Part shown: piece by piece, positions 1 through 44,035 of the stretch
How the letters are laid out: each line of letters opens with the position of its first letter
How positions within the stretch are numbered: position 1 is the first letter of the stretch
From: Leadbetterella sp.
Lineage (GTDB): Bacteria; Bacteroidota; Bacteroidia; Cytophagales; Spirosomataceae
Length of the DNA stretch: 44,035 bases
Direction of reading: 5' to 3'
NCBI GenBank assembly: GCA_021740125.1
Contig: JAIPAJ010000007.1
Location: 1-44,035, forward strand
Notes under the pieces: model-generated
Database searches by the model: none
What the model was told of the DNA's origin: nothing
Seen by the model: the letters and a program-made list of their open reading frames with translations, nothing else
Made by a program: the position numbers and the translations under genes

Positions 1-886
1 CTCCAATGAAAGAGTAAAATGGTTTTTCGGTACCAAAATCTAAGTCGTGTTTTTCTCTTTTTTCACCGAGTTTTAGGAGCGAAATTTCAAGAAGAATTCT
101 AAATAGCATTGTTTTTTCTTTTATCAATAATTCTTTAGCAAATCTTATTAATAGGCCTTTTTTTTGGTCTAATATCTGATATGAATTATCTCCCATAAAA
201 CGGGCATAATGGTAGATTATCAAAGCTGGATGTCCATAATGCCGTGAAATTTTAAAAGGATTATTTTGGATTTCATCTGCCGAATTGCCAATGAATTCTA
301 AAGTGTTTTTGTCCGTTTGGTCTAAATCGATGTTGTGTTTAAAAAACAAATACATCAAATTCAATAAAGCACACACATCTTGTTCTTTTGGCATATTTTT
401 TCCGAACCAAGTGCTGTAGATTTTACCATTTTCTAGGCCTGCATATTGATCTGTAAAGGCAGAGAGATGGCTCTTTAACCACAAAGTTTGCTCTTTTGAG
501 TAGTTTGAAGTTAGGTAAATGAGTGCGGTATCATCAATGTCATCAGGAAGTCTGAAATGGTCGAACCTCCGCATAAATCGCCCGTTGGGGAAATGACCTG
601 AGGGTTGTGTTGGATAGAAATTGTAGGTCAGTCGGCCGTCTTTGTTTTGATATTTTGGATAAAAAGACAAGATCTGAGCCTGAATATCTTCAAAAATCTT
701 TTTTTGATTGACACTTAGAAGCGATGCATATTGTTGTAAAATAAACAAAGTAGAGGCCAGTGCAAAAATATTGTCGTCATCTCTTCTATATGCCCAAAGG
801 TCGTTTTTTCTGATAGAAAAGGTGGGATTTGTGCCTTTATTTTGGCTCAATTTTTTGGCAATTTCCGAAATAATTCCACTTATCAT
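1..886 (-). CDS. Hypothetical protein with DxDDTA motif, C-terminus cut by window edge
   Basis: An open reading frame runs leftwards from an ATG at 886 to the window edge without a stop, about 295 codons. I do not recognise the family with certainty. The product looks soluble and helical, with no signal peptide. Near residues 36–50 it has an acidic helix start (RRDDDNIFALAST) and near residues 113–125 the string LPDDIDDTALIYL. DxDDTA is the general-acid motif of squalene-hopene and class II diterpene cyclases, which use an alpha/alpha barrel, but I cannot see the QW repeats of that superfamily. It may simply be a glycosidase-like or orphan alpha/alpha-toroid protein. It is divergent from the DUF3127 gene, with about 60 bp between the two starts. 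The coding reality is well supported by the long open frame and codon pattern; the function is unknown. Confidence 0.72.
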   Translation of the reverse strand, partial: MISGIISEIAKKLSQNKGTNPTFSIRKNDLWAYRRDDDNIFALASTLFILQQYASLLSVNQKKIFEDIQAQILSFYPKYQNKDGRLTYNFYPTQPSGHFPNGRFMRRFDHFRLPDDIDDTALIYLTSNYSKEQTLWLKSHLSAFTDQYAGLENGKIYSTWFGKNMPKEQDVCALLNLMYLFFKHNIDLDQTDKNTLEFIGNSADEIQNNPFKISRHYGHPALIIYHYARFMGDNSYQILDQKKGLLIRFAKELLIKEKTMLFRILLEISLLKLGEKREKHDLDFGTEKPFYSFIG

Positions 887-947
887 TTTTAAACCTACTT
901 ATCGTTTTTATATTTGTATGAGAATTTATACAAAAATACATAATACG

Positions 948-1316
948 ATGGAAGTTTCTGGAAATATCAAAGTAATAAACCCTGAGCAGCAAGTAAGCCC
1001 TACTTTTAAGAAAAGAGAATTGGTAGTAACTACCGAAGAGACTTACCCTCAGCACATAATGATAGAGTTTACTCAAGACAAATGCGATCTGCTCAACAGC
1101 TATGCCATAGGCGATGCCGTAAAAGTTTCAATAAATCTAAGAGGAAGAGAGTGGCAAAGTCCGCAAGGTGAAACCAAATATTTCAACAGTATCCAAGGTT
1201 GGAGAATAGAGAAAGAAAGTGGAGCAAATCAAGCACCTTCGGCTTCTAATTCTGCTCCAGCTACCCCAGCACCGATTCCGGCTGCATTGGAAGGAGAAGA
1301 CGATTTGCCGTTTTAA
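948..1316 (+). CDS. DUF3127 OB-fold, SSB-like protein
   Basis: This 122-residue protein matches the Bacteroidota DUF3127 family, small OB-fold proteins thought to bind nucleic acid. Residues 1–85 form the beta-rich domain (MEVSGNIKVI at the start, a central RGREWQSPQGETKYFN segment, then GWRIEK). A low-complexity Ala/Pro/Ser linker follows and the chain ends EGEDDLPF. That acidic tip ending in Pro-Phe resembles the C-terminal peptide of bacterial SSB, which docks repair and replication enzymes. The frame is open upstream to 708, but that extension overlaps the divergent gene and is hydrophobic and atypical, so the ATG at 948 is chosen. The family assignment comes from recall of conserved features; the SSB-like role is inferred. 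Confidence 0.85.
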   Translation: MEVSGNIKVINPEQQVSPTFKKRELVVTTEETYPQHIMIEFTQDKCDLLNSYAIGDAVKVSINLRGREWQSPQGETKYFNSIQGWRIEKESGANQAPSASNSAPATPAPIPAALEGEDDLPF

Positions 1317-1345
1317 TATTTAGAAAAGATATTTTTTAAAGGAAA

Positions 1346-1373
1346 GGCATGCTGTTAGGCATGTCTTTTTTTT
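1346..1373 (+). terminator. Rho-independent terminator after the DUF3127 gene
   Basis: A 7-bp stem with one G·U pair (GGCATGC at 1346–1352, GCATGTC at 1359–1365) and a 6-nt loop is followed directly by eight T residues. It lies 30 bp after the stop codon. Confidence 0.8.
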
Positions 1374-1461
1374 GTGGGTAAATTCATCAGAAAAGTGGTT
1401 GGACGTGCAGTTTAAATGAAAGTCACATTTTTTAGAATATTTTTTTCAATCTGAGATTCAC

Positions 1462-1495
1462 AAAAAAAGCCAAACATGTAAAGGTTTGGCTTTTT
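1462..1495 (-). terminator. Bidirectional terminator between the DUF3127 gene and tpiA
   Basis: Perfect 8-bp inverted repeat AGCCAAAC (1468–1475) and GTTTGGCT (1484–1491) with an A-run on the left and a T-run on the right, so it can act on either strand. It sits about 20 bp beyond the tpiA stop, which is its likely main user. Confidence 0.8.
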
Positions 1496-1516
1496 GAATA
1501 TTTAAGCAGAAATTTC

Positions 1517-2284
1517 TTACGCCGGAAATGACTTAGAAATATCTGTAAAGTCTCTCGATTTTAGTGACGCTCCGCCCACAAGGCCGCCGTCAACGTCAGG
1601 TTGAGAGAACAATTCTACGGCATTGCCAGCACCTACGCTACCACCATAAAGGATAGAAATTTCGTCCGCCACTGTTTGACCATATTTGCTTGCCAAGTGA
1701 TCACGCAATACTTTGTGCATTTCTTGTGCCTGTGCCGAAGAAGCCGTTACGCCAGTGCCGATAGCCCAGATAGGTTCGTAGGCGATAACTACTTTTTGCA
1801 AAGCCTCAGCTGAAAGATGGAAAAGGCTGTTGGTCAATTGTCCACAAACAAAATCGAAATGAATACCTGCTTCACGCTGAGCCAAAGTTTCTCCACAGCA
1901 GAATATGGGGGTTAAGCCTTCTGCCAAAATAGCATCTACTTTTTCTGCAATAAATGCATCAGATTCTAAGAAATACTCACGACGCTCTGAGTGTCCAATG
2001 ATGACGTATTTTACACCTACAGATTTCAACATCTGCACCGATACCTCACCTGTGTATGCACCAGAAGGTTTTGGGTGGCAGTTTTGGGCTGCTATAGATA
2101 CTTTCGATGAATTTACTAATTTGGTAAAGGTACTTAGGTAAGGAAACGGAACGCCTAATATTACGTGAACATTCGGGTTGTTCATTTCGTCATTTACCAT
2201 ATTTACCACTTCTGACAAAAGGATTTGACCTTCTTCATAAGTTTTGTTCATTTTCCAGTTACCAGCGGCGTATTTTTTTCTCAT
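1517..2284 (-). CDS. tpiA: Triosephosphate isomerase
   Basis: The enzyme interconverts dihydroxyacetone phosphate and glyceraldehyde 3-phosphate in cytoplasmic glycolysis and gluconeogenesis. The 255-residue chain has the usual length and all family signatures: GNWKMN with the substrate-binding Asn and Lys near residues 9–11, IGHSERREYF carrying the catalytic His, AYEPIWAIGTG carrying the catalytic Glu, and the phosphate-gripping YGGSVGAGNA and GLVGGASL loops near the C-terminus. The start is the ATG at 2284, giving MRKKYAAGNWKMN, which matches the family N-terminus. It is a single gene with its own terminator downstream and a TATATTTG -7 box upstream. Confidence 0.98.
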   Translation of the reverse strand: MRKKYAAGNWKMNKTYEEGQILLSEVVNMVNDEMNNPNVHVILGVPFPYLSTFTKLVNSSKVSIAAQNCHPKPSGAYTGEVSVQMLKSVGVKYVIIGHSERREYFLESDAFIAEKVDAILAEGLTPIFCCGETLAQREAGIHFDFVCGQLTNSLFHLSAEALQKVVIAYEPIWAIGTGVTASSAQAQEMHKVLRDHLASKYGQTVADEISILYGGSVGAGNAVELFSQPDVDGGLVGGASLKSRDFTDISKSFPA

Positions 2285-2315
2285 TTTTTGCTTTCGTTAT
2301 ATTTCAAAAATCGCA

Positions 2316-2323
2316 CAAATATA
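2316..2323 (-). promoter_or_regulatory. Probable -7 promoter box of tpiA
   Basis: On the minus strand this reads TATATTTG, an exact match to the Bacteroidota -7 consensus TAnnTTTG, 32 bp before the tpiA start codon. I see no clear -33 TTTG at the expected distance, so the call rests on the -7 box alone. Confidence 0.5.
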
Positions 2324-2487
2324 GGCTTTTAAGGCTAAAAAGGAAAATATGCGTTTTGAAAATGTTAGAAATTCAGGTTTTATCAAAACAGGTTGTAATT
2401 TTCTGATTTTAATGTTTTTTAACATATGTGAGCTAAACCATATGCAAAAGTGACGGTCAAAGCTGCATAACAAATAAAAAAACAATT

Positions 2488-2910
2488 ATGAAAAAGTTAA
2501 TGATGTCTTTGGCCGTTATTTCGGCTTTATCTGTCGGTGCTTTTGCCCAAAAAAGTGGAAAAGAAGGCGGCAAGCGAGATTTTAATCCTGAAAAAATGGC
2601 TGAAAAGCGAAGCGAGAAGCTAAAAGTCGATTTAAAGCTGACTGATCAGCAGTTTGCAGCTGTTTCCAAACTAAACAAAGCGTCAGTAGCTTCTCGCGAA
2701 GCAGAACGCAAGGAGATGAAAGCCAAGCACGATGCAAAAAAGCTGGCTTATAAAAACGAAATGAAAAAGATATTGACTCCTGAGCAATACAAGACTTTCG
2801 AAGAAAAAATGGCTACCAACGAAGCCAGAAGAAAAGAAGGAATGAGAAAAGGAAGAGGTGGAAATCATGGAGGTCCTCACCACGGAGGTCGTCCTGAGAA
2901 CAAAGGGTAA
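2488..2910 (+). CDS. Secreted Spy/CpxP-like LTxxQ-motif protein
   Basis: A 140-residue exported protein. Residues 1–20 are a signal peptide (MKKLMMSLAVISALSVGAFA, cleavage before Gln-Lys). The mature part is strongly basic and helical and contains two LTxxQ-type motifs, LTDQQFAAV near residue 51 and LTPEQYKTF near residue 96, the hallmark of the Spy/CpxP chaperone superfamily and its Bacteroidota relatives such as DUF4890. The C-terminal tail is rich in Gly, His and Arg (GNHGGPHHGGRP) and could bind metal or acidic polymers. The family places it in the periplasm as an envelope-stress or chaperone factor; the actual client is unknown. It is monocistronic with a strong terminator directly downstream. 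Confidence 0.8.
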   Translation: MKKLMMSLAVISALSVGAFAQKSGKEGGKRDFNPEKMAEKRSEKLKVDLKLTDQQFAAVSKLNKASVASREAERKEMKAKHDAKKLAYKNEMKKILTPEQYKTFEEKMATNEARRKEGMRKGRGGNHGGPHHGGRPENKG

Positions 2911-2914
2911 ATAA

Positions 2915-2946
2915 AAAAAGGTCAACGAAAGCGTTGACCTTTTTTT
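2915..2946 (+). terminator. Rho-independent terminator of the LTxxQ gene
   Basis: Perfect 9-bp stem AGGTCAACG (2919–2927) and CGTTGACCT (2932–2940) with an AAAG loop, preceded by an A-run and followed by a T-run. It starts within ten bases of the stop codon. Confidence 0.9.
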
Positions 2947-2990
2947 ATCTAATAATATTTTGAACTGTTGTCCTGTCAATTTCTTTATTA

Positions 2991-3055
2991 TTACCCAATT
3001 ACCCAATTACCCAATTAACCTCCCGATGGCAATCGGGAAACCAATTAACCAATTA
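2991..3055. repeat. ACCCAATT / AACCAATT short tandem repeats with a CCCGAT hairpin
   Basis: Three copies of ACCCAATT are followed by a small hairpin (CCCGAT, loop GGCA, ATCGGG at about 3023–3038) and then two copies of AACCAATT. The array ends in the TAA stop codon of the yebC-like gene (3053–3055 on the minus strand), so the 3' end of that transcript reads TAATTGG repeats. The same unit is found at the stop codon of dgt at 17,203–17,231. Confidence 0.8.
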
Positions 3056-3775
3056 CTCGATAACCATATTGTGGTAAACGTTCTGCACGTCATCGTCTTC
3101 GTCCAATTTTTCTAATAACTTATCAAGGTCAGCTGCGTCAGCTTCGCTTAATTTTTTGGTGTCAGTTGGTATTCTTTCAAAGTCAGCGTGAAGCAACTCT
3201 AGGCCTTTTTCTTCTAAGAATTTCTGAATGGCTCCATAAGCAGTAAACTCACCATATATATTTATTTGGTCGTGTTCCTCATCCAAAAACACATCATCCG
3301 CACCGAAGTCTATCAATTCAAACTCAAGTTCCTCTAAATCTACGCTCGGTGAATTGGCTATTTTGAAAATGCATTTTCTTTCAAAAATAAAGTCCAGCAT
3401 ACCGTTTGTTCCCAAGTTGCCGTTGCATTTGGTAAAATAGCTTCTTACATTGGCCACAGTTCGGTTGTTGTTGTCGGTTGTACATTCTACCAATACCGCC
3501 ACACCGTGCATTCCATAGCCTTCTAAAACCATTTCTTTGTAATCTTCTTGGTCTTTCGAAGAGGCTTTTTTGATGGCATTTTCCACGTTCACTTTTGGCA
3601 TATTGGCGGCCTTGGCGTTTTGGATTACCGCCCTCAACCTAGAGTTGGTCGAAGGGTCTGGTCCACCAGATTTTACGGCCATTACGATGTCTTTGCCAAT
3701 ACGTGTAAACACTTTGGCCATAGACGACCAACGTTTCATTTTACGTGCTTTTCTAAATTCAAATGCTCTTCCCAT
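3053..3775 (-). CDS. YebC/PmpR/TACO1 family regulator or translation factor
   Basis: This 240-residue cytoplasmic protein is a full-length member of the YebC/TACO1 family. The N-terminus has the family signature: MGRAFEFRKARKMKRW, then a basic helix followed by IGKDIVMAVKSGGPDP and NSRLRAVIQNAKAANMP. The three-domain layout with an acidic C-terminus (DEDDDVQNV) also fits. Family members act as DNA-binding regulators (PmpR) or help ribosomes through proline stretches (TACO1, YebC2). The N-terminal MGRAFE rather than MAGHSKW is usual for Bacteroidota copies. The ATG at 3775 is the only good start, and a TAATTTTG -7 box lies at 3799–3806. The stop codon lies inside a short tandem repeat. Confidence 0.92.
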   Translation of the reverse strand: MGRAFEFRKARKMKRWSSMAKVFTRIGKDIVMAVKSGGPDPSTNSRLRAVIQNAKAANMPKVNVENAIKKASSKDQEDYKEMVLEGYGMHGVAVLVECTTDNNNRTVANVRSYFTKCNGNLGTNGMLDFIFERKCIFKIANSPSVDLEELEFELIDFGADDVFLDEEHDQINIYGEFTAYGAIQKFLEEKGLELLHADFERIPTDTKKLSEADAADLDKLLEKLDEDDDVQNVYHNMVIE

Positions 3776-3798
3776 AGGTATTTTGAAATTTCAAGGTG

Positions 3799-3806
3799 CA
3801 AAATTA
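3799..3806 (-). promoter_or_regulatory. Probable -7 promoter box of the yebC-like gene
   Basis: The minus strand reads TAATTTTG, matching TAnnTTTG, 24 bp upstream of the start codon. No convincing -33 element is visible. Confidence 0.45.
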
Positions 3807-3852
3807 ACCAAAATCATTACGATTTCTCATTTGCCAAAGAAATTTTTAAGAA

Positions 3853-4482
3853 TCACTTTTTCTGGGATTTGTAGGGTAAGGCTCCAATCAGATTCTGAAC
3901 GGCTCTTACTGCTAAGTCTTGAGGTGAATCCATTCTATTGCTGATGTCTTGAAAACTTTGATTTTGCCAAACCAATACGCCCGAATCAGCATCGATAACT
4001 TGGAGTTGCGTATTCATGCCGTTGCGACCTGCAAAATTTCTCATCGAAAACTGCATCTCAGTTTCGCCCCAAATCACTGCATCAACCCCAAGAATCCGAG
4101 CTAATTTGCCTTTGTCCATAGATTTGAGTTCCGAAAATCGGATGTTTTCGCTTTGAAGGGTTTTGTTTGTGGTTAAAAAATCTTGAACAGTAAAGTCAAG
4201 TCTTTTTTTCTCGGCTCTGAGAGCGAGCATATTAAAAGTAGTCTTTTGCAAGTCCAGTCCAGCCACGCGTTCTTGTTCTTGCCAATTACTTTGTCTTCTC
4301 CCACCTCTGCTGATGGCTTTGTATTCTTCATTGAAACTTACTTTAAAGGGCAAAATTGCCACCTTTTTGTGCATTTCAAGTACTGAATTTGCATTTTCGG
4401 CTAAAAAACTTTGGTTGGTTTTGCAGGCGGATATACCTATTATTAAAGCCAAAACTATTTCTAATTTTAAGAATGTTTTCAT
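3853..4482 (-). CDS. Lipoprotein with CsgG/TolB-N-like fold
   Basis: A 209-residue lipoprotein. The signal peptide ends in a lipobox, GISAC, so Cys20 should be lipidated. The mature domain has the beta-alpha pattern of the CsgG/LpoB/TolB-N group: an early KVAILPF strand, a helix-rich middle, then ILGVDAVIWGETEMQF and a late strand with LQVIDADSGVLVWQ. These signatures (AILPF, a GxDAVIxG step, a D-x-x-SG-x-x-xW turn) are typical of envelope lipoproteins that form or modulate outer-membrane assemblies, but no specific function can be assigned. The gene is downstream of and co-directional with the CurA-like gene, with a 49-bp gap, and may be co-transcribed. Confidence 0.75.
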   Translation of the reverse strand: MKTFLKLEIVLALIIGISACKTNQSFLAENANSVLEMHKKVAILPFKVSFNEEYKAISRGGRRQSNWQEQERVAGLDLQKTTFNMLALRAEKKRLDFTVQDFLTTNKTLQSENIRFSELKSMDKGKLARILGVDAVIWGETEMQFSMRNFAGRNGMNTQLQVIDADSGVLVWQNQSFQDISNRMDSPQDLAVRAVQNLIGALPYKSQKK

Positions 4483-4531
4483 TTTTATCTAAAGTATTTA
4501 ATTTAAATGTAAAACGAATTTTTACCCAAAA

Positions 4532-5533
4532 TCATGCATCAACTTCTAAAACCATTTTTCCCGTATTTTCTCCTGCGAAAAGTTTCATTAGGGTCTCAGG
4601 AAAAGCTTTTATACCACCTTTTTCTATATGAAAATTTGCGTTTAATTTACCTTCTAATATCCAGCCAGCCATCTCTTTTGCAGCGTCTCCATATCGGGCA
4701 ACATTGTCAAAAACTACTATTCCTTCCATTTTTGCTCGATTAACCAGCAATGAAAGATAGTTTTTTGGTCCTTCAGGCTTAGTGGAGTTATACTGCGAAA
4801 TAGCCCCACAAATAACTATACGTGCTTTTTTGTTGATAAGCGTCAACACTGTGTCTAATATTTCACCGCCCACATTGTCAAAATACACATCCACGCCAGT
4901 AGGGCATGCCTCTTTCAGGTTTTTTCTAAGATTTCCTGACTTGTAATCAATGCAGGCATCAAATCCCAATTCATTGATGACGTAATCACATTTGTCTTGT
5001 CCGCCCGCTATTCCAATTACTTTACAGCCTTTTATTTTGGCTATTTGACCTACCACACTTCCTACGGCTCCGGCGGCACCTGACACCACAACTGTCTCAC
5101 CTTCTTTGGGTTGGCCAGTATCTAGCAGGCCAAAATAGGCGGTAAGTCCAGACATCCCCAGAGTACCAAGATAAGCTGGTAAAGGGAAAATCTTTGAATC
5201 AACTTTTACAAAATCTTTTCCTTCAGTAATAGCATATTCTTGAACGCCAGTAGCGGTACTCACAAATTCACCCACTGTAAATTTTGGATTTTTTGAAGCT
5301 ATAATTTCACCAACGGCCAATGCCCTCATGGTTTCACCTAATTCAACAGGTTTAATGTAGCTTTTAGAATCATTCATCCAACCCCTCATGGCAGGGTCTA
5401 TGGATAGGTATTTGGTTTTGACCAAAACTTCGCCTTCCTTTATTTCAGGTATTTCGACAGTTTCTATTTTCCAGCAATCTTCAGTTGGAATTCCAAGGGG
5501 TCTTTGGTTAAGTAATATTCGGGTGTTTTGCAT
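4532..5533 (-). CDS. NADP-dependent medium-chain oxidoreductase, CurA / LTB4DH type
   Basis: The 333-residue protein belongs to the zinc-free MDR branch that includes curcumin reductase CurA and leukotriene B4 12-hydroxydehydrogenase, which reduce activated C=C bonds of enones with NADPH. Signatures include YLSIDPAMRGWM near residue 43, the nucleotide-binding VVVSGAAGAVGSVVGQIAKI near residue 147, and YFDNVGGEILD near residue 217. The length is normal for the family and no zinc ligands are seen, as expected. The ATG at 5533 gives MQNTRILLNQRP, close to the canonical N-terminus. The true substrate is unknown; a detoxification role is likely. Confidence 0.93.
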   Translation of the reverse strand: MQNTRILLNQRPLGIPTEDCWKIETVEIPEIKEGEVLVKTKYLSIDPAMRGWMNDSKSYIKPVELGETMRALAVGEIIASKNPKFTVGEFVSTATGVQEYAITEGKDFVKVDSKIFPLPAYLGTLGMSGLTAYFGLLDTGQPKEGETVVVSGAAGAVGSVVGQIAKIKGCKVIGIAGGQDKCDYVINELGFDACIDYKSGNLRKNLKEACPTGVDVYFDNVGGEILDTVLTLINKKARIVICGAISQYNSTKPEGPKNYLSLLVNRAKMEGIVVFDNVARYGDAAKEMAGWILEGKLNANFHIEKGGIKAFPETLMKLFAGENTGKMVLEVDA

Positions 5534-5634
5534 TTATTTTGTTGATTTTGAGTACAAGCATAACAATTTTTACTGAGAAAAGTACAGTTTTATATCTATT
5601 CTGTTTTTTATCTTAAATAATTTAGATAAAGGTT

Positions 5635-5664
5635 TTTGTAAAAAGAAATAAATTAATATCTTTG
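5635..5664 (+). promoter_or_regulatory. Bacteroidota-type promoter of rpmG
   Basis: A -33 TTTG (5635–5638) and a -7 TATCTTTG (5657–5664) are separated by 18 bp, matching the primary sigma factor consensus of this phylum. The start codon of rpmG is 35 bp downstream of the -7 box. Confidence 0.75.
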
Positions 5665-5699
5665 CAGCCCGATTTAGAAAAAGATAATATTTTATAATA

Positions 5700-5882
5700 A
5701 TGGCAAAGAAAGGAAATAGAGTTCAGGTTATATTAGAATGTACCGAGCACAAGACCACTGGTCAGCCAGGAATGTCTAGATACATCACTACCAAAAACCG
5801 TAAGAATACTACGTCTCGTTTGGAATTGAAAAAGTACAATCCTGTATTGAAAAAAGTTACAGTACACAAAGAAATTAAGTAA
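5700..5882 (+). CDS. rpmG: 50S ribosomal protein L33
   Basis: The 60-residue basic protein [18 protein letters not shown]… is a full L33, part of the large ribosomal subunit near the E site. It has [19 protein letters not shown] in the middle and a C-terminal KEIK. Only one zinc-site cysteine is left (ECTEHK), so it is the Cys-minus, zinc-independent form. It is followed 58 bp later by the DUF4295 gene. The rpmB (L28) gene that often precedes rpmG in this phylum is absent here, and rpmG has its own promoter. Confidence 0.97.
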
Positions 5883-5940
5883 TTTGTTTGAAAATGGCCA
5901 TGGCCAAAGTCGAACATCAAACATTTAACATAAATATACA

Positions 5941-6093
5941 ATGGCAAAGAAAGTAGTTGCAACCCTAAGGGATAAATCAGCGTTGAAGAGTTTTGCGAAA
6001 GTGATCAAAGCTGTGAAATCTGATAAAACTGGTGCTTACACTTTTAAAGAAGAGATGGTTGCTGTAGACAACATCGCTGAAGCTTTAAAATAA
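5941..6093 (+). CDS. DUF4295 small basic protein
   Basis: A 50-residue ORF, MAKKVVATLRDKSALKSFAK… ending VDNIAEALK, corresponds to the DUF4295 family, which in Bacteroidota is almost always found between rpmG and ftsY. It is basic and lacks membrane segments. Its start MAKK and position after rpmG suggest a ribosome-associated or translation-related role, but none is proven. It shares the rpmG transcript (58-bp gap) and is followed by a good terminator. The ATG at 5941 is unambiguous. Confidence 0.9.
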   Translation: MAKKVVATLRDKSALKSFAKVIKAVKSDKTGAYTFKEEMVAVDNIAEALK

Positions 6094-6114
6094 TAAGTTT
6101 TCAAAGATATTTGT

Positions 6115-6146
6115 AAAAGCCTTGCCGATTCGGTTAAGGCTTTTTG
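6115..6146 (+). terminator. Terminator of the rpmG–DUF4295 transcript
   Basis: AAAAGCCTT (6115–6123) pairs with AAGGCTTTT, with an inner GCCG/CGGT extension around an ATT loop and one bulged base, then a T-rich stretch. It is 22 bp after the DUF4295 stop. The following 110 bp up to 6259 show nothing further. Confidence 0.85.
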
Positions 6147-6259
6147 TTTTGTTCTATCACCATAGTTTTGAGTTTTGTGGGTCGAGTTGCGATTTGTCCG
6201 TTTTACATACCTAATATTGAATTGATTTTATTGAGTGTTTAATTCTCTTTTTTTTATAA

Positions 6260-6655
6260 TTGAAACCAAAAATTTACGAACATATTATAAAAGTGACTGA
6301 GGCTGATATTGATGAACTCAATCATGTCAACAATGTGGTGTATTTCAACTATTTGCAACAAGGGGCTATGGCACATTGGTATTCGTCAGTGCCAACTGAA
6401 ATTTCAGATAGCATGCGTTGGGTGGTGAAAAAACATGAGATTGAATACTTCAGACCAGCTTTTTTAGGCGACAGTATCATTGTCAAAACTTGGGTGGATA
6501 ACTTTTCAGGTGTTACGTCTGACCGTAATTATGAAATTTACAAAGACCACATTTTATTGGTAAAAGCCCGCACTCTTTGGGTGGCTCTCGATCCAGTTTC
6601 CATGCGGACTAAGCGTGTTCCTTCTGATTTGTGGGAGAAGTATTTTGGGGAGTAG
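6260..6655 (+). CDS. Acyl-CoA thioesterase, YbgC/FadM hotdog family
   Basis: The 131-residue protein is a single 4HBT hotdog domain that hydrolyses acyl-CoA thioesters in the cytoplasm. The signature is near the N-terminus: DIDELNHVNNVVYFNYLQQG, with the Asp/His/Asn cluster and central helix typical of YbgC/FadM enzymes. Then EIEYFRPAFLGDSIIVKTWV and a C-terminal strand (LVKARTLWVALD) complete the fold. No ATG is available at the N-terminus; the start must be TTG at 6260, giving MKPKIYEHIIKV. It sits alone between the DUF4295 terminator and ftsY, and may be co-transcribed with ftsY (87-bp gap). Substrate chain length cannot be read. Confidence 0.88.
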   Translation: MKPKIYEHIIKVTEADIDELNHVNNVVYFNYLQQGAMAHWYSSVPTEISDSMRWVVKKHEIEYFRPAFLGDSIIVKTWVDNFSGVTSDRNYEIYKDHILLVKARTLWVALDPVSMRTKRVPSDLWEKYFGE

Positions 6656-6742
6656 CCGCAATTTCTAAAAGCAATAGGAAACTAAATTCTCACAAACGGA
6701 ATTTATTTGATAAATTTGCATACAACACTCAATCTATGATAA

Positions 6743-7699
6743 ATGGGCTTATTTGATTTTTTTAGTAAAGAAAAAAAAGAAACACTCGACAAAGGTCTAG
6801 AGAAATCTAAAACCAGTATTTTCGACAAAATTTCTAAAGCAATTGTTGGCAAATCAACCGTTGACGAGGAAGTTTTGGATGAATTGGAGGAAATTTTAAT
6901 AAGTTCTGATGTAGGTGTGGATACGACTATCAAAATCATTAAGCGTATTGAAGCACGTGTTGCAAGAGATAAATTCACAAATACTACGGAATTGGACGTA
7001 ATTCTTCGTGAAGAAATTGCAGAGCTTTTGCAAGAAAATAACTCTCAGGATGTTCAGAATAGCTTCGAAACCGAAAATCTTCCCAAGCCTTATGTACTTA
7101 TGGTGGTAGGTGTAAATGGTGTGGGAAAAACTACCACGATTGGGAAATTAGCCCATAATTTCCAGAAAAATGGCAAAAAAGTAGTTCTTGGAGCTGCGGA
7201 TACTTTCCGAGCTGCTGCAGTAGATCAGCTCAAGCTTTGGGGTTCAAGAGTAGGCGTGGAGGTTGTGGATCACGGTATGAACACCGACCCATCTTCAGTA
7301 GCTTACGATGCTATCAAAGTAGGTGTAGAAAAAGGGGCAGATGTAATTATTATTGATACAGCGGGAAGGCTACATACAAAAATCAACCTAATGAACGAGT
7401 TAGGAAAAATTAAGCGAGTGATGCAAAAGGTTCTACCCGAAGCTCCTCACGAGGTGATGTTGGTTTTGGATGGTAGCACCGGCCAAAATGCGGTAATTCA
7501 AGCCAGAGAATTTACCAAAGTGACTGAAGTGAATTCATTGACCATTACAAAATTAGATGGTACTGCAAAAGGCGGCGTTGTAATCGGTATTTCTGACGAA
7601 TTCAAGATTCCGGTAAAATATATTGGAGTTGGTGAAAAGATGGAAGATCTACAAGTTTTCAACAAAATAGCCTTTGTGGATTCTTTGTTTAAGAGATAG
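6743..7699 (+). CDS. ftsY: Signal recognition particle receptor FtsY
   Basis: FtsY docks SRP-bound ribosomes at the membrane and is an SRP-family GTPase. The 318-residue protein has an N domain (about residues 20–105) and a G domain with every motif: GVNGVGKTT P-loop (123–131), DTFRAAAVDQL, DTAGRL, and TKLDGTAKGG, followed by GVGEKMEDLQVF. The acidic A domain of the Escherichia coli protein is missing, which is normal for Bacteroidota. The N-terminal MGLFDFFSK is the lipid-contacting amphipathic helix and supports the ATG at 6743. A 16-bp terminator hairpin follows the stop. Confidence 0.98.
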   Translation: MGLFDFFSKEKKETLDKGLEKSKTSIFDKISKAIVGKSTVDEEVLDELEEILISSDVGVDTTIKIIKRIEARVARDKFTNTTELDVILREEIAELLQENNSQDVQNSFETENLPKPYVLMVVGVNGVGKTTTIGKLAHNFQKNGKKVVLGAADTFRAAAVDQLKLWGSRVGVEVVDHGMNTDPSSVAYDAIKVGVEKGADVIIIDTAGRLHTKINLMNELGKIKRVMQKVLPEAPHEVMLVLDGSTGQNAVIQAREFTKVTEVNSLTITKLDGTAKGGVVIGISDEFKIPVKYIGVGEKMEDLQVFNKIAFVDSLFKR

Positions 7700-7716
7700 A
7701 TTTCTGAAATATTAAG

Positions 7717-7754
7717 TAACAAGAAAAGCGGACTTCAATCCGCTTTTCTTGTTA
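7717..7754. terminator. Long bidirectional terminator hairpin after ftsY
   Basis: A perfect 16-bp inverted repeat (7717–7732 and 7739–7754, core AAAAGCGGA / TCCGCTTTT) with a 6-nt loop lies between the convergent ends of ftsY and the lipoprotein gene at 7782. A and T runs inside the stem let it serve both directions. Confidence 0.85.
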
Positions 7755-7781
7755 TATTGGCTATAATATCTTACATTAATA

Positions 7782-8741
7782 TCACTTCAAAAGCTTCTCA
7801 ATAAGTGCCTTAGTAGCCTTTATGCCTTCATCCTCTGAAATGCCTTCACCTTCAAATTCAATACCGATGTTGCCTTTAAAGCCAGCATCTTTAACTATTT
7901 TCATGATTCTGGCGTAATCCATTTCTGATTCGTTGCCATCTTTTCCGAATACATGCGTTTTGGCACTTACTCCTTTGGCATAAGGCATTAGTTCAGCTAT
8001 CCCTTTGTATCTGTCATACTCTTTAAGACAACCTTCAGTGCCTCTTTCTATGCAAAAATTGCCAAAATCAGGAAGTGTTCCTACATTTTCCATGTTTACT
8101 GTTTTCATGACGCCAGCTAACCAAGAACCATCTGAAGAGTATCCACCGTGGTTTTCTACTACAACATTTATTCCTTCTTTTGATGCAAATTCACCCAAAT
8201 TTTTAAGACCATCAGCAGCATTTTTTGCTACTTCTTCGGCTGTTCCAACTCCCGCGGCATTTACCCTGATGGTAGAAGCACCTAAAAATTTGGCTATTTT
8301 GACCCAATCATGGTGATTTTCAACAGCTTTTTGTCTTTCTACTGAGTCCGCATTGCCTAGGTCTCCCAAAGCATCACACATGATTAAGCCCACTTTTACG
8401 CCTGCTTCATCACATTTCTTTTTGAATCCTTCCCAGTAGGCCATGTCTTTTGCTTTGCTGAAATAAAAAGTATTCACCAATTCGATGGTATTTACACCAT
8501 AGCCTGCAGCTATTTTCGGGAAATCATCGGGATGTAATTTGCCTTGTAAAAGTGAGTCTGGGTTTTCTTTCAAGAGTCTTCCAAATGCCGCCCAGTCACC
8601 ATTGAGAGCATCTCCAAAAAAACTTTTATGCAGCGACCACTGAGCCAGTGAAATATTTAAATCTGGTTTTTGTTCAGTTTCGGATTTGCAAGCAGCAAAA
8701 AATATGCTACCTAAGATTAAACTAAATACGACTTTTTTCAT
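7782..8741 (-). CDS. Xylose-isomerase-like TIM-barrel lipoprotein (sugar phosphate isomerase/epimerase family)
   Basis: This exported TIM-barrel protein belongs to the AP-endonuclease-2 / xylose isomerase-like superfamily common in Bacteroidota sugar catabolism. The signal peptide MKKVVFSLILGSIFFAAC ends in a lipobox with Cys18. Metal-site-like segments include NTIELVNTFYF, VVVENHGGYSSDGSWL, GTLPDFGNF and IGIEFEGEG. The frame is open to 8801, but the signal peptide demands the ATG at 8741, giving 319 residues. It lies 84 bp downstream of the DUF5690 transporter gene on the same strand, so they probably form a unit that processes and imports a carbohydrate. The substrate is unknown. Confidence 0.85.
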   Translation of the reverse strand: MKKVVFSLILGSIFFAACKSETEQKPDLNISLAQWSLHKSFFGDALNGDWAAFGRLLKENPDSLLQGKLHPDDFPKIAAGYGVNTIELVNTFYFSKAKDMAYWEGFKKKCDEAGVKVGLIMCDALGDLGNADSVERQKAVENHHDWVKIAKFLGASTIRVNAAGVGTAEEVAKNAADGLKNLGEFASKEGINVVVENHGGYSSDGSWLAGVMKTVNMENVGTLPDFGNFCIERGTEGCLKEYDRYKGIAELMPYAKGVSAKTHVFGKDGNESEMDYARIMKIVKDAGFKGNIGIEFEGEGISEDEGIKATKALIEKLLK

Positions 8742-8824
8742 TAAAAAATAAGGTTGAATTATTGATAAAAATATCTGTAAATATACTTTAAGATTCTTCA
8801 ATGAACTATCTGGTCAGGGTATCT

Positions 8825-10093
8825 TTATTTTTTTGTATTTGAAGTTTTTCTTTCAAAATAATAAAACGAAGCGAGTACCATCAAGAAATATGTAGCCGCT
8901 AAGGCATATGAACCATAGATGAAGAAGTTGACATTGGTGGTTTTGTTTTGGAAAAAGTTTTTGTAGAAAAGCACAAGCAAACTTCCAAAGTAAGCATAAT
9001 AGTCTGCCAAGGTTATCATAAACCCCATAGTTCCAGAATATTTAAATGCTGCCAACATACGTTCAAAATAAATGCTATTGCACATAGAATACGCCACATA
9101 TGCCCCAAAACCTACACCAATTAGCCAAAGTATTTGGTTTATGATGTCGAGTTGATATAGTAAAGTTGAGGCTCCAATTATAGCTGATCCTAATAAAAGC
9201 AAACTCTGAATCACAAAAAATGCCTTTGCGTGATTTCGGATAAGCCTCATGGAAGACATTAGTAAAAGTACGACAACAGCGATAGGGATTTCCGTTTTAG
9301 TAAAGAGAGCCGTTTGTCCACCATAGCCTAATTCTTGTAGGATTTCTGGCATAAAATTGTCTCTAAATTCTCGATAAGCTGTAAGCAAAACATAAGAAAT
9401 GATAAACAAAACCAAGCCTATTCCAAATTCTTTTATAAATGCTTTTCTGGCTGATTTATCCATGGGCAATCGTTCGACGCGGTCCAGTTTGTCGGCTTCG
9501 TTGGGTTTTGGAACTTGGGCCAAAAACCAAACTGAAATAGCCAGCGGAATATACATTACAGAATCCGCCACAAATGGCATCAAAAATTCGGATACATTAA
9601 AACTGCTCAATACCCATTTACCGATGCTTTTTGCAAATCCTGAGCCGATAATAAAAGAGGCTGTCAGTGCTGCCACTAGCAAATCTGTACTTTTTCTGCC
9701 TTCCAAGAAACCTAATATAACACCATAAAATAAGCCAAGAGGTAAACTACCCAGAAAAACAAAAATTAGATTGTAGGGAGCTGGAGTTAAACCAAAAAAT
9801 AACATACAAATCCAGGAAAGACCTGTGAAAAGTAGCAGTCCTTTGGCTCGATTTTCTGGTTTCATTTCTGAAACAATCTTTACGCCAATGCCTTTCGAAA
9901 CAGCAAAACCCAATACTTGAGCCGTGATTATGAGTATTTTGAAATGTATTCCCCAGAAATATAATTCTTCAAAGGTAGCTGCCGTGTAGGCCCTTCGGAA
10001 CGGATAAAAGCACAAATAAGTACAGAATGCGGCAACTGCTGCAAAGAGCGTTTGGACAGAATAGGGAAGGTTTGAAATTCGTTTTGAGAGCAA
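8825..10093 (-). CDS. DUF5690 / MFS-like inner-membrane transporter
   Basis: A 422-residue protein with about twelve hydrophobic segments and a central cytoplasmic loop (residues about 195–215, rich in charge, KPNEADKLDRVERLP), the usual 6+6 layout of the major facilitator superfamily. The N-terminal FCTYLCFYPFRRAYTAATF recalls the sugar-phosphate antiporter group and matches what I know as DUF5690. No binding-site residue can be tied to a substrate. The adjacent TIM-barrel lipoprotein gene on the same strand suggests a carbohydrate or polyol. The start ATG at 10,093 gives MLSKRISNLPYS with a first membrane span right after, which is reasonable. Confidence 0.8.
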   Translation of the reverse strand: MLSKRISNLPYSVQTLFAAVAAFCTYLCFYPFRRAYTAATFEELYFWGIHFKILIITAQVLGFAVSKGIGVKIVSEMKPENRAKGLLLFTGLSWICMLFFGLTPAPYNLIFVFLGSLPLGLFYGVILGFLEGRKSTDLLVAALTASFIIGSGFAKSIGKWVLSSFNVSEFLMPFVADSVMYIPLAISVWFLAQVPKPNEADKLDRVERLPMDKSARKAFIKEFGIGLVLFIISYVLLTAYREFRDNFMPEILQELGYGGQTALFTKTEIPIAVVVLLLMSSMRLIRNHAKAFFVIQSLLLLGSAIIGASTLLYQLDIINQILWLIGVGFGAYVAYSMCNSIYFERMLAAFKYSGTMGFMITLADYYAYFGSLLVLFYKNFFQNKTTNVNFFIYGSYALAATYFLMVLASFYYFERKTSNTKK

Positions 10094-10152
10094 TGTTAAG
10101 GTTTTTGGAATCTCAATTTATAAAGAAATTAGTCTAAACCAATAAAAATGTT

Positions 10153-10449
10153 TTACTGATTAAAACTATTAACGAAGTTCATTTTTTGGTGCAGTATCCT
10201 CAGAATGAAAATACTTTGGTCAATAATTTTGTCTATTATAAAATGATTTCCGATTGGCCAAGTCAAACAGTTTTCAGGAATGTCGTTTCTTTTATAGCCG
10301 ATAGTGGGATTTTTTGAAAGTAGGTCGAAATATTGCTCAACCATTTGACCATATTTTTCCCATTGTAATTCTCCATGCTCGGTTAGTGTGTATTTCAAGA
10401 TTTCCGTTAAGGCTTTCCTTGCGGATTTGGTGATTTTTATTGAAAACAT
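10153..10449 (-). CDS. RelE/ParE-family toxin
   Basis: The 98-residue protein has the ParE/RelE fold pattern: ITKSARKALTEILKYTLTEHGE (two N-terminal helices), a mid-chain FDLLSKNPTIGYKRNDI, and the typical C-terminal strands ending FILRILHQKMN, close to the RILHxxMD signature of ParE. ParE members poison DNA gyrase while RelE members cut mRNA; the sequence favours ParE but does not settle it. Its start lies inside the end of the antitoxin frame (113-bp overlap), so the pair is co-translated. There is no gene between its stop and the DUF5690 start about 60 bp away. Confidence 0.85.
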   Translation of the reverse strand: MFSIKITKSARKALTEILKYTLTEHGELQWEKYGQMVEQYFDLLSKNPTIGYKRNDIPENCLTWPIGNHFIIDKIIDQSIFILRILHQKMNFVNSFNQ

Positions 10450-10708
10450 AATGAAATATTTGCTGCTTACTTTCTATCATTACGTTCGAAAGAAAGGCTT
10501 TATCATAATTTTCAATACTTCCAGAGATAATTTCCTCCTCGCCAATTTTTATTTCTGCCAATATGCTCTGGATTCTTAATTTTTCGTATTCTAGCATTTG
10601 CTTTCGTATAGCATTTTCAGCAGCTGAAGTAATTGACCTAAAAATGCCAGCTTTTACTTGACTTTGGAGAAAGTCAACATATGGTTTGTTTAAGTCTATT
10701 CTACTCAT
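10337..10708 (-). CDS. ParD-like antitoxin, unusually long and overlapping the toxin
   Basis: The N-terminal 80–90 residues look like a ParD antitoxin: a ribbon-helix-helix segment (MSRIDLNKPYVDFLQSQVKAGIFRS, then SAAENAIRKQML) and a toxin-binding helix (LAEIKIGEEEIISG). ParD proteins usually end around 80–95 residues and overlap the toxin by a few bases; here the frame goes on to 123 residues and overlaps the toxin by 113 bp, ending in a sequence without family resemblance (NTNRAW-type tail). In the next frame three consecutive stops (TAATGATAG on the minus strand, 10,482–10,474) follow residue about 92, as if one base had been gained or lost. The antitoxin may be frameshifted or genuinely extended. 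It likely represses its own promoter through the palindromes at 10,718–10,746. Confidence 0.78.
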   Translation of the reverse strand: MSRIDLNKPYVDFLQSQVKAGIFRSITSAAENAIRKQMLEYEKLRIQSILAEIKIGEEEIISGSIENYDKAFLSNVMIESKQQIFHYVFNKNHQIRKESLNGNLEIHTNRAWRITMGKIWSNG

Positions 10709-10717
10709 ATTTAATAT

Positions 10718-10746
10718 TTACTGTAGTAAAGCTACAGTAATACTGT
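10718..10746. promoter_or_regulatory. Operator-like palindromes upstream of the toxin–antitoxin pair
   Basis: A perfect 9-bp inverted repeat (TTACTGTAG at 10,718–10,726, CTACAGTAA at 10,732–10,740) is followed at once by another TACTGT half-site (10,741–10,746), making three alternating half-sites within 29 bp, ten bases upstream of the antitoxin ATG. Ribbon-helix-helix antitoxins bind such arrays to autoregulate. Confidence 0.7.
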
Positions 10747-10786
10747 TTTATTTGCATGTAGTTTTAAGTATTTGTAAGTGTGAAAA

Positions 10787-10856
10787 GATTTTTCAAATCG
10801 CTGAATTATAAAGATTTCAGCTTTCAATGGAATCAGTTCCCACGATTTGAAAAATC
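10787..10856. repeat. 14-bp inverted repeat between rocD and the toxin–antitoxin promoter
   Basis: GATTTTTCAAATCG (10,787–10,800) is repeated inverted as CGATTTGAAAAATC (10,843–10,856) with a 42-nt loop that has its own small CTGAA/TTCAG stem. Each arm is itself nearly palindromic (GATTT-TTC-AAATC). It lies just past the rocD stop, with a T-rich stretch on the minus strand before it, so it may end rocD transcription. Confidence 0.65.
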
Positions 10857-10881
10857 GAGTTAAGAGAAAAAAAATTACACT

Positions 10882-12123
10882 TTAAACCTCAAAAGTGGAA
10901 ATTGTATTGGTTATAATCGCCACACACTCGCGTATTTGTTCTTCAGTAATCACCAAAGGTGGAGCAAATCGTATTTTGTTGCCATGTGTTGGTTTTGCTA
11001 AAAGTCCGTTTTCTTTTAAAAGCAAACAAATATTCCAAGCCAATTCTGAGTCCTCCGTTGTATTTACTTCAATGGCATTTAAAAGACCTTTGCCTCTAAC
11101 TAAGGTAACAATTGAGCTTTTTTCAATGTATTTATTTAATTCAGATCTAAATATTTCTCCCAAATGTGCTGCTTTTTCAGCTAATTTTTCATCCAAAACT
11201 ACTTGAAGTGCTTCTTTGGCTACCTCGCAAGAAAGAGGATTTCCTCCATAGGTAGATCCATGTTCGCCTGGTTTGATGCACAGCATAATTTGGTCGTCGG
11301 CCAAAACTGCTGAAACTGGTAGAACGCCTCCAGAAAGGGCTTTTCCTAAAATCACAATATCAGGTCTAACTCCCTCGTGGTCAACGCAAAGCATTTTCCC
11401 TGTTCTGGCAATTCCAGTTTGGATTTCGTCTGCTATAAAAAGTACATTGGCAGCCTTACAAAGTTTAGCGACCTCTTTTAAATAGCCTTTAGTAGGGACT
11501 TTTACGCCAGCTTCACCTTGGATGGGTTCTAATATAAAGCCAGCTACAAACGGGTCGGAAATTAGTGCATTTTCTAAGGCTTCTATGTTGTCATATTCAA
11601 TCACATCAAAACCTGGCAAAAAAGGCCCGAATCCATTGCGGCTACTAGGGTCTACGGATGCGGAAATTACCCCTAAAGTACGACCGTGAAAATTTTGACT
11701 AGCAAACAATATTTTAGCTTTTCCCTCTGGTATACCTTTCTTTTCATAGGCCCATTTACGACAAAGTTTTAGTGAAGTTTCTACTGCTTCTACACCTGTA
11801 TTCATCATCAAAACTTTGTCGTATCCGAATAAATCCGTGATGTATTTTTCAAAAATACCCAAAGAAGCACTGTGAAAGGCTCTAGAGGTTAAGGTAAGTT
11901 TTTGTGCTTGCTGCGTAAGTGCTTGGATAATTCTTGGATGACAATGTCCTTGATTTACAGCCGAATATGCTGATAGAAAATCAAAATAACGTTTTCCCTC
12001 CACGTCCCAGACAAACGGTCCTTCACCACGCTCCAATACTACAGGTAAAGGATGATAATTGTGGGCACCATGTTTTTCTTCGAGTTCAATAAAGGTTTCA
12101 GTTTTTGTCATTTCTGCAGTCAT
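10882..12123 (-). CDS. rocD: Ornithine aminotransferase
   Basis: A PLP enzyme that moves the delta-amino group of ornithine to 2-oxoglutarate, giving glutamate semialdehyde for proline synthesis or arginine breakdown. The 413 residues match the family length. Motifs include [14 protein letters not shown] near 107 (phosphate cup), FHGRTLG near 145, [10 protein letters not shown] near 228 with the PLP-pyridine Asp, and the Schiff-base lysine at about 261 in [10 protein letters not shown]. The N-terminal [13 protein letters not shown] and [17 protein letters not shown] are characteristic of ornithine rather than acetylornithine transaminases. It diverges from an Lrp-type regulator gene, a common arrangement for amino-acid-responsive control. 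Confidence 0.95.
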
Positions 12124-12240
12124 ATTTCTGGTATTATATGTAAAAAAGTGTATGTTTCTTTATATTTACATAATATTGATAATATTTTTTATTTTTGATA
12201 TAAAAAAGAAAAATATATATTTAAAAATAGTAATTTTTTT

Positions 12241-12248
12241 TAAATTTG
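12241..12248 (+). promoter_or_regulatory. Probable -7 box of the lrp-like gene
   Basis: TAAATTTG matches TAnnTTTG, 22 bp before the ATG at 12,271, implying a very short leader. The whole 147-bp divergent region between rocD and this gene is extremely A+T-rich and is where Lrp autoregulation would be expected. Confidence 0.5.
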
Positions 12249-12270
12249 ACTTTTGGTAAATTGGCTAAAT

Positions 12271-12723
12271 ATGGAATTGGATGAGTACGATAAATTGATT
12301 TTGAAGGAGTTAGAAAAAGACGGCAGAAAACCTTTTTCAGACATTGCTAAAAAAATGGAGATTTCAAATACCATGGTGCATCAACGTGTTAATAGAATGC
12401 GGACAGAAGGCATCATTAAAAAAATGGCCCTTGAACTTGACGAACGCAAAATGGGCTATGAATGGAGTGCATTTACTGGCATTATACTGAAAGAAGATAG
12501 TAATTCGGAGATCATAATAGATGCCCTCAAGGAAATTCCTGAGGTTGTGGAGTGTTACTACATTACAGGTCAGTATACATTATATATCAGGATAGTAGCT
12601 AAAAACAGTGAACACATGAGAAGGGTTTTGTACGAAAAAATTGACCATATTCCAGGGGTATTGAAAACCGAATCCTTGATAGATTTTGGACGGGCTTTTA
12701 AAAGAAATGTGCCGATTGATTAA
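12271..12723 (+). CDS. Lrp/AsnC-family transcriptional regulator
   Basis: The 150-residue protein has the full Lrp/AsnC architecture. An N-terminal winged helix-turn-helix (MELDEYDKLILKELEKDG, then SDIAKKMEISNTMVHQRVNRM) is followed by the RAM/AsnC effector domain (EIPEVVECYYITGQYTLYIRIVAKN), which in this family senses amino acids and oligomerises. A TTG six codons upstream at 12,253 would add MVNWLN, but the ATG at 12,271 matches the family start and is preferred. It is divergent from rocD, so control of ornithine/arginine metabolism is a reasonable inference. Two family members are known to activate or repress such neighbours; this one has no measured target. Confidence 0.93.
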   Translation: MELDEYDKLILKELEKDGRKPFSDIAKKMEISNTMVHQRVNRMRTEGIIKKMALELDERKMGYEWSAFTGIILKEDSNSEIIIDALKEIPEVVECYYITGQYTLYIRIVAKNSEHMRRVLYEKIDHIPGVLKTESLIDFGRAFKRNVPID

Positions 12724-12773
12724 ATTTCAGCTTTTAAAAAATTACTTTTGCACAAAATTTCATCTTCAAAATC

Positions 12774-13916
12774 ATGTCTAAAAAGATATTTCTCGATAAC
12801 GCTGCCACTACTCCAATCGATCCAGAAGTTTTCGAGGCTATGCTTCCTTATTTCAAAGAACATTTTGGTAATCCTTCTTCCATTCATTCGCATGGAAGAA
12901 AAGTAAAATCGGCCTTAGAAACAGCAAGAAAGACTGTTGCAGGCATTTTAAATACCTCTCCTGGCGAGATTTTCTTTACTTCAGGTGGTACTGAGGCTGA
13001 CAATACCGCCATTATTCAGTCGGTGGAAACCTTGGGAGTTAAACACGCTGTAACCTCCCATTTGGAGCATCATGCGGTTTTGCATACGCTAGAAAATCTC
13101 GAAAAATTAGGCAAAATTGAATTGTCTTTTTTAGAAAATGATGCACACGGAAATTTGGATTTAGATAGTTTAGGTGCAATTCTGAAGGACAAACCTAAAT
13201 CTTTGGTGTCTTTGATGCATGGTAATAACGAAATTGGTAATTTGTTAGATATCAACAGAGTAGGGGAGATTGCAAAACAACATAAAGCGGTGTTTCATTC
13301 TGATACTGTGCAAACCATGGGGCATTATCTTTTTGATATGCAAGCTTTGCCAGTAGATTTTGTGGTTGCTGGTGCTCATAAATTTCATGGCCCAAAAGGG
13401 GTTGGTTTTTTGTATATCAATGCAAACTCTAAAATAAATCCGCTCATACACGGTGGTGCTCAGGAGCGTAATATGCGTGGAGGTACTGAGAATATTTATG
13501 GTATTATAGGGCTTGCAAAGGCACTAGAAATTGCCAATGCTAATTTAGAAGGTCACAAAAATCACATCCAAGGCTTAAAGGGAAGAATGAAGTCATTGCT
13601 TCAAGAAAAAATTGCCGGAATAACCTTTAATGGTGCCTCAGGAGATATTGAAAATAGTCTCTATACCGTTCTGAATGTAAGTTTTCCACCTCATCCTGAT
13701 AATGAAATGCTACTTTTCAATCTTGACATTGAAGGGATTTCATGCTCTGGCGGAAGTGCATGCTCAAGCGGAACAAACCTTGGGTCGCATGTACTGAATG
13801 CCCTCAAAGCCGATCCAAATCGTGCGAATGTGCGTTTCTCTTTCAGTAAATTCACTACTGAAGAAGAAATTGAAAGGACTGTTGGTGTTCTGGAAGGGTT
13901 GTTTGCGAGTAAATAA
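12774..13916 (+). CDS. Cysteine desulfurase, IscS/NifS type
   Basis: This PLP enzyme takes sulfur from cysteine to give a persulfide for Fe–S cluster or tRNA thiolation pathways. The 380 residues have IFLDNAATTPIDPEV at the start, SGGTEADNTAI near 70, HLEHHAVL near 97, the PLP lysine at about 203 in AGAHKFHGPKG, GGAQERNMRGGTEN near 228, and the persulfide-carrying Cys at about 330 in SGGSACSSG. The short SGGSACSSG loop and absence of SUF partners nearby make IscS/NifS-like (class I) the better description. No scaffold or ferredoxin gene is next to it. It follows the lrp-like gene by 50 bp. Confidence 0.95.
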   Translation: MSKKIFLDNAATTPIDPEVFEAMLPYFKEHFGNPSSIHSHGRKVKSALETARKTVAGILNTSPGEIFFTSGGTEADNTAIIQSVETLGVKHAVTSHLEHHAVLHTLENLEKLGKIELSFLENDAHGNLDLDSLGAILKDKPKSLVSLMHGNNEIGNLLDINRVGEIAKQHKAVFHSDTVQTMGHYLFDMQALPVDFVVAGAHKFHGPKGVGFLYINANSKINPLIHGGAQERNMRGGTENIYGIIGLAKALEIANANLEGHKNHIQGLKGRMKSLLQEKIAGITFNGASGDIENSLYTVLNVSFPPHPDNEMLLFNLDIEGISCSGGSACSSGTNLGSHVLNALKADPNRANVRFSFSKFTTEEEIERTVGVLEGLFASK

Positions 13917-13940
13917 AACACAGAATTAGTATCTTTAGGA

Positions 13941-13976
13941 TTCTTTGAATGTTCATATGCATGAACATTGAAAGAA
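13941..13976. repeat. 16-bp imperfect hairpin between convergent genes
   Basis: Arms 13,941–13,956 and 13,961–13,976 pair over 16 bp with one mismatch around a 4-nt ATGC loop (core AATGTTCAT / ATGAACATT). It lies between the ends of the cysteine desulfurase and penicillin-acylase genes. There is no T-run, so it is not a standard intrinsic terminator; it could be a transcript-end stabiliser or protein site. Confidence 0.7.
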
Positions 13977-14022
13977 TAAGTTTTAAACTTTTCATGAAAC
14001 AATCTTAATTCAGAAATTTACT

Positions 14023-16422
14023 TCACGGCCTAAATGTCATTTTCCCATAAAGCACCTTCTCAATGGCCTTTCTATTGGTTAGTTCTGGTCTTTTACCACC
14101 TTTGGCAAACATCTCGGCTTGGTCGTCGTATCTTTTGCTCATAAAGTAGCCACTTTGCCCAGTCGGGTTTACACTTTGGGCAGATTCTGGATTGCCAAAA
14201 TCTATGATTCTTCTTAAAGCTGGTCCATAAACTACTTTGTAAGTACCCGTAGAGTCCATAAAGAAGTCAAGATTGTTGATGGTTTCTCTGCCGCCATTAA
14301 CTGGAATAGGTCCAACATTAAACCATTTGCCTATTACTGGAACTATCCCAAGCGGATGTTTGTGTTCAATGGTATGTACTTTTCCCCATTTCCATTGGGT
14401 TTTATCATTTCCGAGTTGGGTTGTTAAGTTGCTGCTGGTAAGGGTTATGGCTTTTAGAATGATATCTTTTCTGTTTTCTTTTTCTTTGGTTTTTATGTTA
14501 TCCCACCATTTTGAATTTTGATTTTTCAGAAAAAATTCAGTGTTTCGTTTCATTCCAAAATTATGCTCAAATGCACTAAAAACATCAGGACCCAGTTCAT
14601 CTAAGAAAGAAAGTTGGTAAATGTTAAATAATAATTTGTAGAAAACGGTTGGCTCAATGTTTTCTAGTTCATGTGTACCATCCCATTTGCTCAGGATTGC
14701 TTTGAGTTCTTTACCTTCCTTGTTCAGTTCTGTATCATTTATTCCGGCAAAAATGCTTTGAATCATGCCTGGATAGCTGGTACTTTTAACGTCATTAATA
14801 ACTTTTCTTACCTCTTCTTCTGTCCAGTCATTCTTATCGGTGAATATCAATTCTTCGATTCTTTTAGCTCTATTGGCTGGTACATAATAGCCAGGAACCA
14901 AGCCATTGCCCATATCATCGGGTTGGTTATTTGCAGTATACAAAGCTCCTCTTTCGGGATTTAGTATTTGCGGGTTTAAGCTGAAATCGTACCAGCCTTG
15001 CGGGTCATCTAAGCCTGTGGAGCCATCTAAAATTACCTGTGGGTCTACATGTTTAGGTCTTATTGGCAATTTTCCTGCAGCCCACCATGCGATGTTTCCT
15101 TCGGTGTCTGCCCACATAAAATTAAGTCCGGGCGAAGTTAAAGGAGCTACAGCTTTGCCCATATCTGTGGCATTTTTTGCTTTACAGATATTATAAAAAA
15201 CGTTTAGATGTTGAGAGGGAAATTGATGATACACCCACCAAAGAGCTATCGGGTCTTTGATACTTTCGACATTTTTAAAAGCTCCATTCAACAGATAACC
15301 ATGTCTGGTTTTTTTAACCTCTAAGACTACATCGGCTTTGTCTTTTACTTTTATAATTTCTTTCCTTATTTTGATTTCTTCCCAAGTGTCTTTGTATTTT
15401 ACCTGATTTTGGTTGGCCGGATTTAATGTTTCTCTGAAGAAATCAGCATCATCATTTTCAAACATCGTAAGCCCCCAGCCGCCATTATCATTATGGCCAA
15501 GTGCAGGTACAGGCGTTCCGGCTAGGAAATTTCCATAAGTTTTGAAAGTAGGGCATTCGAGATGGGCTTCATACCAAACAGAGGGCTGTGAGAAGGCGAT
15601 ATGTGTGTCGTTGGCCAATATCGGCTTGCCAGATTTGGTTTTTTTACCAGAAATCACCCAGCCGTTGGAGCCGTGAAAAGGCGGAAAAGCCAGGTCTTGG
15701 TTCATTTTGGTCAATTGATTGTGCATCATTGCCAAGTTTTTTGCAGCAGTCCCATTTTTTTGAACTGGTATTCTATAAAGGGAATCAGGCCATGCTGTCA
15801 ATACATCTTTGAAATAATCTGGTCCCAATCTATTCATGATGTCTGTAGAAACAGCCTCTGCACCAAATGCTCCCACAAAGGTATAGCCCATATAACCTAC
15901 AATTATTTCCATGTCTTCTAAGGAGAATTCTGTCTTTGGAATACCTGCAATCGTAAACTCTATGGGCGTTTTTCCGTTTTGGATATATTGATTGATTCCT
16001 TTTATGTAAGCTTTAGCGGCTTTGACAAATGGAGAGTTGGGGTCTTTGTAAGTATTGGCTATGGTGAGTTTAGCGTGTTCTCTGAAACTCAAGGTCCTGA
16101 AAAATTTGTCGCTTTCTAGAGCAGGTTCCCCAAAAAGTTCGGAAAGTCGGCCGTCTGCAAGTCTCCTAAGTACTTCCATTTGGAACAATCTGTCTTGGGC
16201 ATGTACGTAGCCAAAGGAATAAAAAAGATCTTCTTCGTTTTGGGCATAGATATGTGGAATGCCGTGGTTATCATACAATACTTCTACTTCAGATTTTAGT
16301 CCAGGCAACGAAAGGTTGGCATTTAGGTCTGGTTTAAGATAGGCCAAATATCCATAAATACTGGCGGCTAAGAGAATTATAAAGCCGAGGGCAAAGAAAA
16401 TTATTTTCTTGAAGGTCTTCAT
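14023..16422 (-). CDS. Penicillin acylase family N-terminal-nucleophile hydrolase
   Basis: A 799-residue amidase precursor anchored or exported by an N-terminal hydrophobic segment (residues 5–28). Family members self-cleave to give an alpha chain and a beta chain whose new N-terminal Ser is the nucleophile; here that is Ser252 in HGSNGWVISG. The alpha chain has DNHGIPHIYAQNEEDLFYSFGYVHAQDRLFQME, the classic entry motif, and the beta chain has ILANDTHIAFSQPSVWYE and PALGHNDNGGWGLTMFENDD. Known substrates in the family are beta-lactams, acyl-homoserine lactones and other N-acyl amides; which applies here cannot be told. The gene is alone on its strand, with a large gap upstream to the CBM48 gene. 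Confidence 0.93.
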   Translation of the reverse strand: MKTFKKIIFFALGFIILLAASIYGYLAYLKPDLNANLSLPGLKSEVEVLYDNHGIPHIYAQNEEDLFYSFGYVHAQDRLFQMEVLRRLADGRLSELFGEPALESDKFFRTLSFREHAKLTIANTYKDPNSPFVKAAKAYIKGINQYIQNGKTPIEFTIAGIPKTEFSLEDMEIIVGYMGYTFVGAFGAEAVSTDIMNRLGPDYFKDVLTAWPDSLYRIPVQKNGTAAKNLAMMHNQLTKMNQDLAFPPFHGSNGWVISGKKTKSGKPILANDTHIAFSQPSVWYEAHLECPTFKTYGNFLAGTPVPALGHNDNGGWGLTMFENDDADFFRETLNPANQNQVKYKDTWEEIKIRKEIIKVKDKADVVLEVKKTRHGYLLNGAFKNVESIKDPIALWWVYHQFPSQHLNVFYNICKAKNATDMGKAVAPLTSPGLNFMWADTEGNIAWWAAGKLPIRPKHVDPQVILDGSTGLDDPQGWYDFSLNPQILNPERGALYTANNQPDDMGNGLVPGYYVPANRAKRIEELIFTDKNDWTEEEVRKVINDVKSTSYPGMIQSIFAGINDTELNKEGKELKAILSKWDGTHELENIEPTVFYKLLFNIYQLSFLDELGPDVFSAFEHNFGMKRNTEFFLKNQNSKWWDNIKTKEKENRKDIILKAITLTSSNLTTQLGNDKTQWKWGKVHTIEHKHPLGIVPVIGKWFNVGPIPVNGGRETINNLDFFMDSTGTYKVVYGPALRRIIDFGNPESAQSVNPTGQSGYFMSKRYDDQAEMFAKGGKRPELTNRKAIEKVLYGKMTFRP

Positions 16423-16639
16423 TGATTTGGTTTAAAGGATGATACTTCAAAATTATGAAATTATTTCATTGTATAGTGCAAATTTGAATAAATCGAAAAA
16501 TGGAAGATTTTGAAAATTTAAGAACTTTTTAAGTTTCTTTTGCTGAAATATTTGAATACATCAATATTTTTATTGTACTATTTCAAGAATTTTGAAAATT
16601 AAGGCACTCATAAACATACACTTAAAAAAAATATGGTGG

Positions 16640-16647
16640 TAAATTTG
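16640..16647 (+). promoter_or_regulatory. Probable -7 box of the CBM48 gene
   Basis: TAAATTTG, an exact TAnnTTTG match, lies 25 bp before the start codon at 16,673. No TTTG -33 element is obvious. Confidence 0.45.
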
Positions 16648-16672
16648 CAATGTAATCAAACAAAAATTACCT

Positions 16673-16978
16673 ATGGCATTAGCTAAACAGTTTTTAAAAT
16701 CGAAGCCAGTTTGCAAAGTGACTTTTGAGTTGGCTCCAGAACAAGTTTCAGGAAATCAGGTTTTATTATTGGGAGATTTCAACAATTGGGATTCAGAAGG
16801 AACTCAATTGAAGAAACAAAAAAATGGATATTTCAAAACGACAATAGAATTACCAGTAGGCACAGAGACTCAGTTTCGTTACTTAGTTGATGGTCAAAAC
16901 TGGATCAACGACGACGCTGCTGACAAATATGTACCTTCGGGAGTTTCAGCAGATTTTAATTCTGTAGTTGCATTATAA
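16673..16978 (+). CDS. Stand-alone CBM48 (glycogen-binding, isoamylase N-like) protein
   Basis: A 101-residue protein consisting of one immunoglobulin-like CBM48 domain. It has VTFELAPEQVSGNQVLLLGDFNNWD (the GDFNxW turn), KKQKNGYFKTTIELPVGTETQFRYLVDG (the Y-x-F-R-Y-x-x-D strand pair) and WINDDAADKYVPSG. Such domains usually sit in front of branching enzymes or AMPK-beta and bind alpha-glucans; here no catalytic domain is attached or adjacent. It might regulate glycogen or bind a partner. There is no signal peptide, so it is cytoplasmic. The gene is monocistronic, with its own -7 box and a strong terminator. Confidence 0.88.
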   Translation: MALAKQFLKSKPVCKVTFELAPEQVSGNQVLLLGDFNNWDSEGTQLKKQKNGYFKTTIELPVGTETQFRYLVDGQNWINDDAADKYVPSGVSADFNSVVAL

Positions 16979-17009
16979 AAAGTTTTTTATTTAAGGTTGA
17001 ATAGATTTT

Positions 17010-17041
17010 AAAAATAGCGATCATTTGGTCGCTATTTTTTT
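17010..17041 (+). terminator. Terminator of the CBM48 gene
   Basis: AAAATAGCGA (17,011–17,020) pairs with TCGCTATTTT (17,029–17,038), extended by T residues. The remaining intergenic sequence to 17,203 shows only short repeats of the type CCAAAATATCG. Confidence 0.88.
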
Positions 17042-17202
17042 GTGCTTATTGTTTCGATTTTCTTTCATGTATGTTTCGGTTAAGAACTGTAATTTCCAAA
17101 ATATCGCTGTTTTTAAGGATTTTAATCCCCAAATATCGAAAAATTTATTTTAGTAATGCGGTTAATATTTTGTTTGAAATGAACTTTTGGTTCTAAAATG
17201 TT

Positions 17203-17231
17203 TAGCAATTAACCAATTAACCAATTAACCA
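17203..17231. repeat. AATTAACC tandem repeats at the dgt stop codon
   Basis: Three to four copies of AATTAACC cover the 3' end of dgt; the TAA stop (17,225–17,227, minus strand) is part of the repeat. The unit is nearly identical to the array at 2,991–3,055 that abuts the yebC-like stop codon. Confidence 0.85.
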
Positions 17232-18580
17232 AACTCAGGGGTCTGAATTCCTCGTAGTTTTCTGAACAGATCCATGGAATAAACGTCTGTCATACCTGAA
17301 ATGAAATCTACAATTGATAGTAAGTTTTGATAAAGTGAGTTTTCATTCGTAATATGGAATTGGTTTGGAATTAATCGAAGGACTTTTTGAGATTTGGCTT
17401 GATGAGGTTGCATCAATGCCCCAACAAAATCTTCTAGAAGACCATAAATGACATGGTAGCCTGCCAATTCTTTTTCTACTACAGATGGGTGATTGTATAT
17501 TTTTTGAAAAGATAACTTATCAATTTTCTTCAATTGGGCAATGGAAGGCTCGTCTATCAAATCAATGAGTGATTTGTTCAATGTACCGTTTAGAAGTTCT
17601 TCTTCGTTTTCAAGAAACACTTGGGTGCATTTTCGGGTAAGATTATTGACCAACATGGCCCGCAAAAGTGAAAGTTTTTGGCTTTCGTCTGAAATGGTTT
17701 CGAGTTTTTGAGAGATATAACTGTAGCTTGGGTCGTTTATAAACAAAGGCAAAAGTAAATCTTGTGCTTCTTGAAAAGAAATTACGTGCAACTTAAAAGC
17801 ATCTTCCAAATCGATAATTCTATAACAAATATCATCGGCAGCCTCAACCAAAAACACATAGGGATGGCGTGCATAGATATTTTTTGTTTCATCTAGTTTT
17901 TTAATGCCCAATTCCTCTATAATCTCTTGATAATGTTTGATTTCTGAATCAAAGAATCCTGACTTTTTGGTGCCTAAAGATTCTTTATTGAATCCCGACA
18001 GAGAGTCAGTAGGATATTTTATGATAGACACCAGCGTGGTATAGGTGAGTTTCAACCCAGCTTCCTGAAAAATAGTCGTTAAGATTCTAAAGGCATTTGC
18101 ATTTCCTTCAAATTTTATCAAATCCTGTTTTTGATTTTCGGAAATGTCAGTTACTATTCCATTTTTTGAAAATATATCGCTAAAAAAAGTACGTATGGCT
18201 TCTTCTCCAAAATGTCCGAAAGGGGGATTGCCGATGTCGTGCGAAAGACAAGCTGTTTGGATAACGTCCGAAAGTTCGAACCTATAGAAATCGTTGGCGT
18301 TTTTGCTGAACTCATCTTTGTATTTAGTGGCTAAAAGTTCACCTACAGCTTTTCCAAGAGACCGACCCACAGAGGCTACTTCGAGGCTATGCGTGAGCCT
18401 GTTATGAACAAAAACTGCTCCTGGAAGTGGAAATACCTGTGTTTTGTTTTGCAAACGCCTAAACTGCGATGAAAAAACTACGCGATCATAATCTCGCATA
18501 TAATCGCCACGAATCTCGTCTCTGGCATGTGTATTTTGCGAGCCCAATCTTTTGTTTGAATACAGTGTTTGCCAATCCAT
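17225..18580 (-). CDS. dgt: Deoxyguanosinetriphosphate triphosphohydrolase (dGTPase)
   Basis: An HD-domain enzyme that splits dGTP into deoxyguanosine and triphosphate, balancing dNTP pools. The 451-residue chain has the family start (MDWQTLYSNKRLG, then RDEIRGDYMRDYDRVVFSSQFRRLQNKTQVFPLP), the first metal His in NRLTHSLEVASVGRSLG near 61–75, and the HD pair in CLSHDIGNPPFGHFGE near 112–127. Then ADDICYRIIDLEDAF near 247 contributes the last metal Asp. It is the last gene of a minus-strand run with fcl, a methyltransferase and a VTT protein, with gaps of 1–4 bp, so the four are co-transcribed. The stop codon falls in a short tandem repeat. Confidence 0.95.
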   Translation of the reverse strand: MDWQTLYSNKRLGSQNTHARDEIRGDYMRDYDRVVFSSQFRRLQNKTQVFPLPGAVFVHNRLTHSLEVASVGRSLGKAVGELLATKYKDEFSKNANDFYRFELSDVIQTACLSHDIGNPPFGHFGEEAIRTFFSDIFSKNGIVTDISENQKQDLIKFEGNANAFRILTTIFQEAGLKLTYTTLVSIIKYPTDSLSGFNKESLGTKKSGFFDSEIKHYQEIIEELGIKKLDETKNIYARHPYVFLVEAADDICYRIIDLEDAFKLHVISFQEAQDLLLPLFINDPSYSYISQKLETISDESQKLSLLRAMLVNNLTRKCTQVFLENEEELLNGTLNKSLIDLIDEPSIAQLKKIDKLSFQKIYNHPSVVEKELAGYHVIYGLLEDFVGALMQPHQAKSQKVLRLIPNQFHITNENSLYQNLLSIVDFISGMTDVYSMDLFRKLRGIQTPEFG

Positions 18581-18583
18581 TTT

Positions 18584-19249
18584 TTACATTTTTACAGCAT
18601 TTCTAAAATAATGTGTAATGCCCCAAACTGACACAATGACGAGCAAAAGTACCAATATTTTCGATAAAAGACCTTCGTTCGGGTTTTGAATAAGCGAACT
18701 TATTTCTTTAGCTCGACTACCTGTATAAACTGCCAAAATCGTCCTTGGCAGCATACCTCCAAAACCACCAATGAGGATATTTCTCAGTTTTGCCCCCGAG
18801 ACCGCAAAAGTAAGATTGGTCAAAGCAAAGGGCAAAATAGGGGAAAGTTTTGCAAAAAATATGATTTTCAATTCGTCTTTCCTTATATTTTTCAAGAGAT
18901 TTTTAACTTTTTCGTTTTTTTCAAAATAGCCCTCTATCCATTTGAAATCTAGTATTTTATAAAAAACATATATAAGGAAAATGGCACCGAAATTGATAAT
19001 TAACAGATAAGGAATGGCTTTAAAACCCATAAAATATCCAAAAACTATGGCCAAAAATGTTGGTGGACAAAGTGCGATGGTCGCTCCCAGTGTAAGAAAT
19101 AAAGTTAGAGCCAACCATTCTAATAAACCAAAAGTAGAAATCGTTGACTCGTATTGAAGGAGGTAATAGCTTAATAATGAGGTGCTAAAAAGAGGAAGTA
19201 ACGTAAAACCAATAAAACTCAGAATGGATGGAAGTTTCGAAATTTGCAT
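18584..19249 (-). CDS. TVP38/TMEM64 (VTT-domain) membrane protein
   Basis: A 221-residue inner-membrane protein with about five to six hydrophobic segments, belonging to the VTT/DedA-related group thought to handle lipids or membrane potential. The family's central part is visible: FLAIVFGYFMGF near 66, FYKILDFKWIEGYFEKNEK, and FFAKLSPILPFALTNLTFAVSG near 130, where the Pro-containing re-entrant loop lies, followed by GGFGGMLPRTILAVYTGS. It is three bases upstream of dgt and one base downstream of the methyltransferase. The precise function is unknown, and the link with dgt looks like operon convenience. Confidence 0.85.
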   Translation of the reverse strand: MQISKLPSILSFIGFTLLPLFSTSLLSYYLLQYESTISTFGLLEWLALTLFLTLGATIALCPPTFLAIVFGYFMGFKAIPYLLIINFGAIFLIYVFYKILDFKWIEGYFEKNEKVKNLLKNIRKDELKIIFFAKLSPILPFALTNLTFAVSGAKLRNILIGGFGGMLPRTILAVYTGSRAKEISSLIQNPNEGLLSKILVLLLVIVSVWGITHYFRNAVKM

Positions 19250-19250
19250 A

Positions 19251-19979
19251 TCAATTCTTTTTACAAACCATGATCATTCTGTCTGAAGCCAAGTCTTGGT
19301 AAGGATTGAGGTCGTAATCTCCATAAACAGCAGTTAAAGTCAAAGCTGCTTTTTCAAAAAAGTGCTTAAAATCTTCTAAGAAAAGCAATTTTACCCTTTC
19401 TTCATATTGGTGTTTATCACCTTCATTTTCGAAGCTAATATTTTTGAAAATATAGCCCAATTCTATTCTTTTGTTGATATTGAATACTATTCCATCAACC
19501 GATTTTTGATAGTAAGAATTAAATCCTTCTATGGCTTTGCGGCTGTTCATATAGTCTAACACCAAGGTTCCGCTAGGTTTTATATTTTCGGCCATGGCCA
19601 CTACAGCTTTTTGGTTTTCTTCTTGATTTTCGAAGTATCCAAAACTTGTAAAAAGGTTAAGCATTACATCGAAAAATTGGGGTCTAAATACCTCTCGAAT
19701 GTCATGTTCATGAAATTGAAGCGTTTCATTTTCAGAAATTTGTGCATACCAAATATTGTTGGGAGAGAGGTCTAGTCCTACTACATCAAATCCTTTTGAG
19801 TTGAGATAAATAGCATGACGACCTTTACCACAAGCCATGTCGCAGTATTGCCAATTGCTTTGAAATGCTAGTTTTTCAGAAAGATTATCGATAAATCTCT
19901 GTGCTTCGTTATTACCTCTACTTTTATACAGAATGTGGTAAAAAGGTGTATCAAACCACTCTGCAAACCATTCGGCCAT
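19251..19979 (-). CDS. Class I SAM-dependent methyltransferase
   Basis: The 242-residue protein has a Rossmann methyltransferase core: CDMACGKGRHAIYLNSKGFDVVGLDLSP (motif I with the GxG loop and the acidic residue that binds the SAM ribose) near residues 46–73, HEHDIREVF near 89, and FFDVMLNLFTSFGYFEN near 101, a post-I stretch often seen in small-molecule methyltransferases. The C-terminus ends RMIMVCKKN. No substrate can be read. It is located between fcl and the VTT protein in the same operon, separated by two bases and one base. Homologues often methylate small metabolites or sugars. Confidence 0.88.
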   Translation of the reverse strand: MAEWFAEWFDTPFYHILYKSRGNNEAQRFIDNLSEKLAFQSNWQYCDMACGKGRHAIYLNSKGFDVVGLDLSPNNIWYAQISENETLQFHEHDIREVFRPQFFDVMLNLFTSFGYFENQEENQKAVVAMAENIKPSGTLVLDYMNSRKAIEGFNSYYQKSVDGIVFNINKRIELGYIFKNISFENEGDKHQYEERVKLLFLEDFKHFFEKAALTLTAVYGDYDLNPYQDLASDRMIMVCKKN

Positions 19980-19981
19980 GT

Positions 19982-20911
19982 TTAGGAGTGCAGAGCTTTA
20001 TATTCATTGTACACCATAGCTATGCCGTCTTTTAGTTCAATAGAATGTTTCCAGCCTAGGCCATTGAGTTTGCTCACATCCATCAATTTGCGAGGTGTGC
20101 CGTCTGGTTTTTCAGTATTCCAAACTATTTCACCTTCATAACCCACTTCACTTTTGATCGTTTCGGCCAACTCTTTTATGGTTACATCCACACCTGTTCC
20201 GATATTGACCAAAGTACTGTCATTATAGTTCTCCATCAAATATACGCAAGCTTCTGCGAGGTCGTTGGCGTGTAAAAATTCACGCATTGGTGAACCCGTT
20301 CCCCAAAGTTCTACATTCGGTTTATTTTCCAATTTGGCCTCATGAAACTTACGAATCATAGCAGGTAATACATGAGAATTGTTGAGGTCATAGTTGTCGT
20401 TTGGACCGTACAAGTTAGTGGGCATCACCGAAATATAGTTACATCCATACTGTTCACGGTAAGCTTCGCACATTTTTATGCCCGCTATTTTGGCTATGGC
20501 ATAAGGCTCGTTGGTGGGTTCCAAAAGTCCGGTCAAAAGATAATCTTCCTTCAAAGGTTGTGGTGCAAGTTTTGGATAGATACAAGACGATCCCAAAAAC
20601 ATCAGTTTCTTTACCCCAGCAAGATATGATCCATGAATCACGTTATTTTGAATCTGCAAGTTTTCATATAAAAACTGCCCTCTATAGGTATTATTGGCCA
20701 CTATACCACCAACTTTGGCAGCAGCTAAAAATACATAATCTGGTTTTTCAGTTTGCAAGAAATCAAAAACTTCGGTTTGATTTCGTAGGTCTAATTCTTT
20801 TGATGTTCTTAGCAAGAAATTTGTAAAACCAAGGCTTTTTAGTTTTCTGACTATAGCTGAGCCTACCATACCATTGTGGCCAGCGACATATATTTTATCG
20901 GATTTTTCCAA
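19982..20911 (-). CDS. fcl: GDP-L-fucose synthase
   Basis: The epimerase-reductase turns GDP-4-keto-6-deoxymannose into GDP-L-fucose for surface glycans. The 309-residue extended short-chain dehydrogenase shows VAGHNGMVGSAIVRKL (NADP loop, residues 9–24), VFLAAAKVGGIVANN near 60, GSSCIYPKLAPQPLKE near 107, and the catalytic Tyr-Lys pair in EPYAIAKIAGIKMCEAYREQYG near 136. NLYGPNDNYDLNNSHVLPA near 167 is specific to this enzyme. The start is a TTG at 20,911; an ATG further in is out of frame. The partner gmd is not in this window, so the GDP-mannose dehydratase must be elsewhere. It heads the operon that ends with dgt. Confidence 0.95.
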   Translation of the reverse strand: MEKSDKIYVAGHNGMVGSAIVRKLKSLGFTNFLLRTSKELDLRNQTEVFDFLQTEKPDYVFLAAAKVGGIVANNTYRGQFLYENLQIQNNVIHGSYLAGVKKLMFLGSSCIYPKLAPQPLKEDYLLTGLLEPTNEPYAIAKIAGIKMCEAYREQYGCNYISVMPTNLYGPNDNYDLNNSHVLPAMIRKFHEAKLENKPNVELWGTGSPMREFLHANDLAEACVYLMENYNDSTLVNIGTGVDVTIKELAETIKSEVGYEGEIVWNTEKPDGTPRKLMDVSKLNGLGWKHSIELKDGIAMVYNEYKALHS

Positions 20912-20951
20912 TTTTTTGTTGAAATTTACGTTTTAAAATTCAAATTGCTCA

Positions 20952-20959
20952 CAAAAGTA
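20952..20959 (-). promoter_or_regulatory. Probable -7 box of the fcl–dgt operon
   Basis: The minus strand reads TACTTTTG (TAnnTTTG), 41 bp upstream of the TTG start of fcl, inside the 66-bp divergent region shared with the MORN-repeat gene. Confidence 0.45.
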
Positions 20960-20977
20960 CTACACAGGTATCTTATA

Positions 20978-21952
20978 ATGAAACGAATTCTTTTCATATA
21001 CATTTTAATTTTTGGATTTTCGTCGTTTGTTTCGGCTCAGGACATTATTCCAAAGGCTAAAACCAAAGAAGAAAGAAAAGCTGACCGTAAAAAAATGACT
21101 TTAGAGGAGCGAATAGAAGATACGGTGCCGCTTGATATAAACTTGCCAAAGGCTAATTTGAATCTTCCTGGCGACAACAAAATCAGTTCTGTAGAAGATG
21201 CGAAAAAGTTTCTTAACGAAACCATTCCCAACCTTTCTGGTGATTTAAAAGCAAAAAGTAAAAAGGCAAAAAAAGCTTTAGAAAAAGCCAAAGCAGAGGT
21301 TTTTGATGGACGAAGTTTTGAGAAAATTGCTATTGACAAAAGGGTCTTTAAAAGAGGATCAGGTAGCAGACTTTTATATCAAGAATTCTACGTTTTGAAA
21401 AACTTCCAAAAACCCAATCCTTATCTCAGGACGGTGACTTGGTACGATGAAAAAAACAAGAAATTTGTAGAAGCCTTTACCCGAGATACCAAAACCAACA
21501 GTTTGCTTCACGGACCTTTTAAAGAATATAGAGGCGAAATCTTAGCCAGAGAAGGCTATTATTACCTAGGAGCAAAACATGGCAGATGGATGGAGTATGA
21601 TAAGGATTTCACTTTGCTTAATAAAGAAGTTTACAACAAAGGTTTTTATCAAGAATCGGAGTTCAGTTACTATGATGCAGACAGTAACAAGATAAAAGAA
21701 ATTATACCCAAAATATATGGAAAAACGAGTGGTGCTTACTGGAAGTTTTACGAAGATGGCACCACTGCTGAGGAGGGACATTTTGACGAGGGCAAGAAAG
21801 TTGGACGTTGGGTAGAGTTTTATCCAGGAGGCAATCGCCGCAAGAAAGTCACCCAGTATCCGAAAGACATTTTTGATAATTCGGAGCCTTTTGTTATGCA
21901 GGAATACAGTGCTGACGGCAAGTTGATTTATGATAGCACCGCCCCGAAGTGA
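20978..21952 (+). CDS. Secreted MORN/YwqK-like repeat protein
   Basis: A 324-residue protein with a signal peptide (MKRILFIYILIFGFSSFVSAQ) and a charged N-terminal region (about residues 25–110, repeated Lys/Glu/Ala helices). The C-terminal two thirds contain MORN-type repeats of the bacterial YwqK group: GPFKEYRGEILAREGYYYLGAKHGRW, then GAYWKFYEDGTTAEEGHFDEGKKVGRWVEFY. Such repeats form a beta-hairpin ladder. The frame is open back to 20,876 inside fcl, but the signal peptide fixes the ATG at 20,978. Function is unknown; these proteins are abundant in Bacteroidota envelopes. It is divergent from fcl. Confidence 0.83.
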   Translation: MKRILFIYILIFGFSSFVSAQDIIPKAKTKEERKADRKKMTLEERIEDTVPLDINLPKANLNLPGDNKISSVEDAKKFLNETIPNLSGDLKAKSKKAKKALEKAKAEVFDGRSFEKIAIDKRVFKRGSGSRLLYQEFYVLKNFQKPNPYLRTVTWYDEKNKKFVEAFTRDTKTNSLLHGPFKEYRGEILAREGYYYLGAKHGRWMEYDKDFTLLNKEVYNKGFYQESEFSYYDADSNKIKEIIPKIYGKTSGAYWKFYEDGTTAEEGHFDEGKKVGRWVEFYPGGNRRKKVTQYPKDIFDNSEPFVMQEYSADGKLIYDSTAPK

Positions 21953-22021
21953 GGTTTTTGTTAGGGTGTTATGGCATCGAGGCAAAAGGCATCAAGGCAC
22001 AAGGTGTTAATAGCTGCATGT

Positions 22022-22317
22022 ACTTAAAATCTTCATCTTCTTCATGTTTAATTGGATTGCGAATTCTAACATGAAGGAAATAATAAATGAAGGGCATTAA
22101 GAACTTCATTTTCTTAAAATCTTCATCTTCTTCATGTTTAATTGGATTGCGAATTCTAACATGAAGGAATTAATAAATGAAGGGCATTAAGAACTTCATT
22201 TTCTTAAAATCTTCATCTTCTTCATGTTTAATTGGATTGCGAATTCTAACATGAAGGAATTAATAAATGAAGTGCATTAAGAACTTCATTTTCTTAAAAT
22301 CTTCATCTACTTCATGA
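22022..22317. repeat. 90-bp tandem repeat, about 3.3 copies
   Basis: The unit starts CTTAAAATCTTCATCTTC and recurs with a period of exactly 90 bp at 22,031, 22,121, 22,211 and 22,301, with very few differences between copies. Each full unit holds an inverted repeat, CTTCATGTT … AACATGAAG, around an ATTGGATTGCGAATTC centre, and the segment GAAG[G/T]GCATTAAG. It fills most of the 449-bp gap between the MORN gene and the TlpA-like gene; I see no ORF in it. The remaining sequence (21,953–22,021) is a short low-complexity GGCA/AAGGC stretch. Confidence 0.95.
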
Positions 22318-22401
22318 TAAAAAAAACGCACTTCCTTTTTTGCAATAAGTAAGCATTTTTCGAGATTTCTGCATTTCTTTGTAAACCAAAGAAAATCACT
22401 G

Positions 22402-23595
22402 ATGAAAAGCTTATTAATTCTACTTGCGAGTATATCGCTATTTTTCTCTTGTAAAAGAAAACCTGAACTTAAATCTGGTCTGTGGCGAGCGGAAGTGCCC
22501 ACGATTGCTGGCGTTTTACCATTTCATATTCAAATAGAAAACAACCAAGCTTTTGCTATAAATGCCGATGAAAAATTGGCTTTTGATACCTTGTATTTTG
22601 AAAATGATTCCTTGCATCTCAAGATGGAACTCTTTGATGCTGAAATAATTGCAAAAGTAGAAGGAGAAACCATGAACGGAATTTTTCGTAAAAAAATGGC
22701 CAATTTGGATAACAGGGAAGGAACTTTTACAGCAAAGTTTGGACAAGAATTTAGATTTAAAAATGGTAAATCGAACGCATCTTTGGCAAATAAATATTCA
22801 ATAGTTTTTGATGATGGAAAAAGTACCTATGAAGCAGTGGGTATTTTCGAACAAAAAGAAAATAAGGTAAAAGGTACATTTCTCACTACAACTGGCGACT
22901 ATCGCTATCTGGATGGAAATTTAGTGGGCGATAGTCTTAAACTCACTTGCTTTGATGGAAATCATACATTTTTGTTCACTGCTAAAATAATTGGAGATAG
23001 CCTAACGGGAGGCACATTTTGCTATAGTTTGAAAGGAACAGAAAAATGGTCGGGTATAAAAAATGACCAAGCAGCTTTGCCAGATGCCAACAGCCTGACT
23101 TACTTAAAACCGGGTTTCACAAGTATAGACTTCAGTTTTCCTGACGAAACTGGTAAAAAGATTTCTATAAAAGATGAGCGATACAAAAATAAAGTTACCA
23201 TCGTCCAAATATTAGGCTCGTGGTGCCCAAACTGCATGGATGAGACCCGTTTCTTGGCCGATTTCAAAAAGAAAAACTCATCAGTCGAAATAATTGGACT
23301 AGCTTTCGAAAAATCCTTGGAGCCAGCTTTTGTAAATCCTAAAATACAAAGACTTAAAACAAGATTTGGCGTTACCTATTCGATACTCTTAGCAGGCAAA
23401 AACGACAAAGCCGACGCTTCTGACAAATTGCCGATGTTGAACAAAATCATCAGTTTCCCTACCACCATCATCATTGACAAAAAGGGTGTTGTCCGCCAAA
23501 TACATACCGGCTTTAGCGGCCCAGGTACTGGCGATTATTACAATAAGTTTGTGGAAGAGTTTACAAGGTTTGTGGAGAAGTTGGAGAAGGAGTAA
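22402..23595 (+). CDS. TlpA-like thioredoxin-fold lipoprotein
   Basis: An envelope thiol-disulfide oxidoreductase of the TlpA/ResA group. The signal peptide ends in a lipobox with Cys17 (LFFSCKRK). Residues about 20–225 form a DUF4369-like beta-rich N-terminal region, and from about 235 a thioredoxin domain follows (LKPGFTSIDFSFPDETGKKISI). The redox site is CPNC at residues 275–278 in ILGSWCPNCMDE, and the cis-Pro loop is ISFPTTIIIDKKG. A 397-residue length is usual for such two-part Bacteroidota proteins. It probably reduces disulfides in the periplasm, perhaps for cytochrome c maturation. The 90-bp repeat array precedes it and no near promoter is evident. Confidence 0.9.
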   Translation: MKSLLILLASISLFFSCKRKPELKSGLWRAEVPTIAGVLPFHIQIENNQAFAINADEKLAFDTLYFENDSLHLKMELFDAEIIAKVEGETMNGIFRKKMANLDNREGTFTAKFGQEFRFKNGKSNASLANKYSIVFDDGKSTYEAVGIFEQKENKVKGTFLTTTGDYRYLDGNLVGDSLKLTCFDGNHTFLFTAKIIGDSLTGGTFCYSLKGTEKWSGIKNDQAALPDANSLTYLKPGFTSIDFSFPDETGKKISIKDERYKNKVTIVQILGSWCPNCMDETRFLADFKKKNSSVEIIGLAFEKSLEPAFVNPKIQRLKTRFGVTYSILLAGKNDKADASDKLPMLNKIISFPTTIIIDKKGVVRQIHTGFSGPGTGDYYNKFVEEFTRFVEKLEKE

Positions 23596-23687
23596 ACTTT
23601 CAATAATAGTTTTTTGGCAAATCAACGTTTTTTTATTTTAACGAATTGGGCTTCTGATGTTCCCAAAATTTTAAATAAAAAAATAAT

Positions 23688-23746
23688 AGTATGCTTGCAT
23701 AACAATATTTTATTTTATTACTTTGCAAACAGTATGCTTGCATACT
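23688..23746. promoter_or_regulatory. Promoter of the acyl-CoA dehydrogenase gene with two palindromic operators
   Basis: Two near-identical sites, AGTATGCTTGCATAAC (23,688–23,703) and AGTATGCTTGCATACT (23,731–23,746, a perfect 16-bp palindrome AGTATGC-TT-GCATACT), are spaced 43 bp centre to centre, about four helical turns. Between them lies a -7-like TTACTTTG (23,718–23,725) with TTG at 23,695–23,697 as the -33, 20 bp apart. The first site overlaps -33 and the second the start point, the layout of a repressor operator pair. TetR-type regulators of fatty-acid degradation bind such palindromes; no regulator gene lies nearby. Confidence 0.75.
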
Positions 23747-23777
23747 ATTCTTTTGACCTTTAAATAACATTACAGAC

Positions 23778-25577
23778 ATGTCAATCGTAGCAGAAAAAGA
23801 AGCACTAAAAGGAGGAGAGTTTTTGATTAAAGACTCTACCGCTGATCAGATATTTATCCGTGAAGAATTTAATGAGGAGCAGCAAATGATTGCTGATACT
23901 TGTAGAGATTTCTTGAAAACCGAAATCTGGCCTATTTTAGATGAAATAGATTATGCCAAATCACCTGACCTTATATCTTCATTGATGGATAAAGCTGGTG
24001 AATTGGGTCTTTTAGGAACAGCTGTTCCTGAAGAATATGGTGGCTTTGGTATGAACTTCAACACTTCTATGCTAGTAGCAGAGGTTTTGGGTGCAGGTCA
24101 TTCCTTTTCCGTTGCTCAATCTGCCCACACTGGTATCGGTACTTTGCCCATTTTGTATTATGGAAACGAAGAACAAAAACAAAAATATCTTCCAAATTTG
24201 GCCTCTGGTGTTTGGAAAGCAGCTTACTGCTTGACAGAGCCAGATTTTGGCTCAGATGCCAACGGTGGAAAATCAAAAGCAGAACTTACCGCTGATGGGA
24301 AACACTATAAAATCAATGGCACTAAAATGTGGATCACCAACGGTGGTTTTGCAGATATATTTATCGTTTTTGCCAAAATCGGAGAAGATAAAAATCTAAC
24401 CGCTTTCATTGTAGAGAAGGTTTTTGGGGGTATCACTATGAACGAGCCTGAGAAAAAACTCGGTATCAAAGGTTCTGACACCCGCCAAGTATTTTTTAAT
24501 GAATGTTTGGTGCCCATAGAAAATATGCTTTCTACCCGTGAAAACGGATTTAAGATTGCGGTAAATATCTTGAACATCGGCCGTATCAAATTGGGTATTG
24601 CCGCAGTAGGAGGTTCTAAAGGTGTTTTAAATCACGCCATTAATTACGCTAACGAGCGTAAGCAATTTGGTATTTCTATCGGTAGATTCGGAGCAATCAA
24701 ACATAAGTTGGGTCAAATGGCCACCAAGATATGGGTGAGCGAGTCGGCTTGTTATAGAGCAGGTCAAAATATTGATGACCTTATCGCTACATTTATAGAA
24801 GGTGGAATGAATGATGCTGAAGCAAAATTGAAAGCCTTAGAACAATATGCCATAGAATGTGCAATTCTTAAAGTACACGGGTCTGAGGTATTGGACTATG
24901 TGACAGACGAAGGATTACAAGTTTATGGTGGAATGGGCTATTCTGCAGATGCTCCTATGGAAAGAGCTTACCGTGATTCAAGAATAAATAGGATATTCGA
25001 AGGTACCAACGAAATCAACCGCATGTTGATTTTAGACATGTACCTTAAAAGAGCCATGAAAGGCGAATTGGATTTATTAGGACCAGCCACAGCAGTGGGA
25101 AAAGAAATCCTTTCTATTCCAGATTTTAGCTCAAATGACGATGATGTGATGTTTGCTGCGGAGAAGAAAGTAATCAAAAACATGAAAAAAGCGGCATTGA
25201 TGATTGCAGGGGCAGCAGTTCAGAAATTTATGATGAAACTTTCGCACGAGCAAGAAATATTGATGAACGTGGCCGATATGATAACTGAAGTTTATGCTGC
25301 TGAATCGGCTTTATTGAGAGTTGAAAAGCTCATTGGAATGAAAGGTGACGAAGCCGTTTCGCTTCAGAAAGATATGGCCTTGGTATATTTACAAGATGCC
25401 GTTTTGAAATGTAACCAGTCAGGCCGTGAAGCCATTCAATCTTTTGCCGAAGGCGATGAACTGAGAGTAATGCTTATGGGCTTGAAACGTTTTACAAAAA
25501 TAGACCCATTAAACACAAGAGATGCAAGAAGAAGAGTCGCAGATGCACTTTTAGCTGAAAACAAGTATATATTTTAA
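23778..25577 (+). CDS. Acyl-CoA dehydrogenase
   Basis: A 599-residue FAD enzyme that introduces the alpha-beta double bond in acyl-CoA in fatty-acid oxidation. It has the three-domain fold with an additional C-terminal helical region typical of long, very-long-chain-type members. Signatures: FGMNFNTSMLVAEVLGAGHS near 93, AAYCLTEPDFGSDANGGKSKA near 149 (FAD contact), WITNGGFADIFIVFAK near 186, the catalytic-Glu region RIFEGTNEINRM near 405, and YGGMGYSADAPMERAYRDSRI near 383. The start is the ATG at 23,778, preceded by a promoter with two palindromic operators. No etfAB or thiolase gene is adjacent; the terminator lies at 25,709. Confidence 0.94.
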   Translation: MSIVAEKEALKGGEFLIKDSTADQIFIREEFNEEQQMIADTCRDFLKTEIWPILDEIDYAKSPDLISSLMDKAGELGLLGTAVPEEYGGFGMNFNTSMLVAEVLGAGHSFSVAQSAHTGIGTLPILYYGNEEQKQKYLPNLASGVWKAAYCLTEPDFGSDANGGKSKAELTADGKHYKINGTKMWITNGGFADIFIVFAKIGEDKNLTAFIVEKVFGGITMNEPEKKLGIKGSDTRQVFFNECLVPIENMLSTRENGFKIAVNILNIGRIKLGIAAVGGSKGVLNHAINYANERKQFGISIGRFGAIKHKLGQMATKIWVSESACYRAGQNIDDLIATFIEGGMNDAEAKLKALEQYAIECAILKVHGSEVLDYVTDEGLQVYGGMGYSADAPMERAYRDSRINRIFEGTNEINRMLILDMYLKRAMKGELDLLGPATAVGKEILSIPDFSSNDDDVMFAAEKKVIKNMKKAALMIAGAAVQKFMMKLSHEQEILMNVADMITEVYAAESALLRVEKLIGMKGDEAVSLQKDMALVYLQDAVLKCNQSGREAIQSFAEGDELRVMLMGLKRFTKIDPLNTRDARRRVADALLAENKYIF

Positions 25578-25604
25578 ATAGTCTAGTGTTGGACACACAT
25601 GGTG

Positions 25605-25918
25605 GTTGAGCGGAGTTGATCCCTGTGGCTAAGCAGAGCCGAAGCCACAAATGCTCCACACATTAGAATTCAAATATTTTGGCTTAGAATCAACAATTAA
25701 AAACCAATAAACCAGCCTTATATTATTTAGGGCTGGTTTTTTATTTGTGCTTTGAATCTTCACTTCGCCTAAGTTAGACAAGTTCAATGACCACAGAACA
25801 GCGAACTTAGCCAAAGTGCTTTGTCGCTTTAGAATACTCTTTTCACTTCGACTCCGCTCAGTGAATGTAGCCGATAGCTAGCTAAGATAAGCTCAACCCA
25901 GTTGCTGAGCGGAGCCGA
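25605..25918. repeat. GAGCGGAG-type inverted repeats between the acyl-CoA dehydrogenase and cyclophilin genes
   Basis: This 342-bp gap holds no gene. It contains GTTGAGCGGAGTTGAT at 25,605–25,620, a stem TGTGGCT / AGCCACA at 25,624–25,649, and a near-perfect 14-bp inverted pair TCGACTCCGCTCAG (25,848–25,861) and CTGAGCGGAGCCGA (25,905–25,918) with one mismatch around a 43-nt loop. The rightmost arm meets the stop codon of the cyclophilin gene. These are the CTCCGCTCAG elements seen repeatedly in Bacteroidota genomes. Confidence 0.8.
25709..25743 (+). terminator. Terminator of the acyl-CoA dehydrogenase gene
   Basis: AAACCAGCC (25,709–25,717) pairs with GGCTGGTTT (25,731–25,739) across a 13-nt A+T-rich loop, followed by a run of T residues. 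It is about 130 bp beyond the stop codon. Confidence 0.85.
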
Positions 25919-25919
25919 T

Positions 25920-26363
25920 TCATGCTACCTCTTCAATAATCGTAATCTTCTGTATTTTATCTCCTTGACGAATCAAATCCACCACCTCAAGACCTTCAAC
26001 CACTTTTCCAAAACACGTATGGTTTCTGTCTAAATGCTGGGTGTTGGTTCTGTTGTGACAGATAAAGAACTGTGAACCTCCCGTGTTTCTACCTCTGTGG
26101 GCCATCGATAAAACGCCTTTGTCGTGGTATTGCAATTCTCCTGTCAGTTCGCAAGGAATTGAGTATCCTGGGCCGCCGCCGCCCGTACCGTCAGGGTCGC
26201 CACCTTGTACCATGAAGTTTGGAATAACTCTGTGGAATATCAAACCATCATAGAATCCTTTTTTAGATAAATCTATGAAGTTTTGAACTGCAATAGGGGC
26301 ATCGGTATCATAAAATTCGATCAACATCGTACCCTTGTCTGTTATCATTTCTGCTTTACGCAT
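25920..26363 (-). CDS. Cyclophilin-type peptidyl-prolyl isomerase
   Basis: A 147-residue single-domain cyclophilin that speeds cis–trans isomerisation of Xaa-Pro bonds during folding. Catalytic and binding signatures are complete: FHRVIPNFMVQGGDPDGTGGGGPGY near 44–68 (Arg and Phe of the active site), LSMAHRGRNTGGSQFFI near 85, and HLDRNHTCFGKVVEG near 109. No signal peptide is present, so it is cytoplasmic. Start is the ATG at 26,363, with a TACTTTTG -7 box at 26,387–26,394. Its stop codon abuts the GAGCGGAG-type repeat. Confidence 0.96.
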   Translation of the reverse strand: MRKAEMITDKGTMLIEFYDTDAPIAVQNFIDLSKKGFYDGLIFHRVIPNFMVQGGDPDGTGGGGPGYSIPCELTGELQYHDKGVLSMAHRGRNTGGSQFFICHNRTNTQHLDRNHTCFGKVVEGLEVVDLIRQGDKIQKITIIEEVA

Positions 26364-26386
26364 AGTATATTTTATTTAGTTTTGTG

Positions 26387-26394
26387 CAAAAGTA
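26387..26394 (-). promoter_or_regulatory. Probable -7 box of the cyclophilin gene
   Basis: The minus strand reads TACTTTTG, a TAnnTTTG match, 23 bp upstream of the start codon at 26,363. Confidence 0.5.
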
Positions 26395-26511
26395 ATTCTT
26401 AAAATTGGATTCCCACATTTAAGGCTACTTCAAAAACAAGAATAAAAGCCCAAAATATTTCTTATATTTGGTAGACTTAATTTTTTCCAACTTTAATAAT
26501 CCAAAACCAAA

Positions 26512-27288
26512 ATGGAACTTAACCTGAAAATCTCCAAGTGGGCCTCCAATAATACAGTTTTAAGCATTGGTTTAATTATTCTTTTTCAGTTTCTCCAAAT
26601 TTTCTTAGGTATCAAAATAGGCAGGGGGTTGTTTCCATCTATTTCCAATTATGAACTCACTATAGTTTGTATTTTGATTTTTTCGTTAATTTTTACTTTG
26701 CAAAAGCGATTTAGTGTTTTGTACAACAATTTGAACAAAATACAAAAATATGGACCGATGCTACAATATAATGTGTTGGTTTTTCTCAGCACTTTTGCCC
26801 TTAGTTTAACATTTGGAGCTCACCTCAACAGCGTGGAAAATCCAACTAGAAATATCCAGCTTTTTGCTACCGAGCACCACAATAACTTAGACTCAACCAC
26901 CCATGTTTTAATTCAAAAAGCCCTTGAAAAACAAAAAGCTAAGGCCACAATTCATGTCGAAACGACCAAAGACACAGGCAAGCGAGTGGTCTATTTTCTC
27001 TTATTTTTTTTGAGCTTGATACTAACTTATTTTATTGCCGTCATGGCCTGTAGTTTGGCCTGTTCTGGATATGGTGCGGTGGCCATTTTGGTGTTATTAC
27101 TAGGCCAAGGAGTATTGGGTTCGGGTATTTATTTCTTTTTAAAGATTTTTAGAAAGGGTTTCATTAAAAAATGGAAACAGCTTGATATAAAAGAGAAGAA
27201 AAAAGAAAGAAAAAGGTACTGGCTCACCCTCCTTATAAGCAGCTTAGCCTTTTGGTTATTCATACTTTTGGGTAATTTGTTGGGATAA
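26512..27288 (+). CDS. Unrecognised multi-pass membrane protein
   Basis: I do not recognise this 258-residue protein. It has five to six clear hydrophobic segments (about residues 17–37, 47–65, 85–103, 162–180, 185–205 and 238–256) and an extracytoplasmic loop between the third and fourth (NSVENPTRNIQLFATEHHNN…). A basic cytoplasmic stretch (RKGFIKKWKQLDIKEKKKERKRYW) precedes the last segment, so the N-terminus may face either side. A small Cys/Gly-rich helix (MACSLACSGYGAVA) is unusual. It stands alone, with a TATATTTG box at 26,463–26,470 upstream, and ends 40 bp before the nucleotide-sugar dehydrogenase gene. Confidence 0.75.
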   Translation: MELNLKISKWASNNTVLSIGLIILFQFLQIFLGIKIGRGLFPSISNYELTIVCILIFSLIFTLQKRFSVLYNNLNKIQKYGPMLQYNVLVFLSTFALSLTFGAHLNSVENPTRNIQLFATEHHNNLDSTTHVLIQKALEKQKAKATIHVETTKDTGKRVVYFLLFFLSLILTYFIAVMACSLACSGYGAVAILVLLLGQGVLGSGIYFFLKIFRKGFIKKWKQLDIKEKKKERKRYWLTLLISSLAFWLFILLGNLLG

Positions 27289-27293
27289 TTCAC

Positions 27294-27301
27294 TAATTTT
27301 G
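27294..27301 (+). promoter_or_regulatory. Probable -7 box of the nucleotide-sugar dehydrogenase gene
   Basis: TAATTTTG matches TAnnTTTG, 27 bp before the ATG. A TTTG 23 bp further upstream could act as -33 but is spaced wider than usual. Confidence 0.45.
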
Positions 27302-27328
27302 GACAAATTATAAGAACAATACTTAGAA

Positions 27329-28603
27329 ATGTCTATTAACGAGGATTTGCAAATTGTGATATGTGGTTTGGGATATGTTGGACTACCATTGGCAGTTGAA
27401 TTTGGTAAAAAACATCCAACGATTGGTTTTGATATTAATAAGCAACGAATTGCGGAATTAAACAAAGGATTAGATAAAACACTTGAGCAAACTCCTGATG
27501 AAATCCAAAGTGCCAAGCTTTTAAGTTTTACTTCAGATATCAAAAATTTTGAGTTGCTTCCAGTTTCAACAGTATTTATTGTTACCGTTCCTACCCCCAT
27601 TGATGCATATAAAAAACCCGATTTAAAGCCATTAATTTCCGTTTCAATGACTATCGGGGAAGTTCTAAAAAAAGGCGATGTAGTTATTTATGAAAGCACG
27701 GTTTACCCAGGCTGCACAGAAGACGACTGTGTACCTGTTTTAGAAAAATACAGTGGACTGAAATTTAACCAAGATTTTTTCTGTGGTTATTCTCCTGAAA
27801 GAATCAATCCAGGGGATAAAAAAAATACCCTGACCAAAATCCTAAAAATTACTTCTGGCTCTACGCCTGCAATCGGGGAATTTGTCAATGATTTGTATGG
27901 AAGTATCATAGAAGCAGGTACTTATCAAGCCCCTTCTATCAAAGTAGCGGAGGCGGCCAAACTCATAGAAAACTGTCAAAGAGATGTCAATATTTCATTT
28001 GTGAATGAGCTGGCCCTTATTTTCGAGAAAATGAATTTAGATACGACCGAGGTGCTCAAAGCCGCGGGTACCAAATGGAATTTTCTCAAGTTTCAGCCAG
28101 GTCTTGTGGGTGGGCATTGCATTGGAGTGGATCCCTATTACATGCTTTACAAATCGGAGCAACTGGGTTATTATCCTGCTCTGATTGGTTCTGGAAGACG
28201 TATTAATGACAACATGGGTGTTTTCGTAGCCAACAAAGTGGTGAAATTAATGATCAGCAAAGGCATCAACGTGAAGGATTCTAAAGCTTTGATTTTGGGC
28301 TTTACTTTCAAAGAAAACTGCCCAGATATCCGCAATACCAAAGTGATAGATATCTACAACGAGCTAAAAGATTTCGGTATCAAAACTGACCTCTACGATC
28401 CCTGGGCCGACAATGAAGAAGTGCAACACGAATACGGTATTGGGCTTACTCCAGTATTGAATCAAAAGTACGATTTGATTATCCATGCCGTCAACCACCA
28501 AGCTTTCGAAACGCTAAATATCGCAGATTTTGCTGCTGAAAGTCATGTGTTATTTGATGTTAAAAGCACTCTGGATAAGTCTTTGGTGGATGCTCGGTTG
28601 TAG
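27329..28603 (+). CDS. UDP-N-acetyl-hexosamine dehydrogenase (WbpO/TviB type)
   Basis: This enzyme oxidises C6 of a UDP-sugar to the uronic acid using two NAD. The 424 residues have the UDP-glucose/GDP-mannose dehydrogenase layout: IVICGLGYVGLPLAVEFGKK (NAD loop, near 8–27), VIYESTVYPGCTEDDCVPVLE near 115, GYSPERINPGDKKNTL near 151, and the catalytic Cys264 in GLVGGHCIGVDPYY. The EDDCVPVLE and GYSPERINPGD stretches point to the TviB/WbpO branch acting on UDP-GlcNAc or UDP-GalNAc rather than UDP-glucose. It has a TAATTTTG box at 27,294–27,301. It is the first gene of the surface-polysaccharide locus. Confidence 0.92.
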   Translation: MSINEDLQIVICGLGYVGLPLAVEFGKKHPTIGFDINKQRIAELNKGLDKTLEQTPDEIQSAKLLSFTSDIKNFELLPVSTVFIVTVPTPIDAYKKPDLKPLISVSMTIGEVLKKGDVVIYESTVYPGCTEDDCVPVLEKYSGLKFNQDFFCGYSPERINPGDKKNTLTKILKITSGSTPAIGEFVNDLYGSIIEAGTYQAPSIKVAEAAKLIENCQRDVNISFVNELALIFEKMNLDTTEVLKAAGTKWNFLKFQPGLVGGHCIGVDPYYMLYKSEQLGYYPALIGSGRRINDNMGVFVANKVVKLMISKGINVKDSKALILGFTFKENCPDIRNTKVIDIYNELKDFGIKTDLYDPWADNEEVQHEYGIGLTPVLNQKYDLIIHAVNHQAFETLNIADFAAESHVLFDVKSTLDKSLVDARL

Positions 28604-29024
28604 TTTTTTAAACACATATACAGATTGAAATTATATATGGTTCTCTATGCTTACAGTTTGTCTATTTTTTTTTACATTAAGTGTATTACGATTCCTTAAA
28701 TTGAGGAACTATTTTTACCACAGATTGCTCAGAGTTATGCATGGAGTGGAACTGAGTATTTGAATCTTTGTGGCTTTTGTGGAATTTCTGGATATCTTAA
28801 TTCAAAACTAGTGAAGGTTTTTTTAACATGAAGTGCAAGAAGGTTTTAAGATTCCTTAATGTCCTTAATTCCTTAACTTTCTTTATGTTAAACTTTTAAA
28901 ACTATATTTTTTTAATATTAGGTGCATTAAGACATTAAGCCCCTTTACTCCATTAATTTTTTATATTTCAACAGAAAACAATTTCAATTATATTCTTTTA
29001 ATTTTGAATCTTTAATAGCAACAA
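28604..29024. other. 421-bp intergenic region with AACATGAAG / GCATTAAG repeats
   Basis: No gene is visible. Motifs related to the 90-bp array recur: TTTAACATGAAGTGCAAG at about 28,822, TAGGTGCATTAAG at about 28,919, and TTAAGATTCCTTAATGTCC between. TTTAACAT (28,822–28,829) and ATGTTAAA (28,885–28,892) form an inverted pair. A -7-like TAATTTTG (28,999–29,006) lies 18 bp before the epimerase start. Confidence 0.7.
28999..29006 (+). promoter_or_regulatory. Probable -7 box of the UDP-GlcNAc 2-epimerase gene
   Basis: TAATTTTG, an exact TAnnTTTG match, 18 bp upstream of the ATG at 29,025, in an A+T-rich region. Confidence 0.45.
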
Positions 29025-30125
29025 ATGTCAAAACTCATAGATATCATAGCCGGAGCACGCCCCAACTTCATGAAGATTGCTCCCATTATCGACGCTTTTA
29101 AGAGCCACCAATTCGAAAAAAAAGGAATAAACTTCCGCCTAATACATACCGGTCAGCACTATGATAAAAATATGAGTGAGACCTTCTTTGATGAGCTGGG
29201 CATACCCCATCCAGATATCAACTTGCAGGTAGGCTCAGGTACTCAGGCAGAACAAACAGCCAAGATAATGATGGCTTATGAACAAATTTTACTAGAAAAA
29301 CCTTCCAATCTTTGTATTGTCGTAGGAGACGTGACTTCCACCATGGCTTGTTCTATTGCTGCCAGAAAACTCCATATAGACGTGGCACATATTGAAGGGG
29401 GTATCCGCTCTTATGACGAAACCATGCCCGAAGAAATAAATAGGAAGGTCACCGACGCCATTACCAATTATTTCTTTACCACATCTGAGGTAGCCAACCA
29501 AAACCTAAGAAGGGAAGGCATAAAGAAGGAAAAGATTTTTTTTGTGGGCAATACCATGATAGATACCCTGCTCAAGAATATTCCTCGGCTTAAAGAACCT
29601 AAGATTTGGGCTGAAAATGGACTAAAAGAGCAAGAATACATTGTGATGACCCTGCATCGGCCTGCCAATGTCGATGATCCTGCAAATCTACTTAATCTCG
29701 TAAAAATAGTCAGTGAAACTGTGGCTCCCAACAAAATAATCTTTCCAATACATCCACGTACCCGCAAAGTGTATGAAAGCCTTGATCTGCAGCCTGAGAA
29801 TATCATCCTCTCCGAACCCATGGGTTATTTGGAATTCAACTATTTAGTTAAAAATGCCAAGGTGGTCATTACTGATTCTGGTGGAATCACTGAAGAAACC
29901 ACCGTCATGAAGGTGCCATGCTTGACGCTTAGAGACTCCACAGAAAGACCTGAGACCTGTACCATAGGCACAAACCAACTCATAGGCACCGACCCGAGCA
30001 AACTGATAGAACCTTTAAAGGATATTTTTGCTGGAAATTGGAAAAAAGGAGAAATCCCTGAGCTTTGGGATGGAAAAACTGCAGATAGGATTGCGGAGAT
30101 ATTGGAAAGGATATTAAAAAACTAA
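29025..30125 (+). CDS. wecB: UDP-N-acetylglucosamine 2-epimerase (non-hydrolysing)
   Basis: The enzyme turns UDP-GlcNAc into UDP-ManNAc for surface glycans. The 366 residues show AGARPNFMKIAPI near 10, HTGQHYDKNMSETFFDELG near 41, VVGDVTSTMACSIAA near 99, HIEGGIRSYDETMPEEINRKVTDAI near 123 (active-site acid cluster), TLHRPANVDD near 209 and TDSGGITEETTVMKVPCLTLRDSTERPET near 285, all diagnostic. Paired with the dehydrogenase, it could give UDP-ManNAcA. It is transcribed rightwards with a 421-bp repeat-bearing gap before it and a 375-bp gap after it, so it may have its own promoter. Confidence 0.96.
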   Translation: MSKLIDIIAGARPNFMKIAPIIDAFKSHQFEKKGINFRLIHTGQHYDKNMSETFFDELGIPHPDINLQVGSGTQAEQTAKIMMAYEQILLEKPSNLCIVVGDVTSTMACSIAARKLHIDVAHIEGGIRSYDETMPEEINRKVTDAITNYFFTTSEVANQNLRREGIKKEKIFFVGNTMIDTLLKNIPRLKEPKIWAENGLKEQEYIVMTLHRPANVDDPANLLNLVKIVSETVAPNKIIFPIHPRTRKVYESLDLQPENIILSEPMGYLEFNYLVKNAKVVITDSGGITEETTVMKVPCLTLRDSTERPETCTIGTNQLIGTDPSKLIEPLKDIFAGNWKKGEIPELWDGKTADRIAEILERILKN

Positions 30126-30500
30126 AATATATTAACGTCTTTGTCGCCTTATTAACTTCATGTTAACCTGCTTATGTATTTTAAACATATAACGACATAA
30201 AAATCATAAGCTGTTTTCTTTGTGTGCTATGAACTTAAGTGTTTTATTTTTTTTATTTGAAGTGCATTAAGGTATGAAGAGCATTAAGATTTTTCTCAGT
30301 CATTAATTATTTTAATTTCTTAATGCACTTAATAATCAAGCTATGAGAGTTATTCATGAACGAAACTAAATAAGCACATCAAGCCTATGCATTAATTTTT
30401 AAGGTTTTTTTTAAAACGAATAGTCAAAATTAGAAAGTTTGGTTATTACAATTAAGCTAAAATTTATACCTTTGCCTTTGTAAGTGCATTTTGAAAAAAA
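30126..30500. other. 375-bp intergenic region with a 12-bp inverted repeat
   Basis: No gene is visible. The sequence carries a perfect 12-bp inverted repeat, AAGTGCATTAAG (30,260–30,271) and CTTAATGCACTT (30,319–30,330), the same motif as in the 90-bp array. Near the right end TACCTTTG (30,467–30,474) is a likely -7 box for the antiterminator gene, 27 bp before its ATG. Confidence 0.75.
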
Positions 30501-31046
30501 ATGGATACCCATAAAAAAGATAATTTGACCACTAACCATACTAGTGAAAATTCTACCCGCAGCTGGTATGTTATTTACACAAAACCCAGGCATGAAAAAA
30601 AAGCTGCTGAAATGCTCCAATCTATGGGTATTGAGGCCTATTGCCCTCTGAAAATACAAACCAAACAATGGTCTGACAGGAAGAAAGTTGTGGAGGTTCC
30701 TTTATTCAATTCTTATTTATTTGTAAACATAACCGAAGCCAACAGGGCAGCCGTTTTTGCGGTGTCCAGTGTGGTAAGGTATATCTATTGGTGTGGTGTA
30801 CCAGCCATAGTCAGAAATCGAGAAATAGCAGAAATAAAACGCTGGCTTAATGATTTTGATCATGATGAGTTAGTTGTAGATCATTATAAAGCAGAGCAGA
30901 AAGTGAGGATACTTTCAGGAAGTTTTATCAACCAAGAAGCCAAGATTGTAAAGCAACAAGGTAAACATTTGGTCATGACTTTGGAAGGTTTAGGTTTGGT
31001 TTTAAGAGTAAAGCTAGATCAGATGATATTGGAGAAGGCGGAGTAG
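30501..31046 (+). CDS. UpxY-type NusG-like transcription antiterminator
   Basis: A 181-residue NusG paralogue of the kind that in Bacteroidota opens capsule operons to full transcription. The NGN domain (about residues 20–125) starts with the family signature SWYVIYTKPRHEKKAAEMLQSMGIEAYCPL and has a basic QWSDRKKVVEVPLFNSYLFV strand. A KOW-like strand region near 130–175 ends the chain (AEQKVRILSGSFINQEAKIV). An unusual basic, Asn/Thr-rich start (residues 1–20) precedes it. UpxY proteins act on the leader of their own operon; the 0.6-kb leader that follows would be its target. It is not the housekeeping NusG. Confidence 0.88.
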   Translation: MDTHKKDNLTTNHTSENSTRSWYVIYTKPRHEKKAAEMLQSMGIEAYCPLKIQTKQWSDRKKVVEVPLFNSYLFVNITEANRAAVFAVSSVVRYIYWCGVPAIVRNREIAEIKRWLNDFDHDELVVDHYKAEQKVRILSGSFINQEAKIVKQQGKHLVMTLEGLGLVLRVKLDQMILEKAE

Positions 31047-31681
31047 GTATTGGTGACTGGTTGTTAGTTACTGGTTATTGGTAACTGGTTATTAGTTATT
31101 GGTGTTTACGAGTGTTGAGTTGTGAGTTGTATTGAGAACAATGGCACTTCTAGCATACTGGTTGTCACATCGAGGACAAGAAATTCAGATGATAATCTGT
31201 GTGAAATTGCAATCGATAGGTCAAGAGAAGTGTCAGATCGATCACAATGAAATTTAGATGATAATCTGAATGAAATTGCGACCTAAGTTCTAGAGAAGTG
31301 TCACATCGAGCACAATGAAAATCAGTTGATAATCTGAATGAAATTGCGACCTCAGGTTTCGAGATGCACTCTAAAATGAATTTAGAACTAGTTGTCTTCA
31401 ACATTTGAAAACGTGTTCTTGAACTGACAGCAAGAAAACGAACGGAACGTTAAGAAATTGTAGATCGAAAGATTTTAGAGAGTTATAAATAAGGTTTATG
31501 CGTTACCAGTAACAAATAACCATTTACCTATAACCAAAAAACAAGTCTCGAAAATGTGACTGAGAGGGCGAAGCTTTGGGAAGACCGTTTTTATTTTATT
31601 TTATTAGATCTTTATTTTAAGTCTTTTAGTAGTTTTGTGTTTATTTATCTTATTCTAGAGAATCCAAGGAAAATCAAATCT
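31047..31681. other. 635-bp repeat-rich leader between the antiterminator and export genes
   Basis: No convincing gene. It opens right after the antiterminator stop with TTGGTTATTGG-type low-complexity repeats (31,047–31,110), then three 68-bp tandem units, and near 31,500 an inverted counterpart (TTACCAGTAACAAATAACC) of the opening repeat. A TAGTTTTG box (31,630–31,637), 45 bp before the export gene ATG at 31,682, gives a likely transcription start. Structured leaders are expected where UpxY-type proteins act. Confidence 0.7.
31163..31366. repeat. 68-bp tandem repeat, three copies
   Basis: Copies start with TGTCACATCG or TGTCAGATCG at 31,163, 31,231 and 31,299, a period of exactly 68 bp. 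Each holds GATAATCTG inside an imperfect hairpin (AGAT-GATA-ATCT core) and a GAAATTGCGACC segment. The copies differ at several positions, so this is an older array than the 90-bp one. Confidence 0.88.
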
Positions 31682-33994
31682 ATGTTTCAAAATATTATCA
31701 AAAGTTTTTTAGTACTCTTATGCTTGAATATTTCTTGGAGTTCATTTGCCCAGTCGGTAGATGAATTGTCAGATGAGGATATAAAAAATTTCATGCAACA
31801 AGCTCAAGATAGTGGCATGTCAGAAGAACAATTGGCTGCCGCAGCAGCAGCAAAAGGCTTTACCGCCAGTGATATAATAAAGTTCAAGGAAAGAATGAAC
31901 AAGCTTCAGTCTGATAAGAAATCTGTAGGTGTCAAAAATTCAACAAGAGAAAGAACGGTCGATTCAACTGAGATAGAGTCTGCTAGTAGAGATTCAAAAA
32001 GACAAATCATTGATGAGAAAGCAGAGACACGAAGGCTCAAAATATTTGGTTTAAACATTTTCAATAACCAAACCCTGAATTTCGAACCTAATCTCAATAT
32101 CGCTACGCCTAGAAATTATGTATTAGGTACCAATGACGAGTTGAGTATTGATATCACAGGCTATGCTTATGCCCATTACGATGCCAAAGTCAATGCTGAT
32201 GGAAACATAAAAATAGAAAACCTTAATCCAATTTTTGTGGCTGGGCAAACGCTGGAGCAAGCCAAGATAAAGATTGTACAAAGACTCAAAACCCTATTTG
32301 GAGGTTTGGGAAGTGGAGGTCTCAGTGCAGATGTGACTCTGAGCAAAATTCGCAGCATTAAAGTGACCGTTATTGGTGAGGCTGTTTTTCCAGGTACCTA
32401 TACGGTTACTTCCTTGGCTACTGCTTTTAATGTACTGTATGCCGCTGGTGGGCCTACGGATATTGGTTCATTGAGAAACATTGAGGTTTTTAGAAAAGGC
32501 AAAAAGGTTAAAACTTTAGATTTATATGATTTTCTATTAAAAGGCGATCTCACAGACGACATTGGTTTGATAGACCAGGATGTGGTTTTAATACCTTATG
32601 TAGATAAACGGGTTACTATCAACGGAGCAGTTAGAAATCCCAAGATTTATGAACTCAAAAATGGGGATAATTTAAATGCGGTCCTTTCATTTGCGGGTGG
32701 TTTCAACGAAATGGCTTATGCCAAGGCCATCCGAATAGACAGGGCCACAGATACCGAAAAGAAAATTTTGACGGTACAGAAAGATGAATATGCTAAGTTT
32801 GTGCTTTACAAAGGAGATATTATTGTCGTTGACTCTCTTTTAGAAAGATACGAAAACAAAGTAAGTGTTTCTGGAGCCATTTTTAGAGCGGGTAAATATG
32901 AGCTAGAACCGAATATGACCATCAAAAAGCTATTAGCACAAGCAGAAGGACTAAAGCCCGAGGCATTTAAAGAAAGGGTTTTGTTGTACAGAGAAAAACC
33001 CAATGCTGACCCAGAACTTATTCCCTTGAATCTTACTCAAATATTAGATGGAACTGGTACTGATATCCTATTGCAAAAGAACGATTCCCTTTTGATAAAA
33101 TCTTTTGACGAACTTAGAGAGAAAAGGACCATACAAGTAGATGGAGAAATCAATAAACCTTCGGTGATTAATTTTGTAGATAATCTTACTGTATCCGATG
33201 CCATTATGTTGGCAGGTGGATTTAAAGACGGAGCCAATGCCTCTCGCATAGAAATAGCCCGACGAGTAAAAGCGGATGGGGGAGATGCCGATCAAAACGT
33301 ACAAATTGTCAAAATAGACGTAAGTCCCAACTTGGGTATATTAGAAAAAGACAAAAATATGCTTCTCCAAGCTTTTGATAGAATATACGTGAGAAAAATG
33401 TCGAGATATGAGCTTCAAAAGACGGTATCTATCTCAGGGGAAGTAAATTATCCAGGCCCATATACGCTCAATGACAAAAAAGAACGTATTTCGGATCTCA
33501 TTGAAAAAGCCGGTGGAATCAAAGGTCAAGCAGATTTGGCAAGTGCCAAGTTTACCCGCAACGGTATCCAAATGGGCATTGATCTCAAAAAAGCATTTGA
33601 CGACAAAAGCAGTAACCAAAACTTATTGCTTAACCCAGGGGATATTTTAGATATACCGAGACGAAAAGAAACGGTAACCATTATAGGTAATGTGTATAAT
33701 CCTATTACAGTTCCTTATGAGCCTACCCTGGTACTTAAGGATTATTTAAGTTTGGCAGGCGGAACTAATGACTCTGCTTATATCAAAAAGATATATGTAA
33801 AATATGGAAACGGTAGATTAAGTAAGACCAAATATTTTTTGGGAATTAAGACCTTTCCGAAAATTGAAAATGGGTCTGAAATATATGTACCAGTTCACAA
33901 AAAACAAAGATGGTCAGCTGCAGAACGAATTGCAGTAAGTTCTTCATTGGTTTCTATTGCCACTATAATGGTAACAATTATAAGAATTTTTTAA
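31682..33994 (+). CDS. Polysaccharide export protein with multiple SLBB domains (Wza-like)
   Basis: An outer-membrane polysaccharide translocon of the Wza/BexD group. The signal peptide MFQNIIKSFLVLLCLNISWSSFAQ ends before SVDEL. Then a helical region (DELSDEDIKNFMQQAQDSGM…) is followed by a PES domain (NYVLGTNDELSIDITGYAYAHYDAKV) and several SLBB-like beta repeats with recurring GxVxxPG turns (VTVIGEAVFPGTYTV, VTINGAVRNPKIYEL, VSVSGAIFRAGKYEL, VSISGEVNYPGPYTL, VTIIGNVYNPITVPY). A C-terminal hydrophobic segment (SSSLVSIATIMVTIIRI) ends the protein. At 770 residues it is longer than E. coli Wza, as is usual in Bacteroidota. The frame is open to 31,556, but the signal peptide fixes the start at 31,682. 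Confidence 0.94.
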   Translation: MFQNIIKSFLVLLCLNISWSSFAQSVDELSDEDIKNFMQQAQDSGMSEEQLAAAAAAKGFTASDIIKFKERMNKLQSDKKSVGVKNSTRERTVDSTEIESASRDSKRQIIDEKAETRRLKIFGLNIFNNQTLNFEPNLNIATPRNYVLGTNDELSIDITGYAYAHYDAKVNADGNIKIENLNPIFVAGQTLEQAKIKIVQRLKTLFGGLGSGGLSADVTLSKIRSIKVTVIGEAVFPGTYTVTSLATAFNVLYAAGGPTDIGSLRNIEVFRKGKKVKTLDLYDFLLKGDLTDDIGLIDQDVVLIPYVDKRVTINGAVRNPKIYELKNGDNLNAVLSFAGGFNEMAYAKAIRIDRATDTEKKILTVQKDEYAKFVLYKGDIIVVDSLLERYENKVSVSGAIFRAGKYELEPNMTIKKLLAQAEGLKPEAFKERVLLYREKPNADPELIPLNLTQILDGTGTDILLQKNDSLLIKSFDELREKRTIQVDGEINKPSVINFVDNLTVSDAIMLAGGFKDGANASRIEIARRVKADGGDADQNVQIVKIDVSPNLGILEKDKNMLLQAFDRIYVRKMSRYELQKTVSISGEVNYPGPYTLNDKKERISDLIEKAGGIKGQADLASAKFTRNGIQMGIDLKKAFDDKSSNQNLLLNPGDILDIPRRKETVTIIGNVYNPITVPYEPTLVLKDYLSLAGGTNDSAYIKKIYVKYGNGRLSKTKYFLGIKTFPKIENGSEIYVPVHKKQRWSAAERIAVSSSLVSIATIMVTIIRIF

Positions 33995-34421
33995 ATTGAA
34001 AATTTTCTTAAAGTTTGAAAAATGAAATTGAAAAGAATAAATTATTTCTATTCAATTGACGAGATATTTTAATAATCTAGAACTTTTTGGTTTTCTTCGA
34101 GACTTTTGAAATACTAATAAACCATCAGTTAAGACAATAATTAATTCATATACTTGTAGATTAAAAAAATGAGTAATTACATTTTTGAAAGTCAAGTATT
34201 TTTGAATAAGCATTTTTACTTTTAGTTTAGAAAATATTTTATAAGACATTCTGTAATTATTTTCAATTGATTTTTTAATTTATGTCAAAAAATACTAGAT
34301 ACATATTAATTATCAACTAAATAAATTTTTTCTATTTTTGTTTTTTAGTGAATTAGAGCTTCAATAATCATAAGAATTTTAAATTGATTATTTTTATTCA
34401 GAATATATTAATTATTAAATT
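33995..34421. other. 427-bp very A+T-rich intergenic region before wzz
   Basis: No gene, clear repeat or strong terminator is visible. Possible promoter element TATTTTTG at 34,333–34,340, 82 bp before the wzz start, matches TAnnTTTG. From here on the base composition becomes markedly more A+T-rich than in the left half of the window. Confidence 0.6.
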
Positions 34422-35456
34422 ATGGATACACAACCCGATGTTGTAAATATTGATTTTAGTGCAATTTGGAGGATAATCAAAAAAGGAAAGTTATTTGTTA
34501 TTGGAATCACCTTGTTTTTTACATTTAGTGGAATTATTTATGCTTTCACTCTAAAAGAAGAATTTCAAGTTATTGGGAAAATATTGCCCGAAATCCAAAG
34601 TAAAGGTGGATCTATAGGTCAATTTGCCGGTCTTGCAGCATTGGCGGGAGTTGATCTGGCTGGTGCTGGATCAGGTGTTGACGCAGTTCGTCCTGATTTG
34701 TATCCTGATGTTCTAAAAAGCACTCCTTTTTTTTTAAGTCTGTTTAAAGAAAAGGTCAAAAACAAAAATAATAAGTCAACGGATTTTTTAGAATTTTACA
34801 ATTCAGAGGTTTTAAATGGTAAAGTTAAAGTAGACGATTTAAAAAATAAATATCCCAAAAGTGGAGATTATATTAGTGTTAATAGACAAATTGAGAAGAA
34901 TATAAAGGATTTGAAGGAGAGGATTATTTGTAATTATGATAAGAAAGTTGGTGTGATTAGTATTTCAGTCAAACTTCCAGACCCGATTGTGGCTGCAATT
35001 GTTACTAGGTACAGTATGAATTATTTAACCCAATATATAATTGATTACAGAATTGAAAAACAAAAACGTGATTTAGAATTTTTAAAAGAAAAGTTGGATT
35101 CTGCAAAAGGTAAATATTTTAATAATCAAAACAAGAAGGCCTCTTATACCGACAAAATGCCTTTGAATGCACTTCGTTTTCAATCTGCCGATTTACAAAG
35201 AGAACGTATTGAGTCTGAATATAAAATATCTTCAACTTTTTATAATTCTTTATTACAAAAGTATGAGGAGGCAAAACTAAAAATGCAGCAAGAAACTCCA
35301 GTCATTAAAATTTTAGAACCTCCCGTTGTGCCAAATGTAAAAAGCGAACCTAAAAGGGCCTTGATAATATTCATGTTTATTTTTTTGGGATTAATAGTTT
35401 CATTTATTTTTATTTTTGTTTTTAGGCCTAATGACGAAAAAATCTTTAATTATTGA
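34422..35456 (+). CDS. Wzz-type chain-length determinant
   Basis: A 344-residue inner-membrane co-polymerase of the Wzz/PCP family that sets polysaccharide chain length. The first membrane segment is near residues 27–47 (KLFVIGITLFFTFSGIIYAF) and the second near 317–338 (RALIIFMFIFLGLIVSFIFIFVF), with a large periplasmic helical region between them. The Pro-rich motif before the second segment (PVIKILEPPVVPNVKSEPKR) is the family signature. No cytoplasmic kinase domain or C-terminal Tyr cluster follows, so it is of the Wzz, not Wzc, type. The start MDTQPDVVNIDFSAIWRIIKKGK is well placed. It is located between the export gene and the sulfation pair. Confidence 0.92.
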   Translation: MDTQPDVVNIDFSAIWRIIKKGKLFVIGITLFFTFSGIIYAFTLKEEFQVIGKILPEIQSKGGSIGQFAGLAALAGVDLAGAGSGVDAVRPDLYPDVLKSTPFFLSLFKEKVKNKNNKSTDFLEFYNSEVLNGKVKVDDLKNKYPKSGDYISVNRQIEKNIKDLKERIICNYDKKVGVISISVKLPDPIVAAIVTRYSMNYLTQYIIDYRIEKQKRDLEFLKEKLDSAKGKYFNNQNKKASYTDKMPLNALRFQSADLQRERIESEYKISSTFYNSLLQKYEEAKLKMQQETPVIKILEPPVVPNVKSEPKRALIIFMFIFLGLIVSFIFIFVFRPNDEKIFNY

Positions 35457-35686
35457 ATAATTATTCTAATATTAAAAATATTCTGAAAGGCATAACTTAG
35501 AGATTTTTTGGTACAAATAATGCATTAAATTATGCTTGAAATTTTAACCAACTTTTTACAATAGGTGGGAGTTGAATATTGACCAAAACTTTTCTTTATT
35601 AGCTTAACTAGAGAGTTTAGATCAAATTATTCTATAGATTTGGAATTAAGAGTTGTTAAGGCTTTAAATCATTTAGTAAATTAAAG

Positions 35687-36220
35687 TTGGAAATATTAAA
35701 AAGAAATACAGGAAAAGTTATTTGGATGACAGGTCTTTCGGGTTCTGGTAAAACGACACTCAGTTCACTTTTAAGGTTAAAACTCAATGGTTTGGGGATA
35801 AATTCTGAGATTTTGGATGGTGATTTTCTGAGGTTAGGCCTTAATTCTGATTTAGGTTTTTCTATTATGGATAGATTGGAGAATGTGAGAAGAGTCGCAG
35901 AAGTTTCTAAAATTCTTTCAAATGTAGTAGATGTTGTTTTTGTTGCATTGATTACTCCAACCGATGAAATGAGAAATTTGGCAAGGAATATTGTAGGAAA
36001 TGAGAATTTTAAGTTAGTGTTTATTGATTCTTCGTTAGAACAATGTGAATTGAGAGATGTTAAAGGGCTTTATAAGTCAGCAAGAAAAAATCAAATTGCA
36101 AATTTCACCGGTATAACTTCAGAATTTCAAAACCCATCTAGCTATGATTTAAGAATAAACACTGAAAAATTCTCAACTTCTGAATGTGTTCAATATTTTC
36201 TTGATAATATTGAATTATAG
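35687..36220 (+). CDS. Adenylylsulfate (APS) kinase
   Basis: The enzyme phosphorylates APS to PAPS, the sulfuryl donor. The 177-residue P-loop protein keeps the CysC signatures: MTGLSGSGKTTLSS (16–26), ILDGDFLRLGLNSDLGFS near 43, MDRLENVRRVAEVSKIL near 64, and VFIDSSLEQCELRDVKGLYKSARKNQIANFTGI near 111, including the APS-binding Arg and Phe positions. The start is the TTG at 35,687 (MEILKRNTGKVIW). It is five bases upstream of a sulfotransferase gene and 230 bp after wzz; no ATP sulfurylase is in the window. Thus APS must come from elsewhere. A CysC-like kinase acting on another diphosphate is a less likely alternative. Confidence 0.92.
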   Translation: MEILKRNTGKVIWMTGLSGSGKTTLSSLLRLKLNGLGINSEILDGDFLRLGLNSDLGFSIMDRLENVRRVAEVSKILSNVVDVVFVALITPTDEMRNLARNIVGNENFKLVFIDSSLEQCELRDVKGLYKSARKNQIANFTGITSEFQNPSSYDLRINTEKFSTSECVQYFLDNIEL

Positions 36221-36225
36221 GTTAA

Positions 36226-37050
36226 ATGGATAAAAATTATGAAAAAAAAGTGGTAGTTATTTTAGGGATGATGAGGTCAGGTACATCATTTTTAGCAAGC
36301 TGGTTAAGATTTCAGGGAATTGATTTTGGAAATGAATTTATTGCTCCAAATAAGCTTTGGAACGAGGAAGGTTTTTTTGAAGAAATCGAATTAAGAAAAG
36401 TATTAGAAAAAGTCAAAAAGAGAACGGATAACTTATTCAATAGACTTTTAATAAATAAAATCTGTAAAGTAAATTTATACGATAAAGAAAAGCAACTTAT
36501 TCCAATTATTATCAATAATTATTTGAAAAATAAAAAGCAATGGGGTTGGAAGAATCCCTTTGCATCTTATATATGGAAGGATGAACTTGATAGTATTTTC
36601 AAAGAAGTCGTTGGTGAAAAAAATTTGATGATAATCGTAGGGTTTAGGGATTTTAATAGTGTTGTTGACTCATTAATGAGGGTAACCTTTTTTTCAAAAC
36701 ATTTTCTCTTAAGAGTCCATTGTAAACTTTTTCCAAATAGATATGCGAATAAGTTTTTAGATATGTGGATAAAATATAATTCTTCTCTTTTAGTTTTTTT
36801 TGAGGATAATCAACCCAATAATAATATCTGGTTTTTAAGTACTATTTATCTTAACAATAATTCAAAAATTGTTTATGATAAATTGGTCAATTTTGGATTT
36901 AATATAGAATATACAGAGTCGAGTAAACTTTTTAAAAAGGAACTATTCGGGCGGTCGGCAAACATAGACTATAAATTTAATCCAGAATTATTTGATGAAG
37001 CAACTTCAATTTTAAATAAATTGAAGAAGATTGAATCTTCATGTTTTTAG
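36226..37050 (+). CDS. PAPS-dependent sulfotransferase
   Basis: The 274-residue cytoplasmic protein resembles the sulfotransferase family. Its N-terminal VVVILGMMRSGTSFLASWLRFQG (residues 9–30) is the 5'-phosphosulfate-binding loop (xRSGTSxL). Further hints are WNEEGFFEEIELRKVLEKV, QWGWKNPFASYIWKDELDSIF near 106 and an IIVGFRDFNSVVDSLMR stretch near 137, equivalent to the 3'-phosphate-binding region. It has the adjacent APS kinase gene upstream with a 5-bp gap, so the pair is almost certainly co-transcribed and supplies and uses PAPS, most likely to sulfate the polysaccharide. The acceptor cannot be read. Confidence 0.86.
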   Translation: MDKNYEKKVVVILGMMRSGTSFLASWLRFQGIDFGNEFIAPNKLWNEEGFFEEIELRKVLEKVKKRTDNLFNRLLINKICKVNLYDKEKQLIPIIINNYLKNKKQWGWKNPFASYIWKDELDSIFKEVVGEKNLMIIVGFRDFNSVVDSLMRVTFFSKHFLLRVHCKLFPNRYANKFLDMWIKYNSSLLVFFEDNQPNNNIWFLSTIYLNNNSKIVYDKLVNFGFNIEYTESSKLFKKELFGRSANIDYKFNPELFDEATSILNKLKKIESSCF

Positions 37051-37055
37051 TTTAA

Positions 37056-37063
37056 TATCTTTG
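37056..37063 (+). promoter_or_regulatory. Probable -7 box of the adhesin-like gene
   Basis: TATCTTTG matches the Bacteroidota consensus and the rpmG promoter exactly. It is only 6 bp beyond the sulfotransferase stop and about 98 bp before the next ATG, implying an internal promoter with a leader of some 90 nt. Confidence 0.5.
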
Positions 37064-37161
37064 CCATTCAATAAAAATTGATGATTTATTACTTCAATCT
37101 CAATTACAATTTTTAAGTTTGTTTAACGAATTAAGTTTCAAATTATAAATATTTTCAATAT

Positions 37162-38586
37162 ATGAAAAAAGTAATTATATTATCAGGTGTTTTTTTATCT
37201 TCAATGAGTTTTTCATTCGCTCAAAATATTGGTAATGTAGGTGTTGGTACAGTTAATCCACATGAGTCTGCAATGCTCGATATTTCATCAAATGGTAAAG
37301 GATTATTGATTCCGAGAATGTCTTTACAAAATCGACAAAATATAAAAAACCCTGCCATCGGTTTGAAAGTTTATCAAACGGACGGACAAGCAGGAGAGTA
37401 TTTGTTTAATGGAAGCAAATGGGAGAGAATTTTAACCTCCAACGAGGCTTATTCTATCGCTGTCGCAAATCCTGACAATTGGTCTATTACTGGTAATTCT
37501 GGAACAAGTCCCACTTCTAATTATATTGGTACTGCCGATAACCAACCTTTAGTTTTTAAAGTAAATGCTGTTGAATCTGGATTAATAAATCAAGATGGAA
37601 GAACTTATTTTGGTTATAGAGCTGGTCAAAATGCTACAGGTCCTAATAACACAGGAATAGGGCTTTTCGCTCTTAATAAGGTTACTGGACAAAGTAATTT
37701 AGCTTTTGGATCTTATGCTCTTGGAGTTAATGAGGGTGGAAATACAAATGTCGCTATAGGTAACGAGGCATTAACTTCAAATGTAAGTGGACATAATAAC
37801 CTTGCTATTGGTTCATCTTCACTAAGAAACAATGTTAGTGGAGGTTATAATATTGCTATTGGTATTAATAGTTTGTTTGGTGCTGCATCAGCCAATCCTA
37901 CTGAAAATATCTCGATTGGAAATGAAGCAATGTATAATGCTCAATCTTCTTCCGCACAAAATGTTGCCATCGGTGCAAATGCAATGAGAGCTTCACTTAC
38001 TGGAGCTAGAAATGTAGCAATCGGCTATGATGTTTTTAACTCAGCAGTTGGTTCAGGAAATATAGGAATAGGGTATCAAGCTGGTAAAGGGTTTATTGGA
38101 AATAATAATTTATTTATTGCAAATACTAATACAACTGCTCCACTTATCAATGGTGATTTTTCAGCAGGTACTTTAAAAATTAATGTTAAACCTCAGGTTG
38201 GTAGTTCAAGTACTTTAGGTAGTCTCGCTATTGGCGACTTTGACGCCTTAACTTCACCCCAAATGACAGTGCCTAGCGGATACAGATTAGTAGTGCAGGA
38301 TGGAATTATTACTGAGAAGATTAAAGTTGCTTTGAGGTCTTCATTAACCGATTGGGCAGATTATGTGTTTAATGACGATTACAAATTAATGAAACTTGAT
38401 GAAGTAGAAAAATATGTAAAAAATAACAAACACCTCCCTAATGTCCCTTCAGCTGAAGATTTAGTAAAAAGTGGTTTGGATGTAGCTAAAATTAATTCTA
38501 AAATGATGGAAAAGATAGAGGAATTAACCCTTTATATAATCGAATTAAACAAAAGAATCATTCAGTTAGAAAAAAATAAACTCTAA
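37162..38586 (+). CDS. Secreted protein with YadA-head-like repeats and C-terminal coiled coil
   Basis: A 474-residue exported protein (signal peptide MKKVIILSGVFLSSMSFSFAQ). After a start typical of Bacteroidota tail-fibre-like proteins (GNVGVGTVNPHESAMLDISSNGKGLLIPRMS), residues about 150–320 contain many short repeats of the YadA/Hia head kind: NTGIGLFAL, NLAFGSYAL, NVAIGNEAL, NLAIGSSSL, NIAIGINSL, NVAIGANAM, NVAIGYDVF, spaced about 14–20 residues. The C-terminus (DYVFNDDYKLMKLDEVEKYVKNNKHLPNVPSAEDL, then a 30-residue heptad-like helix) resembles the intramolecular chaperone region of S74-type fibres, but I see no peptidase dyad. It probably forms trimeric surface fibres. It lies between the sulfotransferase and flippase genes; an odd neighbour in a glycan cluster. 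Confidence 0.85.
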   Translation: MKKVIILSGVFLSSMSFSFAQNIGNVGVGTVNPHESAMLDISSNGKGLLIPRMSLQNRQNIKNPAIGLKVYQTDGQAGEYLFNGSKWERILTSNEAYSIAVANPDNWSITGNSGTSPTSNYIGTADNQPLVFKVNAVESGLINQDGRTYFGYRAGQNATGPNNTGIGLFALNKVTGQSNLAFGSYALGVNEGGNTNVAIGNEALTSNVSGHNNLAIGSSSLRNNVSGGYNIAIGINSLFGAASANPTENISIGNEAMYNAQSSSAQNVAIGANAMRASLTGARNVAIGYDVFNSAVGSGNIGIGYQAGKGFIGNNNLFIANTNTTAPLINGDFSAGTLKINVKPQVGSSSTLGSLAIGDFDALTSPQMTVPSGYRLVVQDGIITEKIKVALRSSLTDWADYVFNDDYKLMKLDEVEKYVKNNKHLPNVPSAEDLVKSGLDVAKINSKMMEKIEELTLYIIELNKRIIQLEKNKL

Positions 38587-38596
38587 TTTTGGTCTC

Positions 38597-38624
38597 GAAA
38601 TAGGGGGTTTTAATCCCCTATTTC
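38597..38624 (+). terminator. Hairpin between the adhesin-like and flippase genes
   Basis: GAAATAGGGG (38,597–38,606) and CCCCTATTTC (38,615–38,624) form a perfect 10-bp stem with an 8-nt loop, 11 bp after the stop codon. Few T residues follow, so it may be an attenuator rather than a full terminator; 18 bp later the flippase begins. Confidence 0.65.
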
Positions 38625-38642
38625 ATATCAATTATAAATAAA

Positions 38643-40085
38643 TTGTTTAAAAGCATTTCACATAATTTTTTATTAAATGTTGCAAGTCAAGGTTTAGTTG
38701 GAATCTTTGGGTTATTTTTACTCCCATTGTTCTTTAATTATTTAGGCGATTCCGACTTTGGACTATATTCTATCATATTAGTTGTATTCAATACTGCTGT
38801 CCTTTTAGATTTCGGAATTGGTAAATCTGTAACTTTCAATATAGCGAATAATATAACTGATAAATCATTTACAACCTCTGTAGTTTTATTCTCGTTTACA
38901 ATTACGTTTTTTTTGAGTTTATTATTGGTTTTGATTTATTTTGCAATTTCCAATTTTTATGAATTCAACTTTATTAATGTTTTAATTTCTCGTAATCTGT
39001 ATTTGTTTATTCCATTATCATTTCCAATTATCTTAATTTCAGGATTAGTCAAATCGGTACTAGAAGGTTATAATGAAATTAAGTATTCGATTTTTTTGAA
39101 ATTTTTTCTGAATATATCTTTATTTATAATACCTGCTTTGGGTGTTTTCTTCTCTTTAGGAATAAATTCAATTTTGTATTATATTTTGATTTTTAGAATA
39201 TTAATTATATTACCTTTTTTAACCGTTTTGTTACGAAGAATGAATTTTGATCTTCATAATAAATCTAGCTTTAACAAAAGAGCGTTTTTGAAATTTGCTG
39301 GATGGACTTCAACTTCAAATATTCTTACGCCTGTAATTGTTCAGTTCGATAAATTTCTAATTGTAGAATTCCTTGGAATTAGTCTTTTAGGATATTACAC
39401 ATTACCACTAGAGCTTATTAATGGCTTTTTAATATTACCTTCGGCTCTATCTTCAGTAATTTTTCCTAAATTTTGTTCTGGAATTATAAATTTATCTGAG
39501 AAAATTGTTATCCTAAATAAAAGCTTAAAGTATTTATTAATTTGTATCATACCAATATTTTTTCTAGCTACCTTTTTTTCATTAGAAATTTTGAGTTTTT
39601 GGCAAAATAATGTCTTCGCAATAAAAGCAAAAAATATATTTCCTATATTATTATTAGGGTCTATAATCTTTTCATTTGGATGGTTTTTAAGTAATTTTTT
39701 AATAGGAAACGGCAGAGCTGATATTCCTTCTAGGGTATTTTCTGTAGAGATACCATTTTATTTTTTAATCGCTTATTTTCTTACAAAAAAGTTTAATTTG
39801 GTTGGTATTTCAATTGCGTTTTTATTAAGAAGTATTATACAGGTTGGATTATATGTTTATTTTTTGTTTAAGATTCACAAAATAAATTTATTGAAAATTT
39901 TGTATCGTGATAAAATTCATATTTTAATCCTCGTTTTATTGGTTGGTACTGTTTTATTTAAATTAATAGTTATTAATAAAATATTATTTGGGTCAGTTAT
40001 ATTTTTAACATTGATTTATGTTGGTTTTTATCTTGTTTTAGAAAAAACTGAATTAGATGCCTTAAAGAAATTTATTAAGAAATGA
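38643..40085 (+). CDS. Wzx-type polysaccharide flippase
   Basis: A 480-residue inner-membrane protein with about twelve to fourteen hydrophobic segments, of the polysaccharide-transport (MOP) superfamily that flips lipid-linked repeat units. The N-terminal NFLLNVASQGLVGIFGLFLLPLFFNYLGDSDFGLYSI is typical of Wzx, and the charged loops (FDKFLIVEFLGISLLGYYTLPL) match the family's central region. The start is a TTG at 38,643, since no ATG is available before the first membrane segment. The 3' end overlaps the glycosyltransferase gene by 4 bp (ATGA), so the two are translationally coupled. Confidence 0.9.
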   Translation: MFKSISHNFLLNVASQGLVGIFGLFLLPLFFNYLGDSDFGLYSIILVVFNTAVLLDFGIGKSVTFNIANNITDKSFTTSVVLFSFTITFFLSLLLVLIYFAISNFYEFNFINVLISRNLYLFIPLSFPIILISGLVKSVLEGYNEIKYSIFLKFFLNISLFIIPALGVFFSLGINSILYYILIFRILIILPFLTVLLRRMNFDLHNKSSFNKRAFLKFAGWTSTSNILTPVIVQFDKFLIVEFLGISLLGYYTLPLELINGFLILPSALSSVIFPKFCSGIINLSEKIVILNKSLKYLLICIIPIFFLATFFSLEILSFWQNNVFAIKAKNIFPILLLGSIIFSFGWFLSNFLIGNGRADIPSRVFSVEIPFYFLIAYFLTKKFNLVGISIAFLLRSIIQVGLYVYFLFKIHKINLLKILYRDKIHILILVLLVGTVLFKLIVINKILFGSVIFLTLIYVGFYLVLEKTELDALKKFIKK

Positions 40086-41209
40086 AGATTTTAATATGTG
40101 CATTTTCATATCTTCCTGATAAAAACGGTGTAGCTTTCGCCGTTGATTATCATTATAAAATATTAAAAAAATTGGGGCACGATGTGAAGATTGCAACAGG
40201 TTTTAATGTTAATAGAAATAATTCTGATTATATTTTTCAATTTAAAGTTTCAGGAACCGGGCGAATTGGTAATAGATTTATTGGTGAAAAGAATGAATAT
40301 ATTGACTTTTTAGTTAATGGGGATTTTGATTATATTTTTTTCCATTGTTGGGAAATTTGGTCCACAGAGCTTGCAATTGATGCATTTGATCGTATAGCAG
40401 CCAAAAAGGTAATTTTTAGCCATGGTACTTCTTTCGATTTATTTAATTTAAGTTTTCTAGGAGTATTGAGGTTTCTTACTTTTTTACCTTATAGATTGAG
40501 ATTTTCCAAAAGGATTGAAAAATTTGATTACTATGTTTTTTTAACTTCATCAACCCAAAATGGAAGATTTTCAGATTACAAGTATATTAAGAATAAATCA
40601 AAGAAAAATTATTCTATCATTTCAAATGTAACTAACTTATTACCAATAAATTCTACAATAAGATTTAAAGAAAAATTTAACATAATTAGTTCTAAATTAG
40701 TAATATGTGTTGCGAATTATCAAAAAATTAAGCGTCAGAAGTTGGTTGCAAAGATTTTTTTGGATGCCAAAATTGAAGATTGTTCTCTTGTTTTCTTTGG
40801 TTCAGAAGAAAATGATTATTATTATGAGTTGCAAAGATTGTATGGAAATTATCCTAATATTTTTTTCTTACAAGAAATTTCTAAACAGGATATTCATTTA
40901 GCATATTTAGATGCTGATGCATTTTTAATGTTTTCTGAGACTGAAGCACAGCCTTTAGTCCTTTTAGATTGCTTAGCAACAAATCTGCCATTTGTTTCAT
41001 CAAATGTTGGCTGTATCCATGAAATTGAAGGAGGTTTAACTGCAAATACACCCCAAGAGGCGTCATCTTTACTTAGAAGTGTACTTCTCGATAGGAATTT
41101 AAATCTATTTCTCAGAGAAGCTGGGAAAAGAGAGTTTGAAGAAAAATATTCTCATCATTTATTAAAAGATAAATTTATTTTTCTTTTAAATGCATTATTA
41201 GAACTATGA
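40082..41209 (+). CDS. GT4-family glycosyltransferase
   Basis: A 375-residue GT-B glycosyltransferase. The N-terminal half begins MKILICAFSYLPDKNGVAFAVDYHYKILKKLGHDVKIATGF, with the usual Rossmann beta-strand. The C-terminal half has the nucleotide-sugar site in VICVANYQKIKRQKLVAKIF near 211, followed by the DADAFLMFSETEAQPLVLLDCLATNLPFVSSNVGCIHEIEGG block near 278, including the E-x7-E catalytic motif SETEAQPLVLLD. Sugar donor and acceptor are not readable. It overlaps Wzx and the polymerase gene by 4 bp each, so it is part of one coupled run. Confidence 0.92.
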   Translation: MKILICAFSYLPDKNGVAFAVDYHYKILKKLGHDVKIATGFNVNRNNSDYIFQFKVSGTGRIGNRFIGEKNEYIDFLVNGDFDYIFFHCWEIWSTELAIDAFDRIAAKKVIFSHGTSFDLFNLSFLGVLRFLTFLPYRLRFSKRIEKFDYYVFLTSSTQNGRFSDYKYIKNKSKKNYSIISNVTNLLPINSTIRFKEKFNIISSKLVICVANYQKIKRQKLVAKIFLDAKIEDCSLVFFGSEENDYYYELQRLYGNYPNIFFLQEISKQDIHLAYLDADAFLMFSETEAQPLVLLDCLATNLPFVSSNVGCIHEIEGGLTANTPQEASSLLRSVLLDRNLNLFLREAGKREFEEKYSHHLLKDKFIFLLNALLEL

Positions 41210-42492
41210 CTAAGAATCTCTTCACGACCGTAATTTCGATCCTTTTTTTTAATTTTATTTTTATTCAAAACTATACATTTAATCTAGGTTTTATAAATAT
41301 TGGATTAATAATTATTCCCATTTGTTTATCAATTTTTCTTTTTATTTATTCTGGAAGTGTAATCAAATATTATGATAATACAAATTTACCAATATTTATT
41401 TTTTTAGTTTATTTATTTATAAGAGGTACTTTTTCTGATGATATATTAGAAGCTGTGATTTATTTTTCTTATGTGGTTTTGTGTATTCTAATAATGTATC
41501 TTACCTATGTATTTACTAATTATGTTATTCAATTCTCGTTGATTAGACCAATATTAATTACTGTAAATTTATTATTGATCTTTAGTATTGGTATTTATTT
41601 TTATTTATCATGGATACTAACTCCTGAAGAGATATCAATACTTTTTACAGCTTTTCGAGAAGCTGGAGCACGTTCAAATCGTGAAATTACAAGTTTTGTT
41701 ACTTCTGAAAGTGGCACAATTAGATTTAATGGGTATTACTTTGACCCTAATTATTGGGCGATGTATGCTACTATGGCTTTAACAATTGTTAGCTGTTTTT
41801 CTATTATTTTATTTAAATCGAATCCCAAAAAAAGTTTATTTATTTTTCTTCTTATCATACCTTCTATTTTAGCAATTGTTTTAACATTTTCTAGAGGTGC
41901 AATACTTTCAATGCTTTTATCAAGTATTCTTTTGTTCTTTTTTTTGTATAAAACAAAAAGTGTCTTTTTCAAGTACTATTTTCTATTCTCTGCAGCTATT
42001 GTTTTTGTAAGCTCCTTTATATTTCTTTCTTTTTTAACAGACATTATTGAAACATTTGTTCTTAAGTTCTCAAATGAAAATGAAGCACTCGAAAATACTA
42101 GATCTAACATTTGGGGACTTTATATTAACCATTTGAGTAATGTAGAACTAGATAAATTAATTTTTGGGTATGGTTTAAAGAGAGATCCTAGTATTGAACA
42201 TATAAAAATGTCAACTCATAATTTGTTTTTGTATCTCATAGTTAAGCAAGGACTTTTAGGTTTATTTAGTTATTTGCTCATTATTTTTGTTTTTGTTAAA
42301 AGAAATTTATTTGTAATGAAAAATAATATTTTACACATTCTAAGTTCACTCGGCGTGTTAGCTATAATTTTTCAAAGTTTTTTTTTAGATCCTTTGTATC
42401 ACTTACCATTTTGGGTTTTAATTGCTTTTAACTCAAGTATAAAATATTATATAAAAAATGAAAAATTTAGCGGCACAAAATTATTGGGATAA
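41206..42492 (+). CDS. O-antigen ligase/Wzy-like polymerase
   Basis: A 428-residue inner-membrane protein with roughly ten to twelve hydrophobic segments and a large periplasmic loop (about residues 280–335), in which ENTRSNIWGLYINHL and LIFGYGLKRDPSIEHIKMSTHNLFLYLIVKQG fit the Wzy_C/O-antigen polymerase signature (GxG and H-N-x-x-L). FSRGAILSMLLSSI near 225 is also characteristic. Its place beside Wzx, Wzz and glycosyltransferases favours Wzy polymerase over ligase. The last 35 bases overlap the start of the methyltransferase gene. Confidence 0.9.
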   Translation: MTKNLFTTVISILFFNFIFIQNYTFNLGFINIGLIIIPICLSIFLFIYSGSVIKYYDNTNLPIFIFLVYLFIRGTFSDDILEAVIYFSYVVLCILIMYLTYVFTNYVIQFSLIRPILITVNLLLIFSIGIYFYLSWILTPEEISILFTAFREAGARSNREITSFVTSESGTIRFNGYYFDPNYWAMYATMALTIVSCFSIILFKSNPKKSLFIFLLIIPSILAIVLTFSRGAILSMLLSSILLFFFLYKTKSVFFKYYFLFSAAIVFVSSFIFLSFLTDIIETFVLKFSNENEALENTRSNIWGLYINHLSNVELDKLIFGYGLKRDPSIEHIKMSTHNLFLYLIVKQGLLGLFSYLLIIFVFVKRNLFVMKNNILHILSSLGVLAIIFQSFFLDPLYHLPFWVLIAFNSSIKYYIKNEKFSGTKLLG

Positions 42493-43204
42493 TTCTTATT
42501 CGGGGTTTAAATACTATGTTGAGAATGATTCAGTAACTAATTGGCTAAGTACAAAAATTTTGAATCTTGGAATTAAAAGTGTTTTTGAGTTTGGTTGTTT
42601 CCCAGGTAGATATCTTAGTTATTTAGGTTTAAAAGGATTTACAGTTAGCGGAATAGACTTAACTCCAAGAATTGATTTGGACTTCAAGGATTGGTTGAAT
42701 AATTTAGATATTTCATTTGATGAGATAATTAGAGATGACGCTATTAAATATACCGATAAATCCGAAAAGTTCTTTGATCTAGTATGTTCTTTCGGTTTTA
42801 TAGAACATTTTGAAAATTTTGAGGAGATTATTCTTTGTCATGATAGAATCTTAAAAAAAGATGGATACTTATGTCTGACAACGCCCAATTTTAAAGGATA
42901 TCTTCAATATAATTTACATAAATATTTTGACAGTATAAATTTAAGTCGACATTTTATACCCTCAATGGATCCTTTTATTTGGGCAGATCTATTAGAAAAA
43001 AGAGGATATAGTATTTTATATTGTGGGTACTTTGGAGGATTTTCATTTTGGGTTGATAAGGAGAAAAGATCGTTTTTTAAGAAATTATTATTGTATATGA
43101 TTTTAGGAATTTCAAAAATACCAGGTATGAGTAGGATAAAAAGTGGTAAAAATTACTCACCATTTTGTGGAATAATTGCAAAAAAAAATAATTATGAATA
43201 TTAG
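42458..43204 (+). CDS. Class I SAM-dependent methyltransferase
   Basis: The 248-residue protein has a methyltransferase fold: VFEFGCFPGRYLSYLGLKGFTVSGIDLTPRID near 41 (motif I with the GxxxG loop and the acidic ribose binder), a DDAIKYTD near 92, FFDLVCSFGFIEHFENFEEII near 103, and LKKDGYLCLTTPNFKGY near 131. The C-terminus carries a basic hydrophobic segment (FFKKLLLYMILGISKIPGMSRIKSGKN), which may associate with membrane. Methylation of a sugar or lipid intermediate is likely from its place. The ATG lies within the polymerase gene (35-bp overlap); there is no other good start. Confidence 0.87.
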   Translation: MKNLAAQNYWDNSYSGFKYYVENDSVTNWLSTKILNLGIKSVFEFGCFPGRYLSYLGLKGFTVSGIDLTPRIDLDFKDWLNNLDISFDEIIRDDAIKYTDKSEKFFDLVCSFGFIEHFENFEEIILCHDRILKKDGYLCLTTPNFKGYLQYNLHKYFDSINLSRHFIPSMDPFIWADLLEKRGYSILYCGYFGGFSFWVDKEKRSFFKKLLLYMILGISKIPGMSRIKSGKNYSPFCGIIAKKNNYEY

Positions 43205-43799
43205 AATTAAAAGAGATTTACGCACACTTAGGTCAATTATCGAGCTTCCCTTAGATTTTTTTAAAAGTGGGCAAAGAAGTGATAATTACATAATAAAAAG
43301 AAATAGAATACGAAAGCTAAAAAATAAATTAGGAATCAATTGTTTTGTTGAGACAGGTACTTTCTATGGACAAACAGTTAATTTCGCAAAAGATTTATTT
43401 GAAGAAGTTTATTCTATAGAAATTTATTCGCCTTTGTACGAATATAATTTGGAATCATTTAAACATGTTAGCAACGTAAATTTATTACTAGGTGATAGTG
43501 GTACTGTTTTTGAAACATTATTGCCAAAATTAGAGAATAAATGTATTTTTTGGTTAGATGGACACTACAGTGGATTTGGTACAGGAAAGGGGGAAATTGT
43601 AAGTCCCATAATTAAAGAAATAAGAGCCATACATAAATTTCATAGAAGTGATAATTGTATTTTAATAGATGACTATAGGTTATTTGGACTTGAATCAGGT
43701 TATCCTTCGCTTGAAGAGGTAAAATTTGAAATTCTCAATATCAATAAAAATTACATAATTGAAATTGATTCAGATTGTATAGTGGCTTATGTTAAATAA
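43194..43799 (+). CDS. SAM-methyltransferase-like protein, FkbM/TylF-like
   Basis: A protein of about 201 residues with a Rossmann-like core: NCFVETGTFYGQTVNFAKDLFEEVYSIEIY (motif I with a TGxxxG loop) near residues 48–77, VNLLLGDSGTVFETLLPKLENKCIFWLDGHYSG near 91, and a C-terminal CILIDDYRLFG (residues about 159–169). LLGDSGTVFETLLPKL and WLDGHYSG resemble TylF/MycF and related Bacteroidota capsule proteins. The frame extends to a TTG at 43,176, but the ATG at 43,194 is the better start (MNIRIKRDLRTLRS). It overlaps the previous gene by 11 bp and the next by 11 bp. Its acceptor is unknown. Confidence 0.8.
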   Translation: MNIRIKRDLRTLRSIIELPLDFFKSGQRSDNYIIKRNRIRKLKNKLGINCFVETGTFYGQTVNFAKDLFEEVYSIEIYSPLYEYNLESFKHVSNVNLLLGDSGTVFETLLPKLENKCIFWLDGHYSGFGTGKGEIVSPIIKEIRAIHKFHRSDNCILIDDYRLFGLESGYPSLEEVKFEILNINKNYIIEIDSDCIVAYVK

Positions 43800-44035
43800 C
43801 GACATTACTATTTTCGTTAATTCTTGTGATTCTTTTGAGGATTGCTGGGATCCTTTTTTTAATCTACTTTCAAAAAATTGGGCGTATGATTCAATGCCTA
43901 ATATTATTTTGAATACTGAATTTAAATCCTATCAAGGTTATAATTTACCTATTGTTTCAACTAAAGTTAATGAAGGTATAGATTATAGAATGAATTGGAG
44001 TCAATGCTTTTTAAAAGGACTTGATTTTATTAAAA
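43789..44035 (+). CDS. Glycosyltransferase-like protein, truncated at the window edge
   Basis: The ATG at 43,789 opens a frame that runs to the window end, giving 82 codons: MLNNDITIFVNSCDSFEDCW, followed by DPFFNLLSKNWAYDSMP, then NIILNTEFKSYQGYNLP and NWSQCFLKGLDFIK. The N-terminus is a beta-strand followed by Asp-rich loop of the sort seen in GT-A-like proteins of Bacteroidota capsule clusters, and ILNTE and WSQxFLKGLDFI recall that group, but the metal-binding Asp motif would lie beyond the edge. It overlaps the preceding gene by 11 bp. Confidence 0.7.
   Translation, partial: MLNNDITIFVNSCDSFEDCWDPFFNLLSKNWAYDSMPNIILNTEFKSYQGYNLPIVSTKVNEGIDYRMNWSQCFLKGLDFIK

Follow-up and report, generated by a model that had tools for sequence, protein, structure and literature searches.

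The locus analysed here raises the question of why a gene for an adenylyl-sulfate (APS) kinase lies directly before that of a putative sulfotransferase among the polysaccharide genes of a Leadbetterella sp. The window, which is the whole stretch of DNA that was analysed, is one complete contig (C193, 44,035 bases) of an assembly of 3.74 Mb in 267 contigs with an estimated completeness of 77%. The original prediction read the pair as a dedicated supply of PAPS for the sulfation of a bacterial surface polysaccharide, and in this computational analysis that interpretation was found to be largely right, with the dedicated PAPS supply being well supported and the acceptor being suggested by the locus. 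The two genes probably form a sulfation module dedicated to a surface-polysaccharide locus of the Wzx/Wzy type, in which the supply of PAPS is combined with a cytoplasmic sulfotransferase acting before flipping.

Table 1. Genes of the polysaccharide locus in the window, with the evidence for each assignment.
Feature	Position	Strand	Evidence
UDP-sugar 6-dehydrogenase	27329..28603	+	PF03721/PF00984/PF03720; ManNAc dehydrogenase only by inference from the neighbouring gene
UDP-GlcNAc 2-epimerase	29025..30125	+	PF02350, 338 bits
UpxY-family antiterminator	30501..31046	+	NF033644, 142.7 bits vs cut-off 100
SLBB/Poly_export export protein	31556..33994	+	PF02563, PF10531
Wzz/GNVR chain-length determinant	34422..35456	+	PF02706 and PF13807, over cut-off
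APS (adenylyl-sulfate) kinase CysC, 177 aa, TTG start	35687..36220	+	PF01583, TIGR00455, NF003013
PAPS sulfotransferase-fold protein, 274 aa	36226..37050	+	Family conservation, predicted fold
474-aa repeat protein, signal-like N-terminus (by eye)	37162..38586	+	No Pfam match
Wzx-type flippase	38643..40085	+	PF01943, 42.6 bits, over cut-off
GT4-type glycosyltransferase	40082..41209	+	PF00534
Wzy polymerase / O-antigen ligase family	41206..42492	+	PF04932
SAM-dependent methyltransferase	42458..43204	+	PF13489

Both reading frames of the pair were recovered at the predicted positions, on the same strand and separated by five bases, and the PAPS gene and the sulfotransferase gene were found to be set within the polysaccharide cluster, which is cut off by the contig end at 44,035. 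The predicted flanking by wzz and a run of flippases held on the upstream side, where the Wzz/GNVR gene directly precedes the kinase gene, but not on the downstream side, where the next gene encodes the 474-aa repeat protein and is followed by one Wzx-type flippase rather than several. The repeat protein has a homologue (47% identical, blastp) in the related locus L023 of genome G108. A promoter scan gave no clear signal (32 promoter-like sites vs 25.1, sd 5.2, in shuffled sequences), and a terminator scan gave one terminator-like site vs 1.7 in shuffles.

The window kinase scored 167.9 bits against the Pfam model APS_kinase (PF01583; cut-off 21.1) and exceeded the curated cut-offs of TIGR00455 (177.0 against 138.7) and NF003013 (178.8 against 163). 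Its translation carries DGDFLRLGLNSDLGF, ENVRR and KGLY...FTGI, and the P-loop GLSGSGKT, DGD, RxGLN, ENxRR and KGLY...FTGI were also seen when it was aligned with human PAPSS1 and with CysC of M. tuberculosis, so that the canonical CysC motifs of the original prediction were borne out in translation and alignment alike; the APS-binding residues lie among these motifs. The closest relatives in the PDB were the kinases of CysN/CysC and PAPSS1, with E values to 2.7e-40. The window kinase was the single strong APS-kinase match in its own assembly, a second PF01583 match having been rejected as it reads, by eye, as Ffh (440-aa frame). From its sequence, the enzyme would be expected to convert APS and ATP to PAPS.

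The neighbouring protein had no Pfam or NCBIfam match at E ≤ 0.001, and PF13469 (Sulfotransfer_3) aligned with it over the P-loop with E = 0.36 and 11.5 bits, below the gathering threshold of 27. Since this sequence match was weak, the identity was decided by family conservation together with fold, and the protein is filed as a sulfotransferase by predicted fold and motif, not as a member of PF13469. Fifteen residues (G14, M15, R17, S18, G19, T20, S21, N46, G49, E52, W106, K109, P111, R141 and S149) were invariant in 26 aligned sequences, and the motifs GMxRSGTS, NxxGxxE, WxWKxP and R-x7-S were invariant or nearly so, with the G14-S21 stretch presumably being the 5'-phosphosulfate loop and R141...S149 the 3'-phosphate motif. 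The PAPS-loop motifs seen by the original prediction were found to be conserved in 26 sequences and to align with those of tyrosylprotein sulfotransferases. The family profile reached CurM and the tyrosylprotein sulfotransferases, including TPST1, with whole-sequence E values of 7.8e-6 to 6.4e-5, single stretches being weak and entries that look like chance appearing from E 0.05 down the list, and it aligned K109-x-P111 and R141...S149 with TPST. At E ≤ 0.001, PF13469 matched 20 of the 26 family members, the window protein not among them, and PF00685 matched three.

An AlphaFold (AF2) model of the window sulfotransferase (pLDDT 86.6, pTM 0.86) was compared with known structures, and the best match by VIA-align was human TPST1 (5wri_A; Z 14.5, rmsd 4.1, 210 residues). 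The first 29 rows of the VIA-align results were all sulfotransferases, the first other fold being adenylate kinase in row 30 (Z 10.8). The matches following TPST1 with Foldseek and VIA-align included polyketide-pathway sulfotransferase domains and heparan sulfate sulfotransferases, and the best Foldseek E value was 1.7e-6. Neither a signal peptide nor a membrane helix was apparent by eye, which fits a cytoplasmic enzyme, and on the strength of the modelled fold the protein would transfer the sulfuryl group from PAPS.

No ATP sulfurylase turned up in the Pfam scan of 30 window proteins, and, as expected for APS made outside the window, a cysH-cysD-cysN cluster lies on another contig of the same genome (C165). 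CysD and CysN exceeded their model cut-offs, and CysN (416 aa) covered the shared models no further than their CysN part, with no kinase domain. CysH passed TIGR02055 APS_reductase (252.0 against 235.3), has the cysteines CC...CxxC and remained below the cut-off of TIGR02057 PAPS_reductase (149.6 against 254.2). Because cysD and cysN adjoin this APS-reductase-type cysH away from the window, cysteine synthesis should not need the window kinase, and the PAPS that it makes most likely serves sulfotransfer. Matches over cut-off to TIGR02055 and CysD were present in all 13 genomes tested, 10 of them from the same genus, and a strong APS-kinase match was found in only three of those 10 (G000, G146 and G142, the latter with internal stops). 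PF00459, the family containing CysQ, was not found in the 77%-complete assembly, and two DHHA1 matches were noted alongside. The missing family was rejected as an argument against the pathway, given the state of the assembly and the presence of PF00459 in all 19 other genomes tested.

The dedicated character of this PAPS supply is well supported by the single strong kinase, the APS-reductase-type assimilation and the ATP sulfurylase encoded elsewhere, and further by the distribution of the two genes across the family. Of 222 family genomes, 15 have a match to the window sulfotransferase, its own genome included; the closest relative is that of G104 (36%), and the nine other genomes of the genus gave no match. 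These 15 genomes were united with 31 matched by PF13469 at E ≤ 0.001 (27 over cut-off), the own genome, with no PF13469 match, being counted through its own protein. Genomes were scored as having an APS kinase at ≥53 bits, which held for 53 of the 101 with any PF01583 match, at most 16 candidates per genome being scored; the 53 include a contig-edge fragment (G128) and two genes with internal stops (G142 and G153). The 48 genomes with weaker matches were left out, most of them having frames of about 440 aa like Ffh. Three of these weak matches (G154, G071 and G083) lie in frames of 177–183 aa and could be diverged kinases.

On this basis, an APS kinase was present in 39 of 39 genomes with a sulfotransferase match and in 14 of the 183 that had none (Fisher p 5e-32, uncorrected for descent). 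Across the loci of 13 of the 14 kinase-only genomes, G128 being left out, the sulfotransferase profile gave a single weak match (E 0.0031). The two genes were at most 10 kb apart in 36 of the 39 genomes, 13 and 25 kb apart in two and on separate contigs in one; for each of the 14 remaining sulfotransferases related to that of the window, an APS-kinase reading frame was located no more than 2 kb away, measured start to start. Over 26 pairs, the protein distances of kinase and sulfotransferase correlated (r 0.88, 0 of 5000 permutations in a Mantel test uncorrected for descent), as joint inheritance would predict. A search of named genomes returned at least 590 stretches and at least 221 relatives, of which 80 were kept; 23 of these 80 loci, some of them short, carry an APS-kinase reading frame, including 14 of the 23 loci L064–L086. 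Among the matches listed, the kinase adjoins the relative in Mucilaginibacter, Siphonobacter, Dyadobacter, Paraflavisolibacter and Duganella. The description of the arrangement as rarely reported for Cytophagia fits the open-licence PMC literature, in which no report of the pair in Cytophagia, Flavobacterium or Mucilaginibacter was found, but the genes themselves are not rare, given that 39 of 222 family genomes carry both.

The reading that the kinase belongs to a PAPS route of cysteine assimilation, its place beside a sulfotransferase being incidental, could appeal to the fact that CysH also passes PRK02090 (263.3 against 154) and, narrowly, TIGR00434 (168.5 against 165.1), both named for PAPS reductase. 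Nevertheless, it is extremely improbable in view of the TIGR02055 match and cysteine motif of CysH, the genomic linkage of kinase and sulfotransferase, and the seven of 10 genomes of the genus that have CysH and CysD without a strong APS-kinase match. For a CysC-like kinase in a capsule locus, the chief alternative is the phosphoramidate pathway of Campylobacter, where a cytidine diphosphoramidate is handled by the CysC-like kinase Cj1415; the window kinase would by analogy act on another nucleotide, with its neighbour transferring a group other than sulfate. In that organism, the O-methyl phosphoramidate of the capsule is produced and attached through cj1415-cj1418 together with the transferases cj1421/cj1422, according to the available part of the report (PMC3907429). 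Nothing seen here points in that direction, and the reading is very unlikely, as the window kinase passes the apsK model and its partner has a predicted sulfotransferase fold. In the Pfam scan of 30 window proteins, on a contig that ends within the locus, none looked like an amidotransferase, glutamine kinase or cytidylyltransferase, and partner genes of the cj1416-cj1418 type were likewise not seen.

More weight falls on the nature of the acceptor, which could be a lipid or a small metabolite if PAPS-dependent sulfation is right and the pair sits in the polysaccharide locus without serving it. A PF01943 flippase was found within 10 kb of the sulfotransferase in only three of the 15 genomes (window, G104 and G108); in the other 12, searched with PF01943 only and including a contig of just 10 kb in G096, the contig either carried one at a distance of about 67 to 530 kb or had none. 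No glycan cluster was obvious by eye in the reading frames of four example loci (L064, L067, L080 and L075), one each from Siphonobacter, Mucilaginibacter, Dyadobacter and Duganella. The idea that the pair always belongs to polysaccharide loci was rejected on these grounds, and for most relatives the context names no glycan acceptor. A Bacteroides sulfotransferase adjoining putative PAPS genes, moreover, sulfates cholesterol, as stated in the available text of PMC9417993. Against an acceptor of this kind, the pairs of the window, G104 and G108 lie co-directional with, and amid, flippase, glycosyltransferase and sugar-nucleotide genes. The locus of G104 includes an FkbM methyltransferase, GT9, a MurJ-type flippase, GT4 and a sugar transferase, that of G108 MatE- and Polysacc_synt-type flippases, epimerase/dehydratases, a methyltransferase and GT2, and in both the kinase is fused to DUF2061. 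The sulfotransferases of these three genomes and G175, the last outside a polysaccharide locus, form one supported clade (96/91). A lipid or metabolite acceptor is accordingly regarded as unlikely; the context favours a glycan for the window pair and sets no rule in the wider group, and a surface polysaccharide would be the best candidate from the locus.

The kinases fall into two branches; the kinase tree carried a warning of long branches, that of the window among them. The first has the classical RxGLN kinase (window, G104, G108 and G175); in the second, of the Dyadobacter and Mucilaginibacter type, the kinase is without GLN, has five residues inserted between KGLY and TG, and reads LTG for FTG. 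RxGLN was rejected as a marker of sulfotransferase-partnered kinases, being absent beside sulfotransferases in L024, L025, L026, L028 and L030, and also in L033, L034, L066, L067, L077 and others. The recurrence of a two-gene cassette with two kinase branches is a modest new element. As a tentative and rather unlikely extension, the pair may be a portable Bacteroidota cassette inherited as a unit, the RxGLN branch having been built into polysaccharide loci, perhaps repeatedly, and the second branch, outside such loci, sulfating another metabolite or even using another donor nucleotide.

Under the preferred reading of a sulfation module for the surface polysaccharide, CysD and CysN, encoded on the other contig, would use sulfate and ATP to form APS, which would be divided between the APS reductase, for cysteine, and the window kinase, for phosphorylation to PAPS. 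The cytoplasmic sulfotransferase would then take the sulfuryl group from PAPS and place it on a sugar in the lipid-linked repeat unit, and the sulfated unit would be flipped by Wzx, polymerised by Wzy under the control of Wzz and exported via the SLBB protein, with PAP presumably being cleared by a CysQ-type phosphatase.

In the open-licence PMC literature, sulfated bacterial surface polysaccharides are documented in few bacteria (among the papers listed, Vibrio, Cobetia, cyanobacteria and Kiritimatiellae), and gene pairs of this type point to a capacity for sulfated products in many more Bacteroidota. The module is compact, its sulfotransferase group is poorly detected by Pfam's model, and its recognition would help to find bacterial sources of sulfated glycans. 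The capsule cluster of Vibrio sp. KMM 8419 contains cysC, cysN, cysD and sulfotransferase genes, its polysaccharide was reported to be sulfated, and the combination of PAPS genes and sulfotransferase was termed a hallmark by the authors in the available part of the paper (PMC11641403). It resembles the window locus in having cysC and a sulfotransferase gene in the capsule cluster, and differs, so far as that part and the genes alone tell, in its ABC-transporter capsule and full local cysNDC, as against a Wzx/Wzy system with cysC only and cysND on another contig. In Cobetia marina KMM 1449, the locus of the sulfated capsule likewise combines PAPS genes with a sulfotransferase, but the available text describes a local bifunctional cysN/cysC, cysD, cysQ, a sulfate permease and an ABC-transporter capsule (PMC11766843). 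The sulfated extracellular polysaccharide synechan of Synechocystis PCC 6803, in a report whose text uses the word sulfotransferase 21 times, is similar in product and differs in its cyanobacterial host (PMC8205485). Bacteroides thetaiotaomicron, of the same phylum, has putative PAPS genes (BT_0412-BT_0415) beside a sulfotransferase (BT_0416), but the acceptor is cholesterol and no polysaccharide genes are described in the available part of that paper (PMC9417993). With the capsule loci of Vibrio and Cobetia as precedents, the window pair is a further case of a known arrangement.

The RxGLN motif of classical APS kinases, present in the window kinase, was missing from the sulfotransferase-adjoining kinases of the relatives' loci L025, L066 and L077, as found by alignment, and from those of L024, L026, L028, L030, L033, L034 and L067, as found by motif check. 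In the three aligned rows (L025, L066 and L077), the kinases also presented a five-residue insertion between the KGLY and TG motifs, and LTG in place of FTG. The pairs with an RxGLN-less kinase that were checked lay outside recognised polysaccharide loci. At L029 and L031 (genomes G208 and G190, respectively), the APS kinase was followed by two consecutive sulfotransferase-like genes (PF13469 matches).

APS-kinase-like proteins were also encoded at L152, L153 and L154 (G191, G211 and G214, respectively), two of the three containing DGDECRxAFWPELGF. No clear sulfotransferase was found at these loci, where genes resembling, by eye, those for small tail-collar-type proteins lay near the APS-kinase-like genes. 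Similarly, the broken APS-kinase gene of G142 adjoins a gene of tail-collar look.

Kinase variants and the repeat protein
Feature	Location	Remarks
Broken APS-kinase gene	L145, about 9626-10060	Internal stops; G142, same genus as window
APS kinase with fused N-terminal DUF2061 membrane domain	L021:8258-9133	
APS kinase with fused N-terminal DUF2061 membrane domain	L023:3169-4029	
Secreted-looking repeat protein	37162-38586	Inside window polysaccharide locus

The repeat protein had no Pfam match; a homologue 47% identical to it was found in the polysaccharide locus of G108, likewise near a kinase-sulfotransferase pair.
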